Assembly: GCA_002712005.1 (NCBI GenBank)
Contig: PASP01000006.1
Location: forward strand, 242,822 to 306,821
Length of the DNA: 64,000 nt
From: Halobacteriovoraceae bacterium
GTDB taxonomy: Bacteria; Bdellovibrionota; Bacteriovoracia; Bacteriovoracales; Bacteriovoracaceae
Reading direction: 5' to 3'
A program made the translations under genes and the position numbers. Of the stretch, positions 1 through 64,000 are shown in pieces; position 1 is the stretch's first letter, and each line of letters opens with the position of its first letter. The notes under the pieces were generated by a model. It worked only from the letters and a program-made list of their open reading frames with translations. It ran no database searches and was not told the DNA's origin.

Positions 1-1
1 A

Positions 2-1378
2 AAAGAATTTGGGCAACATATTGTCGACTCAATTGAAAGAATGCTCCTAGGAGGGATGAATGATCATGCCCGTGGAGGGATTCATCGCTATTCAACAGAT
101 AATCAATTTATGGTGCCTCACTTTGAAAAAATGCTCTATGATCAAGCAGGACTGCTACGTCTCCTTTCAAAGTTTGGACTGGTTTACCCCTCTCCTATTG
201 TATTTGATACCCTTATGAATACTCTCGAATATCTACAAACGGAAATGATGGATGATTCCGGTTTCTTCTTTAGTGCTCAAGATGCCGATAGCGAAGGACA
301 AGAAGGCCTCTTCTTTACCTTTACTGAAGAAGAATTCGAAGAAGTGGTCAATACGGCCAGTAATGATAAAGATGACCTCACGTCTGAAATGGAACAAATC
401 AAAAAATGGTTTCAAATAACAAAAGAAGGAAATTTCACCGGAGGACTCAATGTCATCTCCTTAAACCCCACCATGAGAAATGAAATCTACTCTCAAGAAA
501 ATTGGGAAAAAATTAGAAGAATAAGAAGACAGATTCTTCAAGAGAGAAAGAAGAGAATTCCACCTGCAACAGATAATACAGGAGTTGGTAGTTGGAACTC
601 CATGCTCTTATCTGCACTGGTAGATGTTATCCAATACTGTCAAGTTGATGCCATCAAAGGTAAAGCATCTCAGATTTTCAATAAGGCCCTTGAAGGCCAC
701 TATCACAACTTTCTCATCTCAAAGAATAACCAGGGCATGATGCTTAGACATGTCACGACCCAAGAAACAGGCCTTCCCTATCTTGAAGACTTTGTTACAT
801 TTAGCGAGGCCATGCTCCGTGTTTTTGAAATCACCGGTAATCCAACTTTCAAAGATAACTTTTCAGACACGATGAATTTCATTTTCAAAGAATTCTATGA
901 TGAAGAAAATAAGAGAGTCCTCACAAGGCCTAAGGAACTTAATGATCATGAACTCTACCCTAATCAACCGATGGGTCCCTATGATAGTTCATTTAAATCA
1001 TTACCTATGACTCTTATTCAGCTCATCAAAAGGGGTCGCGTGCTCCTACAAGATCCGGACTTTGGTTCGGATCTTAATGACTACTTAGATGAAGCTAAAC
1101 ACTATATTCTTAAAAATCCTATTTCTGGTGGTGAAGGACTGCGTTCCCTAAGCTATCCAGAAGGTGCCTATAGAGTCATCAAAGCTCCAAGAACTTGGTT
1201 GCAAGATCCAAAATTTGTAGGTTTCATGGGCTACTTCCTACCGCGCTTTGTTCTAGACTGCACTAATGAAGAAGAAAACTCTCAAACATGGCAAATCTGT
1301 AACCTCAATGCCTGTGAGCTCCAAGGAGAAGGTGTTGAGAACTTTATCGAGACTTTAACTCCTAATAAGGCCAAATAA
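2..1378 (+). CDS. YyaL/DUF255 (thioredoxin domain-containing) protein, 5' end cut by the window
   Basis: The frame is open from the first bases, so the N-terminal part lies upstream of the window; an internal ATG at 41 is not the real start. The visible part carries the family signature: GGIHRYSTDN followed by VPHFEKMLYDQAGL, which matches the conserved GGGFxRYSxD and PHFEKMLYDNA motifs of the YyaL/SSP411 family. These proteins normally have an N-terminal thioredoxin-like domain (DUF255) and a C-terminal alpha/alpha barrel resembling glycosidases. Only the barrel is seen here, about 458 codons against a usual total of 650-700. No signal peptide can be judged. The cellular role of the family is not established. 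A CaiB-like gene follows after 9 bases and is probably co-transcribed. Confidence 0.9.
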   Translation, partial: KEFGQHIVDSIERMLLGGMNDHARGGIHRYSTDNQFMVPHFEKMLYDQAGLLRLLSKFGLVYPSPIVFDTLMNTLEYLQTEMMDDSGFFFSAQDADSEGQEGLFFTFTEEEFEEVVNTASNDKDDLTSEMEQIKKWFQITKEGNFTGGLNVISLNPTMRNEIYSQENWEKIRRIRRQILQERKKRIPPATDNTGVGSWNSMLLSALVDVIQYCQVDAIKGKASQIFNKALEGHYHNFLISKNNQGMMLRHVTTQETGLPYLEDFVTFSEAMLRVFEITGNPTFKDNFSDTMNFIFKEFYDEENKRVLTRPKELNDHELYPNQPMGPYDSSFKSLPMTLIQLIKRGRVLLQDPDFGSDLNDYLDEAKHYILKNPISGGEGLRSLSYPEGAYRVIKAPRTWLQDPKFVGFMGYFLPRFVLDCTNEEENSQTWQICNLNACELQGEGVENFIETLTPNKAK

Positions 1379-1387
1379 AAAGAAAGT

Positions 1388-2371
1388 ATGGAAACAACGG
1401 CTCCAAAGAAAACAAAGACAAATCGTCCCCTTGATGGACTTACTGTGTTGGACTTCACCTCTCGCCTTCCCGGCCCTCTGGCCGGTTACATCTTAGAACA
1501 GCTTGGGGCTCAAGTCATAAAGATCGAAAGTGAGTCTCATCCCGATCCTTTCAAGAATCTCAAACTTGGAGTGCAAGGAAGAGAGGTCGATGATGTCGGT
1601 TTTGAAAGTTGGTATAAGAATATGAATAAGAATAAAGAAAATTTTATTCTGACTCATGAAAATACAGAGCAACTCCAATCTCTTTGTAAAAAAGCTCATA
1701 TGGTTATTATGGGTTGGCCTAAGAAAGTCCAAGAAAAATACTCCGTAACTTTCGAGGACTTAAGTTCACTAAGTGGCTGGGGCAGCTATGTGGAGTTAAC
1801 TGCTTCTCATTATCATGAAAGACCTCTGCATGATCTGAATATAATGGCCGATCAAGGACTTCTTGGATTGCATATTAAACAATGGGAAAAGAAGAATAAA
1901 ACAGCAAAGCGAATCGCTCCTCCTTTTCTCCCCATAGCCGGTGCAACCTTTGCTCAATCCATTACTCAAAATCTTTTGGCCTGTGCTTTGAAAGGACTTA
2001 TGGATCAGAATTGGATCTATCAAGTTCTAAGCTTAGAAGAATCTATTGAAAAAACATGGCAACCCCTCTATGCACCGGATCTTCAAGGTGTTCAAGAAAG
2101 CTTTCTCCACTCAGGTCGGTATCCTTGCTATAATATCTACCCGCTAAAAAATCATCGCGCCCATTTGGCCATAGCTTGTATTGAAGAAAAATTTTGGACC
2201 GAATTTACGACAAGTTTTGAAATTGAATTAAGCGCTGAGGATAGATTCAACGATAAAGACGAAGAAGTATTTACAGCGATACAAACAAAAATCGCTGAAT
2301 ATGACGTAGAAACGATGCAGGAAAAGCTTAAAGGTCTCAATTGCTGTTTGAGCTTAGTCTTGAAGGATTGA
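1388..2371 (+). CDS. CaiB/BaiF-like (family III CoA-transferase) protein, short, catalytic Asp apparently missing
   Basis: The N-terminus LDGLTVLDFTSRLPGPLAGY followed by LEQLGAQVIKIES is the classic start of family III CoA-transferases and alpha-methylacyl-CoA racemases. At 327 aa it is shorter than the usual 360-400. In the family the catalytic Asp lies in a segment like LLADFAGG or LGDSNTG; here the corresponding stretch reads PPFLPIAGATFAQS (around residues 179-190), with Ala where Asp is expected. The alignment was made by eye. If correct, CoA transfer by the usual acyl-Asp intermediate is unlikely, so this may be a binding protein or an altered enzyme. It follows the YyaL gene after 9 bases. 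Confidence 0.75.
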   Translation: METTAPKKTKTNRPLDGLTVLDFTSRLPGPLAGYILEQLGAQVIKIESESHPDPFKNLKLGVQGREVDDVGFESWYKNMNKNKENFILTHENTEQLQSLCKKAHMVIMGWPKKVQEKYSVTFEDLSSLSGWGSYVELTASHYHERPLHDLNIMADQGLLGLHIKQWEKKNKTAKRIAPPFLPIAGATFAQSITQNLLACALKGLMDQNWIYQVLSLEESIEKTWQPLYAPDLQGVQESFLHSGRYPCYNIYPLKNHRAHLAIACIEEKFWTEFTTSFEIELSAEDRFNDKDEEVFTAIQTKIAEYDVETMQEKLKGLNCCLSLVLKD

Positions 2372-2402
2372 ACTCTTAATTAAACCCTCATTGAATCCTT
2401 AC

Positions 2403-2891
2403 TCAATCTCTAAATAGAGCGCTTAGTGATTTTAACTTTGACTTAGTTTCATCTTTTAATTCAGCTTTAACCTCTCTCTTTCTTTCAAAAGAATTGAGAT
2501 AGAATTCTTGAAGTTCATAGAGATTGTCATACATGGCCTTTCTCACCAGCATCTCTCTTAATAACGGATCTGCGTCCTTCAAAAAATCGAAGAAACCTTG
2601 ATCATAAAGGATGGCATCGACTTCTTCTAAACTAAAAGAACCTGATCCCGATTCTTTATTTAAAGAAGAAGACTTAATAAAACGTTTTCCCCCTTCACTG
2701 GCCAATACTTCATCGATAGCGGACTTATCAATTTTGGAGAAGGCATGATAATTCCAAGTAAAAGCACTTCCATCACCTCTAAGCTTTTCGTGATACGAAA
2801 AAGATGAGCTTTCAGCGTGAAGTGGATTAAAACCACTGAGAGCGAAAACTAAAGCAGGAAATAAAAATAAAATTTGCTTAATGTATTTCAT
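2403..2891 (-). CDS. Exported protein of unknown function
   Basis: 162 aa with a clear signal peptide (KYIKQILFLFPALVFALSG, cleavage probably after PLHA near residue 26). The mature part is rich in charged residues and ends in a Lys/Glu-rich helix. I do not recognise a family. GGAG lies just upstream of the ATG at 2891. It is the last gene of a three-gene minus-strand run with the 92-aa gene (6 bases away) and the caspase-like gene, so its role may be tied to that protein. Confidence 0.7.
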   Translation of the reverse strand: MKYIKQILFLFPALVFALSGFNPLHAESSSFSYHEKLRGDGSAFTWNYHAFSKIDKSAIDEVLASEGGKRFIKSSSLNKESGSGSFSLEEVDAILYDQGFFDFLKDADPLLREMLVRKAMYDNLYELQEFYLNSFERKREVKAELKDETKSKLKSLSALFRD

Positions 2892-2897
2892 CTTCTA

Positions 2898-3176
2898 TTA
2901 CTCCATAAGAGGAAGAGAACAAGGATCTCCTCTACCTAATTTGCGATCATCTGCCTCTAATCGTTCATGCCAAGCAAAGGGAACGCAGTTGAGATCAACG
3001 ACTCCATTTTGATGACCCTGTAAGGTATTAAGCATCTGTTCAGTGTGTTGAGTTACTTTCTTAAAGATTTCGTTCGCAAAAGGATCTTGATCTTGATTCA
3101 AATGATTTATAATATCAGATTGTATTTTCCAATATAGATTATCTGTTTTTATTTTTCGTAAATGGAAATCTCTCAT
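2898..3176 (-). CDS. Small protein of unknown function
   Basis: 92 aa, no signal peptide or membrane segment, mixed charged helix-like composition, ending CSLPLME. A purine-rich AAAGAG stretch precedes the ATG at 3176. It sits between two exported-protein genes on the same strand with gaps of 6 and 23 bases, which supports an operon. No family is recognised. Because the neighbours are exported and this one seems cytoplasmic, it could also be a later-arising or regulatory gene, but nothing in the sequence settles this. Confidence 0.6.
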   Translation of the reverse strand: MRDFHLRKIKTDNLYWKIQSDIINHLNQDQDPFANEIFKKVTQHTEQMLNTLQGHQNGVVDLNCVPFAWHERLEADDRKLGRGDPCSLPLME

Positions 3177-3199
3177 GATCTCTTTTCGACTAGCATCGA

Positions 3200-4822
3200 T
3201 TAGTTTTTTTCACTTGGTCCCTCTTGAGTATAGAGACTACTCGAAGCATCAGGTAATGTGTCATAGAACTTCTTTTGATCTTCATTTAAAGAACGAGTAA
3301 TATTTCCATATTTTCGATCAAATTCATCTCGATTTAAAAGAGGCTTTTGCTGGGACGGAGATATTCTTTCCATCAGCTCTGAAATAATAAAGGGCTCCCC
3401 GGTTGAATTCCAAATGGCCACTTTCAGGGTATCGGCAAGAACCTGTTTAAATTCTTCCCCCTTATCGGTTGAGTAGGCTTCCATAGAGGCTTCAACCTTA
3501 TCTACAATATTCCACATTTCATCGCGAGTGAGAGACTCTCCAGAATGCCCTTTTAAAAGCTCACTAAAGAGATCTTTGGCCATTGATCTCTCTGGACTAG
3601 AATTTTCATTTTGATTAAATTTTACATATTCATCGTATAAAGTCTTAAGATCCAATTCTCCTTGATCTTTGAGTGACTCTTTTTTTATTCCTGAAGAATG
3701 GAGAGAATTCTCTTTGATGGCATGAAAGAAGTTAAGTCCAAATGCAGCGCCCTTTGGAATTTTAAATTCATCTTGATATTCCATGCAATGAGCATTACTA
3801 GAAGCAAAATTGTAAATCCCCCGTACAGGAGAGCTTGCTCCTGTTGATGTCGGTATTTCCAATTCTCCAAAATAATATTTCATATACTCTGAATGCATAG
3901 TCTCAAACTGAGTGCCCGTACATCCGGCCGAGGGATCTTCTCGAATAAAGTCACCATTGTCTTCTGGTAATCCAAAGGCATTGAGCTCCAAGGACTTCCC
4001 CGCTTCATCAAGGATTCCTGGACAGTTAATTCTTAAACCAGTGAAGCCAGAACGAATATGTTCAATTTGTTTCAAAGACTGAATAATCTCTTCTTTTGAT
4101 TTGGCCTCTAGTATAGATGATTCTCTCTGCAGAGAAGATCTTAAATACTCAAGACCTTTAGTTCGAAAATTAAGAGGGGCCTGACCTTCATAGCCACTGA
4201 CAAAAGAAGCATTGGGGAAGATACCATTCCAAAGAGAGAGTTCTTGAGTTGTTCCCGTGTAACAACCTAGTAGATAAAGTGATTGAATACTCTCTCTTAG
4301 GCGTGGCCTATTTTGGAATTGATCTAAGATTTGCTTTCTGGTGAGATCTCCATTTTTTCCACTAAAATGGCCACCCCCATCATGACCCGAAATAATAAGG
4401 CGACCCACATCTAGATTGGGATATTCCCTCTCTAGTTTATCGAGTTCCTGTTCTAGAGTTTCAGCTCCCAGAAAATCATCGGCGAGTAATTCCATTTGAT
4501 GATTATATTTAATCAGATTATGTTCATGCCGTTGGCGACAAGTATCAGAAGAACATTGATCATAACGAATTTGCTCTTTGGCGTGAGATTCAGCGTAACG
4601 AGAATATTCCTCCCGTCGAGACCAGTCTGGAATGACCTTCAAGGCCTTCCCCTGAAGACACGCTTCTTCCTTAGCAACAGCAACTTCTCTCCAACTTGCA
4701 TTGAGATCCAAGAAGAGATTCACTTCACTAGGAGATGTCGGGGGATTACACGCCATACTCTCTTCAAGAAGAAGTACTGTCCCTAAGAAGAGAAAATAAA
4801 GGATAGGAAAAAGAGCTTTCAT
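3200..4822 (-). CDS. Exported caspase-like (clan CD) protein
   Basis: An upstream in-frame start at 5050 is possible, but the ATG at 4822 begins a proper signal peptide (KALFPILYFLFLGTVLLLEE, then a Cys at residue 25), so 540 aa is preferred. Residues 141-190 hold the clan CD pattern: a hydrophobic strand then SGHDGGGHFSG (His147), and about 40 residues on, another strand then LLGCYTG (Cys187). This His/Cys arrangement is that of caspases, gingipains and legumains. The long C-terminal part (about 300 residues) has no recognised domain. The protein is probably periplasmic or a lipoprotein. First gene of a minus-strand run with two small genes. Substrate and activity are unknown; peptidase function is inferred from the dyad only. 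Confidence 0.7.
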   Translation of the reverse strand: MKALFPILYFLFLGTVLLLEESMACNPPTSPSEVNLFLDLNASWREVAVAKEEACLQGKALKVIPDWSRREEYSRYAESHAKEQIRYDQCSSDTCRQRHEHNLIKYNHQMELLADDFLGAETLEQELDKLEREYPNLDVGRLIISGHDGGGHFSGKNGDLTRKQILDQFQNRPRLRESIQSLYLLGCYTGTTQELSLWNGIFPNASFVSGYEGQAPLNFRTKGLEYLRSSLQRESSILEAKSKEEIIQSLKQIEHIRSGFTGLRINCPGILDEAGKSLELNAFGLPEDNGDFIREDPSAGCTGTQFETMHSEYMKYYFGELEIPTSTGASSPVRGIYNFASSNAHCMEYQDEFKIPKGAAFGLNFFHAIKENSLHSSGIKKESLKDQGELDLKTLYDEYVKFNQNENSSPERSMAKDLFSELLKGHSGESLTRDEMWNIVDKVEASMEAYSTDKGEEFKQVLADTLKVAIWNSTGEPFIISELMERISPSQQKPLLNRDEFDRKYGNITRSLNEDQKKFYDTLPDASSSLYTQEGPSEKN

Positions 4823-5118
4823 TATCTGATTATATCGGTCTAAATTGTGAAAATATAAAGACATTTTACTGAATCTCATCGTGAATAGAGGTGCAAGTTG
4901 CTCCTTAGAACTGGGGCCATAACGCGCCAAGACAATCGAAGAAGCCAACCAGACACCAGTTAAGCTACCGTTTTTACATAAACTGGAATTGGCATCGTCT
5001 TTGTAATTACTAGAGTATTCGAGTCTAGATAGGAAATTTAGACCACACAAGACAAAGGACGGTCTATAGTCGCTAGCTTAATTGGAAGATGCTGGCAGAT
5101 GATGAAAGAGACGATTAT

Positions 5119-5463
5119 ATGAAAAAAATCATCATTACTATGTTCCTAGTTTTGACAGGACCTTTTGGTATTCAACTCACTCATGCTAGTCAAGGAGCTC
5201 TTGAAGGAGCTACAGAGTTTTCAAAAATCCCTGTAGAGAGAATGAGCGAAAAAACTCATGCAGACGGTTTTGAAACATTCTATGGCGAAAGATTTGCTGT
5301 GGAAGAAGTAGTCAATGTCGAAACAGAGGCCAAAGCCTCAGAAATTCTTAAACAAAACCAAATCGAATTAAAAGACGGAGGAATCTTCTATCCTGAAGAA
5401 GTTGAATTTGCTCTTAGAATTCGTGGTGGCGGACTTAATAAAGCTCCCCAAACAACAGATTAA
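5119..5463 (+). CDS. Small secreted protein of unknown function
   Basis: An in-frame ATG at 5089 exists, but the ATG at 5119 starts a standard signal peptide (KKIIITMFLVLTGPFGIQL, cleavage near THAS), giving 114 aa. The mature protein is small and acidic, with Glu/Lys-rich helix-like stretches and an RIRGGGLNKAP tail. No family is recognised. It is transcribed away from the caspase-like operon and faces the MscS gene, with a shared hairpin terminator between them. The 296 bases between 4823 and 5118 must hold the divergent promoters, but I cannot assign boxes with confidence. Confidence 0.6.
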   Translation: MKKIIITMFLVLTGPFGIQLTHASQGALEGATEFSKIPVERMSEKTHADGFETFYGERFAVEEVVNVETEAKASEILKQNQIELKDGGIFYPEEVEFALRIRGGGLNKAPQTTD

Positions 5464-5472
5464 TGAAACGCT

Positions 5473-5500
5473 CCCTCACCCTTTAAAAAGGTGTGAGGGG
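5473..5500. terminator. Bidirectional hairpin terminator between convergent genes
   Basis: CCCTCAC and GTGAGGG pair across an inner CCTT/AAGG stem with one bulged T. It begins 9 bases after the stop of the small secreted protein and overlaps the last codons of the mscS-like gene, so it probably ends both transcripts. Confidence 0.65.
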
Positions 5501-6375
5501 GTTTGATCAAAGTTTTTAATTTTAAGATCAATCTGTTGAAAAGGTATTTCAATCTCTTCTAATCGAAAAGCATCACAAATTTTAAATCGCATATCCGAGA
5601 GAATTCCCTCATCCACCCATAGATCAGAAATCCATACGGTAAGCGAAAAGTCCAAGCTAGAAGCGCCAAAATCTTTAAAGAAAACTTTGGGAGCCGGATA
5701 CTCTAAAACCTTAGTCGATTCTTTCGCCACTTTCATAAGAATTTCTTCAACCTTACGCGGATCAGTCCCATAGGCCACTCCCACATTAACAGCTAGTCGT
5801 ATCTTTTCACCAGATAAGCTCTCATTAACAACCTGTTCCGAGATAAACTGGGAATTAGGCACAATGATCGAGATATCATCTCTTGTCGTTACGAGAGTTG
5901 AGCGGGCACCAATTTCTGTAACCTTACCTCTAATTGAGCCCACCTTAATCAGGTCACCTACTTTAATAGGACGCTCTAAAAGAATGATAATACCCGAGAT
6001 AAAATTTTGAGTTATATTCTGGAGACCAAAACCAATTCCAACCATTAAAACCGCACCAACAGCAGCAAGAGAATTCATGGATATACCCACAGTATCTAGG
6101 GTTACGAATCCACCAATAATAAGCACAGTATAGCGCGTGAAAGTTCCTATAGAGTCCTTTACACCACGATCAAGATCTTTCTTTTCAGCTAAAACTTTGG
6201 CCACACCTCTTTCGGCCCAACGACTGAGAAGAGTTGAAAAGTAAAAGATCCCACAGGCCATTAAAAGAGAAAGAAGACTTACTTTCTGCCCACTAATTTC
6301 AAATAAGGATACGGTTAAAATTTTCCAAACTTCTGTAAAAATTTGAGTGAACATTTCTTTATCTTTAAAATCCAT
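5476..6375 (-). CDS. MscS-family mechanosensitive channel
   Basis: 299 aa, close to E. coli MscS (286). Three hydrophobic segments in the first 120 residues are followed by the pore helix and beta domain: GVGAVLMVG-like Gly/Ala-rich TM3 (around residues 104-125, ending GFGLQNITQNFISG), then LLERPIKVGDLIKVGSIRG and VPNSQFISEQVVN, both standard family motifs. It acts in the inner membrane, releasing solutes under hypo-osmotic tension. A methyltransferase gene ends 3 bases upstream, so the two are likely co-transcribed. The 3' end runs into a shared terminator. Confidence 0.93.
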   Translation of the reverse strand: MDFKDKEMFTQIFTEVWKILTVSLFEISGQKVSLLSLLMACGIFYFSTLLSRWAERGVAKVLAEKKDLDRGVKDSIGTFTRYTVLIIGGFVTLDTVGISMNSLAAVGAVLMVGIGFGLQNITQNFISGIIILLERPIKVGDLIKVGSIRGKVTEIGARSTLVTTRDDISIIVPNSQFISEQVVNESLSGEKIRLAVNVGVAYGTDPRKVEEILMKVAKESTKVLEYPAPKVFFKDFGASSLDFSLTVWISDLWVDEGILSDMRFKICDAFRLEEIEIPFQQIDLKIKNFDQTPSHLFKG

Positions 6376-6378
6376 AAA

Positions 6379-7095
6379 CTATATTCTCTCCAAACAAAAT
6401 CTCAAACATTCTGGATCTCCATTCATGGCCACATCCCTAGAGTCTTCAGGAATGATTTTTATACTTGATTGGCAAACGAAGTACTTGATCTTTAATCCAC
6501 TTGATACAAACATATCTTCCCATTCAAATGCGTCCATAATAATACGACTAGGAATATCATCTTTGTAAAGAAGGTTTGATTGCACATCATATTCAAATTG
6601 AGTATCAAAGCTAAGAGACTTATGGGCCAACATAACTTCTCCTATATAAATCCCACCAGGAATGAGGGCTTCTCTGATCTTACCTAGGGTTTGATAGACT
6701 TCTGGTACAGAATTTAAGCAGTGGAGAAAGTGGCCATCTAATATGACTGCATGAGGACCATGAGGGATTTCAAGAGTACAGTCAGCTTGTTGATAATGAA
6801 TGGTTCCATATTGCTGGGCCCTTTCTATTGCAATACTAGAAAGATCAAGGCCATAGAGATTATTCTTCAGACCTAAATCAAAAATATCCTGCCAAGATTC
6901 AAAAAGACTTCGCATACCGCAGCCCAATTCGGCCCAGGGTCCTTCATCTTTTCTTTCTTTTAACCATTCCGATATAGGAGTAGATCGAAGAAAACTGACC
7001 AATGAATGGCTAGGACTAGCTCCATGTTGAAGCTTGCCGTAAACCTCATTGAGTAACTTCTCTTTGTGGTGGTTGGTAAAATCCATTTTTCCCAT
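6379..7095 (-). CDS. SAM-dependent methyltransferase (class I)
   Basis: 238 aa. Motif I is seen as WAELGCGMRSL (around residues 51-61), followed by an acidic strand end in LYGLDLSSIAIERA (motif II) and QADCTLEIPHGPHAVILDG (motifs III-IV), the order of a Rossmann-type class I methyltransferase. The substrate cannot be told. The start at 7095 has AGGAAAAGT before it; an inner ATG three codons on is also possible. It is followed after 3 bases by the mscS-like gene and a TATAAT-like box lies just upstream on the minus strand. Confidence 0.8.
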   Translation of the reverse strand: MGKMDFTNHHKEKLLNEVYGKLQHGASPSHSLVSFLRSTPISEWLKERKDEGPWAELGCGMRSLFESWQDIFDLGLKNNLYGLDLSSIAIERAQQYGTIHYQQADCTLEIPHGPHAVILDGHFLHCLNSVPEVYQTLGKIREALIPGGIYIGEVMLAHKSLSFDTQFEYDVQSNLLYKDDIPSRIIMDAFEWEDMFVSSGLKIKYFVCQSSIKIIPEDSRDVAMNGDPECLRFCLERI

Positions 7096-7449
7096 ACTTT
7101 TCCTATAATTTTTAATAGGTTAATTATACCTAAAACTGCTCCTTGCAAAAGGAGATTCACCTCTTTTATAGTTTCTAAATTCACTTCTCACAAAATGAAA
7201 TCTGTCGAATCTTTAAACGGCCCCCGAAAGCTTTACCTAAACCAACTATTTCAGTCTCCTTTTTGGCATCATGATTGCTTATACAGCCCCCAATATTGAA
7301 AACCCTATCCACAGGAAGGCAAGAGGTTCAATTTCAGTGTCAGACTGACCTTTTGGGGCCTTTTTATCTTCAAAGAAGGAGCCACTGTGGCCCCTCACTG
7401 AAAATAATTCAATAGAAGAGATTTTATCTATTATATGTTGGGAGAAAAA
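7096..7449. other. Divergent intergenic region with a structured part
   Basis: 354 bases without a credible gene, between the minus-strand methyltransferase and the plus-strand coiled-coil giant. It contains TATAAT-like sequence near the methyltransferase start, a TAGGT/ACCTA inverted repeat near 7120, and the nested inverted repeats at 7333-7402 listed separately. No RNA gene is recognised. Confidence 0.5.
7333..7402 (+). repeat. Nested inverted repeats in the 5' leader of the giant coiled-coil gene
   Basis: TTCAGTG (7333-7339) pairs with CACTGAA (7396-7402); inside it GGGGCC (7355-7360) pairs with GGCCCC (7389-7394), and a small GTCAG-A-CTGAC hairpin sits on the left arm. Together these could form a branched leader RNA ending about 45 bases before the start codon. 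Confidence 0.45.
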
Positions 7450-10400
7450 ATGCAAGTTCTAAAAAATCTAAGCAACCTAAAGAAAATAACCCCTTTGATG
7501 ATGGCAACCTTTCTCTTATCTCCGGGCCTATTAATGGAAAGCGCCTATGCTCAGATTCATAACGAACAGATTCAAAATATTCAAAAGAAACAAAGTGGAG
7601 AGATTGCTCTAAAGAACTTTGACTCTTATTTCAAACCCTTTATTGGAACTCCCTCTTTTCAACTTACAGATGATCCTGAAGTTCGTCGTTTAACAGGGCA
7701 ATTTGAGAAGGCCCATGATGCCTATAAAAATTCGACCGAAGAACTTGATCTTAAGAATAAAGAGCTGACAGATGCTAGGCTAGCTAAAGATAAATTGGCC
7801 CAAGAAATTTCGGAAGTCGAAAAAAAGATCATAACGGCCCTCAGTGAAAAGACAAAACTTGAACAGCAACTCCCAAACCTAAGAAAGCAGTTACAAAATT
7901 TAAGTGCTACAGAGCAAGTCGCTCAGGCTGCTCACGACACAACTCAAGCACAACTCCAAACGGCCAAAGAAACAAGAATTGCAGCAAAACAAGAACTAGA
8001 AAAAGTACAGCAATCATGCGAGGCCAATCCCTCTGATAAATGTGCTAATCAAATTAAAAAAGCTACCCAAAGATTTAATCAAGCAAAGAGAGATCAAAAT
8101 AATGCCCAAAGGGTCTTTAACATAGCAAAGAAAGATTTAGACACTAAAAAGAAAAATAAAGAAAATAAGGCCAAACAAATTGTTCACACTCAAGAAACAA
8201 TTAATCGCCATAAAGCAGAAAACACGAAAAGGGCAGAAATTCTCAATCAAAAACAAACACAAATGAAGCGTGCGCAAGTACGAATCCAAGTCGCCAACAG
8301 AAATCTCATACCAGCGAGAAACCAGTTTCAACAAAAATTGAAAGAACGCAATCAAATTGTAAGTGGCCTTAATCAACTCAAGGAAAGAATTGCAATTAGA
8401 GCTGTTAGACTCAATAAAATAGGATCCGAAGTAGGACAAGATGCTGGATCCATTGATGGCGATTACTATGCTGAGTACATAGGTGTTCCAAGAGGTCAGA
8501 GAGATGGTGATCGCGATGGAAGAGAAGCTGGTACCAGTGCTGGTCAAAATAATTCATATCAACAAGGACTTTCTCAAGGAGAAGTTGAAGGAAGATCTCA
8601 AGCCCAAATAGATGGTTTTGATCATGGTAAAGAAGAAGGTACGAAAGCTGGTTTAATGGCCATTGCCACAAAAGAAGGTGAACGAGATGGACTTGCAAGA
8701 GCTCAAGCCTCAGATGCAGATCAGGTTGGGATGGCCCAAGGTCAAGCAGATGGTCTTCAAAGGGCCACTCAAACTGGTAAAAAGTTAGGATCTGAAAAAG
8801 GTCAAAATCAGGCCATCGAAATTAATGAAAAGAAAGAACTTAAGAAGATTAATATTTCAGGCCAATTTGCAGGAGCATTTGCTGCTCTAACTCCAAACTA
8901 TCCAGGTTTTAACTGTATTCGTCGTGGCAGTACACGATTTGAAAGAGATCAATACGAATGGAGAGGATATAACGACTGGAGAGCAGATCGTAATCTATGT
9001 CCAAACTTCAAGCCGCGTGAGCACTCCGAAATGGTAAGGGCCAATAGGGCCATTTTCAAAAAGGCTTTTATGGATGGATATCTCGTGCGCTACAGAGGTT
9101 CGCGTCGTGAGCAATTTGTAAGATCTATTGATCACTACTATTCTCCAAGCTATTCCCACGCGAGAAATGCATCTTATGCTGATTTTTCGACAAGAACATA
9201 TCCGGACTTTCTAGAAAGAGGAAGAGCAAAGGGTTATACAACCGCTTATAACACCACCTACCCTAGTGTTAAGGAACGCTACTATAACGACTTCTATAAC
9301 TCATCTTTCCAAAATCCAGATAGAAGTCACTCCATCTATAGCTCGACTTACAGAAGAGTGGAAAGCAATAACTTTGAAACACGCTACGAACAAATTCGTG
9401 CCAGCGTATATGCAAGTACTGAGCAAAATACCTTTGATCAGAATATTAAAGAACAAACAGAAATCTTTAGAAAGAAGAGATTTGATGAAGTTAATCAAAT
9501 CTATAAAGATGCGCCTATTTTAAAATTCGACAAAACAGAGGTAAAAGATGCTGGGATAAGTGGTGTCGCCCAAAATGATGGAATCTTTCAGCCCGCAGAG
9601 AAAATCAATCATGATCTGACGCTGATTAATTACGGTCAAGCTGCTGCCCAGGCCGTAACTTTAAAAATAGGATCGCAAGTATTCAAAGTTCCTTCAATTG
9701 CTCCACAATCTAAAGTGACCGTTAAAGGGGTTGCTCAAACTGATGTAACAACTGGATTAGGTCAAACCCATACTTTAGTTGCCAAGGTTATTTCACCTCT
9801 AAGTCATGAGGCGAGTATACAAGGAAGACACTTCTATTCTCCTTCTTCAGGTACCCTGAACTATGGAGATAAGAAGACACTTAAAATTCAATACCCGATT
9901 AGTCTTACTGGAATGCGTACTCAGTCTGATCTACTCATTAATAATAAGAATAATCTTCAAGTGAGTTTATCAAATATATCGAAGAGAAAATATACAGGAA
10001 AACTCGAAATTGACCTCAGTGTAAATTCTCAAACCGATATCATCACTCGTCCATTTTCTGCCCTCAATGGCCTAACTGGTACAGTGACTTTAAATGACGC
10101 TGAGCTTTTAGTGGCCAGTGAAAGAGATGTGTATAGTGAATTAAAATTTGGCGCTAAAATTCGAAAAAATGGAGTTGTCATTGGTGTTCTTCCAGGACAT
10201 TTTGAAACAATGGCCAAAGCACCTTTTTCGAATAAAGCGGGAAAACCTGTTCTTCTCGTTGATTCAGACAAGTCAGCAACGGATCTATTAAAAGTCGTGA
10301 ACTCCTATGGTGGCCTAAGTCAGATCTCCGTATTAGATATTTCTCTTAACCGACTCAATCAGAGTGTATTGGCTCAAGGGCTAGATAAGAAATCGATACT

Positions 10401-11187
10401 TGTTATCGATGATAATCGTGGATCTACTGCAGAGACATTTGGAAAAGTTCTTTCAAAACTTGAAGACTCTTCTATTGTCTTTGTCGATTACTCAGCAAGA
10501 GGTCTGAATCAGGCCTTGGCCCGTACTAAAGAGATGAAGTATGCCGCCAAACTCCCTACACTTATAAACGGCTTTAGTTCTCCAGTTCAGCTTCATTTCA
10601 CAAACCCATTTATCTCAGGTAGTGCTGATATGAATGTGGTTGCCCAGGCCAACATGGAAAACTACAAAGAAATGGTAAAGGCCCTTTCTCAGTATAATTA
10701 TACTAAGAATGAAATCATCCCTAGCGCTGGAAGTGTTCTCACGAAGGCAAACTATAAGAAGACAAATAGTAAAGTAAGAACATTAATCTCTATGGCCGCG
10801 GCAGAAGTAGTAAATGCCTCTCTTGCTTACAAGGCCTCTGGGAATAATGAGAAAATGGTAGACTTTATTAAGTCTGGCTCTCCAATCTTTCAACGTGTTC
10901 TCAATCAATCAGGCAAGAAAGTTAAAAACTCGACCCTGTCAAAGAATTTAGCCGCCATCTCTATGTGGAAAGTACTCGATAAGGCCGTTGATTCTTTTGG
11001 TCCAATGGAGGATAATGTGGCCTATGACATCGAAAGTGAATTTGAAGATGCCATGAAAGATATGATGCAAGGAGAAGGACTTAGAATCTTCTCAAAAGGA
11101 ACTTGGAATTACCTTAAAGATTATGATCGTGGCCTTTACAACACAGTGGATGACCAACCTTACGTCCACTCTCCATTCCAAATTTAA
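7450..11187 (+). CDS. Giant exported coiled-coil protein with GxxxG repeats
   Basis: The ATG at 7450 is preferred over 7435 because TGGGAG lies 5-6 bases before it. The 1245-aa product has a signal peptide ending in ESAYAQ. Residues about 75-325 form a long Gln/Lys/Glu-rich coiled coil. Residues about 333-457 hold Gly at every fourth position (for example GQRDGDRDGREAGTSAG), similar in pattern to the GxxxG tract of FliH or Yae1-type repeats. A Tyr/Arg/Ser-rich stretch follows (about 500-690), then a region that looks like an Ig/CARDB beta-sandwich (GIFQPAEKINHDLTLINYGQ), and a C-terminal part with alternating helix and strand. Probably periplasmic or surface-associated. No family is recognised as a whole. 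The divergent subtilase gene overlaps its 3' end. Confidence 0.75.
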   Translation: MQVLKNLSNLKKITPLMMATFLLSPGLLMESAYAQIHNEQIQNIQKKQSGEIALKNFDSYFKPFIGTPSFQLTDDPEVRRLTGQFEKAHDAYKNSTEELDLKNKELTDARLAKDKLAQEISEVEKKIITALSEKTKLEQQLPNLRKQLQNLSATEQVAQAAHDTTQAQLQTAKETRIAAKQELEKVQQSCEANPSDKCANQIKKATQRFNQAKRDQNNAQRVFNIAKKDLDTKKKNKENKAKQIVHTQETINRHKAENTKRAEILNQKQTQMKRAQVRIQVANRNLIPARNQFQQKLKERNQIVSGLNQLKERIAIRAVRLNKIGSEVGQDAGSIDGDYYAEYIGVPRGQRDGDRDGREAGTSAGQNNSYQQGLSQGEVEGRSQAQIDGFDHGKEEGTKAGLMAIATKEGERDGLARAQASDADQVGMAQGQADGLQRATQTGKKLGSEKGQNQAIEINEKKELKKINISGQFAGAFAALTPNYPGFNCIRRGSTRFERDQYEWRGYNDWRADRNLCPNFKPREHSEMVRANRAIFKKAFMDGYLVRYRGSRREQFVRSIDHYYSPSYSHARNASYADFSTRTYPDFLERGRAKGYTTAYNTTYPSVKERYYNDFYNSSFQNPDRSHSIYSSTYRRVESNNFETRYEQIRASVYASTEQNTFDQNIKEQTEIFRKKRFDEVNQIYKDAPILKFDKTEVKDAGISGVAQNDGIFQPAEKINHDLTLINYGQAAAQAVTLKIGSQVFKVPSIAPQSKVTVKGVAQTDVTTGLGQTHTLVAKVISPLSHEASIQGRHFYSPSSGTLNYGDKKTLKIQYPISLTGMRTQSDLLINNKNNLQVSLSNISKRKYTGKLEIDLSVNSQTDIITRPFSALNGLTGTVTLNDAELLVASERDVYSELKFGAKIRKNGVVIGVLPGHFETMAKAPFSNKAGKPVLLVDSDKSATDLLKVVNSYGGLSQISVLDISLNRLNQSVLAQGLDKKSILVIDDNRGSTAETFGKVLSKLEDSSIVFVDYSARGLNQALARTKEMKYAAKLPTLINGFSSPVQLHFTNPFISGSADMNVVAQANMENYKEMVKALSQYNYTKNEIIPSAGSVLTKANYKKTNSKVRTLISMAAAEVVNASLAYKASGNNEKMVDFIKSGSPIFQRVLNQSGKKVKNSTLSKNLAAISMWKVLDKAVDSFGPMEDNVAYDIESEFEDAMKDMMQGEGLRIFSKGTWNYLKDYDRGLYNTVDDQPYVHSPFQI

Positions 11188-12202
11188 TCAACCTTCATTT
11201 AGGTATCGAAGCGTAACGTTTCGATACCTCTTTTTCTTCTTTAGCTGCCTGCTTTTAAACGACATCCTGGTGAGTGGCCCTCTTTTTGCCCAAGAAACAG
11301 ATAGCGAACAAGAGATAAGGAAAATAAGTCCTTCTGTAACAACTTCTTCTTTGTCTAATTCTACCCAAGACGAAATTATCAGAATTGCCATTTTTGATAC
11401 AGGTTTTTGTCCGAGTCTGATTGAGCAGAATCCCCACTTTCAAATTGAGCCGGTTAAAGACTTTACCCAAAGTAATACCTATAAATGCATTCCAGGAAAA
11501 TTGAAGGGTTTTCGCTTTCATGGTCACCGGATCCTTGAGTATCTCGAAAAAGAGCTTAAAGTAAATTCTGAAGAAGAAAATCCAAACAAATCGCAACTTG
11601 CCAATAAGGAAGCTTCTCAAAGAACTCCCTTACATCCAAAAATAAGAATTTATCCCTATATCCTCTTTAACCATAAAGGTGATCAATCCCTAGAGTATTG
11701 GAAAATTGCCCTTAAGCAACTTCGAGCAGACAAGATCAATATGGCCGTGATGGCCGTTGGCCTCCCAGCGAAGAAGGAAAATATAAACTCTCTGGTTAAG
11801 AGTGCTCAAAATTTTAAAGGATTCTTTCTTATGGCCTCAGGTCAAAAAGACATCCGCTTAAATTTAAAATATGGTCTCTTCCCTCAGTCAAAGAAAGAAG
11901 AACTTCTCGGGCTTATGCTAGGGCAATACTACCCTGCTCTGGCCTCATCAGAAGTAGCCCTTCTTCCTCCCGCTCAACTTCATTCAAGAAAGTCTGACTT
12001 CTTTTTCAAAGTAAACTCTTTCAATCAACTAAAGAATACAAGCTTGGCCGTCACCCAAGCCCTCGGCTTAATCATCAAACAGTGCTCCTATGGGGAAATT
12101 GTAAACTTCTCCAAAGTATCAGCATGTCTAGAAAAGATCAGTTCTCAAACTTCGGCTAAACTCCCCTCTGGAAAAATCATCCCAATAAAGGCCCTTCCCT
12201 AG
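11123..12202 (+). CDS. Divergent subtilisin-like (S8) exported protease
   Basis: Counting from the ATG at 11123 (359 aa), the S8 triad is visible in order: Asp92 in RIAIFDTGF, His133 in FRFHGHRILEY, and Ser307 in KNTSLAVTQALGLI, which matches the GTSMAxPHVAGxxAL helix. The oxyanion Asn segment (usually AAGN) reads LMASGQ, with Gln241. A hydrophobic export segment lies at about residues 34-56, ending LFAQ. The true start is unclear: ATGs at 11123 and 11150 both lie inside the upstream gene and neither has a clear ribosome site. No start exists between the terminator-like hairpin at 11202 and the export segment, so the hairpin is inside this gene. It is likely translated after, or coupled to, the giant gene. 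Substrate unknown. Confidence 0.7.
   Translation: MIVAFTTQWMTNLTSTLHSKFNQPSFRYRSVTFRYLFFFFSCLLLNDILVSGPLFAQETDSEQEIRKISPSVTTSSLSNSTQDEIIRIAIFDTGFCPSLIEQNPHFQIEPVKDFTQSNTYKCIPGKLKGFRFHGHRILEYLEKELKVNSEEENPNKSQLANKEASQRTPLHPKIRIYPYILFNHKGDQSLEYWKIALKQLRADKINMAVMAVGLPAKKENINSLVKSAQNFKGFFLMASGQKDIRLNLKYGLFPQSKKEELLGLMLGQYYPALASSEVALLPPAQLHSRKSDFFFKVNSFNQLKNTSLAVTQALGLIIKQCSYGEIVNFSKVSACLEKISSQTSAKLPSGKIIPIKALP
11202..11236 (+). terminator. Strong hairpin terminator after the giant gene, inside the next gene's 5' coding part
   Basis: A 12-base stem (11202-11213 with 11217-11228, one G-T pair) with a 3-base loop TAA is followed by a T-rich tract, 15 bases after the stop at 11187. It looks like an intrinsic terminator, yet the subtilase-like frame reads through it. 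Confidence 0.7.
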
Positions 12203-12359
12203 TAAAAACTCATAAAATGGGCGGCCCTCGTCACAGTCTTAGCTTAAAAAAACTGAAATATAACTCATTGAAACTACTTAACTTTCCGAAAAGAAAGGTA
12301 AGACAATACACTCGAGAGTCCAACCTATAACCAAGTATGGTTATAATTAAAGTAAGCTT

Positions 12360-14357
12360 ATGAAAAAAGATAATATTAAAAACCCCATTCACCATGCCTG
12401 TAATAAAATCCTTATTACGATTATGACCTGCCAACTAGCCTTTGCTCCACAGCTTTATGCTAGTGATCTCACTGGTGATGAAAAACTTCAGGCGCAAAAA
12501 GAGGCCTGTACTGGGGCTTCTGTAGAATGGAATGAAGAACTCAATAGTTGTACAACCACAGCTGAAGCTGAAGGAACAAAAGAAAAAGCTGATGAATGTG
12601 CTAATTCTAATGATCCTGATATGTGCTATTTAACCAATGCAGAAGACCTAACTGGTGTAGATGCTGGTGAGAATATAGAAGATGCTAAGCTTGAAAATGT
12701 TGGTAAAATTGTAGCGGCAGCTTATGCGGCCTTTGGACTCATTGCCGGTGCGGCAGGAGGTGATGGAACTAAACAAAGATTAAAAACCAAGAAACCTCCA
12801 AAATGTATGTCGGGACGCCTCTTTCAATACACGTCAGTGGGATGGATAGCTGGTGATTTCTTCTTGAAAAGATTTGCCAAAAAGAATTTTGAAAAGCTGG
12901 CCGAGGAATATGAAAAAGAAGCTGAAAATGATGAATTAAAAGGAACTGAAGAAGGCTCTTACCAAGCCCAAATTCGCGCCTTTGAGTATTTAAGAAAAGA
13001 ACAAGAAGATATCCAAAAACAAGCCGACAAGAGAAAACTTCTCCAGATGGCGGTTATTGCTGGTTATACAGCAGCAACAGGCTTTGGCGTTGCCGAAATG
13101 ATGGATATATCTGGAACTACAAAATGTAAGGGTGAATCCAAAAAAGATAAACCTGAGGAAGTAAAAGCCGCTGACTCAGATGTTGATACAGATAAAGTAG
13201 AAGAGATACCAAGTAGTGGATCTAGTGGTACCAAAAGCGCTGAAGTTTTAAATCAAGAGGCAGCTGATCAAGCAAAAACTAAGTTTGGTGCAATCAAGAA
13301 AATGGTTGGAACTTCTCTTGGTAATACAATTGCCGGTGGAATCATGCTGGGACTTAATGTTTACTTGATCTGGCATGCCCATAATGAAAGAAAGAAAGCC
13401 GAAAAGAATATTGAAACTATTGATGAAGTCATAGCTTCTTATTCTGAATATATGTCTGGTTACTGTCCAGATGGTAGAGACGATCTCTCTAATCCCGAGT
13501 GTTATTGCTATAATTCAGATGGTACTCAAAATTCTAATCGTACCAATTCTAATATTTGCCAAAACCTCTTTAGTTCAAAAAATATTAACTATGCTGCCCA
13601 GAAAGAAAAAGAAGAGCAAGTGGGTCCTCGCCAAGGTTGTGTCACAGTTGAAGGACAATTTGATGAAGACTGTCGTTGTCAAAATATGAAAAACGGTGCG
13701 GGACAAAATGCATGTGCAAAAGTCACCTCTCTTTCAACCAGTGCAAATGGATTCACAAGTGCTCTCGATATCCCTGGTGCCATAAACTCGGCCAACTCTC
13801 TAACCAATGGAGCAAGTACGGCCTTAGCGAATCTTGACTCGGCAAGCTTAGCTTCAAGCGCTGCCAAGAATAAGAAGTTCACGGATAAACTTCTCAATTC
13901 AGCAAAGAATAATAAAATCAATGTACCATCGGCTATTAGTTTAGAAAAAATGACAGGACAAAAGGTAAGAGAACTTGCTTCTACAATGCCAGGTCCATCA
14001 GCAGGAGGCTTCAGTGGTGTCCGCTCAAACTCAGCCGCCAGGCCTGCAGCTGTTCAAAAGGCCTTAGAGGAAGCTAAGAAATCTAAGGTTTCTGCTGCTG
14101 TAGGAGATATGTTATCCTCAGTAGGTGCAGGAAAAGGAAAAGTTGGTGCTTCTAAAGGAAAGAGTAATACCTTTGTTTGGAATGATACCGCTTCAGGAGC
14201 AGGAAGTAAGGTTCAAACTTTTATGGATAAGAAATACAATTATAAGAATTCAGATATAGTGAATCGTAAAGATGTGAGTTTATGGAATGTTATCTCCAAG
14301 CGCTATCAAACAAGTGGTATCAAACGCTTATTTGATGAGGGCGAGGATGATGAATAA
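12360..14357 (+). CDS. Large exported Cys-containing protein with Gly/Ala-rich helices (paralogue-like to 15716-17731)
   Basis: 665 aa. The N-terminus has an export segment (KILITIMTCQLAFAPQLYAS). Three further hydrophobic Gly/Ala-rich stretches are seen: around residues 117-135 (AAAYAAFGLIAGAAGG), 224-245 and 319-340 (NTIAGGIMLGLNVYLIWHAH), each next to Lys/Glu-rich helices. A Cys-rich part (SNPECYCYN, DCRCQNMKNG) suggests disulfides. The C-terminus ends with SLWNVISKRYQTSG, closely matching the end of the 671-aa protein (SLFERISTRYKAVS). Probably membrane-anchored with periplasmic parts. The stop overlaps the start of the VanY-like gene, so they are translationally coupled. Function unknown. 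Confidence 0.7.
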   Translation: MKKDNIKNPIHHACNKILITIMTCQLAFAPQLYASDLTGDEKLQAQKEACTGASVEWNEELNSCTTTAEAEGTKEKADECANSNDPDMCYLTNAEDLTGVDAGENIEDAKLENVGKIVAAAYAAFGLIAGAAGGDGTKQRLKTKKPPKCMSGRLFQYTSVGWIAGDFFLKRFAKKNFEKLAEEYEKEAENDELKGTEEGSYQAQIRAFEYLRKEQEDIQKQADKRKLLQMAVIAGYTAATGFGVAEMMDISGTTKCKGESKKDKPEEVKAADSDVDTDKVEEIPSSGSSGTKSAEVLNQEAADQAKTKFGAIKKMVGTSLGNTIAGGIMLGLNVYLIWHAHNERKKAEKNIETIDEVIASYSEYMSGYCPDGRDDLSNPECYCYNSDGTQNSNRTNSNICQNLFSSKNINYAAQKEKEEQVGPRQGCVTVEGQFDEDCRCQNMKNGAGQNACAKVTSLSTSANGFTSALDIPGAINSANSLTNGASTALANLDSASLASSAAKNKKFTDKLLNSAKNNKINVPSAISLEKMTGQKVRELASTMPGPSAGGFSGVRSNSAARPAAVQKALEEAKKSKVSAAVGDMLSSVGAGKGKVGASKGKSNTFVWNDTASGAGSKVQTFMDKKYNYKNSDIVNRKDVSLWNVISKRYQTSGIKRLFDEGEDDE

Positions 14358-15066
14358 GAGCATTTTAAAGGCCTTTGGTGTAAGTGATAACCAGCATCTC
14401 ATTAATCTTCCTCAACATGAAAAACACTTGATCCAAAAAGATCTTCTTAAAGACTGGAACGATCTCGTAACTCTTGCAAGAGAGCATGGGATTAAAATAG
14501 CCCCTATTAGTTCTTATCGCTCATTTGAACATCAATTAAAGATATGGAACCTCAAGGCATCAGGAAAGAGAACTCTACTTGATGACAAGGAAGAAGAAGT
14601 TCCATTTAATCACTTTAATTTGAATAAAAAAGAAGATGCTCTAAAGCTCATTCATACCATTTTAAGATGGAGCGCCCTACCAGGACTAAGCCGACACCAC
14701 TGGGGTAGTGAATTTAATCTTATTGATGAAACGATTTTTGAAACTCAGCCAAATTACAAAACAGAGCTTATTCCTTCTGAATATGAAGAAGGCGGCCCTT
14801 TTTATAAATTGGGAGAATTCTTACAGAACCATTTAAAAGATACCGCCTTTTTTCGTCCCTACGAACTTGATCTGGGAGGAGTGGCCCGTGAGCCTTGGCA
14901 TATCAGTCATCGCGACTACTCTCACCAAATGCTCTCTCAAATTACTGAAACTGATTATCTCGCTTTTCTCGATCTCTATGGACAAGAACTTATCTTAAGA
15001 GAGACGGTCGTTGATCATCTCGATTCCATTTGCGAAAGATATGTCTTTAATATTAATCGCGACTAG
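14350..15066 (+). CDS. VanY/M15-type D,D-carboxypeptidase-like protein with Asp-to-Asn zinc-ligand change
   Basis: The ATG at 14350 (or 14347) overlaps the end of the upstream gene and follows GAGG. 238 aa, without a signal peptide. M15B features are present: ISSYRSFEHQLKIW (the SGYRS...Q motif), then PGLSRHHWGSEFN, then EPWHISH near the C-terminus. In the SxHxxGxAxD zinc motif the last Asp is Asn here (codon 14716-14718), while the His before it and the EPWH Glu/His are kept. VanY-type enzymes trim the terminal D-Ala of the stem peptide. The changed ligand may weaken or alter activity. Lack of an export signal would place it in the cytoplasm unless it is exported another way. Confidence 0.8.
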   Translation: MNKSILKAFGVSDNQHLINLPQHEKHLIQKDLLKDWNDLVTLAREHGIKIAPISSYRSFEHQLKIWNLKASGKRTLLDDKEEEVPFNHFNLNKKEDALKLIHTILRWSALPGLSRHHWGSEFNLIDETIFETQPNYKTELIPSEYEEGGPFYKLGEFLQNHLKDTAFFRPYELDLGGVAREPWHISHRDYSHQMLSQITETDYLAFLDLYGQELILRETVVDHLDSICERYVFNINRD

Positions 15067-15487
15067 TTTGCTCAAAGCCAATAGCATGAAGCCATTCAGC
15101 CGTTGGTTTAATTAACTTTCTCTTTTCTAAATCCATTAAACCGACACTCATAGTAACTGATGAAGCCAACTCTCCATTTTCTTTGAACATCTTTTGCTCA
15201 AGATGCATGATGAGAGGATGCTCTTGAGGCAAAGACTTGCTTACAATCTTAATATTTTCTCTATTTTTTAATTCTCTTTTAAATTTTAAGTGAAGATCAA
15301 GTATGACCGGCCCCATCTTCTTCTTTTGAATATCTTTAAGACCAAAACCACGTTCCGAAATAAAGTCCCATCTGGCCTCTTCGTAGAGTTCGAGATAGGT
15401 CGCATTATTAACATGCCCAAATGTATCTAAATGGGCCTCTATGATCTTTAAATGGTATTCAAATTCTTGCACGACAGTTTCCTTCAT
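15053..15487 (-). CDS. Hotdog-fold acyl-CoA thioesterase (YbgC/FadM-like)
   Basis: 144 aa. The motif HLDTFGHVNNATYLELYEEA (around residues 17-36) is the 4-hydroxybenzoyl-CoA thioesterase signature, with the Asp and the GHVNNxxYL pattern kept. The rest fits a single hotdog domain of normal length. It hydrolyses acyl-CoA thioesters in the cytoplasm; the chain specificity cannot be told. The 3' end overlaps the VanY-like gene by 14 bases in convergent orientation, and the gene has no operon partner. Confidence 0.9.
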   Translation of the reverse strand: MKETVVQEFEYHLKIIEAHLDTFGHVNNATYLELYEEARWDFISERGFGLKDIQKKKMGPVILDLHLKFKRELKNRENIKIVSKSLPQEHPLIMHLEQKMFKENGELASSVTMSVGLMDLEKRKLIKPTAEWLHAIGFEQTSRD

Positions 15488-15715
15488 TTTCCAATTATAA
15501 GCGCTTATATCAGGCCCTTGTCTCCGAGATGCCCAAAATTTATGTCATTTTAATCCTCTCGAATACCGGGGTCTAGTCCCTATATTTAGACATAATTTTA
15601 GTGAGTTAGGTAATTATACGTCGATATCAAAGCTTAAAACTCAAGTATATTACCTAGATAGACGATAATAGTAAGTGAGAAAGTATAAAACATACTATTA
15701 GTAAGAGAGAAAAGC

Positions 15716-17731
15716 ATGAAAACTCATTCATCTAGAAATTCAACCTCGTTAAAAACTCAGGGATTTCTCTATCGAACAACCCTTTCCCTGCTTATATTCT
15801 CCCTTATTAGCCTTGATTCCACTTATGCCTTTTCTCGAGGAGATAGTGATCGTCCAGATCGAGAAAACTTCAATGCCCAAAACCGTTCTAATGGAATTCG
15901 TCATTGTGAAGAATGGTATGTGGAATATGGAATCGACGGTGGTTCCTCTACCCTGCCCTGGTATGATTTGAAGTCTACGCAAAACTCATATATCGATCTT
16001 ATTTTTGGTGGTCAAACACCAGACTTAGATAAAGTCGTAAAGATGTCAGAGTCAATGGGTAGTGGAGATAAGAAAGAGCAATTTAAAAAATTCCTCTCCG
16101 AATTAGTTTATTGCGAAGCTTATCGTGCAGCTACAGAGACAGAAAATTATCATGAAAAACATCGCGACATCTTTGCCAACTCATCAGGTTCAGGCGCAAA
16201 TGGCCAAGATACTGTGAATACCCAGATGATGCAATGTATGCAACAGACCGATCAAGCTCAGGCCCAACAATGTATTCAACAGGCCCAACAAAGTGGTGGG
16301 ATTTCTTGTCAACATGAAGGTTGGGAGACTCATGATTACTTAGCTTGTAAGAAGTTGGCCACTTTCACAAAAGGATTCACTGTAGGAAAAGCGGCTATGG
16401 AACTCCAACAAACCGTGCGAGTTGGAAATGCTCAAGTTAATGCCCAAGAAGATCTTCTTCAAAAACAAAGAACGGAAGAAGGTATTGGAATGTCTGATAC
16501 TCTTGCCGTTCAAAGAGATTCTTTAGAACAACAGGGAAATATGGCCTACGAGATGGCCGCCTATAATGCAGCAAAGGCCGGAATTCTTCTCTCCATGATA
16601 AGTAGCTTCCCCAACAAAGAAGATATGTTCAGCCGATGTACTGAAAACTTCAGTAATGATCAGCAGTCCTCATTTGTCACGAACCTATCCAATAGCATAG
16701 CAGCTGGAGGTTCAGAAGAAGCAAGAGCATTCTTCTCCGAAGTAGCAGGAGGAGAAGGACAGCAACTTAATATCGCCTCTCTCTTTGAAGAGGGCTCTCA
16801 TATCAATTCACTCTATTCAAATAATCCAGACCCTAAGAATACTCAGCATATTTGTGAAACTATCATTCAAGAAAATTCAAACTTCTTTCTCAATCAAGAG
16901 ATGCTCGACAAAGTAAAAGAAGTGGCCATGGGTGCAGGTCTAGAGGCCATCGCCAATGGTGCTCAAGGTGCTCTTTTAAAGAAACAAGCTGGAATTGTTG
17001 ATGATGCTATTGGTGATATTGAAGAATTTGAAAAACCTGAATTTGAGCAAGCTGGCTTTGAGCCAAGCCTAACAAGCGAATGTGTGGTTGACCCCGAAGC
17101 GGAAGGCTGTATCACTTTCGATGGACTAACCAATAGCGGATTTGGCTCACAAAGTTTTTGTACAAGTGCCACTGGTTCAGCAAATCTTGGAAGTGGATCT
17201 CTAGGAGGCGACGATGATAGTGGTGTTTCCTCAGCGTCAGCTACAGATAGAGACCTTCTCCCAAAAAGTTTTGGTTCCGTAACCGTAGGTACTCCTAATG
17301 ATACTTCATTTTCAGATGGAATCGTTAGTCCCGGAAGCGTTAAGCCTGGTAAAGGTGGTGGTGGCGCCGGAGGCGGCAGCGGCGGTGCCGGTGGTGCAAG
17401 TCTTCCAGGTGGAGGCGGCGGTGGCCAAGGTGCTGGAGCAACAGCTGCTGCAGGCTCCAAAGGAAGCTCGGCCATTAAAGTAGGATCCGTAGGATCTGGT
17501 CTAGGTAGAGTATCTGGCGGAAGAGGATCTATTGGAAAGAAAGTTTCTAAGAGTGATAACCCTTTTGCAAAGCTATTAGGAAAATCAAAGTCAAGTGGAG
17601 CAACTCTCAACTTTAGAGGACCTGCCCAAATTGGAAAGAAGAAAGGTTCTCTCTTTGAAAGAATCTCCACTCGTTATAAAGCTGTCTCGGATGCCGATAA
17701 GCTTCTCAAGTATGAGGCGACAAAGAAATAG
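15716..17731 (+). CDS. Large exported Gly-rich protein sharing a C-terminal motif with 12360-14357
   Basis: 671 aa with a signal peptide (LYRTTLSLLIFSLISLDSTY, cleavage near AFS). Conserved Cys occur in RHCEEWYVEYG, LVYCEAYRAA, MMQCMQQ and LACKKLATF, suggesting disulfides. Gln-rich repeats lie near residues 166-190. Around residues 543-590 there is a Gly-rich linker encoded by a locally GC-rich stretch (17350-17440). The C-terminus KGSLFERISTRYKAVS resembles that of the 665-aa protein. A ribosome site (AGAGAGAAAAGC) precedes the ATG. No family is recognised; an exported structural or surface protein is the best inference. Confidence 0.7.
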   Translation: MKTHSSRNSTSLKTQGFLYRTTLSLLIFSLISLDSTYAFSRGDSDRPDRENFNAQNRSNGIRHCEEWYVEYGIDGGSSTLPWYDLKSTQNSYIDLIFGGQTPDLDKVVKMSESMGSGDKKEQFKKFLSELVYCEAYRAATETENYHEKHRDIFANSSGSGANGQDTVNTQMMQCMQQTDQAQAQQCIQQAQQSGGISCQHEGWETHDYLACKKLATFTKGFTVGKAAMELQQTVRVGNAQVNAQEDLLQKQRTEEGIGMSDTLAVQRDSLEQQGNMAYEMAAYNAAKAGILLSMISSFPNKEDMFSRCTENFSNDQQSSFVTNLSNSIAAGGSEEARAFFSEVAGGEGQQLNIASLFEEGSHINSLYSNNPDPKNTQHICETIIQENSNFFLNQEMLDKVKEVAMGAGLEAIANGAQGALLKKQAGIVDDAIGDIEEFEKPEFEQAGFEPSLTSECVVDPEAEGCITFDGLTNSGFGSQSFCTSATGSANLGSGSLGGDDDSGVSSASATDRDLLPKSFGSVTVGTPNDTSFSDGIVSPGSVKPGKGGGGAGGGSGGAGGASLPGGGGGGQGAGATAAAGSKGSSAIKVGSVGSGLGRVSGGRGSIGKKVSKSDNPFAKLLGKSKSSGATLNFRGPAQIGKKKGSLFERISTRYKAVSDADKLLKYEATKK

Positions 17732-17743
17732 AAAAGAAATAAT

Positions 17744-18685
17744 CTAGTCGACTACAGTATGCCCTTTAAGGTTGATAAGCTCATCTGATAAAGGGCCATA
17801 CTTTTCCAATAAAGGTAGCATCTTTTCAGGTTCCATTGGACATTTCAGAACTTGCCCTCCTCTTAGAGAGACATCCGAAATTCTATTCTCAACCATCTCA
17901 AGCATTTCCTGAGTTCTAAAGCTTGAACAGTTTTGACCTTCGTCAAAAGCGTCGTCAATATAGTTTGCCCAGTCAATCTTCTTTACTTGTTGCCATTGAT
18001 CATCAACACAAGTCACATAGGGACCGACATTATATTCGGCTCCTAGTACATCATCTTCATGTTGAAACATATGATTCCAAAATCTCATACCGTTGAAATT
18101 TGCAATCAGGTCTCCATGAGACTTTACTCCGGTCATAATAGAACCCATCATCCCCGTTTCTGCACTATAACCAATCTTTAGTGCATCACCGAGCGGATTC
18201 TTATCGAGATGATAGGTTTTAAAATATCTAAAGCCTGAGCCCATGAAATGCTCAAACTTATCCGTCCCAATAAAGACATTATTTACTTTTATTAAGGCCG
18301 CTGTAGGATCTGAAACAACTCTCCCCCAAAATCCTTGAATGGGAGACTGAATCCAAGAAAAGTCTTGATAGATACTATCTTCGATAATAATCCAATGAGC
18401 ATCGATACCTTGAGTATCTACAATTTCTTTTACCATTTCACCACGGTATTGATTATTAAAGTAACCTCTTAAGTGGCGATAGAATTTCTTCTCATTACAA
18501 CCTTTCTTCTTCTCATTGAGTTCATCAATGGCACGAGCGAGGTAGTTATTAGTTTTTTCATTAATAAAGTCTAAGGAGTCTTCTAAAGGGATAAGACGAT
18601 GAGTAAAGCTATCAACTTCTGCTCCCATAATAGAGGTGCTTAGAGAAAATCCAAGTGCTATAAGACTTAACCAATTTAATTTCAT
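17744..18685 (-). CDS. Exported protein of unknown function with His/Glu/Gly-rich conserved-looking core
   Basis: The ATG at 18685 is chosen over 18715 because AAGGATCG precedes it and a signal peptide follows (KLNWLSLIALGFSLSTSIMG). 313 aa. The middle contains VFIGTDKFEHFMGSGFRYF, then AETGMMGSIMTGVKSHGDL and IANFNGMRFWNHMF. This spacing of His, Glu and Gly-rich turns looks like an active or binding site, but I cannot name the family. Cys residues at the ends of the mature part may pair. It is transcribed toward the 671-aa gene and shares a short 12-base gap with it. Confidence 0.65.
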   Translation of the reverse strand: MKLNWLSLIALGFSLSTSIMGAEVDSFTHRLIPLEDSLDFINEKTNNYLARAIDELNEKKKGCNEKKFYRHLRGYFNNQYRGEMVKEIVDTQGIDAHWIIIEDSIYQDFSWIQSPIQGFWGRVVSDPTAALIKVNNVFIGTDKFEHFMGSGFRYFKTYHLDKNPLGDALKIGYSAETGMMGSIMTGVKSHGDLIANFNGMRFWNHMFQHEDDVLGAEYNVGPYVTCVDDQWQQVKKIDWANYIDDAFDEGQNCSSFRTQEMLEMVENRISDVSLRGGQVLKCPMEPEKMLPLLEKYGPLSDELINLKGHTVVD

Positions 18686-19051
18686 AATACGATCCTTAAA
18701 TAGAATTATTCTCAATATACCGAGAAGCTAAATCCAACCCAATATAAGAAGTAATCTTTACTCACCGTTTATGATTTAGACAGGGCCACAATGGAGAGCT
18801 ATTTAAGGCCATTAAGGCCCTAAAATATTTCATGGGGCCAAAGAAAGTATCGGTCATCAACCGTAACTAATTGATATTGCGTAATCTTCTTTGGCATTGC
18901 CTTTGCTCTTAATACCAGAGAAATAGGAATCAAGGATGCTTCCTAAATAAATTGAGTGTTTTGACGGATATAAAACAACTTAGTTAACATTAAATAAGAC
19001 ATTTGAAGTACAGACATTTCAAACTCTAATCCAAACTGGAAGGATTAATTT
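18686..19051. other. Divergent intergenic region, no gene seen
   Basis: 366 bases between the minus-strand exported protein and the plus-strand TPR gene. It has a TAAGGCCATTAAGGCC direct repeat near 18800 and a weak GGCCC/GGGCC hairpin after it, but nothing I can call as an RNA gene. Promoters for both flanking genes must lie here. Confidence 0.5.
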
Positions 19052-20128
19052 ATGGAAGAATTAACAAAGCCCATTGGACACCAAGGTATTATTCATCTCA
19101 CTCTTAGTGAGTTGCATACATGCCAGAATTACTACCAAAGACTCTTCTTTGCCCTTATTGAATCCAATGAAATCTTAGGAACAACAGCAGTACGCTCTTG
19201 GGCCACGACTTTTAATTATCAGGCCATGCTCTTTATTAAGAAACATTGGCTCAATTACGAAGGAGAGCTCGAAGGACAAGATGTCGTTGAAACTCTAACT
19301 CTCACCGAAGTAAAAGAGCAAACCAAATACCTCTTCTCTACTTTAGAGGGAATGATTACTCTCGATCTCGTTCCATTTCAAGACTTCTCTGAAAAGGTAG
19401 CCTTAACTCTTAATTTTCTCTACCTTCATGCACGTAGACTCCATCTTGTGATCAAAGAGGCCACTCCCTTTACCATTGAATTACCTCGTGTAAGTCTGAT
19501 GGATACGATTCATACTGACGAAGGGATTCCCGCCTTTCGTGTTAATCCAGATCATATCTTTAATCTTGAAGAAGATGCCCATGCCCCAGTTCGCAGTCTT
19601 CACGGGCAACGAAGTAAGAAATATGATGAGCTCATTCATAAAGGTCACTCTTGGGTCGCCCAAAAAGAATATGATCTCGGAAGAGATAGCTTTTTTAAAG
19701 CGCTCAACTTTAAAGAAACAGCAGAGGCCTATAATTTAATTGGATGGACCTACTCACTTGAAAATCAATTTGAGACTGCTAAGAACTTTTGCTTAAAGGC
19801 CATTAAAATCGATCCCGCTTATGGAGCTCCCTATAATGATCTTGGAAGTTATCTTTTAAGTGAAGGACAGGTTCAAGAATCCTTAAAATGGTTTGAGTTG
19901 GCAAAGAATTCAAGAAACTATCAAAACCGTGAGTACCCCTATATAAATTCTGGTCGAGCGTATATGAATTTACGAAATTATAAAGCGGCCCTAGAGGAAT
20001 TTAGCATGGCCCTTACTCTCGTTCCTCAAAATGAAGAACTGCACCAGACCGTCCAGAGGTTGAAAGAAACACTAAATAAAGGTAATCTTTTTGCTACTAA
20101 TAAAGAGGCCCCGCCACCTCTTTTTTAA
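19052..20128 (+). CDS. Tetratricopeptide-repeat protein
   Basis: 358 aa, no signal peptide. The first 200 residues are helix-rich without a recognised domain. From about residue 200, TPR units are clear: AEAYNLIGWTYSLENQFETA, GAPYNDLGSYLLSEGQVQES, and YINSGRAYMNLRNYKAALEE, each with the W/LG/Y/A pattern. TPRs mediate protein contacts; the partner is unknown. GGAAGGATTAATTT precedes the ATG. The Nif3-family gene follows after 23 bases and is likely in the same transcript. Confidence 0.85.
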   Translation: MEELTKPIGHQGIIHLTLSELHTCQNYYQRLFFALIESNEILGTTAVRSWATTFNYQAMLFIKKHWLNYEGELEGQDVVETLTLTEVKEQTKYLFSTLEGMITLDLVPFQDFSEKVALTLNFLYLHARRLHLVIKEATPFTIELPRVSLMDTIHTDEGIPAFRVNPDHIFNLEEDAHAPVRSLHGQRSKKYDELIHKGHSWVAQKEYDLGRDSFFKALNFKETAEAYNLIGWTYSLENQFETAKNFCLKAIKIDPAYGAPYNDLGSYLLSEGQVQESLKWFELAKNSRNYQNREYPYINSGRAYMNLRNYKAALEEFSMALTLVPQNEELHQTVQRLKETLNKGNLFATNKEAPPPLF

Positions 20129-20151
20129 TCTCAATAACTAGAGGAATCATC

Positions 20152-20928
20152 TTGGAAGTGAGAACTGTAAAAAGAAAAGAACTTGAAAAGAAGTTAAATA
20201 AACTTTTAGATATTTACAACTTCCAAGACTATGGCCCAAATGGCCTGCAAATTGAAGGCAAAGAAAATATATCTAAAATAGCCTTTGCCGTCTCCGCTAC
20301 AGCAGACTCAGTGGCGAAAGCCGTTGAGCAAAAAGCAGATGCCCTCATCGTTCACCATGGGCTTTTTTGGAAATTTCATGGAGTTCGAACGATCACTGGT
20401 CCATTTGCTAAGCGAGTAAAGCCCCTTATTGAAAATGGGATTAACCTCTTTGGTTATCATCTTCCTCTTGATGCTCATCCTGAGGTCGGTAATGCTGCTT
20501 GTATTGCACAGAAATTAAATATGAAAGAACTCACTGCTTTTGGAGACCACAAAGGCTCACCTACTGGTTTAAGAGGGAAGTTTCAAAGCTCCATTAAAGT
20601 CAGAGAACTTCAAGAACAATTAAGAGAAATACTCTCCCATGAAGTTCTTCTTTCTTCTCCTAATCCCGAGCAAGTCATTCAAAGTTTGGGAATCATAACA
20701 GGTGGAGCTAATGGAGATTGGGTCCACTGCTTACGCTCTCAAACAGATTGCTATTTAACAGGTGAAATGTCTGAACATGATTGGCATGAAGCGAAGGAAT
20801 CAGGTATCCATATGTTTGCAGGAGGCCATCATGCCACGGAACAATTTGGCGTCCAGGCCTTGCAAGCATGGATAGAAGAAACCTTCGCTATTGAGACAAT
20901 TTATATCGACTCAAAGAATCCAGCTTAA
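20152..20928 (+). CDS. Nif3-like dinuclear metal centre protein (YbgI family)
   Basis: 258 aa, starting with TTG at 20152 behind GAGGA with 6-base spacing; a GTG two codons on is the alternative. Metal-binding motifs are complete: IVHHGLFW, GYHLPLDAHP, and near the end GGHHATEQFG. This matches the short single-domain bacterial form (about 250 aa). Family members hold two metal ions inside a hexameric ring. Proposed roles include GTP cyclohydrolase-like or repair-linked activity, none certain. It ends just before a terminator shared with pspC. Confidence 0.92.
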   Translation: MEVRTVKRKELEKKLNKLLDIYNFQDYGPNGLQIEGKENISKIAFAVSATADSVAKAVEQKADALIVHHGLFWKFHGVRTITGPFAKRVKPLIENGINLFGYHLPLDAHPEVGNAACIAQKLNMKELTAFGDHKGSPTGLRGKFQSSIKVRELQEQLREILSHEVLLSSPNPEQVIQSLGIITGGANGDWVHCLRSQTDCYLTGEMSEHDWHEAKESGIHMFAGGHHATEQFGVQALQAWIEETFAIETIYIDSKNPA

Positions 20929-20958
20929 AAAAGAGCTGGTCTCCTAGATCCCAGCTCT
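20926..20958. terminator. Bidirectional terminator between Nif3-family and PspC genes
   Basis: AGAGCTGG (20932-20939) pairs with CCAGCTCT (20951-20958). An A-run on the left gives a T-run for minus-strand transcripts. It overlaps the 3' end of the pspC-like gene. Confidence 0.65.
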
Positions 20959-21315
20959 AACATACTTCATTTGGGGAACGAGAAAGTGTAACAGAAGATA
21001 CACGAGAAACATCGTTCCTCCCGACAAGAGAAAGGCCCCAAAGAAAAGGATTCTCACAAGGACTAAGTCTTGGCCCCAGCTTCTTGCTAATCTATCACAT
21101 ACACCAAGTATCATCGGACTCTGATAATTGCGCTCTCGTCCTTCTAAGGGCATCAATACGGCCAAGACAACATAGAGCATAAGTCCAAAGCCAAAGAAGA
21201 GAACAGAGCAAATCCAAAGTAATCTTAAAACAATGGGATTAACCCCATATAACCTACCCAGTCCTTCGAAAACACCTGCGACAAGACCATCGCGACTTCT
21301 TACCCACTTAACCAT
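20944..21315 (-). CDS. Double PspC-domain membrane protein
   Basis: The ATG at 21315 sits 7 bases after AAGGAG, so it is preferred to the TTG at 21321; 123 aa. It has two PspC-like units in tandem: residues about 1-60 (RDGLVAGVFEGLGRLYGVNP, then a membrane helix ending VLMPLEGR) and about 65-120 (ILGVCDRLARSWGQD, then a helix ending HFLVPQ). PspC proteins sense envelope stress at the inner membrane in the phage-shock response. No pspA, pspB or pspF is nearby, so any regulatory partner is elsewhere. Confidence 0.88.
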   Translation of the reverse strand: MVKWVRSRDGLVAGVFEGLGRLYGVNPIVLRLLWICSVLFFGFGLMLYVVLAVLMPLEGRERNYQSPMILGVCDRLARSWGQDLVLVRILFFGAFLLSGGTMFLVYLLLHFLVPQMKYVRAGI

Positions 21316-21458
21316 ATACAATCTCCTTAACTATAGTGCGTTTCATATTTACAATGGTATTATACATACTACAGCATATCAATATATAATATTAAATACT
21401 ATTACCTTTTTTTACATATCTCTGTTATTATAAGGACCTATAAGCTTAAGGAGGCCCC

Positions 21459-21755
21459 ATGAGTAAGAACCCTGAACTCAAAAGAATTAGTTTGATGATA
21501 AGAGAAGATCAATATCAGTTGATCTCCAAGAAAGACCTGAATCTAAGTGGTCTTCTCCGAGACCTCTTAGATGATTATTTCTCAGAGCACACCATCACTC
21601 TCAGTGTGGAAGAAGATACAAAAGAAATCTATGAAATGATTATAAGTAATACCGCCAGTACGGATGCTGACCTTGAGAAACATTTAAGAGTCAGTTTAAA
21701 GAATTTATTGAAAGAGAAAATTGAATATATGACCCAAATTCACAATCAATTATGA
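21459..21755 (+). CDS. Small ribbon-helix-helix-like protein
   Basis: 98 aa behind a strong site (AAGGAGGCCCC before ATG). The N-terminus KRISLMIREDQYQLIS followed by LNLSGLLRDLLDDYF has the strand-helix-helix pattern of CopG/Arc-type DNA-binding proteins, including the typical NLSxLLRDLL second helix. The C-terminal half is Glu/Lys-rich. Antitoxins often look like this, but no toxin gene adjoins: the downstream gene is a convergent GH3 gene overlapping by 10 bases. A stand-alone regulator is the simplest reading; the fold is inferred from pattern only. Confidence 0.65.
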   Translation: MSKNPELKRISLMIREDQYQLISKKDLNLSGLLRDLLDDYFSEHTITLSVEEDTKEIYEMIISNTASTDADLEKHLRVSLKNLLKEKIEYMTQIHNQL

Positions 21756-23407
21756 TCGGTCTTACCACATGGGCATAGTCGCTTAGCTAAAGTCGGGTCT
21801 TTCTCTATAGGAGAATATTTAAATTGGGCCATGGTTTGACCCTTTTCTTCCCTTTGCTGAAGTTCATGCTTGAGATAACCCTTTTCTAAAATTCTAAGCT
21901 CCATCGGAGCGAGTAATCCCCCTTCTACATTTCGCTTATAATTTGGATTAATACGGAAGAAGAGTTCATCAATATTAATCTCGCTAAATACAGACTCATC
22001 ATAGTCCGTTTCAATAATAAGAAGATAATGAAAGCTATCTCCTTTTTCACAAGGACATAGGGTAAAATAAAAGAGTTTTTCAGATCTTAAACTGAGACGA
22101 TCCTTTAGGTCCTCAATTAATTCACAAACATGAGAAATCGTAATCCTCTCCATAGCATGATTAAGAAAGAGACCCGTCTTATCCTTAAATTCAATGATAG
22201 GTGTCCGATCACGCATCCCTGTGACTTCGATACAGTCATTTACCTGATATCGAAATAATCCCATACTCGTTGTACAGAAGATCTCATACTGCTCACCTAC
22301 TCTAAGTTGATCAACAGTTAAGAGTTCACTTTCAGGCGCCTCTATTTTTCTAAATTCTATGAAATTTCCATCGATGGCCACTGGGCCACCTAAACTATGG
22401 GGGTCATCTGGAAGATTAAAGACCCCTTCACTTGCTGAATATATGGCATCCCAAACTAAAACATCTTGAGGAATATAGGATTTGATCTTATCAAAGTAAA
22501 ACTTAGCTGTAGCTCCTTTCCAACAAATAATTGTATTCAATTGAGGAAAGAAATCATGGAGAGAATTCCAAGTATTTTTTGAGAGCAATTGCTTGGCCCT
22601 CTCAATATTTTCTTTGGGGCAATCTAAGATTAAGCTCTTTTCAAATTCTGGAGGATAATCAAAAGTCGGTAATCCTCTTTCCATATACTCTATAACTTCA
22701 GATCCATAATCAAAGAACTTATTTAGAAACTGAATAATGGTTTCAGGCATAACTGTACCAATATTTGTAACCTCATTACTCAGAGCATGGGCGAGTAAAG
22801 TGATATCTCTTTTCTTTGGATCACCGAGTTCATAGAAATTTTCATGAGTACAATAGAGGATTTCCCTAAGGGCCTTGGGGATTTTTCTAAAATTATAGCC
22901 ACTCAGAACTCCATAAGGAATTCCAGTAGGAGAATGACCAACTATTGCGGCGTCTGCCAAATACAAACTCTTCCCTTTAAAGGCTTGGGGACGAAGCTGT
23001 TTAATTCTCCCCAGCCAGGCCAAGAAAACTCTTTGAAACTCTTCACGATAAAAGTCAGTAACGGGAAAGATTTTGGGTCGAGAAGTCGTTCCCGAAGTAG
23101 CAATAAAATAAGAGGGCTTCTGTCGATTCAGTAAATCATCTCTTAATTCTTTATCAAACAAAATAGAAGTATATTCTTCGTAGTCTTCATAACTTGTTAT
23201 AGGACAATTCTTACGAAATTCTTCAAAACTTATCGTATCAGAGATTCCTAGCTTTTTACGAACTTCACAGCCCTTCGTACGTTCTAAAATAAGCTCGAGG
23301 GATTTTTTTTGGGCCTTAAGAGGATGCTTAAATAGTTTTTGATAGCGAGAGAATTTTCTCAACTGAATATAATCTACAAATTTTGAAAATAAGAATCGTA
23401 TGATCAT
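21746..23407 (-). CDS. GH3-family acyl-adenylating enzyme
   Basis: 553 aa, a normal GH3 length. The ATP/AMP loop reads YFIATSGTTSRPKIFPVT (around residues 103-120), followed later by VWDAIYSASEGVF, a Gly-rich GEQYEIFCTTSMGLFRYQV and NDCIEVTG, all GH3/ANL motifs. Plant GH3 enzymes join amino acids to acyl acids such as jasmonate or auxin; substrates of bacterial members are unknown. The C-terminus carries a short Cys pair, RLCPCGKTDHN, resembling the start of a SEC-C zinc motif. No biosynthetic partner is adjacent. A hairpin at 23445-23475 lies between this gene's start and the lipoprotein gene. Confidence 0.88.
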   Translation of the reverse strand: MIIRFLFSKFVDYIQLRKFSRYQKLFKHPLKAQKKSLELILERTKGCEVRKKLGISDTISFEEFRKNCPITSYEDYEEYTSILFDKELRDDLLNRQKPSYFIATSGTTSRPKIFPVTDFYREEFQRVFLAWLGRIKQLRPQAFKGKSLYLADAAIVGHSPTGIPYGVLSGYNFRKIPKALREILYCTHENFYELGDPKKRDITLLAHALSNEVTNIGTVMPETIIQFLNKFFDYGSEVIEYMERGLPTFDYPPEFEKSLILDCPKENIERAKQLLSKNTWNSLHDFFPQLNTIICWKGATAKFYFDKIKSYIPQDVLVWDAIYSASEGVFNLPDDPHSLGGPVAIDGNFIEFRKIEAPESELLTVDQLRVGEQYEIFCTTSMGLFRYQVNDCIEVTGMRDRTPIIEFKDKTGLFLNHAMERITISHVCELIEDLKDRLSLRSEKLFYFTLCPCEKGDSFHYLLIIETDYDESVFSEINIDELFFRINPNYKRNVEGGLLAPMELRILEKGYLKHELQQREEKGQTMAQFKYSPIEKDPTLAKRLCPCGKTDHN

Positions 23408-23444
23408 AGGATCGAGAATAATAGATTATTGCTGAGCTGAACAC

Positions 23445-23475
23445 AAAAAAGGGACTCTATCATCTAGAGTCCCTT
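23445..23475 (-). terminator. Terminator of the interrupted lipoprotein gene
   Basis: AAGGGACTCTA (23449-23459) pairs fully with TAGAGTCCCTT (23465-23475) around a 5-base loop, and the A-run at 23445-23450 is a T-run on the minus strand. Confidence 0.8.
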
Positions 23476-23499
23476 ATTTAATATATTAAAAAGGTTTAA

Positions 23500-24138
23500 T
23501 TAAATGTCAGAACAGCTTGGAAGCTCAGTCATAAAATCTTTGAAGAAGTGTGCCATTTGGTCAGAATTAGACCATTTTGAACTTGTTAAGCTTCCGCCTT
23601 CAATATTTCCAAGATCAAAATACTGTTGATCAAATTGAGCATTGAATGGGTTACTCTTATCCCCTACTGCATAGCTTTTCTTAAAGTTATGAGAAGCGAT
23701 ACTTCTTCCTTTTAAACCATAACTTGGACTTAACTCAAGCGACTTAAGTTCATACTTATGATCAAATGAAACTTCTGCTACTTTATCACTCATTTCTGGT
23801 GAATAAGACTTTTCAATTTTTAAGTTATAGGGAACAAAGTAAACATAGTTACTTCTAAAAGAAAGTTTCTTTTGAAGGTGACCTTCAATAAGTCCAGAAA
23901 CTACATAGTCTCCCTCTCTAAGCTCATGCTTATCAAAGATCATATTCCATTCTTTCTTCTTTGCTGCAGCAAGAAAGTCAGATTTATGCTCTTCGCTTAA
24001 TTTTAATGTGTGCTAAAGATTCTCAATATAGAGATTACAACTTGCCACAGATGACGGATTACGACGTAAGTGAGAAGTACAAGATGCCAGCGAGAAAAGA
24101 CCGAGTAAAATGACCGGTGTTCTGAGTGATAGTTTCAT
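23500..24138 (-). pseudogene. Lipoprotein gene interrupted by an in-frame amber codon
   Basis: Reading from the ATG at 24138, which has GGAGG upstream, gives a lipoprotein signal (KLSLRTPVILLGLFSLASC, lipobox Cys20). Codon 42 is TAG (24015-24013), after YIENL. The same frame then continues HTLKLSEEHKSDFLAAAK without further stops to 23500, 213 codons in all. An internal ATG at 23943 would give only 147 aa with no signal. The intact upstream ribosome site and lipobox, and a good terminator, argue that this was one gene. Whether the stop is a mutation, a sequence error or read through is open. The mature protein is of unknown function. Confidence 0.75.
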
Positions 24139-24330
24139 TTAAACCTCCAAAAAATTTATGTAATGGCTCATCGGAAGGGATTTAAAAAGATTTAGGTCAA
24201 TATTCAATTATCCAACGAAAACAGCATGTTATTATTTTTTTAGGTAAAAAACGTAAATATAGACTTAATTTTAAAAAGATTTAGAATGGAACCCTTAAAC
24301 GAATTCATGTTATTTTTAGGGAGCTAGAGC

Positions 24331-25710
24331 TTGGAATTATTTCTCATATTATCCAGTATGATTGCCTTCATTATTTTACTGAATATATGTCTTCAGGCCG
24401 TATTCTATCTACAGACAAAAGACAAAGAATATTTTTATCAGATTCTTTTATGGCTTCTCTCTCTTATGTACTTAGGAGTCAACTTACTGTTTAACCAGGG
24501 TACTATGACCATGATTATGGCCTTTGCTACGATCATGCCCTCTATGCTTACCCTTGCCCTCATTTCAAGTTACTACACCAAATTAAAAATTAATTGGATG
24601 GGCTACATACTCTTCTACTTAGTAAGCATTGGATTATCCTTCTTTTTAAATTCTTTAAATATGAATTTTATCATCACATCTGCTCCAGTCGCTCTGGCCG
24701 TAGGTTTGCCCACTTTCATTATGGGGGTAAGAATCCTCAAACACCAAAGACATAAAGGTTTTCTCTATGTGGCCTTGGCCATATTTTTGATTCTTCAATC
24801 GGTTCATATGTTTGACTACCCTTTTCTAAGGACAGATTCAAAAAATTTACTATGGGCGTTTGCACTTATCTATACCCTTTTCCAAGCACTCTCTCTTATT
24901 TTTCCCGCTATTAATATTACCCGTAAAGAAGAAAAGATAACTCAGGACCTAAGAGCACAAGTTAAAGAACAAACAAAGGAGCTTCAAAAGGCCCTAGATC
25001 TTAAGGACATTACCTATCAGGTACTAGTTCATGATTTTGCCAACTATGTCTTTGCCCTTATTGCCAATTTAAGGGCGATCAAACGAACGGATCTCACCGA
25101 GGGGCAACTTAAGATCGCGAATACGAATTCAAGTATTTTAGAAAAAATGAAAGATTTAATTCGAGAAATAAGACAACTCGAAAGAATCTTAAATACCAAT
25201 AGCAATGAAGAGATGAAATTCGAATATAAAAACCTTCATCAACTTATTTGCGAAGTAGAAAAGGCCTACACTCCAAAGCTTGAATCCAAGAAATTAAAAA
25301 TTATAAATGATATTCCAAAGGAACTAGAGGTTTACGTATATGAGCCTTTCTTCTCCATTTCCATTATTGGAAATTATCTCTCCAATGCTATAAAGTTTTC
25401 TAATCCAAATTCATCTATCCGAGTTTTTGTGCATATTAATGAAATGCAAAATCTCTCCATTACCATAGAAGATAGTGGCATTGGCATGTCACAAGATGAC
25501 TTAGAAAAACTCAATCGTGCCACGTCTCCAAGAAGAAGAACAGGGACTCATAAGGAATCAGGAATTGGATTGGGGACCTTAATTGCCACTAACTATATTC
25601 GCATTCATGGGTTTCAAGTGGTATTCGATTCACAAGAGGCCAATCCAAAAGAGAATATTCCAGGTCGTACAACTATAAATATTAAACTAAATCGCAAACA
25701 ATATAGGTAA
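24331..25710 (+). CDS. Membrane sensor histidine kinase
   Basis: 459 aa, TTG start at 24331 after TAGGGAG. About seven hydrophobic segments occupy residues 1-195, with no recognisable extracellular domain. A short coiled coil (about 195-225) leads to the phosphoacceptor VLVHDFANYV (His234). The ATPase domain is complete: GNYLSNAIKFS (N box), IEDSGIGMSQDD (G1) and ESGIGLGTLIATNYIRIHG (G2). No response regulator adjoins. The signal sensed by the multi-pass region is unknown. An upstream AT-rich stretch probably contains the promoter. Confidence 0.9.
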   Translation: MELFLILSSMIAFIILLNICLQAVFYLQTKDKEYFYQILLWLLSLMYLGVNLLFNQGTMTMIMAFATIMPSMLTLALISSYYTKLKINWMGYILFYLVSIGLSFFLNSLNMNFIITSAPVALAVGLPTFIMGVRILKHQRHKGFLYVALAIFLILQSVHMFDYPFLRTDSKNLLWAFALIYTLFQALSLIFPAINITRKEEKITQDLRAQVKEQTKELQKALDLKDITYQVLVHDFANYVFALIANLRAIKRTDLTEGQLKIANTNSSILEKMKDLIREIRQLERILNTNSNEEMKFEYKNLHQLICEVEKAYTPKLESKKLKIINDIPKELEVYVYEPFFSISIIGNYLSNAIKFSNPNSSIRVFVHINEMQNLSITIEDSGIGMSQDDLEKLNRATSPRRRTGTHKESGIGLGTLIATNYIRIHGFQVVFDSQEANPKENIPGRTTINIKLNRKQYR

Positions 25711-25716
25711 GCATAC

Positions 25717-27111
25717 TCACTTTCGAGATTTTAAGTATTGATGAAACTTATTCATGACAAAGAGATGAATAATCGCCTGAGTAAACTTGTAGAAAATCCA
25801 GGGTAAGGCCGGTCGAAAATCTAAAAGAGCAATCAAGAAACAATTCTGGGCCGGCATCCATCGAAATTCTAAGCGACCGTTAAATGATTTGCGTGAGGCC
25901 AAAAATCCACTCACTACATAGTAGACAACACGATTATCATCACCTCGTTTATCACTCTTTCGTAAATGAAGAAGCTTTATTCCTAGCCCTTTAAAGAAGA
26001 CATCATGATCTTTTCTTTCTACGAGTATAAAGGGTTTGAAAAACTTAGGAAGCCATGAAAAATAGAGATTGGAAACTTCTAGTGCCGACATTTTCTTGCT
26101 TGCAAACATTCTTTGCAAGGAAGAAACATTCTTTAGGACAGGAATATTAATATCTAATTTAAAATCTGTAATACGCCAGATCCATCCTTCATCATGGGAT
26201 GCACGACTATCGGCAATAGATTGAGAAAAGGACTTATACTGATGATTTTCGATCAGAAGTTGATGGTCCTTTCTTACAACCATATCGTGCTTTAAAGATT
26301 CCACGAGAGGGTATACAAGATGAGTATCACACCCTGTAATTTGCGATACCCAAAATCTTGAAAGCATAGGAGATAAAAAAGGAACGGAAATCGCCTTTCT
26401 CTTCTTCCCCATAACTTCAGCTGTCTTTAAGAGCATATTCTTATAAGTTAGGATTTCAGGGCCACCTATATCATAGACATCTTCTAAATTATCAATATGA
26501 TCAAAGCAATAATCGAGAGAAATAAGAACATACGACAAATCAATAGTCTGACATTTCGAATTCGTCCACTTAGGACAAAGAAACAAAGGAAGTCGATTGA
26601 CTAGTCTCTCTAAAATTTTAAAACTACTTCCCTCTTTTCCAACGATCAATCCAGCACGAAGGGTGGTCACGCTTGTTCCGTATTGACCAAGTGTAGATTC
26701 AATTTCACTTCGACTTTTTAAATGCTCTGACAATTCTGAACGTTCAAGATTATCGGGAATGAGACCACTTATATAAATAATTTTCTTAACACCATTTTTA
26801 GCACAGGCACGGGCAAAATTATCAGCAAGATAGAGATCATAATCTCGGAAGCTTCCCTGAGAAAGAGATACGGGAGGAATCATAGAGTGAATGAGATAAA
26901 TCAGAACATCAACATCCTTTGTGACCTTCTCAGCTTCGATCATCGAGAAACCGTTACAACTACGCCATATTGTATTATCTTTCTTTGCTCCATCAAGCTG
27001 ATCAGTAATCTTTCGACTAAGAGCTATAATTTCATAGTCTGAACGTCCCTTCAGATGTTTTAATAGATTCTTTCCTATGAAGCCCGTAGCTCCAGTAACA
27101 CAGATTCTCAA
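25717..27111 (-). CDS. NAD(P)-dependent SDR/epimerase with C-terminal DUF2867
   Basis: 464 aa. The N-terminus CVTGATGFIGKNLLKHLKG is a Rossmann dinucleotide-binding motif of the atypical SDR type, with IYISGLIP and the family's extended fold to about residue 290. The C-terminal 150 residues, with YYVVSGFLASRKSFNGRLEF and FRPALPWIFYKFTQ, look like DUF2867, which commonly follows this SDR type. The substrate is unknown. A histidine-kinase gene ends 7 bases away in convergent orientation. Confidence 0.82.
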   Translation of the reverse strand: MRICVTGATGFIGKNLLKHLKGRSDYEIIALSRKITDQLDGAKKDNTIWRSCNGFSMIEAEKVTKDVDVLIYLIHSMIPPVSLSQGSFRDYDLYLADNFARACAKNGVKKIIYISGLIPDNLERSELSEHLKSRSEIESTLGQYGTSVTTLRAGLIVGKEGSSFKILERLVNRLPLFLCPKWTNSKCQTIDLSYVLISLDYCFDHIDNLEDVYDIGGPEILTYKNMLLKTAEVMGKKRKAISVPFLSPMLSRFWVSQITGCDTHLVYPLVESLKHDMVVRKDHQLLIENHQYKSFSQSIADSRASHDEGWIWRITDFKLDINIPVLKNVSSLQRMFASKKMSALEVSNLYFSWLPKFFKPFILVERKDHDVFFKGLGIKLLHLRKSDKRGDDNRVVYYVVSGFLASRKSFNGRLEFRWMPAQNCFLIALLDFRPALPWIFYKFTQAIIHLFVMNKFHQYLKSRK

Positions 27112-27242
27112 AATGCCTCCCTACATCTATTGTAATAGAAAAGAGACCAATAGATATGAAAATTTCTTAGATGGTTGAGTTAAAATTAGGGATTTTTTAC
27201 ACTTCATAAACGTAAATGTTGAGAATCTGATATGAATACAAA

Positions 27243-28073
27243 ATGAAATCATACTCCATTCTCTTCATTCTTTTTTTTCACACCCTTATTCAAAATGGAT
27301 GGGCGCGTGAATATGTTGAAGTTGAGCTAAATAATGGGAAAATCATATCAGGAGAGCTTCTAGAGCTCTATTCGGATAAGTGGTTCTATGAAGAAACTGA
27401 TGCCCCGGATGAGTATCTCCTTCTCTTTAGTTACGGCATTTATGATGAAAAGAAGACGAATGAAAGTCCTTTTCAAATTTATAATACGAGAGAGATCAAA
27501 AAATATACTTCCTATGCTTTTCAAACCCAGCTCTATGATACCTATCTTAAAAACAATGAAATCATTTTCAAATCTCATCCCGTAATGGATGCCACAACGA
27601 TCACTGGTAATGAAGGTCATCATAAATATGAAAAAATGTTTGGAAATTTTGCTTGGGATATTGGAGTCATGGATCAAAGAGGAAAATTCTTTGAAGAAGA
27701 AGGCTTGAGCAATGAAAATTACTTTATCTTCGGTAAGGAAGTCTATTCACCTTTTAGGGGAATTATCGTTGGGGCTCAAAAAAGTTGGCCGGATAATCCT
27801 GCTGACCCATCCCTAAGCTCAGACTTATCTGGCAAGACCAATAACTATCTCACTATAAAAATCCATTCCCATATATTCTTAAGCCTTGTTCACTTTCAAG
27901 AAAATACTATTCCAGTTGAAATTGGAGATAAAATTGAAGAGGGTACGTATTTGGGAAAAGTTGGTAACTCTGGAATCAGTTATCTCCCCCACTTACACTA
28001 CACTCTCTATACATATATAGAAAAGCTGGACCGGTTTATATCAATACCGGCCCTTACAGAATGGCAAGATTAG
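27243..28073 (+). CDS. Exported M23-type (LytM-like) peptidase
   Basis: 276 aa with a signal peptide (KSYSILFILFFHTLIQNGWA). The M23 core is visible: EGHHKYEKMFGNFAWDIGV supplies the first His and Asp ligands, VYSPFRGIIVGA is the usual strand before the core, LVHFQ replaces the common AHL, and YLPHLHYTLY is the HLH ligand motif. The spacing GDKIEEGTYLGKVGNSG before HLH is typical. All expected zinc ligands seem kept, so a peptidoglycan or protein endopeptidase of the periplasm is likely. It ends overlapping the convergent carbonic anhydrase gene by 4 bases. Confidence 0.85.
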   Translation: MKSYSILFILFFHTLIQNGWAREYVEVELNNGKIISGELLELYSDKWFYEETDAPDEYLLLFSYGIYDEKKTNESPFQIYNTREIKKYTSYAFQTQLYDTYLKNNEIIFKSHPVMDATTITGNEGHHKYEKMFGNFAWDIGVMDQRGKFFEEEGLSNENYFIFGKEVYSPFRGIIVGAQKSWPDNPADPSLSSDLSGKTNNYLTIKIHSHIFLSLVHFQENTIPVEIGDKIEEGTYLGKVGNSGISYLPHLHYTLYTYIEKLDRFISIPALTEWQD

Positions 28074-28633
28074 AGAAAATCAATTTTACCAGAGGATAGA
28101 TTATAGTAGGCCGGAATAATCTTAACTTTATTTTCGCCAACGGCCTGGGAAATAATATCTGATTCAGATACCAAGCGTTCAGCAACAACTTGTGCATTAC
28201 ACTTTACCACTGTATTAACATCCTCAGACTTGGCCTTATCAACAGCTGGTTGAATTTGTTCAAGTAAGTGATTGAGATTTTTGCCATTATCTCCACCGGC
28301 CATTGCAGCAGTAACAGCACCGCAACTTTCATGACCAAGAACAATAATGACTTGGGATTTTAAATGAGCGACAGCGTACTCAATACTCGCCATAGAATCC
28401 GTATTGGCAATATTTCCTGCAACTCTAACAACAAAGAGCTCACCTAGTCCTGCATCAAACGCGATCTCAGGAACAACACGACTATCAGCACAACTTAAAA
28501 TAATAGCATAAGGCGATTGCCCTGAGCTTAATTCTTCTTTTCGAGATTGACCAATATTATCGTGAGTCAATTGATCTGATGTAAAACGTTGATTACCCTC
28601 TTTTAAGCGCGAAATAATCTCTTCAATTGTCAT
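28070..28633 (-). CDS. Beta-carbonic anhydrase
   Basis: 187 aa. Zinc ligands and active-site pair are all present: ILSCADSR (Cys48, Asp50, Arg52) and LGHESCGAV (His101, Cys104). The stretch VVRVAGN is also typical. It interconverts CO2 and bicarbonate in the cytoplasm; the short length fits the bacterial clade without extra domains. The stop codon overlaps that of the M23 gene (TTAG). Confidence 0.95.
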   Translation of the reverse strand: MTIEEIISRLKEGNQRFTSDQLTHDNIGQSRKEELSSGQSPYAIILSCADSRVVPEIAFDAGLGELFVVRVAGNIANTDSMASIEYAVAHLKSQVIIVLGHESCGAVTAAMAGGDNGKNLNHLLEQIQPAVDKAKSEDVNTVVKCNAQVVAERLVSESDIISQAVGENKVKIIPAYYNLSSGKIDFL

Positions 28634-28720
28634 GTAGCTCTCTCCTCATATCGTTTTAAACGGATATATCATAAACAATATAAAATGAAGTATCAAAATT
28701 TAAATAAGAGAGGATTTTCG

Positions 28721-29866
28721 CTAATTTAACTTATAAAAAGAAATTAACTTATTGATATCTGCTCCAATATAGAGGCCTCCAGCGAAGCGACCTTTTGTAT
28801 CATGGAGGCGAATATAAATTCCAACTTCAAAAGAATTAGAAGATTCATCAAAGTAGATATTAGAAATATTTCGAATACTGAATTCCTTAAATTCTTTCAA
28901 TATCTGAAATTTCTCTTCATCACTTTGATCAAAGTCAGAAGTCATTTTTAAAGTTGAAAGAAGACCACCTTGATGATTAAAAACAAAGGCTTCAGTCACA
29001 TAAGGATAGTCCTTCGCTAACTTTTTAAGTTTTTGGGTTAGTGAGTTCTTTAATATCGAATTCTTTAATTTCTTATCATCAGCTCGCCACCTCTTTTCTT
29101 TATCTCCAATATCTTTGATTTCAACTCGATTCATTATGAGTCGTGAAGCGATATTTTTAATATCCTTTGAGATAGAATGCTGAATGGCCCTTTTTCTAAT
29201 TTTAGATAAACGAAAGTCATAATTGAGAATACAGCGAATAAAGTTATTTTGAAGTGAATCTCGATTAGCCTTTACCTTTTTTTCAAAACTTTCACTGATC
29301 TGGATCCCTACATCTTTAAAAAGGAAGGTATGGGTATCGTAATTATGAAAGTCAAAGTGTTCAGGTAATTGAGAGCGATAGAGTAAAATTGCACCAATTC
29401 TATTACTCTTTAAACCCTTCAATAGTGAATCCGTACTTGTCACAATAAATTCTGGTTTTAACTTGGGATGCCCCTTAATTAAGTTTTCATGCTCCCCACG
29501 AATAAGCCCAACCTCAATATTTTCATCAAGATTAATCATTTTCTTAGAGATTAGAATAACTTCATCTATATAAATGGGCAAAAGGCTGAAGCTCATATTC
29601 TTATCATTTACATGGACCGGATAATAAGCATCAATTTTTCCTTCTTTAATATATTTAAGTCCTCTTAAATTAGGAAAACTTTCAAAACTGAATCGATGCT
29701 TGCGAGAGCGGGTTGTACATTTGAGAATATTTTCAATATCTGATTGGCCAACGGGCCCTGCATTTGATTTAGAAACGCCAATACGTATCTCTGCGGCTTG
29801 AACAGAGGATAAAAGAAGGGAAAGGTTCAAAAAGAAAACGAATAGGAGTAAGTTAAAATTTTTCAT
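28721..29866 (-). CDS. Periplasmic solute-binding-like protein fused to a PDC-like sensor domain
   Basis: 381 aa with a signal peptide (KNFNLLLFVFFLNLSLLLSS, then VQAAE). Residues about 23-225 resemble the type 2 solute-binding fold (AEIRIGVSKSNAGPVG, EVGLIRGEHENLIKGHP, GAILLYRSQLPEHFDF). Residues about 270-381 resemble a PDC/Cache sensor (YPYVTEAFVFNHQGGLLSTL, RLHDTKGRFAGGLYIG). No membrane helix or ABC partner is seen, so it would be soluble in the periplasm or attached otherwise. The LOV-DHp gene lies 31 bases upstream on the same strand, suggesting a joint signalling role. Confidence 0.7.
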   Translation of the reverse strand: MKNFNLLLFVFFLNLSLLLSSVQAAEIRIGVSKSNAGPVGQSDIENILKCTTRSRKHRFSFESFPNLRGLKYIKEGKIDAYYPVHVNDKNMSFSLLPIYIDEVILISKKMINLDENIEVGLIRGEHENLIKGHPKLKPEFIVTSTDSLLKGLKSNRIGAILLYRSQLPEHFDFHNYDTHTFLFKDVGIQISESFEKKVKANRDSLQNNFIRCILNYDFRLSKIRKRAIQHSISKDIKNIASRLIMNRVEIKDIGDKEKRWRADDKKLKNSILKNSLTQKLKKLAKDYPYVTEAFVFNHQGGLLSTLKMTSDFDQSDEEKFQILKEFKEFSIRNISNIYFDESSNSFEVGIYIRLHDTKGRFAGGLYIGADINKLISFYKLN

Positions 29867-29897
29867 ATCTTATTTTACACCACAAATTCTATTTAAG

Positions 29898-30503
29898 TCA
29901 CTTTTTTTTATAATAATCAAACTTTTCAAATTCAGAGAGGTGCTCAATATCAAGAGAATAGTTGAGTATTCGAGCAAAGGCATCTTCAAGCTTTGATTGA
30001 AATTCCTTTTTCTTCTCAGCGCAATTGATTTCCTCAAATCGATCAGACAGACCATTGAGAATAATCGTTAAAGGATTATTGATATAGTGCTTAATTTCAC
30101 CATCAGAAATCTTCTCTAGACTTTTATTACTATAGTGAAGACCTTTTTCCTCTGTGATATCGTTTTGAAATCCAAGATAAAGACTCTCCCTAGAGCTTCT
30201 TATAGGGAGTAAAAGTAGACGATTAAGAAAAGGAGTACCATCGGCTTTGTAATTGATAATATCTTGAATACACGCCTTACGATGAAAGAAGCAATTTTTC
30301 ATAAATTCAATCGAATCTTTTGAAGTGAGCTTGCCTTGTAAGAACGATAAATTTCTTCCTATCGCAAAATCAGGAGTGTAACCCGTATTGGCAAAGAATT
30401 TAGAATTGGCATAGATGCAAGGACGATCACGATCAGGAGAGGTATCAACGATAGTCAGGCAAAAGGGAAATGCCTCTCCAATATTAATTAAAGTATCTTT
30501 CAT
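29898..30503 (-). CDS. Cysteine-less LOV/PAS domain with a histidine-kinase DHp, no ATPase domain
   Basis: 201 aa. Residues about 8-120 match a LOV domain: GRNLSFLQG (49-57), DIINYKADGTPFLNRL, and YLGFQNDIT (Gln113). In photoactive LOV domains the FLQ motif begins with Cys in NCRFLQ; here that place is Leu52 (codon 30350-30348). The flavin-contacting Asn84, Asn94 and Gln113 are kept. A DHp-like helix follows with GEIKHYINNPLTIILNG (His139), but the protein ends without the N, G1 or G2 boxes. It may need a partner kinase. A solute-binding/PDC gene follows after 31 bases. Confidence 0.75.
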   Translation of the reverse strand: MKDTLINIGEAFPFCLTIVDTSPDRDRPCIYANSKFFANTGYTPDFAIGRNLSFLQGKLTSKDSIEFMKNCFFHRKACIQDIINYKADGTPFLNRLLLLPIRSSRESLYLGFQNDITEEKGLHYSNKSLEKISDGEIKHYINNPLTIILNGLSDRFEEINCAEKKKEFQSKLEDAFARILNYSLDIEHLSEFEKFDYYKKK

Positions 30504-30608
30504 CAGTTCATCATAAAGGAGAACGGGTAATTAGCAATCAAAATCGAGTACTTTAATCGAATATGAAGTTTTATTTACAAATTTCTAAAGCGTATTAGAA
30601 TAAGTTTT

Positions 30609-31199
30609 ATGAAAAGATCACTTCCCCATGTTGTAAGGCAAGCCCAAATCAAGGCCAGAAAAGAGCCCGAATTAAAGAAGTATATAATTGATCAAATGAG
30701 ACGACTTACTTCCTTTTCAAATCCGGATGAACTTATCCGTTGGCTTTACGAAGAAGTAGATCGTTTGATAGCGACTGACCGTGATTTGAAAAATTCAACT
30801 TGTCACAAAGGTTGCCACTTTTGTTGCTATCATCCTATATCTCTCTCCCCAAAAGAAATGAATTATCTAAACAGAACAAAGCCTGACTATTCTGAAGCGA
30901 GACTAAAGATTCAATACGATCACTTCAATCATGGAGCGCCCATTAATTACGAACAAAGGGCCTGTATTTATCTTGATAAAATAAAGGGTGAATGCTCAGT
31001 CTATAAGAATAGACCGTTGATCTGTCGCTTAACCCATGTTGTGACTGAGCCTGTGAATTGTCACTATGAAAATGACACGACTCCTATTGAACATCTCCCC
31101 CTCACCGAAGCCGCCCTTTTAATCGGTGCCTTCTATATGATCTATCCTGAGGTAGAAATCATCCCCACTTTAATCAAAGAAGATCCCGTTTCCAATTAA
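30609..31199 (+). CDS. YkgJ-family cysteine cluster protein
   Basis: 196 aa. Cys pattern: CHKGCHFCCYHPISLS (around residues 67-82), then CIYLDKIKGECSVYKNRPLI followed by CR. This eight-Cys arrangement defines the YkgJ/UPF0153 family, thought to bind zinc or an iron-sulfur cluster. The protein seems cytoplasmic and its role is unproven. The stop overlaps the convergent gene's stop in a shared TTAA. It is divergent from the LOV gene. Confidence 0.9.
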   Translation: MKRSLPHVVRQAQIKARKEPELKKYIIDQMRRLTSFSNPDELIRWLYEEVDRLIATDRDLKNSTCHKGCHFCCYHPISLSPKEMNYLNRTKPDYSEARLKIQYDHFNHGAPINYEQRACIYLDKIKGECSVYKNRPLICRLTHVVTEPVNCHYENDTTPIEHLPLTEAALLIGAFYMIYPEVEIIPTLIKEDPVSN

Positions 31200-31606
31200 C
31201 CATTACCTTCTCTCTCTTCTTTTCTCACCATTTCAACATTCTTCTCATAGAGAACCCTATTTTTCTTTGAGAGATTTTTAAAAAGAATCTTCTTAAACTT
31301 ATCTTTATGCTTTTCTACGGCAGGGGCTAGTAATTCGACCAGAAAATAATTTTCATTAACATTAGATAATTCATTAAAGACTCTCGAAATTTCAATGGCC
31401 AATTTTTCATTCCAATTCACACTTAGGTGCTGAGCAGATTCTCTAATAAGAGCATAGAGATCGTTACCACCATTGCCTTTCACGACTTTGATTTGTTGTA
31501 ATTTTTCTATGTAGTGCTGATCCAGCGAAGAGCTCAACGTATGATGAGAAAAACCCATAAGAAAGACCATCATGAGAATAAATTTCAGAAAATTTTGAGT
31601 TTTCAT
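31196..31606 (-). CDS. Small exported protein of unknown function
   Basis: 136 aa with a signal peptide (KTQNFLKFILMMVFLMGFS). The mature part is helix-like and ends KEEREGNG. The ATG at 31606 overlaps the upstream CHAP gene's stop (ATGA) and has AGGAGG upstream, so the two are translationally coupled and it may be a partner of that hydrolase, for example an inhibitor or chaperone. This is inference from position only. Confidence 0.65.
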   Translation of the reverse strand: MKTQNFLKFILMMVFLMGFSHHTLSSSLDQHYIEKLQQIKVVKGNGGNDLYALIRESAQHLSVNWNEKLAIEISRVFNELSNVNENYFLVELLAPAVEKHKDKFKKILFKNLSKKNRVLYEKNVEMVRKEEREGNG

Positions 31607-33087
31607 TGAGGTACCTCCTGCAGGCGTTCTTTATAAGAATCAGGGATTTGATAATAAATGGCAATAGGTCTTCTCAGCCCACCAATACGAGTAGGTTCAT
31701 CATTAATGAAGTCACTGATATATTCATTAGCAGAGGCTTTAATTTCAATATGCCCAGGAGCACCTCTTCTTACACCGTCAACGGTTGAATTGCGGCGAGA
31801 ATTAATTTTTTCGTAAACAATAATAGCCCCAGGAGGAGCCGTTTCCGGCGTAAGGTGCGACATTTCTGGATAATCGAGTATATTCTCAAAGCCATGATCT
31901 TTTAACCAATTGCCCCCTTCTACAGCATCATCAGCATCACGCCCCCACGGATATTCAGAAAAGTTTGCATAACGCTCTCCACTCTCTGAAGGATATGGAT
32001 AAATAGCATGCTTTACATAAGCAGCACATTTAGCAATGGATTTAGTTGCGGGCTTTGATGAACTATATTCAGTTCCCTTACATAAGCCTCGCAAGCATTT
32101 ACTCGCATTATTTCTAATTCTTTCTATAGTAGCGGCCATGGTGGACTCTTGTGCAGCTCCAGCTAAGGCCTCTTCCAATACTTCTCTATTTTCTCGTGAT
32201 ATTCTTTCTTGCCGTTCTTCCAATTCTCTAGCGTAACGAATGGCCTCAGCACCTAAACCATGGGTAATCTCATTAAGCTCATCTTCATTAAAAGGTGTAA
32301 CGATATTAGGTAGCAAAGAAACCAGAGAATCATGGGCTTCGCAAGTTACTGCGGCTTTTGATGTACTTTCTAAAAGATGAAGGAGATCATTACAATAGGA
32401 AAACTTTCTTGCCCTAACTTCACAAAGCCTCATCGTTTCAGCTGTGATCGCCAAATATTGGGCCAATGCCTGTGGGTCTTCTTGAAGTTCATTAACTTTA
32501 TTTTCTAGAGCATCCGGAGTTTGCATAAAGTCTTCTAAACAGGAAGATGTCGAAAGATTCGGGTCAGAATCATCAGTTGTCGTACATATTCCCTTGCCAT
32601 CTTCTCCTGGTCCAAAAATAAGAGGATTACAGCGAAAGAGATTGGCGCCTCCACAACTATGCTCATACGTTGCACCAAAAGTTTCCATCTCGGCATCACC
32701 TCTTACCCATCGCGACCATGGAAGCATACAATTTTCATCATTATCCATAGTCGCCATCCAGCCACCAAAATGACAATATAGAGTTGGATCATTAGCGAAT
32801 GTACTGGGCAAGAAAAGATCGATAAAGGAATCAGGCCCAGAAAAATTGTGCTGTGAAATTTTTTCTAAGAGGACATTGATTTTTGGATCACTATATTTTG
32901 TAGACTTTGTTTGGATCTCTAAGACCTTCATTAATGTATGATGAAATTCAGTCTTTTCTTTAAAAGTTAAATCATCATAGGCAAGTCTGATAGTGTCGGG
33001 ATGAAAATCTTTAGCATGAATATCTTGCTGATAAGCTCCTATAAGTAGAGTTAGTCCCCATAAAATGAACCATCGCGTACTACTCAT
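31603..33087 (-). CDS. Exported CHAP-type amidase/endopeptidase-like protein
   Basis: The ATG at 33087 (after GGAGAAAGC) is preferred to 33123; 494 aa. A hydrophobic export segment (STRWFILWGLTLLIGAYQQ) is followed by a Cys-containing middle region. The C-terminal 130 residues resemble a CHAP domain: the nucleophile in SIAKCAAYVKHA, TAPPGAIIVYEKI, and the His in GAPGHIEIKAS. CHAP enzymes cut peptidoglycan cross-links or the amide to the sugar. The long N-terminal region may direct localisation. Coupled to the small exported gene behind it. Confidence 0.72.
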   Translation of the reverse strand: MSSTRWFILWGLTLLIGAYQQDIHAKDFHPDTIRLAYDDLTFKEKTEFHHTLMKVLEIQTKSTKYSDPKINVLLEKISQHNFSGPDSFIDLFLPSTFANDPTLYCHFGGWMATMDNDENCMLPWSRWVRGDAEMETFGATYEHSCGGANLFRCNPLIFGPGEDGKGICTTTDDSDPNLSTSSCLEDFMQTPDALENKVNELQEDPQALAQYLAITAETMRLCEVRARKFSYCNDLLHLLESTSKAAVTCEAHDSLVSLLPNIVTPFNEDELNEITHGLGAEAIRYARELEERQERISRENREVLEEALAGAAQESTMAATIERIRNNASKCLRGLCKGTEYSSSKPATKSIAKCAAYVKHAIYPYPSESGERYANFSEYPWGRDADDAVEGGNWLKDHGFENILDYPEMSHLTPETAPPGAIIVYEKINSRRNSTVDGVRRGAPGHIEIKASANEYISDFINDEPTRIGGLRRPIAIYYQIPDSYKERLQEVPQ

Positions 33088-33315
33088 GCTTTCTCCAAAA
33101 TTTCTCACCTTACTGAGATCCACAAATTCTCCTCAACTTCACAAGTCTTAATCTCTCTATCGTCTACACGACCAAAAAACTTAAGTATTTTCCGCTCAAT
33201 ATTAAATACTTAGACGACAATGATGCCCTAAACTGTCTAATACATCTGATTTGCTTTAAAGCGATTAAAAGATACTCTAGGAATCATAATTTTTATTATT
33301 TAAGGAGACCCCATA

Positions 33316-34362
33316 ATGAAAACAATTGGATATGCAGTTCAAAAGCTCGATGCTCATTTAGCCCCCTACCATTTTGAAAGAAGAGACCTCCGTCCCAATG
33401 ATGTCTCTATTGAGATTCTCTACTCAGGTGTATGTCACTCAGATCTTCACACTTGTAACGGAGACTGGGGCGAACAACCTCTTCCCTTGGTCCCTGGTCA
33501 TGAAATTATTGGAAAAGTGATAGATATTGGAAGTGAGGTAAGAAATTATAAAGTTGGAGACCATGTAGGAGTTGGCTGTATGGTTGATAGCTGCCAAGAA
33601 TGTGACCAATGTAATAATGGAGAGGAACAATTTTGTAGAAATGGTCTTACTGGAACCTATGGTTCAAAAGATCGTCAGACAGGAGAAATTACCCAAGGAG
33701 GGCACTCGAAACATATTGTTGTTAGGGAAGAGTTTGTTTTAAAAGTTCCTAAATCACTTGATATCAAAAGAGCTGCTCCTATCCTCTGTGCAGGAATTAC
33801 CACCTATTCACCTCTTAAAACATGGAATGTTTCTAAAGGCTCACGTGTGGCCGTAATTGGACTTGGTGGTCTTGGACATATGGGTGTGAAACTTGCCGTG
33901 GCCATGGGTGCAGAAGTGACTGTGATCAGTCGCTCAAAAGATAAAGAGCAAATGGCGAAGAATTTGGGAGCGAAAGGAATTCTTGCTTCTACAGATGAAG
34001 CAGCAATGAAAGAATCAAAAGGAAGCTTTGATTTAATTCTAGACACTGTTCCCGTGAAACATGACTTTAATATCTATACTCCTCTACTCGATATAGATGG
34101 CACCCTAGTAGTTGTTGGTCAGATTGGACCAATGGAAGAGCCTATGACAGCTCCTCTCGTCATGGGAAGAAGAAGAATCGCGGGCTCACTTATTGGGGGA
34201 ATCAAAGAAACACAAGAGGTTCTTGATTTCTGTGCTCAACATGAAATTCTTCCAGAATGCGAAATGATAAAAGCAGATGAACTGAATAAAGCTTGGGAAT
34301 CTTTGGCCAGTGGAAATCCTGATCATCGATTTGTGATTGATATGAATTCACTTAGCCTCTGA
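33316..34362 (+). CDS. Zinc-dependent alcohol dehydrogenase (YahK/cinnamyl-alcohol type)
   Basis: 348 aa. Catalytic zinc site: SGVCHSDLHT and PGHEIIGKV; structural zinc: CQECDQCNNGEEQFC (four Cys). Cofactor loop: VAVIGLGGLGHMGVKLAVAM, then ISRSKDK, which suggests NADP(H) preference. These enzymes reduce broad aldehydes to alcohols in the cytoplasm. AAGGAGACCCC precedes the ATG. A large hairpin follows the stop. Confidence 0.93.
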   Translation: MKTIGYAVQKLDAHLAPYHFERRDLRPNDVSIEILYSGVCHSDLHTCNGDWGEQPLPLVPGHEIIGKVIDIGSEVRNYKVGDHVGVGCMVDSCQECDQCNNGEEQFCRNGLTGTYGSKDRQTGEITQGGHSKHIVVREEFVLKVPKSLDIKRAAPILCAGITTYSPLKTWNVSKGSRVAVIGLGGLGHMGVKLAVAMGAEVTVISRSKDKEQMAKNLGAKGILASTDEAAMKESKGSFDLILDTVPVKHDFNIYTPLLDIDGTLVVVGQIGPMEEPMTAPLVMGRRRIAGSLIGGIKETQEVLDFCAQHEILPECEMIKADELNKAWESLASGNPDHRFVIDMNSLSL

Positions 34363-34378
34363 TTGTCTAAAAGTCCCT

Positions 34379-34416
34379 AGGTGCCGATCTTAATGAGAAT
34401 TTTAAGATGGGCACCT
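34379..34416. repeat. 15-base-pair hairpin after the alcohol dehydrogenase gene
   Basis: 34379-34393 pairs with 34402-34416 with one G-G mismatch and an 8-base loop. It has no T-run on either side, so it could be a Rho-linked or processing signal. The first possible ATG of the next gene (34407) lies inside its right arm. Confidence 0.65.
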
Positions 34417-35468
34417 CTAAAAATATGCTAAAAAATATTGCTAATCTCTTTCAAAGAATTATCTTAAGCCTCATCAAATGGAAAAGAGGCCAGAATCCCG
34501 AGAATAAATCTTTCGTCATTCTCCCCTATCTATCTTATGCCAGTAGGGAAAGAGTGCATATCAGAGGACGTGTAGTAGAAGGTCTAGCTCCTCTTGATTT
34601 CACTAAGGCCAGCCACACCTTTCGACATTTTGTAAAAGTAATCAAATTATTCTTGGCCCTTGAATCACCCCATGTCCCGATAAAAATAATCATCGATACT
34701 AAAGACGGTCCGATTCGCTATAGGGCGAGAACTAATGCCCAAGGTTTTTTCTTCTTGGATGCAAAGTGGAATGGCTACATGGAAGAGTCTAAGGAGATTC
34801 CCTATCATGTTAGCTTAGATGAAAATGACTCGGACTATGACTCAGTTATCTACACTTCTCACCTTTTTAAAATTCAACCAAATACTAAAAAAGTAATCAT
34901 TAGTGATATAGATGACACCATTTTAAAAAGTAAGGCCACAAGTTTTACGGCCATGATGATGAGAACACTTTTTCGACCTCCTCAAAAAAGAAAGGCCTTT
35001 CCTGAAGCCTCTAAAGCCTATCAAATTCTCAGAAAAGGAAGCGCGAAAAATAATGATATAGAAGACAACCTTTTCTTCTATATCTCCAGCAGTTCTTGGA
35101 ATATCTACCCTCTCCTGAAAGCATTTATTGAACTCAATCAATTTCCACCAGGGGCACTTATTTTACAAGATATTAAAACTGAAAAAGCGACTCAGACAAT
35201 CGCTCATGGCCATAAACTCGACCGCATAAGAGAAGTAATGGAACTCTATCATGATATCCCCATTACCCTCATTGGAGATGCAGGACAACAGGATCAGGAC
35301 ATTTATTTAGAAATGGCGAGAAGATATCCCAAGCGAATAGATAAAATCCTTATACGTAATCGTTGGTGGACTAAAACCATTCAAAATCAAACAGATTATC
35401 TATCTCAGGCTAAAGAACTCAAAATCTCCTTTGAGTATTTTGAAAACTTAGAGGATATTATCCATTAA
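34407..35468 (+). CDS. App1-type phosphatidate phosphatase-like protein (DUF2183)
   Basis: 353 aa from 34407; an ATG at 34425, outside the hairpin, may be the real start. Neither has a clear ribosome site. The C-terminal half is a HAD-like App1 catalytic domain: VIISDIDDTILKSKA (the DxDxT nucleophile), FFYISSSSWNIYP, KLDRIREVM and LIGDAGQQDQDIY. The first 150 residues contain a beta-rich part (VHIRGRVVEGLAP) typical of this family. It probably dephosphorylates phosphatidate or a related lipid; it has no signal peptide, so it acts in the cytoplasm or at the membrane face. Confidence 0.85.
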   Translation: MGTSKNMLKNIANLFQRIILSLIKWKRGQNPENKSFVILPYLSYASRERVHIRGRVVEGLAPLDFTKASHTFRHFVKVIKLFLALESPHVPIKIIIDTKDGPIRYRARTNAQGFFFLDAKWNGYMEESKEIPYHVSLDENDSDYDSVIYTSHLFKIQPNTKKVIISDIDDTILKSKATSFTAMMMRTLFRPPQKRKAFPEASKAYQILRKGSAKNNDIEDNLFFYISSSSWNIYPLLKAFIELNQFPPGALILQDIKTEKATQTIAHGHKLDRIREVMELYHDIPITLIGDAGQQDQDIYLEMARRYPKRIDKILIRNRWWTKTIQNQTDYLSQAKELKISFEYFENLEDIIH

Positions 35469-35589
35469 TTTATAAGTGTAGAAATATACAAATCCTCTAC
35501 TCATCCCCTTAAAAACATAGAACTCCAGATAAGGTATAACTATTATGACAAAGACAAAATGATATAGACCCTATATCTAAGGAGATCAT

Positions 35590-36141
35590 GTGAAAAAAAG
35601 AACTTTATCCTATCTAAAAAAAGTAGCTCTACTTACCAGTTTATCTTCGCTTATAGTGCCTATCCATTCAGTTTATGCAGCACAAGCGGCATCAGTAAAA
35701 CTGGAAGCAAAGAGTAATAGCAAGACCAAAGGACAACTTGAAATTGTTCAAAAAGGAAAAGAAGTTCTCATTAAAGGAGAGATTTCTGGTCTAGGACCAA
35801 ATACAGTACATGGATTTCATGTGCATGAAAACGGAGATTGCTCGGCCAAAGATGGTAGTTCAGCTGGTGGCCATTTTAATCCTATGGATAAGAACCATGG
35901 TGGTCCAGAAATGGATAAACACCATGTCGGAGACCTAGGAAATATTAGGGCCAATAAAAATGGAAAAGCTCTAATTGATAAGAAATATAAATTTCTTACT
36001 TTAGAAGAAGCAAAGAAAGCTTCAATTCTTAATAAGGCGATTATTGTGCACTCTAAGGCAGATGATTTAGAATCCCAACCCTCTGGAGATGCGGGAAAGA
36101 GAATTGCTTGCGGAATTATCAAAGAATCAAAGATTAAATAA
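35590..36141 (+). CDS. sodC: Cu/Zn superoxide dismutase
   Basis: 183 aa, GTG start at 35590 with AAGGAG 5 bases before. The signal peptide ends PIHSVYAAQA. Copper and zinc ligands are in GFHVHENGDCS, SAGGHFNP, HHVGDLGNI and AIIVHSKADD; the conserved Cys pair is in GDCS and IACGII. It removes superoxide in the periplasm. It is followed by a strong terminator. Confidence 0.96.
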   Translation: MKKRTLSYLKKVALLTSLSSLIVPIHSVYAAQAASVKLEAKSNSKTKGQLEIVQKGKEVLIKGEISGLGPNTVHGFHVHENGDCSAKDGSSAGGHFNPMDKNHGGPEMDKHHVGDLGNIRANKNGKALIDKKYKFLTLEEAKKASILNKAIIVHSKADDLESQPSGDAGKRIACGIIKESKIK

Positions 36142-36166
36142 TTGCTATATTTTCAAGATTTAATTT

Positions 36167-36200
36167 GAAGTCTTGTCTTCACTCTAGGAGACAAGACTTC
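36167..36200. terminator. Terminator downstream of sodC
   Basis: A perfect 12-base stem (GAAGTCTTGTCT with AGACAAGACTTC) around a 10-base loop; both sides are AT-rich. Confidence 0.75.
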
Positions 36201-36363
36201 TAAATTTGTTATCTATAAAAATGCCAAAGATAAATATTATCCTTTCTCAGATCATTTCCCAGATCCATTCCCAGATAAAGTAATCTAAATTTTAATATCA
36301 AGTAGACCATTACTGATTACATGAGGTACAAATACTCGTTACAATTAAGTAAACGGAATCATA

Positions 36364-37064
36364 ATGCTTGAAAAATATAAAACTTACCTCTTCGATTTAG
36401 ATGATACTCTCCTCGACTTTAGGGCCTCTGAAGCTCTTGCCTTTAGAAGAATCATCGAGAACCTTCACAATCAAGGAGAACTAAAAACTGAACTCGATTA
36501 CGATACGCTATATGCATATTATAAAGTGGAAAATAAAAAGCTATGGGATCTTTTGACTGCGGTAAAGTAGATAAAGATACCCTTAAAGTTAAACGCTTTG
36601 ATTTGTTAATTAAGAAGTTTAATCTAAAAGCAAGTGCCGAAGACCTATCTGACTCCTACCTTCATGCTCTTCCAGATGCAGTAGTCCTACTTGATCATGC
36701 TATAGAAGTACTCAAGTTTCTCAAAGAACGTGCAGAAATAGGGATTATCACTAATGGGATTGAGTTTGTTCAACATAAGAGAATCGAAAGATCGGGTATT
36801 AAAGAACTTGTAGACTTTGTATGTGTATCAGAGGCCTGTGGTCATGCCAAACCGGATATAAGATTTTTTGAATACGCGGCCAGACATGCGAGGGACTTTA
36901 AAAAGGAAAATGCTGTCATCATAGGGGATCGTTATGAAGCAGATATCGTCGGAGGTCATCGATTTGGTATCGATACATGTTGGTTCAATCATGACGAATT
37001 AACTATCGAAAGGCCTATTCATACTTATGAAATTAGAAGTTTAAAAGATCTCTACACACTTTAA
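36364..37064 (+). pseudogene. HAD hydrolase (YjjG-like) broken by a one-base frameshift
   Basis: The first frame (36364-36570) gives TYLFDLDDTLLDF, the HAD motif I, and ends after NKKLWDLLTAVK. The next frame, from about 36543 to 37064, carries IGIITNGIE (motif II), GHAKPDIRFFEYA (motif III) and VIIGDRYEADIVGG (motif IV). If the TTTT run at 36551-36554 had one more T, the frames would join as LWDLFDCGKVDKDTLK, giving a normal HAD of about 233 aa. So the change is a single lost T, either a mutation or a sequence error. Family members dephosphorylate small phosphates, often nucleotides. Confidence 0.85.
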
Positions 37065-37115
37065 AATAGAGAAAAATAAGAAGACCAAGAAACAGAAATC
37101 AAGAAAACGAAAGAA

Positions 37116-37301
37116 TTATCCCTTTCTCACATTAGTAAGAATAACTTCCCCATTTTCCACTTTATAGGAAATCTCAATAGGACTACAGCAGACCTCGCAG
37201 TCTTCGATATAAGTTTGCCCACCATAGAGAGACTCAAAGACCATAGAGATATTTTGGAAGCAATAAGGACAACTCAAGAAAATTTCTTCTTCATTATACA
37301 T
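37116..37301 (-). CDS. CPXCG-motif cysteine-rich small protein
   Basis: 61 aa. It has two Cys pairs, SCPYCFQ and EDCEVCCSPI, matching the CPXCG zinc-ribbon family of small proteins, whose function is unknown. In this copy the first motif is CPYCF rather than CPXCG, so the Gly is replaced. It is a lone gene. Confidence 0.8.
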   Translation of the reverse strand: MYNEEEIFLSCPYCFQNISMVFESLYGGQTYIEDCEVCCSPIEISYKVENGEVILTNVRKG

Positions 37302-37436
37302 AAGTATCTTATATCACTTGTAATACTGAAATTAACGTTAAATATTATATACAAAAAATTAAGAAAATTTTGTCAGAATATCTATAGAATCAATATATAA
37401 TAATTGAAACCTTTGAATCTTGATATATTGGAATTT

Positions 37437-38138
37437 ATGATGAAGCCATTCATGATTACATTCACGATAGGGATATTCTTGATCCAATCTCTAAAGGCAG
37501 AGGAAGTAAGCCTCGTTACTTTTAAAATCCCTCTATTCATAAAGTCTAAAACAGAAGGTAAATTCATTGAGCTAAGTAATGAGGTGGCCAAGAGGGCCGG
37601 TTTGAAATTTAGCTTTGAAATTTATCCTCCGAAACTAACCATGTATCAATATAATCATAAAAAGGCCCAATGCTTCTTTCCTGTCGTCAGTGAATATATT
37701 CCAAATTCAACACCGAGATCGAAAACCATATTTGAAAAGAAGAATTTCGTCTTTACAAGAGACAAGGCGCAGAAGCTATCAATTCGTGATCTCGAAGGAA
37801 AAAGAGTTGGCCTTACTCTCGGTTACGGATACTCCGACCAACTCACCTCTAATAAGAAAATTGAATTTGAATACACCAATACAGATACTAATAATGTTAA
37901 GAAGTTGATTAATAAGAGAATTGATTACTTTGTCATCGAAGAAAGATCAGGTTTGAAGGCCATATCCAAACACGGCAAAGGAAAAGTATTCTATCACAAA
38001 GATTTTCCTCTAACTCGACAGAAAGTATTCTACAGTTGCCACAATAAAGCTCATATCGAAAAAATTAACAAGGCCATCGAAAGTATGATTGAGGACGGAA
38101 CCCTCAATCAATTCTTCCCTGGCCAAGTTATCAATTAA
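37437..38138 (+). CDS. Periplasmic solute-binding protein (type 3)-like
   Basis: The ATG at 37437 or 37440 is chosen because a signal peptide follows directly (KPFMITFTIGIFLIQSLKAE); 233 aa. The fold pattern fits a family 3 binding protein: ANRAG-like AKRAGLKFSFEIYPP, LEGKRVGLTLGYGYS and AIESMIEDGTLNQFF, the last being a typical C-terminal helix. No ABC transporter genes adjoin. It may feed a sensor or an unlinked transporter. It shares a TTAA stop overlap with the DUF2959 gene. Confidence 0.8.
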   Translation: MMKPFMITFTIGIFLIQSLKAEEVSLVTFKIPLFIKSKTEGKFIELSNEVAKRAGLKFSFEIYPPKLTMYQYNHKKAQCFFPVVSEYIPNSTPRSKTIFEKKNFVFTRDKAQKLSIRDLEGKRVGLTLGYGYSDQLTSNKKIEFEYTNTDTNNVKKLINKRIDYFVIEERSGLKAISKHGKGKVFYHKDFPLTRQKVFYSCHNKAHIEKINKAIESMIEDGTLNQFFPGQVIN

Positions 38139-38773
38139 GCCCTTTCGAGATCAGATATAAAATCAGTGGTCTTCTTTTGGGAGTATTGAATATCTTTAAT
38201 GAGATTCTCGACGTCTCCCATAATATTTTTCATTTCAACTTTTAATTGTCCAATAACCTTGGCATTTAAATTATGCTTAAGAAAGAGAACGTGTTCATGA
38301 TAGCGAGATAGAACCTTTTCCATTTTCTGTTGAATACCGCTCATAGCATTAGCCGTTTCGTAGAATTTCTTCATTGTAACTTTTCGTTTATTCAAACTCT
38401 GTCTACGATAGGACTTATTTGTAAAGCTGTAAGCTTCATCCTTCCACTCATCAAAAAGGTCATCTGCGACTTCTCTTGCCCGTGATATTCTATTTTTTAA
38501 ATCGTCGCTTCTCTTTTTAAAACTTTCGTAATCGTCAGAGAGTTCATCATAGACGTCAGCCAATTCATCATTTTTAAAATTATATTGCTCTCGAATAACT
38601 TCCAAACTATCTTTAAACTGCTCTTTTGCATCTTCCTGAGAGTCTGCAGCATCTTCCATTTTAGCCGCAAGAATATCTCTCTTTTCACGACCAAAGAATT
38701 CCCAAGTATTGTAATAGATAGTAGAACAACTTGATACCATGAGAACCATGGCAACTAGAATAATACGCATCAT
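38135..38773 (-). CDS. DUF2959-family lipoprotein
   Basis: 212 aa, ATG at 38773 or 38770. Lipobox VMVSSCS, then a long Lys/Glu/Asp-rich helical protein predicted as coiled coil, with the family's spaced Trp/Arg positions (YYNTWEFFGREKRD). DUF2959 lipoproteins sit in the outer or inner membrane of proteobacteria and have no known function. It is followed by a convergent binding-protein gene with a 4-base stop overlap. A terminator lies just upstream of its start. Confidence 0.85.
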   Translation of the reverse strand: MMRIILVAMVLMVSSCSTIYYNTWEFFGREKRDILAAKMEDAADSQEDAKEQFKDSLEVIREQYNFKNDELADVYDELSDDYESFKKRSDDLKNRISRAREVADDLFDEWKDEAYSFTNKSYRRQSLNKRKVTMKKFYETANAMSGIQQKMEKVLSRYHEHVLFLKHNLNAKVIGQLKVEMKNIMGDVENLIKDIQYSQKKTTDFISDLERA

Positions 38774-38788
38774 TTAATATCCCCATAT

Positions 38789-38823
38789 TAAAAAAACCCC
38801 ACTTAGGCATATTAAGTGGGGTT
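38789..38823 (-). terminator. Terminator of the DUF1328 gene
   Basis: AACCCCACTTA (38795-38805) pairs fully with TAAGTGGGGTT (38813-38823). The A-run at 38789-38796 gives a T-run on the minus strand. Confidence 0.82.
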
Positions 38824-38836
38824 ATTCATTTTTGTA

Positions 38837-39001
38837 TTATGATTTTCTAACAGCACCTGAAATAAGGTTTATGGCAAGAAGTACCAAAAATACAAAGAAA
38901 AGTACTTTTGCGATCCCTGCAGCAGAACCGGCGATTCCACCAAATCCTAAAACAGCAGCTACAAGAGCGATGACTAAAAAAGTTACTGACCAGCTTAACA
39001 T
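38837..39001 (-). CDS. DUF1328 small membrane protein (YtjA family)
   Basis: 54 aa, too short for most gene lists. GGAGATCTAT precedes the ATG at 39001. The sequence is two membrane helices: [20 protein letters not shown] and a second Ala/Leu/Phe-rich helix, joined by [13 protein letters not shown], the family signature. Such proteins are often induced under stress. It is followed by a good terminator. Confidence 0.88.
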
Positions 39002-39111
39002 ATAGATCTCCTTAGTTGTGAGTTAAACCCTTTGTCACTTACTAAGTTATCCAATAATAGATTTAAGATATTCTTAAGCTTGTCCAAATAATGTGTAAAT
39101 TACACCACAAA

Positions 39112-39393
39112 CTAGATTTCGTTTTGAACAATATGAGAAAAGTCCTTTAACTCATTTTCTGAACAAAAATCCTTATTTTTCTCATACTCTCTTTTAAAGG
39201 ACGCCAAAAGTTCATGGGCCAATGAACGCAGTTTATGGTCTCCCCCCTCTGAGACGGATTCGATTCGCCGTAACTTCAATTCGTCGAGGTACATGAAATA
39301 GACGGCACTATCGCCTTTATCAAGACACTTCTCCTGCATCAAATCTTGAAAGTCCCAAATATTCATTTTCTTAAATTGCCTGATAATGTCCAT
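39112..39393 (-). CDS. Small protein of unknown function
   Basis: 93 aa from the ATG at 39393 with GACGAGAT upstream; a TTG at 39420 is the alternative start. Charged and helix-rich, with IIRQFKKMNIWDFQDLMQEK at its N-terminus and no export signal. No family is recognised. It is an isolated minus-strand gene between the DUF1328 gene and the glutaminase-like gene. Confidence 0.6.
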   Translation of the reverse strand: MDIIRQFKKMNIWDFQDLMQEKCLDKGDSAVYFMYLDELKLRRIESVSEGGDHKLRSLAHELLASFKREYEKNKDFCSENELKDFSHIVQNEI

Positions 39394-39509
39394 GATTGTA
39401 TATCTCGTCTTTAATTTCAAATAGTTATAAGTATATCTTGAGAAATCAAGAGTAGCTTCATTATAGAAATTCTGACTTCATATCTCAAGAAAAGATCCGA
39501 AAAGAAGTT

Positions 39510-40355
39510 ATGCTCACGTTGCTTAGAATCTCTATCTTTATGATAATCCCTTTTCTTTTTGGCCCATTTTCTCTTATGGCCAATGAGTCTTTATATGAGG
39601 CGATTGAAGGTTTTAATGAAGTGGTTGATAACGCCACTGAACCCCTAGATTCTTGTCATGATGGAAAGCGACTTCCCCACACCCTTGGTTTTAATAAGGG
39701 GGATGATGCGTCTGAGTTTCACCAAGAAGTTGATTTAGGTCTTGGAAGTCAATTCCCTCAAACAACTTATGAGGACGATCAGATTAGTATTCTTACGCAG
39801 GAGCAAGCAGATAAACTCTTTAAGGCCTTTGAAGAAGTGGCCTATATGAAATTTGACTATCTTCATGCGGGCTGTGAAATCAGGGCCCATGAGTTTGCTC
39901 TTATTGCCAAAGAAAACGGTATTGAGATGGGTAAGGCCATGACCATGTATGGTGATGAAATTGATCGTGGTGGACTTTATCCAGAAGAATGGGAAAGAAT
40001 GAGAAAGCAGGGAAAAACTCCACCTGTACCAGAAGGATTTGTTGGATGGCGCTATCATGTGGCTCCCTACATTATGGTAAGACAAGGGGATCAGGTTATA
40101 CCTTATGTCTTTGATATAGGCGTTGCACAAGAAAAGAAGACTCTTGGCCAGTGGAATAAATCTCTCACCCACGCAACCCAAAGAGAAACGCGAACCTTTG
40201 TTAAAGACCGTGCTTATCTTCATCCCGATGACAGAAACCCTCGACAACCTGAGCAGAGCTATATTCAAACTGAACTCAACAAACAAGAGCTCATTAGAGA
40301 GATGGGAATTTTCGAATTTGAATATTGGAATGAGAAGGGATTATTAGAATATTAA
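39510..40355 (+). CDS. Exported protein-glutaminase-like cysteine enzyme
   Basis: 281 aa with a signal peptide (LTLLRISIFMIIPFLFGPFS, cleavage near MAN). The core looks like the protein-glutaminase fold, with nucleophile Cys122 in HAGCEIRAHEFALIAKENG, His183 in WRYHVAPYIMV and Asp202 in PYVFDIGVA, in the right order and spacing, and a final TLGQWNK stretch. Protein glutaminases deamidate glutamine side chains of target proteins; relatives are used as secreted enzymes or effectors. The match was made by eye, so family membership is inferred. A wall-modifying YkuD gene follows downstream after 140 bases. Confidence 0.65.
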   Translation: MLTLLRISIFMIIPFLFGPFSLMANESLYEAIEGFNEVVDNATEPLDSCHDGKRLPHTLGFNKGDDASEFHQEVDLGLGSQFPQTTYEDDQISILTQEQADKLFKAFEEVAYMKFDYLHAGCEIRAHEFALIAKENGIEMGKAMTMYGDEIDRGGLYPEEWERMRKQGKTPPVPEGFVGWRYHVAPYIMVRQGDQVIPYVFDIGVAQEKKTLGQWNKSLTHATQRETRTFVKDRAYLHPDDRNPRQPEQSYIQTELNKQELIREMGIFEFEYWNEKGLLEY

Positions 40356-40495
40356 AACTTTTCATGACTCACTGAACTAACTTTTCATCGACTTAAAATT
40401 TCTTTCGTCTAGGCCATAATTTAAATTTTACTTGGCCATCACTTCTTAAATTGATATGAATGCCTCCGTTAAAAACTTAACACTGGGGTCTTACC

Positions 40496-41452
40496 ATGAT
40501 GCATAAAATTAAAGAAAAGAATATTTTCATTCTTAGACTTATCTTTACACTAGGTCTTGGAATGAATTTAACTTCCGTTGCCGCAAAGAATCCTTGGAGT
40601 AACGGGTATACTCCTAATTGGGTTAAGCAATGCGAGCAAGCTCAAAGAAACTTAGAGCTCTCTGAACTCAAAGATATTAATCGTTGTACCTCTAAAGGTT
40701 ACACAGGTTATTACGACGATCTTGATTACTATTCTCAAATGGACTTCAATGGAAGATACCGCTTCAATGGAATCGAAAGCGTTCATGTTGTTGTGACCGA
40801 TGCTGCACAAGACAGAGATATTCCAGACTACGGTCACTGCCGTTCAAAAATGTGTTATCGCGCCTATGTCTATATCAATGGAGATGAGTATACGGGTCAA
40901 CATATTGCGACTTGGGTAACGACACCTGGTATGCCATGGCGTGATGGATCAGGAGGAAACTATACTCCTGAGTCTCTCTATGTTTATCAAACTTCACCTA
41001 AGAGAAACCAAAATAGTAAAGGTGATTTCTTGCTGCAAAAAGATAATGAAATGGGATTAGCAGGAAAAGTTACCGGTAAATTTCCAGGCTATTTTGTAAT
41101 GGATCACTATGTAAATTCAAATGATGAGGATATGGGCTGGGCAACTTTCTATCACTATGGGATCGCCTTTCATTCCTCCTATAGTGTAAACGGTGATGTA
41201 GGATCTCATGGATGCACACGCTTAAAATATGTTGAAGCTAAGAAAATGAACTTTCTTGCACGACACGTAGGAAGAAAATTCAGCGTGGAAACTCGTTATA
41301 CAGAAAGAAGAAAACTCACTCGTTGGTTTAGAGATAAAGTTATGCTTCAGCTCGACCCACGTCGCATGGAAATATTTGAAAATCAAAATAGTCAGGAAAA
41401 TTTGAGCACTTCTAAAAAAGAAGAGAGAAATTTCCTCTTTGAGGTAAACTAA
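40496..41452 (+). CDS. L,D-transpeptidase (YkuD domain)
   Basis: 318 aa, with an N-terminal export segment (FILRLIFTLGLGMNLTSVAA). The catalytic motif is GDVGSHGCTRL (Cys240), preceded by FHSS (His226), matching the HX13-14[S/T]HGC[T/V]R pattern. The upstream WVTTPGMPWRDG stretch is a typical active-site strand. It joins D-Ala3-mDAP type cross-links or attaches proteins to peptidoglycan in the periplasm. The small Cys-rich gene 41479 follows after 26 bases. Confidence 0.92.
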   Translation: MMHKIKEKNIFILRLIFTLGLGMNLTSVAAKNPWSNGYTPNWVKQCEQAQRNLELSELKDINRCTSKGYTGYYDDLDYYSQMDFNGRYRFNGIESVHVVVTDAAQDRDIPDYGHCRSKMCYRAYVYINGDEYTGQHIATWVTTPGMPWRDGSGGNYTPESLYVYQTSPKRNQNSKGDFLLQKDNEMGLAGKVTGKFPGYFVMDHYVNSNDEDMGWATFYHYGIAFHSSYSVNGDVGSHGCTRLKYVEAKKMNFLARHVGRKFSVETRYTERRKLTRWFRDKVMLQLDPRRMEIFENQNSQENLSTSKKEERNFLFEVN

Positions 41453-41478
41453 ATCTACTCACTTTCAAAGGTAGATTA

Positions 41479-41853
41479 ATGAAGCTCATAAGTACTATAC
41501 TTATCCTCTTAATATTCAATCATTCGTTAAGGGCCGAACAAAGAGAAATCTTTGTCGGCTCTTGCTTTATGAAGCAAGATAATTACTGCACCGATAATAT
41601 ATTAATCGATGCGGATCAAAAGAAAATCAATTCATGGAAAGAGATTGTCAAAAACTATTGTCAGCAAGCTCATGGCCTCTACAAAAAAACCAGATGTCCC
41701 GATAAGAATAAAGTCTGGGCCTGTGTCAGTGACAATAAAAAAGAGAGGGAACTCACTTGGCAGTACTCCACAACTTCAAAAAGAGATTTGAAGTTCAGAA
41801 AAATGGGCTGTCAAAGTATTCAGCATTTTAAGGTGAAAAAAGCATCCAAATGA
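41479..41853 (+). CDS. Small secreted cysteine-containing protein
   Basis: 124 aa with a signal peptide (KLISTILILLIFNHSLRAE). Cys residues appear at regular places (VGSCFMK, DNYCTDN, KNYCQQ, TRCPDK, WACVSD, MGCQS), six in all, suggesting three disulfides. No family is recognised. It lies 26 bases after the L,D-transpeptidase gene and is probably co-transcribed. Its end overlaps the convergent membrane-protein gene by about 25 bases. Confidence 0.65.
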   Translation: MKLISTILILLIFNHSLRAEQREIFVGSCFMKQDNYCTDNILIDADQKKINSWKEIVKNYCQQAHGLYKKTRCPDKNKVWACVSDNKKERELTWQYSTTSKRDLKFRKMGCQSIQHFKVKKASK

Positions 41854-42178
41854 TAATAGCAACACCACAAATCAACTGACTTATCCCTCTAAAACTGATG
41901 ATCTTTTGACCAAAAGCTATCCATTCGTTTGTGGAGGGAGTTCTTCCCCACTTCTTTCTTAATTTTTCTATAACCTTAGGTTTCAACTTCGCTTGGAGGT
42001 TCTTATCTTTTGAAAAGACGTATTGAGAAAGGAATAAGGCCAAAAGAAAAACATAGGGAAGTTCAGAAATAGGATACGGACTCAAGCAATCAAAGAGAAC
42101 AAGAGGTAGCCAAAAAGTTCCAAATAAAAAGATTAAATACTTATATTGAAAGTAAAAATATACCTTGAGTGATTGCAA
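41828..42178 (-). CDS. Small membrane protein of unknown function
   Basis: 116 aa, TTG start at 42178 behind GGAGAG with good spacing. Three hydrophobic segments: near residues 13-30 (LIFLFGTFWLPLVLFD), 38-52 and the C-terminal GISQLICGVAIIIWMLF. A Lys/Arg-rich middle (AKLKPKVIEKLRKKWG) is likely cytoplasmic. No family is recognised. It overlaps the end of the Cys-rich secreted gene on the other strand. Confidence 0.6.
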   Translation of the reverse strand: MQSLKVYFYFQYKYLIFLFGTFWLPLVLFDCLSPYPISELPYVFLLALFLSQYVFSKDKNLQAKLKPKVIEKLRKKWGRTPSTNEWIAFGQKIISFRGISQLICGVAIIIWMLFSP

Positions 42179-42360
42179 TCGGACTCTCCAACTTTATTTT
42201 TCCTATCTCTATAATAGCAAAGGTGAAATTATGACTTAATTAATACGGAATTGAAATAAATTTGAATTTCTAGAATAGAAAGGGATATAATTAGCCAACT
42301 ATTTTTCTCTATTAATTTCACCTATCGCTTAAATTCGTAGCAGAAAATATTTTAAACCTT

Positions 42361-42376
42361 CCCCATAAAAATGGGG
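42361..42376 (+). repeat. Small hairpin in the cstA leader
   Basis: CCCCAT (42361-42366) and ATGGGG (42371-42376) pair around AAAA, about 30 bases before the start codon. It could be a terminator-like or leader element; no tail supports termination. Confidence 0.4.
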
Positions 42377-42406
42377 TTCTCCCTAGAATAGAAAAGAGTA
42401 AACAAA

Positions 42407-43876
42407 ATGCTTATTTTAATTATCTGCTTGGCCCTCTTAGTACTGGCCTACAAATATTATAGTCCCTTTGTCGCTAAGCAAGCTTGCATCGATTCAAATT
42501 TGGAAACACCCGTAACCCGTTTTGAAGATGGAGTGGATTATGTAGAAGTCTCCCTTTTAAAGGCTTTTTTAATTCAGTTCTTGAATATTGCAGGAGTGGG
42601 TCCCATATTTGGGCCCATCTTAGGAGCTCTTTACGGCCCTATTGCTCTTATTTGGATTGTCCTAGGAAATATCATTGGAGGCTCGGTTCACGACTTTTTC
42701 TCAGGTGTACTGAGTATTAAAGAAGATGGTAAAAGCTTACCTGAAATTGCAGGTCACTATTTCAATATCTACTTCAAAAGTATTATGCTCATTTTTACGG
42801 CCATGCTCCTCTTCTTTGTTGGAGTTGTTTTTATAATGAGTCCTGCCGGATTGATAAGTAACTTAGAAGTTTTTCAAAATACATGGATGGCCGATCATAC
42901 TTTCTGGGTTTTAGTCATTCTTGGGTATTATCTTTTAGCGACTCTCTTACCTATCGATAAGATAATCACCAAATTTTACCCAGTCTTTGGTCTTCTCATG
43001 GTTATAATGACTCTATCCATTGCAACCGCCCTTCTTCTTCATGCTCCCCATCTTCCAAGCATAAATGAATTTGGAAGTCTTTTTTCATTCTTTGATCACT
43101 CCCAACATCTAGGACATGAGTTACTCAATCCAGTTCCCGATGGCCCTCCCGTATGGCCACTTCTCTTTGTTACTATTACCTGTGGGGCCATTAGTGGCTT
43201 TCATTCAACTCAAGCACCAATTATCGCTCGTTGTCTCACCAATGAGAAATATGCAAGACCTGTATTTTACGGGGCCATGTTAGCTGAGGGAGTTGTTGCT
43301 TGTGTCTGGGCGCTCGCTGGTATAGCAGCTTTTCCAGATGGATATAGTGAATTAAAAAGTGTCATTGACCAAGGCGGACCAGGACTTGTAGTCAATCGTA
43401 TATCTTCGTCCTATCTAGGGAGCCTAGGTGGAATTATGGCCATTATTGCGGTGGCCGTATTTCCCATAACTTCTGGCGATACAGCATTTCGATCTCTAAG
43501 ACTGACTATCATAGATGCCTTTAAGATTTCTCAAAGTATAAAGAATAGGCTTCTTGTTTCGATTCCCATTCTCACCATTGCCTATTTTATGACCAAGATC
43601 GATTTCTCCTTAATATGGAGATACTTCGCTTTTTCCAATATGCTCCTTTCTACGAGCGTTCTATGGTTGGCGACTAAATACCTCTTCATAAAGAAAACAT
43701 TTCACTGGATAGTCAGCATCCCCGCTGTAGTGGGAACTGCTGTCACAGTATCCTATATCATGACGGCCAAAATAGGCTTTCAAATGGACCCGTCTACAGG
43801 GCAACCCATAGGTTTAGTAGTAGGAATCCTATGTTTCATTCTATTGCTAATCTATAGTAGGAAGTTTAGAAAATAG
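42407..43876 (+). CDS. CstA-family carbon starvation / peptide or pyruvate transporter
   Basis: 489 aa, shorter than E. coli CstA (about 700) but in range for the short subfamily. Many membrane helices; signature QFLNIAGVGPIFGPILGALY followed by GNIIGGSVHDFFSG is typical of CstA. The remaining C-terminal domain found in long members is absent. CstA proteins take up peptides or pyruvate at the inner membrane. A small hairpin is seen in the leader. Confidence 0.9.
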   Translation: MLILIICLALLVLAYKYYSPFVAKQACIDSNLETPVTRFEDGVDYVEVSLLKAFLIQFLNIAGVGPIFGPILGALYGPIALIWIVLGNIIGGSVHDFFSGVLSIKEDGKSLPEIAGHYFNIYFKSIMLIFTAMLLFFVGVVFIMSPAGLISNLEVFQNTWMADHTFWVLVILGYYLLATLLPIDKIITKFYPVFGLLMVIMTLSIATALLLHAPHLPSINEFGSLFSFFDHSQHLGHELLNPVPDGPPVWPLLFVTITCGAISGFHSTQAPIIARCLTNEKYARPVFYGAMLAEGVVACVWALAGIAAFPDGYSELKSVIDQGGPGLVVNRISSSYLGSLGGIMAIIAVAVFPITSGDTAFRSLRLTIIDAFKISQSIKNRLLVSIPILTIAYFMTKIDFSLIWRYFAFSNMLLSTSVLWLATKYLFIKKTFHWIVSIPAVVGTAVTVSYIMTAKIGFQMDPSTGQPIGLVVGILCFILLLIYSRKFRK

Positions 43877-44026
43877 TCTTCGTCGATTAAAGAAATGGCC
43901 CTTTCAATCTATTTAGACAAGCTTCCTGCATCCCATTCAATTCTGGCCACAAATATCGAGTTTCACTATGATAATTGAGTGGAAAGAATCTCTTTAGTCC
44001 TATTGAGTTCAGTTTAGGAGCAAATA

Positions 44027-45070
44027 ATGAAGTATCGAAAATTAGGGAAAACCCAGCATGAAGTCTCAGTCATCTGCTTAGGAACTATGACCTGGGGTGA
44101 GCAAAATACGGAAAGAGAAGCGCATGAACAACTTGATTACGCTTTTGAAAGAGGAGTTAACTTCATTGATACAGCTGAGATGTATCCGGTTCCTCCTAAG
44201 GCTGAAACTTATACCTTAACAGAAAAGTATATCGGAACTTGGGATAAACTTAAAACTCACCTAGATAAAATATTTCTGGCCTCTAAAATAGCAGGACCAA
44301 TGGAAGCCGGGTATATCAGAGGGGGAAATAATTTCAGTAAGGATCAAATCAAAAAGGCCTGTGAAGATTCCCTAAAACGTTTACAGGTTGAGATCATAGA
44401 TCTCTATCAATTACACTGGCCAGAGAGAACAACCAATTATTTTGGACAACTGGGTATCGAATCTCTTCCCCCTACGTGTGAAGAGAGCTTCACTCCCTTT
44501 ATCGAAAGATTAGAAGCACTTGATGAACTCAGAAAAGAAGGAAAAATCAAAGAGTTTGGTCTTTCCAATGAAACACCTTGGGGTGTTATGAAGTACCTTC
44601 AAATTTCTGAAAGAGAAGGTCTCATTCGTCCCCAATCAATTCAAAACCCCTATAATCTTCTCAACCGATCTTTTGAAGTAGGAAATGCCGAAATTTCATT
44701 AAGGGAGAATATTGGATTACTCGCCTATTCACCTCTTGGCTTTGGGGTGCTCACAGGAAAATATCTAAAGGGTGCAAAACCAGAAAATGCGCGACTAACA
44801 AAATGGGAACGCTTTAGCCGCTATAGCAACCCTGAAGCACAAAGGGCCACTGAGCTTTATTGTGAACTGGCGCAAGACCATGGTTTAAGCCCAGCGCAAA
44901 TGGCCCTTGCCTTTGTTAATCAGAGAAGTTTTCTAACGAGCAATATTATCGGGGCCACTCAAATGGACCAACTCAAAGAAAATATAGAGAGTATCGAAAT
45001 TGAATTATCTCAAAAGATAAGAGATGAAATTAATCAAATCCACTCTAAGATAAGTAATCCAGCTCCTTAG
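44027..45070 (+). CDS. Aldo/keto reductase (Tas-like)
   Basis: 347 aa. The N-terminus KYRKLGKTQHEVSVICLGTM and FIDTAEMYPVPPKAETY (Asp and Tyr of the tetrad) are typical of the Tas branch; the Lys lies in FLASKIAG and the His in YQLHWPER. GLLAYSPLGFGVLTGKYL is another family motif. It reduces carbonyl compounds with NADPH in the cytoplasm. A shared terminator separates it from the convergent deoxyhypusine-synthase-like gene. Confidence 0.93.
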   Translation: MKYRKLGKTQHEVSVICLGTMTWGEQNTEREAHEQLDYAFERGVNFIDTAEMYPVPPKAETYTLTEKYIGTWDKLKTHLDKIFLASKIAGPMEAGYIRGGNNFSKDQIKKACEDSLKRLQVEIIDLYQLHWPERTTNYFGQLGIESLPPTCEESFTPFIERLEALDELRKEGKIKEFGLSNETPWGVMKYLQISEREGLIRPQSIQNPYNLLNRSFEVGNAEISLRENIGLLAYSPLGFGVLTGKYLKGAKPENARLTKWERFSRYSNPEAQRATELYCELAQDHGLSPAQMALAFVNQRSFLTSNIIGATQMDQLKENIESIEIELSQKIRDEINQIHSKISNPAP

Positions 45071-45075
45071 AAATC

Positions 45076-45106
45076 ATCCCCCTATAAATTTAAATCATAG
45101 GGGGAT
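45076..45106. terminator. Bidirectional terminator
   Basis: ATCCCCCTAT (45076-45085) and ATAGGGGGAT (45097-45106) pair fully around an 11-base loop, between convergent genes ending at 45070 and 45112. Confidence 0.75.
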
Positions 45107-45111
45107 CTCCT

Positions 45112-46080
45112 CTACTTACCAAGTATATAGGCAAATATAAGAGGAGCCACAATACTGGCATCAGACTCAACAATGAATCGAGGAGTTTCCACCCCCAATT
45201 TACCCCATGTAATTTTCTCATTGGGCACAGCTCCCGAATAAGAACCATAACTGGTTGTAGAATCGGAGATTTGACAAAAATAAGACCACAGAGGAATTTC
45301 CCCTTCTTCTAAATCTTGGGAAAGCATAGGAACAACACAGATTGGAAAATCACCGGCAATTCCTCCACCGATCTGAAAGAGACCAACTCCATCAGTTCCT
45401 GCATTTTCTTTATACCAGTTGGCCAACCACACCATATACTCGATACCACTTTTCATCAGGTGGGTCGGCAAATCGCCTTTGTAACAATAACTTGCAAAGA
45501 TATTCCCAATGGTAGAATCCTCCCATCCTGGAACGACAATGGGAATATTCTTCTCGGCAGCGGCCAACATCCATGAATTCTTAGGGTCAGCTTCGTAGTA
45601 CTGCTCTAATTCACCACTAAGAAGCATGCGATACATAAATTCATGGGGAAAGAGTCTCTCTCCCGCGTCTTTAACAGCACACCAATGTTTATAGAGATGC
45701 CTTTGTAATTTCCTAAAGGCCTCTTCTTCTGGGATACAGGTATCGGTAACCCGATTGAAACCTTTCTCTAACAAATCTTGCTCATCTTGAGGAGAGAGAT
45801 CTCTATAATGAGGAATTCGTTTATAGGAGTTATAAGCAACAAGATTCATAATATCTTCTTCGAGATTAGCTCCCGTACAAGATATAATAGATACTTTATC
45901 TTCTCTAATCATTTGGGCCAGAGATATGCCCAATTCAGCAGTACTCATCGCACCAGCTAAAGTGACCATCATTTTCTTACCACTATCCACGTGACTTTTA
46001 TAAGCTTTTGCAGCATCTAATAGTGAAGCGGCATTAAAATGCTTAAAATTGGTCTCTAAAAATTTTGAAATTTCACCCAT
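45112..46080 (-). CDS. Deoxyhypusine synthase-family protein
   Basis: 322 aa. NAD-binding and active-site motifs: TLAGAMSTAELGISLAQ, ISCTGANLEEDIMN, QIGGGIAGDFPI, and near the C-terminus KITWGKLG followed by ESDASIVAPLIFAY. The Lys in WGK is the one that carries the aminobutyl group in eukaryotic enzymes and is kept. Bacteria lack eIF5A, and bacterial members of this family are thought to make polyamines such as homospermidine. A 2OG-Fe(II) oxygenase gene lies 14 bases upstream, probably in the same transcript. Confidence 0.9.
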   Translation of the reverse strand: MGEISKFLETNFKHFNAASLLDAAKAYKSHVDSGKKMMVTLAGAMSTAELGISLAQMIREDKVSIISCTGANLEEDIMNLVAYNSYKRIPHYRDLSPQDEQDLLEKGFNRVTDTCIPEEEAFRKLQRHLYKHWCAVKDAGERLFPHEFMYRMLLSGELEQYYEADPKNSWMLAAAEKNIPIVVPGWEDSTIGNIFASYCYKGDLPTHLMKSGIEYMVWLANWYKENAGTDGVGLFQIGGGIAGDFPICVVPMLSQDLEEGEIPLWSYFCQISDSTTSYGSYSGAVPNEKITWGKLGVETPRFIVESDASIVAPLIFAYILGK

Positions 46081-46094
46081 ACGACTATCCTTTT

Positions 46095-46766
46095 TTAAAG
46101 AAAAACTTCCAGATCATCTCTAAACCATGTTGTTATACTATAGCGCGGATGGGTTACCGGTAGTACCTCATGATAGATTTGATTGGAAAAAAATATTACC
46201 ATAGAACCTTGCTTAGGTTTTATTATAAAATCCTTTATATTCTTTTGATCGCGATTATAGAGCACGAGTTCGCCCCCCTCAGGGCAATCATTCAAATAGA
46301 GGATTAAAGTAATCTGCCGATGGCGATTATTTTTGAATTGATCTAAGTGCTTCTTATAAAAGCCCCCCTTTCTATAAAGAGCAAATTGACTCTCCCATCT
46401 TTTCAAAGAAAGAAAAAATGATTCATTAAGTATATTTTTTAATGCATCAAAAGATCTAAAAAGAGGATCTACATAGGGTGAAAGCTGTGTATCATTTTGT
46501 TCAAGCCAGAATATTTCAGACTTTCTAATACTAGGTTCTCGAACTTGATTTAAGTTTTTTCCTATCATAGCTTCAGAAAAATAATCTCCACTTGTATAGA
46601 GGTCTTTACAAGTCGAAAGAAAGAGAGGTGCTTCAGGAAAGATATTCTCTGCTGAGAACCAACCTTGTCTCTCAAGAGAAGAAATCAAATCTGATATTAC
46701 ACTCTCACTCAAAAAGGGCGTGTTCAATAAGTTAGGAAAATAATTTTTAAAGTCGTTAATTCTCAT
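46095..46766 (-). CDS. 2-oxoglutarate/Fe(II)-dependent dioxygenase (prolyl hydroxylase-like)
   Basis: 223 aa. Iron triad: His and Asp in YKKHLDQF, distal His in NQIYHEVLPV; the 2OG-binding Arg in HPRYSITTWFRDD. The strand QITLILYLNDCPEGGELVLY is typical of the P4H/SM-20 fold. The N-terminal 100 residues are helical and may bind the target. Bacterial relatives hydroxylate ribosomal proteins or elongation factor Tu, but the target here is unknown. It heads a two-gene unit with the deoxyhypusine-synthase-like gene. Confidence 0.88.
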   Translation of the reverse strand: MRINDFKNYFPNLLNTPFLSESVISDLISSLERQGWFSAENIFPEAPLFLSTCKDLYTSGDYFSEAMIGKNLNQVREPSIRKSEIFWLEQNDTQLSPYVDPLFRSFDALKNILNESFFLSLKRWESQFALYRKGGFYKKHLDQFKNNRHRQITLILYLNDCPEGGELVLYNRDQKNIKDFIIKPKQGSMVIFFSNQIYHEVLPVTHPRYSITTWFRDDLEVFL

Positions 46767-46817
46767 AGGCCAAATATAAGGTAAATTTGCCGTAGAAAAT
46801 AATAGGTTCTTTTATGA

Positions 46818-46844
46818 ATATAGTTAGGTTTAAACTAACTATAT
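46818..46844. repeat. Near-palindrome upstream of the dioxygenase/deoxyhypusine-synthase unit
   Basis: ATATAGTTAG (46818-46827) and CTAACTATAT (46835-46844) pair fully around GTTTAAA. AT-rich, without a T-run, so an operator is as likely as a terminator of rlmG. Confidence 0.5.
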
Positions 46845-46866
46845 TACTCTATAAATAATAGATGGA

Positions 46867-47952
46867 TTATTTAATGGCCTCTAAAATAAGAAATTTCTTA
46901 TTAGAGGCTAAGATAGATACTTTCTTAAAGTTCCTTCGTAAGATGGAGGGATAGCCTAGATGAGAATTGGCGACAATCCTTAAGGATCCACCCTTTTTAA
47001 GAACTTTATAAGACTGTTTAAACATATCATGGGCAATATGAGTGGATACAGTCGTCCCTTGATGAAATGGTGGATTACACATAATAAAATCAAACTGTTT
47101 GTCTTTGACTGCCTCAGCACTATGGCTCCAAAAGAAGTTTCCCCTGTCGTTGAAGGAGTATTTACGATAATTGGTTTTCGCCGAAATCATGGCCATGAAT
47201 GATTCATCGGTAAATGAAACTAGGGCAGAAGGATTTTGAAGTTTAAATTTGATACCTAGGATGCCATTGCCACAGGCTAAATCGAGGGCCTCTCCAGTGA
47301 GATCTACAGGTAAATGATCAAGAAAGAAGCGCGTCCCAATATCTAATTTATCTCGCGAGAAGATATTAGAAAATTGGGTAAACTCGTGCTCAAGGCCATC
47401 GACTTGTAGATACTTGGGAAAAGGAGACTCTTGTGGGGGAAGCTCTAAACGAGAAAAGATTAATCTGGCCTTCTTCTTGGCCAAACTTGTGGTTAAAGGA
47501 CCAATATACTTTTCAATAAGCTGAAAATGACCTCGACTCATATGCTTAACCATTACAGTAAAAATGAAGGGAGTATGAGGCTTAAGGGATTGAGAGAGAA
47601 TGGCCAAGATATCTTCAAGAAAGGAATGATTCTTAGGAAGATAACACAAGACAAGATCGTATTCCTTTGAGTTTTGAGAAATATCAGAGAGATCAAAAAA
47701 CTGCTTAGTGGATTGATTAGTATTTATTTCTATGGAGCGGTGGCTCATATAAGAGTCTGTATAAGCTTCAATATTATAGGAAGATAAATGATAGCTTAAA
47801 GCGCCAAATTGATCATTAATGATGAGGATCTTAGTCGATAAGGCTAAATTCTGTTGCTCTAAATGCTCCAAAAGGAGTTCATCAGCGCTACTGTGAGCAT
47901 AGAGATTATCTCTTTGCAAAGATTGGGGGTAGCGGATTAAGTTTTTCTTCAT
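46867..47952 (-). CDS. rlmG: 23S rRNA (guanine-N2)-methyltransferase RlmG
   Basis: 361 aa, against 378 in E. coli. It has the duplicated methyltransferase layout of RsmC/RlmG: a degenerate N-terminal domain (AHSSADELLLEHL, INDQFGALSYHLS) and an active C-terminal domain with DLACGNGILG (SAM site) and MCNPPFHQG (catalytic NPPF). The end VANSHLGYPSILRRNFKKV also fits RlmG. RlmG methylates G1835 of 23S rRNA. The start at 47952 follows a hairpin region shared with the hemerythrin gene. Confidence 0.9.
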   Translation of the reverse strand: MKKNLIRYPQSLQRDNLYAHSSADELLLEHLEQQNLALSTKILIINDQFGALSYHLSSYNIEAYTDSYMSHRSIEINTNQSTKQFFDLSDISQNSKEYDLVLCYLPKNHSFLEDILAILSQSLKPHTPFIFTVMVKHMSRGHFQLIEKYIGPLTTSLAKKKARLIFSRLELPPQESPFPKYLQVDGLEHEFTQFSNIFSRDKLDIGTRFFLDHLPVDLTGEALDLACGNGILGIKFKLQNPSALVSFTDESFMAMISAKTNYRKYSFNDRGNFFWSHSAEAVKDKQFDFIMCNPPFHQGTTVSTHIAHDMFKQSYKVLKKGGSLRIVANSHLGYPSILRRNFKKVSILASNKKFLILEAIK

Positions 47953-47967
47953 CCTATATATATTCCT

Positions 47968-48004
47968 TCTCAGGTACGATAGACCTGAACTATCATACCC
48001 GAGA
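47968..48004. repeat. Imperfect hairpin between hemerythrin and rlmG genes
   Basis: 47968-47982 pairs with 47990-48004 over 15 positions with two mismatches and a 7-base loop. No T-run is present. It could be a weak terminator of the hemerythrin gene or a leader element of rlmG. Confidence 0.4.
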
Positions 48005-48017
48005 AGTGATTATAAAT

Positions 48018-48488
48018 TCAATGGGCCTGTTTTAAATCCCCTGAATCCCCTTCCAGATGATGCATTTCAGTATTATATTCTTGGGCCAACAAAGCCTTTT
48101 CACTGGAAGATAAAACCTTTCCAGCAACTTGAAAAATCTCATGCTCTTCTTCGCTTAGATGATGTTCAAGTTTCTCAGATAATTGTTTGGCCACAGTTAG
48201 CCACGCTGTATTTGAAAATTCCATCTCATCTAATTGATCAATCAATTCATCCAACTCATGGTGTTCAGCGACACTGTGTCTCGCCTTATCAATCGTTTGA
48301 TCATGTTCAATCAGAGGTGAATAGAAATAGCGCTCTTCAGCTTTTGGATGGTCTGTAACTTCCTTCTTAAGTTTTTCAAAGAGCTTTCTTCTTTCAGGGG
48401 AATCCCCATGGGTATTAATTAATTTCGCCAATAATTCTCTTTGAACTTCGTGATCATTTCTTAATGCTTCAAAAATATTAATCGTCAT
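48018..48488 (-). CDS. Hemerythrin (HHE domain) protein
   Basis: 156 aa from the ATG at 48488, which has GGAGG upstream; an upstream frame to 48533 is not needed. A four-helix HHE domain is seen: ALRNDHEVQRELLAK, VTDHPKAEERYFYSPLIEHD, VAEHHELDELI and LEHHLSEEEHEIF, giving the His/Glu ligands of a di-iron site. Such proteins bind oxygen or react to NO and iron stress in the cytoplasm. The C-terminal tail is short and acidic. Confidence 0.92.
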   Translation of the reverse strand: MTINIFEALRNDHEVQRELLAKLINTHGDSPERRKLFEKLKKEVTDHPKAEERYFYSPLIEHDQTIDKARHSVAEHHELDELIDQLDEMEFSNTAWLTVAKQLSEKLEHHLSEEEHEIFQVAGKVLSSSEKALLAQEYNTEMHHLEGDSGDLKQAH

Positions 48489-48680
48489 AAAACCTCCGTT
48501 TTTCATATCACTTTTCCAGTTTAGAGAGGTCAATTGGAATAATCTTTTTTGAAGAGATAAAAAAATGTTTAATTATTTAAGCAATTATAAATTGTTAAGA
48601 AATGAAGAAGATTTCTTAGGAAAGTATTTTTAAACTCATTATCTCTATTCATTATGCATTACTTTAAACAAGGAGGTCAT

Positions 48681-49212
48681 ATGGATACAAATTGGATAGG
48701 ACAAGACTTCAGTAGTTTCAAAAATATACTCATAACGGGGATTATTATTTACTTTGCCATTATAGCCCTCACCAAGATAATTGGTTTGAGAAGCTTCTCT
48801 AAAATGTCGGCTTCTGATTTCGCCGTCACACTGGCCATAGGATCCACTTTTGCAGCCAGTATTAATTCTGCATCACCCAATTTGATTAATTCCCTTCTCT
48901 CTCGTTTTTCTCTTTTGTGCCCAATGGATTATAGCTCGTGTAAGGTGCCATTTCCCTCAGAGCTTAAAGTGGTTAGATAATACCCCTCTTCTTCTTATGG
49001 AAGATGGGAAATTCAATGAAATCAATATGAAAAAGGCCAATGTATCAGAGAATGATATTCTCGCTAAACTAAGAGAAGCCAATGCTTATGATCTCAATAA
49101 AGTTCATGCTGTTATTTTCGAAACTACAGGAGGGATCTCTGTACTTCATGGTGACAATTTCACCAAGAATAAAAACTTCATATTAAAAGATGTGCAACAT
49201 TCAAAATTGTAG
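48681..49212 (+). pseudogene. DUF421/YetF-like membrane protein broken by a frameshift
   Basis: The ATG at 48681 has AAGGAGGTC upstream. Frame one reads FKNILITGIIIYFAIIALTK and SFSKMSASDFAVTLAIGS, typical of DUF421, then goes out of frame and stops at 48980. The other frame gives FLFCAQWIIARVR, LKWLDNTPLLLMEDGKFNE and LREANAYDLNKVHAVIFET, also DUF421. The two join if one base changes between about 48886 and 48935. A joined product of about 177 aa would have three membrane helices and a small C-terminal domain, as in the family. Either a mutation or a sequence error. Confidence 0.82.
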
Positions 49213-49312
49213 ATTTATACACAAACTATTATCAAAGTATAAAAGTCAGGATCATCCTTTGACTCTAAAATGAAAAACATTAAAACATTTTTAACTTCAA
49301 CAAGGATGAACA

Positions 49313-49846
49313 ATGATTAAGAAAACAATGAAAACTGCAACGGCCCTTACTCTTTTAGCAACTTCAAGTGTTTATGCAGATATCGGTGATAAACTTGAAA
49401 GATCATGGGATGAAACTACAGGGATTTCAAAGCTCTATTTAGGAGCTAATAATACGTCTGTTGATGGTGGTATTTCTCATGAGAGAAGAAAGGGAAATGT
49501 TGGTTTTGATGCAATGGCGATCTATTCTGCGGGGAATGATACGGCCGGTTCACTTCAAGCTGATTCCCAAACACTACTAGGTACATCTATCATGTATCAC
49601 CTAGAAGATAACTCCAATGCTGATGTTTTCTTTGGAACTGGTCTAGCGGCCATACTACACGATGACGTAAGAGGAACAACGGAAAACGATACGACTTTTG
49701 GACCTATGTTTAAAGTAGGTTCTTCTTATTACTTAAATAATGACTGGTCAATTGGACTAGAATATATCGTGGCGATGAACTGGACAGATGATAGCTTAGC
49801 TTCACAAAATAACTATGGTTTTGTAACTCTAGGTTTTACTTACTAA
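49313..49846 (+). CDS. Small outer-membrane beta-barrel protein
   Basis: 177 aa. Signal peptide KTMKTATALTLLATSSVYAD; AAGGAT precedes the ATG. The mature part is a series of amphipathic strands (SKLYLGANNTSV, FDAMAIYSAGND, ADVFFGTGLAAIL, WSIGLEYIVAMNW), ending in LGFTY with an aromatic final residue as in outer-membrane proteins. Probably an eight-strand barrel (OmpW- or OmpA-like size); the role is unknown. A good terminator follows. Confidence 0.75.
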   Translation: MIKKTMKTATALTLLATSSVYADIGDKLERSWDETTGISKLYLGANNTSVDGGISHERRKGNVGFDAMAIYSAGNDTAGSLQADSQTLLGTSIMYHLEDNSNADVFFGTGLAAILHDDVRGTTENDTTFGPMFKVGSSYYLNNDWSIGLEYIVAMNWTDDSLASQNNYGFVTLGFTY

Positions 49847-49858
49847 GAATTCTTATGT

Positions 49859-49889
49859 GGGATCATTTTGATCCCCTCTTTTTCTTTTT
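49859..49889 (+). terminator. Terminator of the outer-membrane protein gene
   Basis: GGGATCA (49859-49865) pairs with TGATCCC (49869-49875) around TTT, followed by a T-rich tail. Confidence 0.82.
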
Positions 49890-51289
49890 TAAGAAGCCGT
49901 TTTTAAAAAATCGATTAAGATCTTATCTATCTTAGATGAAGACTCTCGATACCATTTCTTATTGCCCAAACGAACCTTATTCACTTTACTTGAGTTTTTC
50001 TTATTTAATAAATCGCGCTTTTCACTATCGGTAGTGAAAATAGCAAAAGAATAAAGTTTTCCCGACTTACTTCTGATATAACCAGCTAAATTATTTACAT
50101 AGAATAAAGATCCTGTTTTAGCATAAACGTGGAAACTCATTTCAGGAGAATTGACTCTCCTTCTTATACCACCACTATGTCCATTAATAGAGAGATAAGA
50201 TATAAATTTTCGTTTCTTTTGATTATCTCTATTCTGTTTTAATGATGGCCTTGCATGAATTTTACTTAAGAGATGAGCTAAATTGCGCGCGGAGGTTTGA
50301 TTTTCTAGGCTTAATCCTGAAGCATTTATCAGTTGAGATTTCTTCCACTCAGGGACATCTTTAAAATTCTTCCTATACCAACTGAGCATTTCCTTTGCAG
50401 CTTCTCGAGGTTTACCTGGAGAAACAAGTTGCAATAGCATTTCAGCGATTAAATTATTCGAATACTCTATGGCCAACTCTGCTAAACGATAGAGGGGAAG
50501 ACTCTTTTCATAGGCCAGAAGAGATAATTTTTCATGTAATGTATTACAGCTTTGAGTCGCTTTAGGTGAAGGAAGTTTGAGATTATGAATAGAAGCTAAA
50601 TAACGAAAGAAATGAGCAGCAAAGAGAGAACTCTTTCGAACCGGTAAGGCTTCTCTATAAGAATGCCTTTCATTAGAATTTTTTATCCATGTCTCCTTTT
50701 CACCAGAGTCATATTTAAATTTTAAACCGGGCTCATTAAGTTTCTTGTCTTTGATCCTTAAATAATCCATCAAAGGAATAGGCTGATGAGTGAGTTTATC
50801 AACAGTGAAGCGGTTAAATTCGAAATTTAAAGGCCCCATCCCTGGATTATCTGCCTGATCTTCTAGGCCTAGTGGAGATAATCTCTTCGTAGACCAAAAA
50901 CCATCGGTACAAACGAAGAACTCTCCATTAATTGAATCAATACCTTGATCTTTGATCTGATAAATAAGATCAACTATATTTTGAGCATATAAGAAAGGAT
51001 TCCCTTCTCCTTTAAGATAGAGATTCCCTTCAAGGACCTTATTTTTAAGGACGGCATCTTTAGTTTGATAGACAGACGTTGGGATCACTTTATTTTCATC
51101 TAGATTCTGCAAGACGTAATAGAGAGTGTAGAGTTTCGATACCGAGGCCAAAACCATCGATTTAGACTCATTCTTCTTTCTCACTTCTTTATGTTTTGAA
51201 ACCTCAACGAAACTATAAGAGACCTCCATTGCGTGGAGATAGTTAAATGAAATAAAAACTAAAAAGATAAGATGGATTATTTTATACAT
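49889..51289 (-). CDS. dacB: D-alanyl-D-alanine carboxypeptidase/endopeptidase (PBP4, S13)
   Basis: 466 aa, with a signal peptide (KIIHLIFLVFISFNYLHAM). The three serine-acylase motifs are present: SVSKLY (SxxK), EYSNNLIAE (SxN) and YAKTGSLF (KTG). The length fits DacB, including the insert domain between the first two motifs. It trims or opens peptidoglycan cross-links in the periplasm. A terminator for the 51376-53503 unit lies just upstream. Confidence 0.93.
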   Translation of the reverse strand: MYKIIHLIFLVFISFNYLHAMEVSYSFVEVSKHKEVRKKNESKSMVLASVSKLYTLYYVLQNLDENKVIPTSVYQTKDAVLKNKVLEGNLYLKGEGNPFLYAQNIVDLIYQIKDQGIDSINGEFFVCTDGFWSTKRLSPLGLEDQADNPGMGPLNFEFNRFTVDKLTHQPIPLMDYLRIKDKKLNEPGLKFKYDSGEKETWIKNSNERHSYREALPVRKSSLFAAHFFRYLASIHNLKLPSPKATQSCNTLHEKLSLLAYEKSLPLYRLAELAIEYSNNLIAEMLLQLVSPGKPREAAKEMLSWYRKNFKDVPEWKKSQLINASGLSLENQTSARNLAHLLSKIHARPSLKQNRDNQKKRKFISYLSINGHSGGIRRRVNSPEMSFHVYAKTGSLFYVNNLAGYIRSKSGKLYSFAIFTTDSEKRDLLNKKNSSKVNKVRLGNKKWYRESSSKIDKILIDFLKTAS

Positions 51290-51329
51290 AGATAGAGCAT
51301 AACAAATGCCATAGCTCTATCACAAGGAA

Positions 51330-51356
51330 AGAAAAAAGAGTCCAGAAAGGACTCTT
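51330..51356 (-). terminator. Terminator of the two-gene exported unit
   Basis: AAGAGTCC (51336-51343) pairs with GGACTCTT (51349-51356); an A-run on the left gives a minus-strand T-run. Confidence 0.78.
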
Positions 51357-51375
51357 CTCTTATCAAACCATTTGT

Positions 51376-51870
51376 TTAGAGATTTAAAGGTACGCCAGCT
51401 TTAAGATCTTTTAAAGAAATAGCTCCCCTAATTTCTAATTTCTTAGTCTGGTTATTGGCCGGAACAATTTCATTAGAATTTAAGTAATTCGGGGCTTCAA
51501 AAACTGTTGGAGTTCCATCAATCACACCATGACGATTAAGTGCATGCTTCTTTTCACTATGGATGACAGCAATAACGTGGCTTGGCCCTCTAAAACTAGA
51601 CCAATTCTGTTTCATACTAAAGGGACCAAAAACCATCTCATCGCTACCATTTATCTTTTGAGTTTTCAAAACCTTGAAAACTTTATTCACTGTGATTTCC
51701 TGGCCAAAAAGCTTAGAGCCATGAACAAGGTATAAACTCACATAAGGTCCAGAGAACTTAGAAATTCCCCTTACACTTAGTGATCCAACTTTATAATCAC
51801 GGGCCATGGCCTGATCAGTGCTCGCAAATAAGAGTAAAATAAGGGTAAAAACACTAATTAAATTCTTCAT
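51376..51870 (-). CDS. Exported protein of unknown function
   Basis: 164 aa with a signal peptide (KNLISVFTLILLLFASTDQA). The mature protein is beta-rich with regular aromatic residues (VGSLSVRGISKFSGPYVSLY) and no Cys. No family is recognised. It lies 10 bases after the 540-aa exported gene and shares its terminator, so the two probably work together. Confidence 0.65.
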   Translation of the reverse strand: MKNLISVFTLILLLFASTDQAMARDYKVGSLSVRGISKFSGPYVSLYLVHGSKLFGQEITVNKVFKVLKTQKINGSDEMVFGPFSMKQNWSSFRGPSHVIAVIHSEKKHALNRHGVIDGTPTVFEAPNYLNSNEIVPANNQTKKLEIRGAISLKDLKAGVPLNL

Positions 51871-51880
51871 CTATATTCCT

Positions 51881-53503
51881 TTAGTTTTTATATTCTGAAT
51901 AAATAAGTAAGTGACCATTGTCTAATTCCGTCCCAACTTTTCTGAGTTTAATTCCCCCAAGATCATCTGGAATTGGAATATCATCCGTTAAGAGATAGCC
52001 TTTCATGTCTTCATTTACTTCTTTAAGTTTATCTTTTACAGCTGAACGAACTTTAGAACTAAATAATCGAATATATTTACTATCCACATGGGAGCTATCT
52101 ACATCAATGGACTCCACTTGCATAGAGACTTTTCCATCCTTATCGATAGGAAAAGCGAGATTTAAATCAAATTCGATTCGAATAGGATTCTTAACAAATA
52201 CAGCTGAAAATCCAGTAACTTCATATTCAATTTCAAGGGCCATCTTTGCTTTGCCATCTTTCAAAGAGAGATATGGAGTTTTAACGAGTTTAATTGACTC
52301 ACCTGAATCCATAGCAATCTCATCAAAATAGCCTCGAAGAGAACTCAATTGAATTACCCTATTGAGAACACTTTGATTGAGGCTAAAGACAAAATCTGAA
52401 CTTGGGAAACTTCCCTTTGTCAAAGAAGGAGCCGTAGCCGCTGTATACTGCGTTGGTAAACTTCTATTCTGTGCCAAGGTGGGATCATCAAAACGAGCAT
52501 CTAAATTAAGAATAAGATGCTCTTTCTGATATTTAACTTCACCAAGAGAGAGCGCCCATACAAATTTGGCCACCTTATCATCAGGTGCCCCCGGAGGGTT
52601 CATCTGATTTACTTCCTTAAGTCCTGAGTTAAGGGCATCATTAATAAGAGAAGAAGCCTGCACAGGAATCTCTGTTTCAATCTTTTCTTGAAGTACAGAC
52701 TTTACTCGATTTAAGATATTTTCTTGTTCTTCTAATAAGAGGGCTTCTATTTCTTCATTTCTAAGTCTTAGTTTTCTCTCATTAATTTGAACTTCCACTT
52801 GAGGAAGAACAAGTGGCGAATCAAAGCGATAGCCGAGAAGTAACTCATTTAAATTACTTTGTGGAGTGAGAACCTCAATCTTAAAATTACCACGTGATAC
52901 TTGATTAAATCCTAACGCCAATTGGATTTGTAAAGGAGCCGAATCACGGTCCGTGAAGAGATTAAAATTATCAACTCCAAGTTCACCTAGCCATTCATTA
53001 TTTAAATCCTTTCCTCTAACCTTAGTCACTTCAACATTAATATTTGAAGATCTTAGATTAAGTACAAAAATGGCCTGATAGTTCTTTTCCAGTTCAGACT
53101 CTGTAGGTTTTAAAATATCTAAAGAGATCTCTTCCCAATTGGCCTGAAAGTAAATATCCTCAACATTTAAGGCCAATTGATGGCGATCAATATCGAGTCC
53201 TTCAAAAAAGCGATTTAAAACTTCTTTTGCCTTGAAAATAACTTCCTTAAGCTCTGAATCTTCTACTAAATCTTCTGTAGAGAGCTCCTCTCCAATAATT
53301 TCGGTTCCGGGAAAGTAAATATCATCAATTTGATAATTATTGGCCTCAATCAGGGTGAGTATTTCCGTTTTAAAGTACTCTTGACCTTTAGGAGTTACGG
53401 CGACACCGATAGCATTATTAAGGGGAAATTGAGCTGTAGCCCCCACTAAGGGTGCCCATAATAGCCCGAAAAGACATAGAATAAGGGATAATGATTTCTT
53501 CAT
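51881..53503 (-). CDS. Large exported beta-rich protein of unknown function
   Basis: 540 aa with a signal peptide (LSLILCLFGLLWAPLVGATA). The sequence is a series of beta strands and helices with few Cys. Segments such as FVFSLNQSVLNRVIQLSS and repeated beta-hairpin patterns loosely recall lipid-binding TULIP proteins, but I cannot support a family. The C-terminus includes IPDDLGGIKLRKVG. It is the first gene of a unit with the 164-aa protein, both exported. Confidence 0.6.
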   Translation of the reverse strand: MKKSLSLILCLFGLLWAPLVGATAQFPLNNAIGVAVTPKGQEYFKTEILTLIEANNYQIDDIYFPGTEIIGEELSTEDLVEDSELKEVIFKAKEVLNRFFEGLDIDRHQLALNVEDIYFQANWEEISLDILKPTESELEKNYQAIFVLNLRSSNINVEVTKVRGKDLNNEWLGELGVDNFNLFTDRDSAPLQIQLALGFNQVSRGNFKIEVLTPQSNLNELLLGYRFDSPLVLPQVEVQINERKLRLRNEEIEALLLEEQENILNRVKSVLQEKIETEIPVQASSLINDALNSGLKEVNQMNPPGAPDDKVAKFVWALSLGEVKYQKEHLILNLDARFDDPTLAQNRSLPTQYTAATAPSLTKGSFPSSDFVFSLNQSVLNRVIQLSSLRGYFDEIAMDSGESIKLVKTPYLSLKDGKAKMALEIEYEVTGFSAVFVKNPIRIEFDLNLAFPIDKDGKVSMQVESIDVDSSHVDSKYIRLFSSKVRSAVKDKLKEVNEDMKGYLLTDDIPIPDDLGGIKLRKVGTELDNGHLLIYSEYKN

Positions 53504-53580
53504 AGTTTAAAAGTAGCAAACTCAAGGGAATGCTACCTTAAACTCTGTATTATCTTCTGCCCCTGTCAGGAATTTGGATA

Positions 53581-56500
53581 CTATAAGTCTTGAGAAGCTA
53601 GGGCATCAAGCTGTTGAGCAATATGATCGGGAGACTTTGTATTCTTACAGATTAAGCTGTACATCACCGGTACGACATAAACAGTAAATAGTGTAGCTGC
53701 AATCATCCCAAAGAGCATCACTGTCCCAATGGCCATTCTCGTCTCAGCTCCAGCCCCAAAAGTAATCACAAGAGGAAGAGCACCAATGGCCGTCGTTAAA
53801 CTGGTCATGATAATGGGCCTAAGTCGTACAAAAGATGAGCGAAAGATCGCAGAATAGAAGGAATGACCTTCATCGCGGAGTTGATTAGCAAACTCGACAA
53901 TCAAAATACCATTCTTTGCCGAGAGCCCAACAAGAATAATAAGACCAATCTGAGTATAAATATTTATCGACCCTCCTAAGAGAAAAACTCCAATGAGTCC
54001 CCCCATAACAACAGTCGGCACTGCAATCATAATGACAAAGGGGTGCAGATAACTCTCAAACTGACCAGCTAAGACGAGAAAGGTAACCACAACACCTAAT
54101 AGGAAAATAAAGATCATGGAGTTTCCCGATTCCTTAAAATCGCGAGAGGAACCTTTATAGTCCACGACAAGATTTGGATTGATCTCTCGAGTAATATCTT
54201 CAAGATACTTAAGTGCATCTCCTAGAGGAAAGTCATCCTCCAAATTGGATGAGAGGGTAAGGGCCCTTAATCGATTGAAACGATTCAGCGTATTCGCATC
54301 AGCAAAGGAGTTAACTTTGACAAGATTGGAAAGAGGAACAAGATCGTTACTCTTTTGAGAGCGAACATAAATATTCTTTAAAGATCCCACACTACGTTGT
54401 GAATTTCTCTCTCCTTCAAGGATGACATCATATTCCTCCCCTCTATCAATATAAGTTGTCACTCTCCTAGAACCCAACATTGTTTCAAGAGTGTGACCAA
54501 TATTTTGAATTGAGATCCCCATTTCAGCAGCACGACTATAGTCCACTTCGATTTCAATCTGAGGTTTTGTCTCTTTGTAGTCGTGATCTAACCCAACAAA
54601 GCCTGGATTATCTTTATTAATTCTTTCAAAAATCTTATCTCTCACCTCTCTAAGTTCTTGATAAGTACTTCCCCCAATTACAAATTGGAGTGGCTTAGAA
54701 AAGCCCCCAAGCCCTTGAGGGAGAATCGAAAAGATTCGTACACCAGGGAGATCGCTTAGTTTTTGTCTGACCTCTTTTTGAATTTCAAAAATACTTCTTC
54801 TCTCTCCCCAGTCACTTAAACTTAAGAGAGCAACCCCTGAATTAAAACTATTTCCATCCCAACCTCGAGGTGAACGGGTAACCATCATTTGAGCTTCGCC
54901 AGATTTAACAAATGAAGAAAGTCGATCTTCAACCTTCAGCATATAGTCAGTCATATAGGAATAAGAGGCCCCTTCTGGGCCATCAATCATATTAAACATA
55001 ATCCCACGGTCTTCTTTCGGAGTATACTCAGAAGGAAGAGAGGTATAGAGGATTCCAGTAAGAGCAGTAGATAAGAAAATAAAGAGAATGAGAAAAATAG
55101 GTTTTCTCACAAAGAATTTTAAAGAAGAAAGGTACATCCATTGCAACTTTCTAACAATTTTCTCCGTCCATAAATTAATCTTACTTGGTTTTTCATTGGA
55201 TTTTAGAATGAGCGAAGCAATCATTGGACACAGGGACAAGGCCAAGAAAGATGAGAAAACAACTGCTCCGGAGATCGTGGCCGAAAATTCAGAAAAGAGT
55301 TTTCCTAAATCCCCTTCCAACATTCCCAAAGGGATGAACACAGCGAGAAGGACAAGTGTTGTCGCAATAACGGCGAAGCCCACTTGGCGAGAACCTTCAT
55401 AAGCAGCTTGCAGAGCACTCTTCTTTTCCTCTTTCATGATCCTAACGATATTTTCAAGAACAACAATAGCGTCATCGACCACAAGACCAATCGCAAGAAC
55501 AAAACCCAATAGGGTTAATAAATTAATTGAATAGCCTAAAGTACCCAGAACGAGATTTGTTGCAATGATAGAGACCGGCACAGTTACCACAGGAACAATC
55601 ATCGCTCTAATACTCCCGAGGAAGATATAAATAACAAAAGCAACGAGAATAATAGAAATAAAAAGGGTGGAATAAACTTCAGCAATCGAGCGTTCAATAA
55701 AGGTGGAAGTATCATAATTGATCGCAATCTCCGTTCCAGAGGGAAGCTCTTTTTGTATAGCGGCTGCTTCTTTTTTGGCGTTTTTTACGACATCAATAGT
55801 ATTGGCCACAGATTGCTTTATGATTCCAATACCGACTCGTGGAGTCTGATTTCCACGATAGAAAGTCCGCTCTTCTTCAGCCTCTTGAACGACCCTGGCC
55901 ACATCACCAAGTGGAACAAGATAGTCTTCTGTTCTCTTGATCACCAGTTTTTCAAAGTCACCCGGTCTAACAAAATTTCTCTTCACACGAACGGTATATT
56001 GCATATTGAGAGATTCAATATTTCCGGCAGGTAACTCAACATTTTCTGCCCGTAAGGCCTCTTCGATATCTGTAACTGTCAATTCTCGAGCGGCCAATGC
56101 TTCACGGTCCAACCAAATCCTCATAGCATAGGACATATCACCCCCGATCCTCACACGGGCCACCCCATCTAGAGCACTGAAGCGATCCACAAGATAGCGA
56201 TCCGCATAATCTGTAAGCTCCAAAGTGGTCATTTTTGTACTTGTCAGACCAAACCATGCAATAGCATCGTCATCGGCACTTACCTTTTGAATTTCAGGTG
56301 GATCCGATTCATCAGGAAGATCACCGGTCACCGCAGAAACTCGATCCCTCACATCATTGGCAGCAGCATCAATATCTCTATCCGTGGAAAACTCTATAGA
56401 AATATTGGATAGGCCATCGGCACTACTGGAAGTGATCGATTCAATGGCTTCAATTCCAGCAATTCGATCTTCGATAATTTTTGTAATTCTTGTCTCTACC

Positions 56501-56673
56501 ACACTAGCAGAGGCTCCTGGATACGTTGTTCGCACAGAAACGATGGGAGGATCAACATCGGGAAACTCTCTTAGGGGGAGTTTGATAAAATTAATGATCC
56601 CAAAAATGATCAGTAATATAGACATTACAGATGCTAAGACAGGACGTTTTACAGATATATCAGAGAGGATCAT
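53581..56673 (-). CDS. RND efflux transporter (AcrB-like)
   Basis: 1030 aa, the normal size. Twelve membrane segments with the RND pattern: proton-relay Asp pair in AIGLVVDDAIVVLENIV and Lys in LVGLSAKNGILIVEFANQL. The periplasmic loops have usual motifs (RLGGDMSYAMRIWLDREALA-like RIGGDMSYAMRIWLD). It pumps drugs or other compounds out across the envelope with the MFP and OMF encoded downstream... that is, upstream on the minus strand. The MFP gene ends 1 base before this start, so they are co-transcribed. Confidence 0.96.
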   Translation of the reverse strand: MILSDISVKRPVLASVMSILLIIFGIINFIKLPLREFPDVDPPIVSVRTTYPGASASVVETRITKIIEDRIAGIEAIESITSSSADGLSNISIEFSTDRDIDAAANDVRDRVSAVTGDLPDESDPPEIQKVSADDDAIAWFGLTSTKMTTLELTDYADRYLVDRFSALDGVARVRIGGDMSYAMRIWLDREALAARELTVTDIEEALRAENVELPAGNIESLNMQYTVRVKRNFVRPGDFEKLVIKRTEDYLVPLGDVARVVQEAEEERTFYRGNQTPRVGIGIIKQSVANTIDVVKNAKKEAAAIQKELPSGTEIAINYDTSTFIERSIAEVYSTLFISIILVAFVIYIFLGSIRAMIVPVVTVPVSIIATNLVLGTLGYSINLLTLLGFVLAIGLVVDDAIVVLENIVRIMKEEKKSALQAAYEGSRQVGFAVIATTLVLLAVFIPLGMLEGDLGKLFSEFSATISGAVVFSSFLALSLCPMIASLILKSNEKPSKINLWTEKIVRKLQWMYLSSLKFFVRKPIFLILFIFLSTALTGILYTSLPSEYTPKEDRGIMFNMIDGPEGASYSYMTDYMLKVEDRLSSFVKSGEAQMMVTRSPRGWDGNSFNSGVALLSLSDWGERRSIFEIQKEVRQKLSDLPGVRIFSILPQGLGGFSKPLQFVIGGSTYQELREVRDKIFERINKDNPGFVGLDHDYKETKPQIEIEVDYSRAAEMGISIQNIGHTLETMLGSRRVTTYIDRGEEYDVILEGERNSQRSVGSLKNIYVRSQKSNDLVPLSNLVKVNSFADANTLNRFNRLRALTLSSNLEDDFPLGDALKYLEDITREINPNLVVDYKGSSRDFKESGNSMIFIFLLGVVVTFLVLAGQFESYLHPFVIMIAVPTVVMGGLIGVFLLGGSINIYTQIGLIILVGLSAKNGILIVEFANQLRDEGHSFYSAIFRSSFVRLRPIIMTSLTTAIGALPLVITFGAGAETRMAIGTVMLFGMIAATLFTVYVVPVMYSLICKNTKSPDHIAQQLDALASQDL

Positions 56674-56674
56674 T

Positions 56675-57793
56675 TTATTGGCCTTCTTCAGGGTTCTCTA
56701 ATGATTTTTCCGGTGATTTTTCCGGTGATTTTCCCGAATATTTCTCAGTTTCTTTCTCAGGAGATGAATCACTTACCCAATCAATTTCAATAGCGTCACC
56801 AGAGTTTAATTTAAAAGCTCCACGAATAACAACGATATCTCCTTCGGATACGCCTTCCGTAATTTCAACTTTTCCAGGGTATTTGGCTCCAAGCTTCACT
56901 TCTACTTTTTGAGCTTCAAACGCATTATTTTTCTTATTGGCCTTAATGATAAAAACCTTATTGGCCTGAGAAAGAACCGCTTCTTCAGGAATGACTAGAG
57001 TTTCTCTTTTATTGGAGAAAATGTGGACCTTCATAAGAAGGCCTTGTTTAAGAAGATTATCAGGATTTTCAATGATGGCCCTAACGGTTACAGAGCGAGT
57101 CAGTGGATTGACTTGATTGCTGATTCCGGAGATTTTTCCGGAGAACACTTTTTCTTTATATACATCTGTTGTCGCCGAGATTTCTAAACCTTGCTCAATT
57201 TGGGAGAGATAAAGGGATGGAATATCGAAGTCTAATTTCATTACAGAGTCATCATTTAAAGTGGTAATAAGATCCCCCGGCCGAATCAACATCCCCGTAC
57301 TAATATTACGAAGTCCGACAACCCCTGAAAAAGGAGCTGAAATGGTGCGATCACCCAGTTGTGATTTTACAGCATCAAGTCTTGCTTTTGCGGTATCGTA
57401 TTCCCTTTGTCTTTGGTCAAATAAGGACTTAGAAATGGCACCACTATCCATTAGATTCTTCACACGATTGAGTTGCTTACGAGCTTCTCTTAGTGTCGCT
57501 AAGGCTTCACTCATGAGGGCCTTTTCTTGGGTAGAGGTCATCTCTACAAGAATATCATCTTTTTGAACTCGCATACCGTCAGTAAAATGGATGGCACTTA
57601 TCGTATCCGTAACTTTTGAAGTAATCTGAACAGAATCATTAGATTTCAAACTTCCAAGAGCTTCAATTTGATCCCTAAGAGTTTGCCTCTTTAATTTGAC
57701 GGCCTCCACACGGGGAAGCGAAGTTTGGCTTCCTTCTTCCTTTTTGGAACAACCCTGAACTAAAATAATGGCCAATATTAAAATATATTTCAT
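56675..57793 (-). CDS. RND periplasmic adaptor (membrane fusion protein)
   Basis: 372 aa, a lipoprotein (lipobox LVQGCS at residues about 11-16). The barrel-sandwich and hairpin layout is seen: ITSKVTDTISAIHFTDGMRV (lipoyl half), coiled-coil helices, and DRTISAPFSGVVGLRNISTG. The C-terminus carries a Ser/Pro/Glu/Lys-rich tail (SPEKETEKYSGKSPEK, then KSPEKSLENPEE) from short DNA repeats. It links the RND pump to the outer-membrane channel. It overlaps the OMF stop by 4 bases and precedes the pump gene by 1 base. Confidence 0.94.
   Translation of the reverse strand: MKYILILAIILVQGCSKKEEGSQTSLPRVEAVKLKRQTLRDQIEALGSLKSNDSVQITSKVTDTISAIHFTDGMRVQKDDILVEMTSTQEKALMSEALATLREARKQLNRVKNLMDSGAISKSLFDQRQREYDTAKARLDAVKSQLGDRTISAPFSGVVGLRNISTGMLIRPGDLITTLNDDSVMKLDFDIPSLYLSQIEQGLEISATTDVYKEKVFSGKISGISNQVNPLTRSVTVRAIIENPDNLLKQGLLMKVHIFSNKRETLVIPEEAVLSQANKVFIIKANKKNNAFEAQKVEVKLGAKYPGKVEITEGVSEGDIVVIRGAFKLNSGDAIEIDWVSDSSPEKETEKYSGKSPEKSPEKSLENPEEGQ
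56703..56737. repeat. 12-base tandem repeat in the adaptor gene's 3' end
   Basis: GATTTTTCCGGT is present at 56703-56714 and 56715-56726, with a third partial copy from 56727. On the minus strand it encodes repeated Ser-Pro/Gly-Glu-Lys. Confidence 0.75.
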
Positions 57794-59262
57794 TTTTCTT
57801 TCTCCACTGATTTTGCTTTCTCATCAGCCTCTGTATTCGGGACAGATTGATCTAATGCGGCTTTAGTCTGATGAGTATGTCCACCTATCGCCTTGTGAAG
57901 CCCAACTTGTAATTCAATAAGAGAGCGCCTCTCAGACAAGAGGAGAATCTCTGTTTCGTTAAGACTTTCAATTGCATTGAGAACAGGAAGATAATCTGTA
58001 ATTCCTTTCTTGTAGCGCTTTGTTGCCTGATAGAGAGTTTCATCTAGAACATCTCTACGCTTTGAGAGAGTGACAATAAGAGCTTTTCGCTGCTGAATTT
58101 GATAGAGAAGATTTTCAACCTCAGCAACAGCATTGATAAACGTTCCACTAAACTCATCGAGAATAGCTTTATAGTCCGCTTCATTGGAATTGACTAAATC
58201 TCTTCTGCGACCAAAGTCGATAATAGGGAGAAGTACTCCTCCCGTAAAATTCTTAATCACCCCACCATAAACGGGCACATCTCTATTAATTAAATTTCCT
58301 GTGATGGAGAAACTAGGAAAGCGATCAGCAAAAGCTGAACCGATTGCTGCATCTTGAGACACGACTCGTGCCGATGCGGCCCTTAGATCAGGACGGCTTA
58401 GAAGAAGCTCTGAAGGAACACCAACCGAATAATCAAAACTATAATTCATCAATTTCTTAGGAACAAAGCGCTCCTTACCATCAGGAGTTTCGCCAAGTAA
58501 AATATCAAGTTTATTCTGCTGCACTCTTAATTCTTCATTCGCTCGAGGAATTTGAGATTTTAAATTTAAGAGCTGGCTTTCTTGTTGAAGTACATCAACC
58601 TTACTTGAGTAGCCTTCTTTAAATCTTAATCGAATGACATTTAAATATTCATTGCCGATTTTAATCTGCTTATCAAGAAGCTTGAGTCGATTGTTGATTT
58701 CAATAATTCTAAAATAAGTTAAGGCAATCTCTGAGCTCAAAGTTAATCTGAGAGCTTCATAATCCTCTTCTGTTGCTTTTTCAGCAAAGAGTAATTGAGT
58801 ACGTTGATATCCTAAGCGATTAAAAATATCGAGTTCCCAACTTAGGGTTAAGGCGGCTTCAGTAAAGGGTCCTTGTATCCCAAATCCCCCATCAACTTCT
58901 TGATAGTTTCCCCTAGCATTCAAAGTTGGCAGCCTCTGTGCTCCACTTGCCGAGCGAAGGTAACGGGCCTTTGTAATTCTTGCAAGAGCTGCTTTTAAAT
59001 CATAATTACTTTTAAGTCCGTCTGAAATAAACTGATCTAAGCGCTCGTCGGAAAAACTTTGCCACCAAACATCTTTTGAGTAAGAATTAAAGTCCATGAG
59101 TTTTGTCGCTCCTTCTTTTGAAGAAGAATCAGACAAAGATAGAGAATAGTTATTTTCTTCTAATAACTTCTCATCGACTTTAGGCTCATAGTTAATAGAA
59201 TGCATACCGCATGAGTTCAAAAAAAGAACACATATGGCCGTATAGATTAATCCAATCTTCAT
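57790..59262 (-). CDS. Outer-membrane efflux lipoprotein (TolC/NodT family)
   Basis: 490 aa, lipobox FLNSCG near residue 17. Two outer-membrane efflux repeats with long helices: KDVWWQSFSDERLDQFISDG and SYRLGY-like TLSWELDIFNRLGYQRTQL, then LLSRPDLRAASARVVSQDAA and GVLLPIIDFGRRRDLVNSNE, typical of NodT factors. The C-terminal 40 residues are a short acidic tail. It forms the exit duct of the RND system and is the first gene of the operon; an operator-like repeat lies upstream. Confidence 0.94.
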   Translation of the reverse strand: MKIGLIYTAICVLFLNSCGMHSINYEPKVDEKLLEENNYSLSLSDSSSKEGATKLMDFNSYSKDVWWQSFSDERLDQFISDGLKSNYDLKAALARITKARYLRSASGAQRLPTLNARGNYQEVDGGFGIQGPFTEAALTLSWELDIFNRLGYQRTQLLFAEKATEEDYEALRLTLSSEIALTYFRIIEINNRLKLLDKQIKIGNEYLNVIRLRFKEGYSSKVDVLQQESQLLNLKSQIPRANEELRVQQNKLDILLGETPDGKERFVPKKLMNYSFDYSVGVPSELLLSRPDLRAASARVVSQDAAIGSAFADRFPSFSITGNLINRDVPVYGGVIKNFTGGVLLPIIDFGRRRDLVNSNEADYKAILDEFSGTFINAVAEVENLLYQIQQRKALIVTLSKRRDVLDETLYQATKRYKKGITDYLPVLNAIESLNETEILLLSERRSLIELQVGLHKAIGGHTHQTKAALDQSVPNTEADEKAKSVEKEK

Positions 59263-59315
59263 AGGGCGGGAATATCTCCAAAGAGCTAGACTCTAAAAAT
59301 TTCTTATTTACAAAG

Positions 59316-59331
59316 TTGACAAAAACGTCAA
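59316..59331 (-). promoter_or_regulatory. Inverted repeat in the RND operon promoter
   Basis: TTGAC (59316-59320) and GTCAA (59327-59331) form a 5-6-5 inverted repeat 54 bases upstream of the OMF start. It has the size of a TetR/MarR-type half-site pair or could be part of a -35 box. No regulator gene adjoins. Confidence 0.35.
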
Positions 59332-59489
59332 TTTTATCATTATCAACTTAAAATAGCGCATTGTCTTATTTTAAACGTTAGGCATATGTTAATTTTCTGT
59401 GAGCCATTCAAAGAACATATGAATGAGACAATGATGAAGTACGATGTTATCTTTATTGGCCATACGAACCCTAAAATGGATTTTTTAAT

Positions 59490-60119
59490 ATGAGCGTAAG
59501 AAAACAATCACTCTTTTGTATCCCCCTTCTTCTAACTCTGTTGGCAAGTTGTGCCTCCGTTAAGAAAGTGACTCTTGAAAAGGATTCTTTGATTCCGATG
59601 CAACAATATTCTAAGACGAGTACAGTAGTCACAGATGGTTTGACCTTGGAGTTGGGTAAATTTCAAGATTTACGCTCAAATGAAATCAATAAGAAGCACA
59701 TTGGAAAGACTTATACTGGATTTGGTGATGAACCCACACCAGTTGAATTTGAAAATACATTAGAAGAGGCATTGAAAGAACAGGTCAAAGATGGCCTAAA
59801 AAAACGTGGTATCTCTATCTCTAGTACTGGGGAATTCACCCTTAATGCAGGGATCGAAAAATATTGGCTTGAAGAAATTACGAAAGGCCTAGGTCCACGT
59901 GAATACGAATGTACCGTTAAGATTAAATTTGATCTTCAAAGTAATGAAAACTCTGGAACAAAGTGGTTCGGGAGCTTCTCTTCTAAAATTAGTTCAGGCA
60001 CTCAATCACAAGAAGGTCTCGATAAGAAATCATCTACTTTGGCCAGTTGTATGAATCAAATACTAGAGGCCCTCATTCAGGAAGAAAAATTCCAAGAAAT
60101 AACACGAATCAGTCTTTAG
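59490..60119 (+). CDS. Lipoprotein of unknown function (YajG-like)
   Basis: 209 aa, lipobox LLASCAS at residues 17-23 (Cys21). The mature part begins with VKKVTLEK, followed by TDGLTLELGKFQDLRSNEIN and LKEQVKDGLKKRGISI, a pattern similar to YajG-type lipoproteins, though not firmly. Its end overlaps the extended reading frame of the four-helix sensor gene by 4 bases. The function is unknown. Confidence 0.65.
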   Translation: MSVRKQSLFCIPLLLTLLASCASVKKVTLEKDSLIPMQQYSKTSTVVTDGLTLELGKFQDLRSNEINKKHIGKTYTGFGDEPTPVEFENTLEEALKEQVKDGLKKRGISISSTGEFTLNAGIEKYWLEEITKGLGPREYECTVKIKFDLQSNENSGTKWFGSFSSKISSGTQSQEGLDKKSSTLASCMNQILEALIQEEKFQEITRISL

Positions 60120-60186
60120 TCATTTTGTACGGGAGGGGTCTCTTCTTGGATTCCTCCTTGATTTGCAATCTTATTGGCTCCCTTGG

Positions 60187-60253
60187 GGCCAGGAACTACC
60201 TAATCGGCTTTAGGGCCGGGAACTACCTTGTCGGCCTTAGGGCCGGGAACTAC
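60187..60253. repeat. 27-base tandem repeat (2.5 copies) around a stop codon
   Basis: Copies at 60187-60213 and 60214-60240, then a partial copy at 60241-60253. On the minus strand each encodes VVPGPKADK. In the copy at 60187-60213, the Lys codon AAG is TAG (60202-60200). Confidence 0.85.
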
Positions 60254-60844
60254 GAAGATAAGAACGAGCATAAGAATCCCAAACACAATCAATATATAAT
60301 TCTCAGCTTGAGCAAATGTATACATCGACTCTACGGCTTCATCACTCGCCAAAAGTTTTCTCTTCCCTTCAGAGAGTTGAATATGAGAAAGGGCATCAAG
60401 ATCTTCTTGCAAACGTCGAATAAGCATAGAGAAATCTCTTATTTCATCTTGCTCTAAATTTCTTCCCTGGATAAGACCAATATCTTTTTCTGTTTGAACT
60501 AAGCGCTCTACACCTTTTTGAAAGCGATTAAGCGTTGCTTCTTCATCTCTCGTCAAACGAGTCGCTCGGAAAGCGCGAAGTTTCTCAAAAATTTGAGTAT
60601 TGACCACTTCATTCGTCCTAACATAGAAGGCCTGGTCCTGGGAGATTCCCGCCACTTCTTTTCTATGAAGTAAGGAAGAAAGATCAAAAATAAGTCCTTT
60701 TACCACAAGACGGTCTTCATAGATTTCTTCAATAGAGCTCTGTACCTTTTCGAAGTTACGAATATTAGTTCGGCCTGTGAGTAATATTAGAAGGAAAGCA
60801 CACATCAGTCCTAGAATCCAAATTACTTTATTTGATGCGCTCAT
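60200..60844 (-). CDS. Four-helix-bundle sensor-like membrane protein, 3' end cut by a stop in a tandem repeat
   Basis: 214 aa as read. It has a membrane helix near residues 7-23 (IWILGLMCAFLLILLTG), a 130-residue periplasmic helical bundle (NIRNFEKVQSSIEEIYEDRL to LSHIQLSEGKRK) like chemoreceptor four-helix-bundle domains, and a second helix (YILIVFGILMLVLIFVV). No HAMP or signalling domain follows. After VVPGPKADK-VVPGPKAD comes TAG, and the frame then continues for VVPGPKGANKIANQGG and a tail to a TAA at 60116, which would overlap the next gene's stop in TTAG. So the native product may have been 242 aa. A partner is unknown. Confidence 0.7.
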   Translation of the reverse strand: MSASNKVIWILGLMCAFLLILLTGRTNIRNFEKVQSSIEEIYEDRLVVKGLIFDLSSLLHRKEVAGISQDQAFYVRTNEVVNTQIFEKLRAFRATRLTRDEEATLNRFQKGVERLVQTEKDIGLIQGRNLEQDEIRDFSMLIRRLQEDLDALSHIQLSEGKRKLLASDEAVESMYTFAQAENYILIVFGILMLVLIFVVPGPKADKVVPGPKAD

Positions 60845-61094
60845 GATTTCTCCTCAATTAAAATAAATAATGATTATATTCTATATGATCTTTATAGATA
60901 AAGAGTAGATGATCTTTAACCATTTTCAAAACTTAGACATTTGATATTCAAAAAAAGCATGACCATATCCAAGGGACTCAATAATTAGCACCTAGTTTCG
61001 ATAAGTTAGAAGTAAAAAAATCGATCTTTTAAAATGAGAAAAGATTGTTCATAATATAAAGACACACACTCAAGGAAGAATACAGGAGACACAA

Positions 61095-61280
61095 ATGAGC
61101 GAATTAAGTAAAGAAATGAAAGCAGAATTACTCAAAGAGGTAGAAGCTCTTGAGGCTTCTCTCACTGGTAATCTTATGACAGACATGGATATTAAAGACA
61201 AAATCCATAATATTAGAATGAAAATCAATGGAGTTAAGCCAGTCGATAGCCATTATGATTGCGTGGGCTGTGGATCATAA
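61095..61280 (+). CDS. Small protein with C-terminal CxGCGS motif
   Basis: 61 aa, ACAGGAGACACAA before the ATG. The first 50 residues are a Glu/Lys/Leu-rich helix; the end is DSHYDCVGCGS, with a Cys pair that could bind a metal or form a disulfide. No family is recognised. A gapless, well-marked ribosome site and a following hairpin support expression. Confidence 0.65.
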   Translation: MSELSKEMKAELLKEVEALEASLTGNLMTDMDIKDKIHNIRMKINGVKPVDSHYDCVGCGS

Positions 61281-61295
61281 CTCGCAATATTTACT

Positions 61296-61319
61296 CTGCT
61301 GGGCCTAGCGGCTCAGTAG
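61296..61319 (+). terminator. Likely terminator after the 61-aa gene
   Basis: CTGCTGGGC (61296-61304) and GCTCAGTAG (61311-61319) pair with two G-T pairs; no strong T-run follows. Confidence 0.4.
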
Positions 61320-61443
61320 TACTCAACTGTCCATTTCTTAGACGTACTCTATAAAATATTTCTCTTATCCCCAAACATCCACCTTTCTCGTCTATAATTT
61401 ATACTTATTTACCATTTTTATAACTACTAATTATGAGTAACCT

Positions 61444-62508
61444 ATGACAACGAGAAAAATTAAAATTATTCTTCTGACCTACTTGATATCCCACGCTAAC
61501 TTTGCTGTAGAAGTCTATTTTGGAGAAAATCGGGAAGATGCTTTTGCCTGTCAGGTTTCACGCTCTATAAAGAAAAACTATCCTAAAAAGTCTCTACGAG
61601 ATCTAAGAAGAGGTATTAAGAAAATATTGAGAGAGGATATCGATCCGTACGTGGATGCCCATCCTATTCCTGCAGGATTTTCACTTCCTAAACTCGTCGA
61701 TAAAACCATTGGCCTACCAGGATTCCCTATTGATCGCTCTGAATATTGGCTTCAAAATGCCTTTATCTTATATGCCAATCCAACTCTCAAATTGAATGAA
61801 CCTACGGAAAATTATTTTGCTTCCTATCTTCACTTAGCGAGAAAGAAACATATTCAATACCTCAATGGTGAAATTCCAAAATTTAAATTAAGAAACGAAG
61901 AGAATATCATTTCTCTCATTGAAGAAAATCTAAGTACTGTTGCGAACTATCAATTCCCTTATCGAGACAGCAATGGGAACCCCATCGTACAAAAAGGGAA
62001 AGATATAAAAGACAAGAATCGTTTTACACTGGCCATTGGAAATACGAACCATAGTATGTACGAGACATTTGCCCATGAATCGGCTAAGTACAATGAATTT
62101 GCCTCTCCTCTTTTTCTCTGGTTAATCGACCAAGATGACTATTCTGTATCTCCAGAGCGTTTATTTGACAAGGCCTTAGAAATTTATGGGGATCCACTCG
62201 TTGCAATTGGAGTAATCCCATGGATAATGAGTGGAGATGCTCTGACCCTCAATCGCTCTACTTCATCTCTTGTATCTTTTAAACTGGAACCGTTAGTTGA
62301 AGGTCATGATGCTCCTGGTTTCGCCTATCATTTCTGGGGCTATCTTACCCAGGCCATAATTGGTAACCGTTTAAGAGTAGGAGCCCTTGCCTATATCTAT
62401 GAGCGCCTCTATCAAAGAGATATCCCCGATTGGAAAATCGATGTTCTCTCCTTACGAGTGGGAAAGAAAATAAGAAAGTATTTTAAATCACCTGAAAAAT
62501 GTAATTAA
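61444..62508 (+). CDS. Exported protein of unknown function
   Basis: 354 aa with a short signal peptide (KIKIILLTYLISHANFAV). Mature part: VYFGENREDAFACQ, KYNEFASPLFLWLIDQDD, then AYHFWGYLTQAIIGNRLRVG. The pattern of His, Asp and Trp residues suggests an enzyme, but no family is recognised. It faces the small membrane protein gene, 5 bases away. There is no strong ribosome site before the ATG at 61444. Confidence 0.62.
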   Translation: MTTRKIKIILLTYLISHANFAVEVYFGENREDAFACQVSRSIKKNYPKKSLRDLRRGIKKILREDIDPYVDAHPIPAGFSLPKLVDKTIGLPGFPIDRSEYWLQNAFILYANPTLKLNEPTENYFASYLHLARKKHIQYLNGEIPKFKLRNEENIISLIEENLSTVANYQFPYRDSNGNPIVQKGKDIKDKNRFTLAIGNTNHSMYETFAHESAKYNEFASPLFLWLIDQDDYSVSPERLFDKALEIYGDPLVAIGVIPWIMSGDALTLNRSTSSLVSFKLEPLVEGHDAPGFAYHFWGYLTQAIIGNRLRVGALAYIYERLYQRDIPDWKIDVLSLRVGKKIRKYFKSPEKCN

Positions 62509-62513
62509 AAAAT

Positions 62514-62714
62514 TTATTGAGTACTCAACAAGATAAGAAAAACGAGTCCTACTCCAATACAGAGACTAGCCGCCTTGAATAATGGCTTTTCATGAATAGA
62601 AGTATCTTTGTGACCTGGAGGTACGCGATGCCTTGTTTTTTTCATAAACGGTATTCCAAGTACAGTGATGAGAGCAAAGAGTCCCACCCAAATAGGCCAT
62701 GATCCAATGGTCAT
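62514..62714 (-). CDS. Small two-helix membrane protein
   Basis: 66 aa, AAGGAGATATC before the ATG at 62714. Two hydrophobic segments (WPIWVGLFALITVLGIPF and ASLCIGVGLVFLILL) with a Lys/His-rich loop between them. No family is recognised. It is separate from the caspase-like gene by 169 bases, which include that gene's terminator. Confidence 0.65.
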   Translation of the reverse strand: MTIGSWPIWVGLFALITVLGIPFMKKTRHRVPPGHKDTSIHEKPLFKAASLCIGVGLVFLILLSTQ

Positions 62715-62830
62715 GATATCTCCTTTTGAAGTTTAAACTTTCAGATATAAATAATTTAAAGGAAATGGGTGGAGAATACTTCGTGTTATTTAAGAAAGAT
62801 TGTGTATTTTTCTACACGTAAATTTGAATT

Positions 62831-62869
62831 AAAACTTAGGGAAAAATATTTTAGGACTCTTCCCTAAGT
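62831..62869 (-). terminator. Terminator of the caspase-like gene
   Basis: ACTTAGGGAA (62834-62843) pairs with TTCCCTAAGT (62860-62869) around a 16-base loop; minus-strand TTTTA follows. Confidence 0.7.
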
Positions 62870-62883
62870 CTTAAGCATGGATA

Positions 62884-63615
62884 TTAATAAATGGGGAAAT
62901 CAATCATATTCTTACCAAAGTAGCCTTGCGGCAATGAGGCCCTAGCACCGAGCTCATTTTCTTTTCTAGTAATGCAAGATTGAATATTCTTATAAGCTTC
63001 GTTCCAGGTTCTTGAATTAGGAACTTCTTCAAGTAAACAGCTATCCCAAAAAGTATATTTATAATCAGGAGAACAACCAAAAGAAGGACGATCCTTAATG
63101 GCCGCGGTTAAGATAATTCTATTGTCTCCAGCGAGTTGATCCGTAATAAATTGACCCGAATAACAAGCTGAAATTAAAATAACAGATGGGCGGTCACCAC
63201 AGTTTTCATTAACAAGCTTAGAGAGAAAGCGCGGTTGAAGGGCCTGACTACGACTCAAGTAGAAACCGCCTCCTTTAATTCCGTGAGAAGTCATATGAAC
63301 AAAACATGCCCCATCATCTTCAAGCTTAAAGCTCTCAAAAGCTGTTTGAATATTAGCGAGATTGGCCACGCCGTGAGCTTGTTCAATAAATTTTCGACTT
63401 GAAGTCAGGTGAATTTGATTTTCTTTTCTTATTCCGTATCCATCAAACATTTCGGCAAGATCTAAACGACCTACATCAAAATTATCAATAGAATGATCAC
63501 CACTAATGAAGAGAGATTTCCAAACATAGTTTTGTGCATAAGCTCCCTGAGAAAGACTCAGCAAAGAAATGAGTGTTAAAAGCGCTAAGGCCTTAATTTT
63601 TTTAGATATAAACAT
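62884..63615 (-). CDS. Exported C13/caspase-like (clan CD) protease
   Basis: 243 aa with a signal peptide (KALALLTLISLLSLSQGAYA). The dyad is clear: FVHMTSHGIKGGGFYLS (His111) and VILISACYSGQF (Cys151), each after a hydrophobic strand, as in legumain and caspase-like proteins. The spacing (40 residues) is normal. Unlike the 540-aa homologue at 3200-4822, this one is just the catalytic domain plus a Cys-rich end (FGCSPDYKYTFWDSCLL). It is probably periplasmic or secreted. Its substrate is unknown. Confidence 0.8.
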   Translation of the reverse strand: MFISKKIKALALLTLISLLSLSQGAYAQNYVWKSLFISGDHSIDNFDVGRLDLAEMFDGYGIRKENQIHLTSSRKFIEQAHGVANLANIQTAFESFKLEDDGACFVHMTSHGIKGGGFYLSRSQALQPRFLSKLVNENCGDRPSVILISACYSGQFITDQLAGDNRIILTAAIKDRPSFGCSPDYKYTFWDSCLLEEVPNSRTWNEAYKNIQSCITRKENELGARASLPQGYFGKNMIDFPIY

Positions 63616-63717
63616 ATTTACCTCATAATTGATAAAGAAATAGAGAAATACCTCATATCACACGAGCTGCTATAACAAAAAAAATATAAGAATAAAAAAG
63701 TTAACTAAAGAGAGAAA

Positions 63718-63785
63718 TTTGCATGCACCTATCTTTTTTCCCTTTCTCAAACAAATGAGAGAGATTGAGAAAAGGTACATGCAAA
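63718..63785 (-). terminator. Long interrupted hairpin downstream of the alpha/beta hydrolase gene
   Basis: 63718-63730 pairs with 63773-63785 (12 of 13), and TTTCTCAA (63743-63750) with TTGAGAAA (63765-63772), separated by a one-sided bulge. It starts 3 bases after the hydrolase stop on the minus strand. Confidence 0.6.
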
Positions 63786-63788
63786 AAA

Positions 63789-64000
63789 TTATAAATTCTT
63801 ATTGAAGAAATTTGAGATTTTATCAAAAGGAATTATATCTACCTGATCATATAAATCTGTGTGATACTTCTTAGGAATCAAAATTAATTCCTTAGGCTCA
63901 TCTGCAGCTTTATAAGCGTCTACACTAAAATATTTTGAGTGTGCCTCATCACCAGCAATCATGAGAACAGGTCTTGGCGAAATTTCTTTAATATAAGTCA
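63789..64000 (-). CDS. C-terminal end of an alpha/beta hydrolase, cut by the window
   Basis: The frame runs from the window edge to TAA at 63791-63789; 69 codons are visible. ISPRPVLMIAGDEAHSKYFS holds the strand and Asp-containing turn before the catalytic acid, and LIPKKYHTDLYDQ holds the catalytic His, as in dienelactone-hydrolase or YcjY-like proteins. The nucleophile Ser lies outside the window. Substrate unknown. Confidence 0.75.
   Translation of the reverse strand, partial: TYIKEISPRPVLMIAGDEAHSKYFSVDAYKAADEPKELILIPKKYHTDLYDQVDIIPFDKISNFFNKNL

Follow-up and report, generated by a model that had tools for sequence, protein, structure and literature searches.

A terminator-like hairpin in signal-peptide codons and a C-terminal tag on exported proteins in Bacteriovoracia

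Genes at the locus

Five genes on the + strand and one hotdog thioesterase gene on the - strand occupy positions 7435-17731 of the window, i.e., the whole 64,000-nucleotide stretch of DNA analysed. Gene starts are those of ORF calls, and signal peptides were assessed by eye and from hydropathy.

7435-11187, + strand: W8, giant exported rod of 1250 aa (ORF)
11123-12202, + strand: W9, predicted exported S8-like serine protease without a pro-domain; Asp92, His133 and Ser307, with Gln241 at the oxyanion position
12360-14357, + strand: W10, type I tagged exported protein with a helical/membrane part, two Cys-x-Cys clusters, a low-complexity tail and the tag
14287-15066, + strand: W11, VanY-like (M15) protein that lacks a hydrophobic segment at the N-terminus and has Asn at the usual zinc Asp; a neighbour only
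15053-15487, - strand: W12, hotdog thioesterase (ORF)
15716-17731, + strand: W13, type II tagged exported protein with a Cys-bearing core, a Gly-rich tail and the tag

The ORFs and genes reported in an earlier note on this DNA are present as described there. Of the gene overlaps that it took as a sign of linked function, that between the W8 and W9 ORFs is genuine, and the hairpin described below lies inside this overlap region, whereas that between W10 and W11 is mostly a choice of ORF start, several orthologues having no overlap. A Pfam search returned no family for W8, W9, W10 or W14, and nothing above the cut-off for W13. W11 matched Pfam VanY (E 1.1e-22, 80.7 bits, cut-off 25), and the altered zinc ligand noted before is there at position 144, where Asn (codon AAT) leaves the His, Asp, His set incomplete. 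All 12 of 12 orthologues have Asp at this position, and on their alignment the change is private to the window's genome.

To compare neighbourhoods, genes in 30 regions from relatives were matched to those of the window. The order W8-W9-W10-W11-W12-W13-W14-W15-W16 is kept in the window's genus (g1) and in some other genera, and ordinary genes (the thioesterase, a TPR protein and a NIF3-like gene) share this kept order. In many genera, W8-W9 stands at another site without W10 to W13. Relatives of W8 were detected in 50/129 genomes of the class, some of them as weak matches, and the named genome records with such relatives belong to Bacteriovoracaceae, Bacteriovoracales, Bacteriovorax and Halobacteriovorax, which places the window in Bacteriovoracia. 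Bacteriovoracia is the class of the predator Halobacteriovorax.

W8 consists of a coiled coil followed by a Gly-every-fourth array, a Tyr/Phe-rich region, two Ig-like domains, an alpha/beta domain and a helical end.

7678-8424, + strand: coiled-coil part of W8 (about aa 82-330), matched only by coiled-coil models and chains
8422-8874, + strand: GX3 array of W8, with Gly every 4 residues (aa 330-480); Gly columns invariant in 24 relatives
9514-10221, + strand: two tandem Ig-like beta-sandwich domains of W8 (aa 694-929), where the AlphaFold2 model has high confidence
10249-11166, + strand: alpha/beta and then helical domain of W8, with a conserved HxPF at the end (AlphaFold2 secondary structure and alignment)

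The description of W8 as a GxxxG rod was thus borne out by a Gly at every fourth residue over aa 330-456 that is invariant across relatives. The Tyr/Phe-rich region after the array tends to the same four-residue spacing. In the AlphaFold2 model, the Ig-like pair aligned with the C-terminal barrels of factor XIII (VIA-align Z 11.0, rmsd 3.5, 189 residues). A fold search with W8 aa 470-1250 gave matches that, among those listed, cover the two Ig-like domains, with none listed for the alpha/beta and helical parts.

The W8-W9 pair and the hairpin at its junction

Strong matches to the W9 profile were found in 45 genomes and none outside the class. W8 is present in 43 of the 45, adjacent to W9 in 41; in the remaining two genomes with both, the genes are on different contigs. 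The adjacency survives rearrangement of the locus. Across the genomes searched, W8 and W9 are an obligate pair.

The W9 family profile matched subtilisin DY weakly (E 0.0024), with an alignment over the full domain. The catalytic triad is conserved in the family alignment (Asp 24/24, His 24/24, Ser 23/24), and the oxyanion Asn is retained in 2/24 and lost in 22/24, with Gln in the window; an S8-like protease with an altered oxyanion site had indeed been noted here. A signal peptide precedes the S8-like domain of W9, and no pro-domain is recognisable. The simplest reading is of a predicted active protease in which the oxyanion site is relaxed. It resembles subtilisin family S8 in its Asp, His and Ser and in the motifs around them, and differs in its mostly replaced oxyanion Asn, the lack of a recognisable pro-domain, its restriction to one lineage and its pairing with W8.

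Immediately after the W8 stop codon, the DNA has the features of an intrinsic terminator.

11201-11229, + strand: terminator-like hairpin with a 13 bp stem, 3' of the W8 stop and in the signal-peptide codons of W9
11230-11239, + strand: T-rich tract of the terminator, read as Leu/Phe in the h-region of W9 (sequence, translation)

The hairpin RNA has a folding energy of -18.2 kcal/mol (z -4.84). Requiring a stem of ≥8 pairs with 4 GC pairs and ≥5 T in 8, we found a hairpin after W8 in 33/43 distinct loci, where dinucleotide shuffling predicts 0.1. The combination of GC-rich hairpin and T-tract exceeds chance and is what defines an intrinsic terminator in sequence. Among loci with W8 and W9 in tandem, 31/36 have the hairpin and five fall short of these thresholds. 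The hairpin stands within the downstream ORF at 21/24 W8-W9 junctions, compared with 3/149 other close tandem pairs in the same regions, and within the first 150 nt of 20/30 W9 genes compared with 3/706 other genes. The three exceptional pairs are W9 behind pepD (one) and an exported hydrolase-like gene behind asnS (two related genomes, L047 and L048).

In the tandem loci, the hairpin and T-tract encode, in frame, the hydrophobic core of the W9 signal peptide (for example [GSVFLLAL]FFIPSLFAA in L016), and thus the putative W8 terminator and the W9 export signal are the same DNA. The W9 frame traverses the hairpin in the 31 tandem loci that have it, and it is presumably translated there because 30/31 have no usable start codon 3' of the hairpin. 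Stem sequences vary widely among lineages, and therefore the pairing is maintained. Three loci in which W9 has left W8 and does not overlap another gene (L040, L049 and L058) have no such hairpin, which indicates that the hairpin belongs to the end of the upstream gene and is overlapped by W9. Where W9 has been relocated behind pepD (L054), the hairpin at the pepD end falls in its signal peptide. A search of a library of non-subscription papers retrieved nothing on terminators within signal-peptide codons.

Pair, triad, hairpin, and the hairpin's place and frame can all be read from the DNA, and from them we infer termination, read-through, an unequal W8:W9 stoichiometry and W8 as the substrate. 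The giant envelope rod W8 would be made with a dedicated, predicted exported serine protease, W9. The intrinsic terminator of W8, written into the signal-core codons of W9, would end most transcripts, and W9 would be made only by read-through, or when a ribosome that started just upstream on W9 covers the hairpin. W8 would then be in excess over a scarce protease, which may mature, trim or clear the rod. A single observation, the adjacency of the two genes, suggests that W9 cuts W8.

Three other explanations of the hairpin were weighed. The overlap could be an evolutionary by-product, with exported genes that lie behind a terminator recruiting its T-rich, Phe-coding DNA as a signal-peptide core for no regulatory gain. 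We give this about one chance in four: the layout does recur for W9 behind pepD and for the exported hydrolase-like gene behind asnS, yet a by-product is expected to decay, and the stem is kept in most tandem loci despite its widely differing sequence. A little less probable is that the hairpin works at translation, masking the W9 start region until the last ribosome on W8 opens it, with termination uninvolved. Candidate start codons just 5' of or within the hairpin at many loci, and the overlapping ORFs, fit such masking, but a GC-rich stem with a T-rich tract is a terminator design that hiding a start site does not need, and hairpin-like stems also occur 3' of W8 where W9 is not downstream. 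Finally, the hairpin may simply terminate W8, and W9 may be transcribed from a promoter inside W8. Promoter-like sites were below the shuffle mean in our scan, such scans being compatible with a W9 promoter inside W8, but the W9 transcript would still have to cross the hairpin.

A C-terminal tag on unrelated exported proteins

W10 and W13 end in a common motif of about 20 residues, with the pattern [IL][FW]xxISxRY, at the extreme C-terminus.

14274-14333, + strand: C-terminal tag of W10, VSLWNVISKRYQTSGIKRLF (profile and pattern)
17648-17704, + strand: C-terminal tag of W13, SLFERISTRYKAVSDADKL (profile and pattern)

Among 489 proteins from the W8 regions, the simple pattern has 26 occurrences, none more than 45 residues from the C-terminus, which excludes chance as the source of the motif shared by W10 and W13. 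The motif, to which the earlier note had drawn attention, is conserved in the orthologues of both.

Profile searches counted eight tagged proteins in the window's genome, seven at E <1e-3 and one at 0.04, all with the tag at the extreme C-terminus. A first profile, made from the W10 and W13 ends and built without the five further carriers, retrieved those five at low E. A broader profile added the eighth at E 0.04; its alignment holds five of the carrier ends, the scores of which are not independent, and E-values of so short a profile are uncertain at the weak end. On inspection, all eight carriers (549-2016 aa) have a probable N-terminal signal peptide. None has a hydrophobic 19-residue segment near the C-terminus, no C-terminal sorting-domain model in Pfam and NCBIfam matched the carriers, and the tag itself matched nothing there. 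We considered the tag as an amphipathic helix and set this aside: hydrophobic moments were no better than those of shuffles, and membrane insertion was not favoured.

The tag is widespread in the class. It was found at E <1e-4 in 23/24 sampled Bacteriovoracia, usually with 5-8 copies per genome in those with W8 and fewer in others, and tagged proteins are also present in genomes without W8 or W9. In a sister class of Bdellovibrionota, the sampled matches are C-terminal, and several genomes have tagged proteins in tandem. An Elusimicrobiota control gave 11/120 at E up to 0.1 (best 0.005), the chance rate. A search of a library of non-subscription papers retrieved no C-terminal tag for Bdellovibrio.

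The bodies that carry the tag differ. In an hhalign comparison of the W10 (type I) and W13 (type II) families, only the C-terminal tail aligned. The type I, W10-like bodies are mutually related. The tag occurs on two or more protein families that have no relation to each other. One carrier has a YkuD_2 L,D-transpeptidase domain (E 6.8e-33) on a W13-like core, and the 2016 aa carrier has a long Cys-rich repeat array followed by a W10-like module. The AlphaFold2 model of W10 was poor (mean pLDDT 45.8) and was set aside for fold claims.

It is conceivable, at odds of roughly three to one against, that the motif is no tag and instead the conserved end of one ancient family of remote homologues. 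Type I members do share Cys-x-Cys and hydrophobic parts. However, type II, including the YkuD_2 carrier, has only the tail in common with type I, and by BLAST the bodies of sister-class carriers match neither type. With its terminal position and its spread over unrelated proteins, the motif is most likely a docking or sorting peptide. W10 and W13 are two of eight exported proteins in this genome that end in the common tag, usually behind a long low-complexity linker, and the tag would dock its carriers to a single common partner in the envelope or a single export gate. No receptor for the tag was found.

Two adjoining units and known systems

Given that distributions and neighbourhoods differ, W8-W9 is taken as a single unit, and W10 and W13 as part of something wider. 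We consider it probable, though by no great margin, that the locus holds two separable adjoining units, i.e., W8 and W9 with a terminator in the signal-peptide codons of W9, and the tagged W10 and W13. W11 is a cytosolic neighbour that follows local synteny and is tied to neither unit. The earlier note had proposed one exported, linked system, and this stood for W8 with W9, from their co-occurrence and adjacency, and failed for the five genes as one; on a check for scattered orthologues set beforehand, the five-gene claim is refuted and the W8-W9 pair survives. One envelope system of rod, protease, two tagged proteins and peptidoglycan enzyme, compatible with the order W8-W9-W10-W11-W12-W13 in g1 and several other genera of the class, is mostly refuted on these genomes and highly improbable: W10 is near universal (profile homologues in 102/125 genomes of the class) and W8 is not, many genera have W8-W9 at other sites, genomes that lack W8 have tagged proteins, and housekeeping neighbours share the synteny, so that it was rejected for the separate distribution of its components.

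More tentatively, and at somewhat less than even chances, the first unit would contain a dual-code element, a terminator that is also the next gene's signal core and sets both export and dosage, and the tag would mark a phylum-wide pathway of envelope docking or of export that is undescribed so far. A terminator doubling as a signal peptide, if true, would let a compact element fix the ratio between two secreted partners, and the overlap of terminator and signal core suggests how terminators could give rise to signal peptides. The tag would provide a handle on a route for export or docking that spans a phylum of predatory bacteria and relatives of these, with lineage-specific proteins that are mostly unannotated. 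Both ideas are open to test in cultured relatives, e.g., Halobacteriovorax marinus.

In Escherichia coli, the frd terminator overlaps the ampC attenuator, and the upstream gene's terminator limits the next gene. The ampC terminator lies in a leader, whereas that of W8 lies within coding sequence. In the pil1 leader of Streptococcus gallolyticus, it is established that a ribosome translating a short frame can keep a terminator hairpin from forming (PMC3894217). At W8-W9, by contrast, the frame in question is that of the protease gene, whose signal peptide is encoded by the terminator.

For the tag, the closest comparisons are the C-terminal sorting tags PEP-CTERM (PMC1569441) and MYXO-CTERM (PMC11980579). 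Like these, the Bdellovibrionota tag is a short region of homology at the C-termini of Sec-exported proteins that otherwise differ, with several carriers in a genome and a lineage-wide distribution; unlike them, it lacks an invariant Cys and is not followed by a transmembrane helix and basic tail, its carriers are far less numerous, and no sorting protease is known for it. The C-terminal domain of the T9SS is likewise a C-terminal signal on Sec-exported proteins (PMC10202324), and the Bdellovibrionota tag shares with it the terminal position and the Sec-exported carriers, but is only about 20 residues long and matched no sorting-domain model of Pfam or NCBIfam.

Tagged proteins and the neighbour of W13

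The C-terminal tag shared by the large exported proteins W10 and W13, [IL][FW]xxISxRY, was also detected elsewhere in the same genome, in a protein that carries a W10-like module as well.

Exported tagged protein of 2016 aa, encoded at L186:4919-10969 (about 90.9-97.0 kb on contig C2 of the own genome)

This protein contains 126 Cys and a long array of Cys-rich repeats, each of roughly 43 residues, and a Pfam search returned zero families above the cut-off. In sister Bdellovibrionota (loci L141, L142, L144, L147, L190, L191 and L193), tagged proteins are clustered in tandem, two to four at a time; in some of them the tag is a variant form with TPLNRALxGLP after it. Similar transposase-like genes adjoin tagged proteins in the own genome (L098:1563-2444) and a sister-class genome (L144:8040-8951).

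The arrangement of W14 next to W13 is conserved in many relatives; no Pfam family was found for W14.

Window 17744-18715 (-): W14, 323 aa exported protein

Zinc ligand of W11

Among 13 orthologues of the VanY-like W11, the zinc ligand is changed from Asp to Asn (AAT, window 14716-14718) only in this genome, possibly reflecting a recent inactivation.

The rod W8 and the W8-W9 layout

A weak match (28%, 2e-4) to an Elusimicrobia contig (L084:6493-6774) was limited to the first Ig-like domain of the giant rod W8. In two other loci, an exported hydrolase-like gene lies directly behind asnS.

L047:6269-7024 (-): exported hydrolase-like gene
L048:15532-16341 (+): exported hydrolase-like gene

In both, the terminator-like hairpin of asnS falls within the signal-peptide codons of the hydrolase-like gene, the same layout as that of W8 and the adjoining S8-like protease gene W9.
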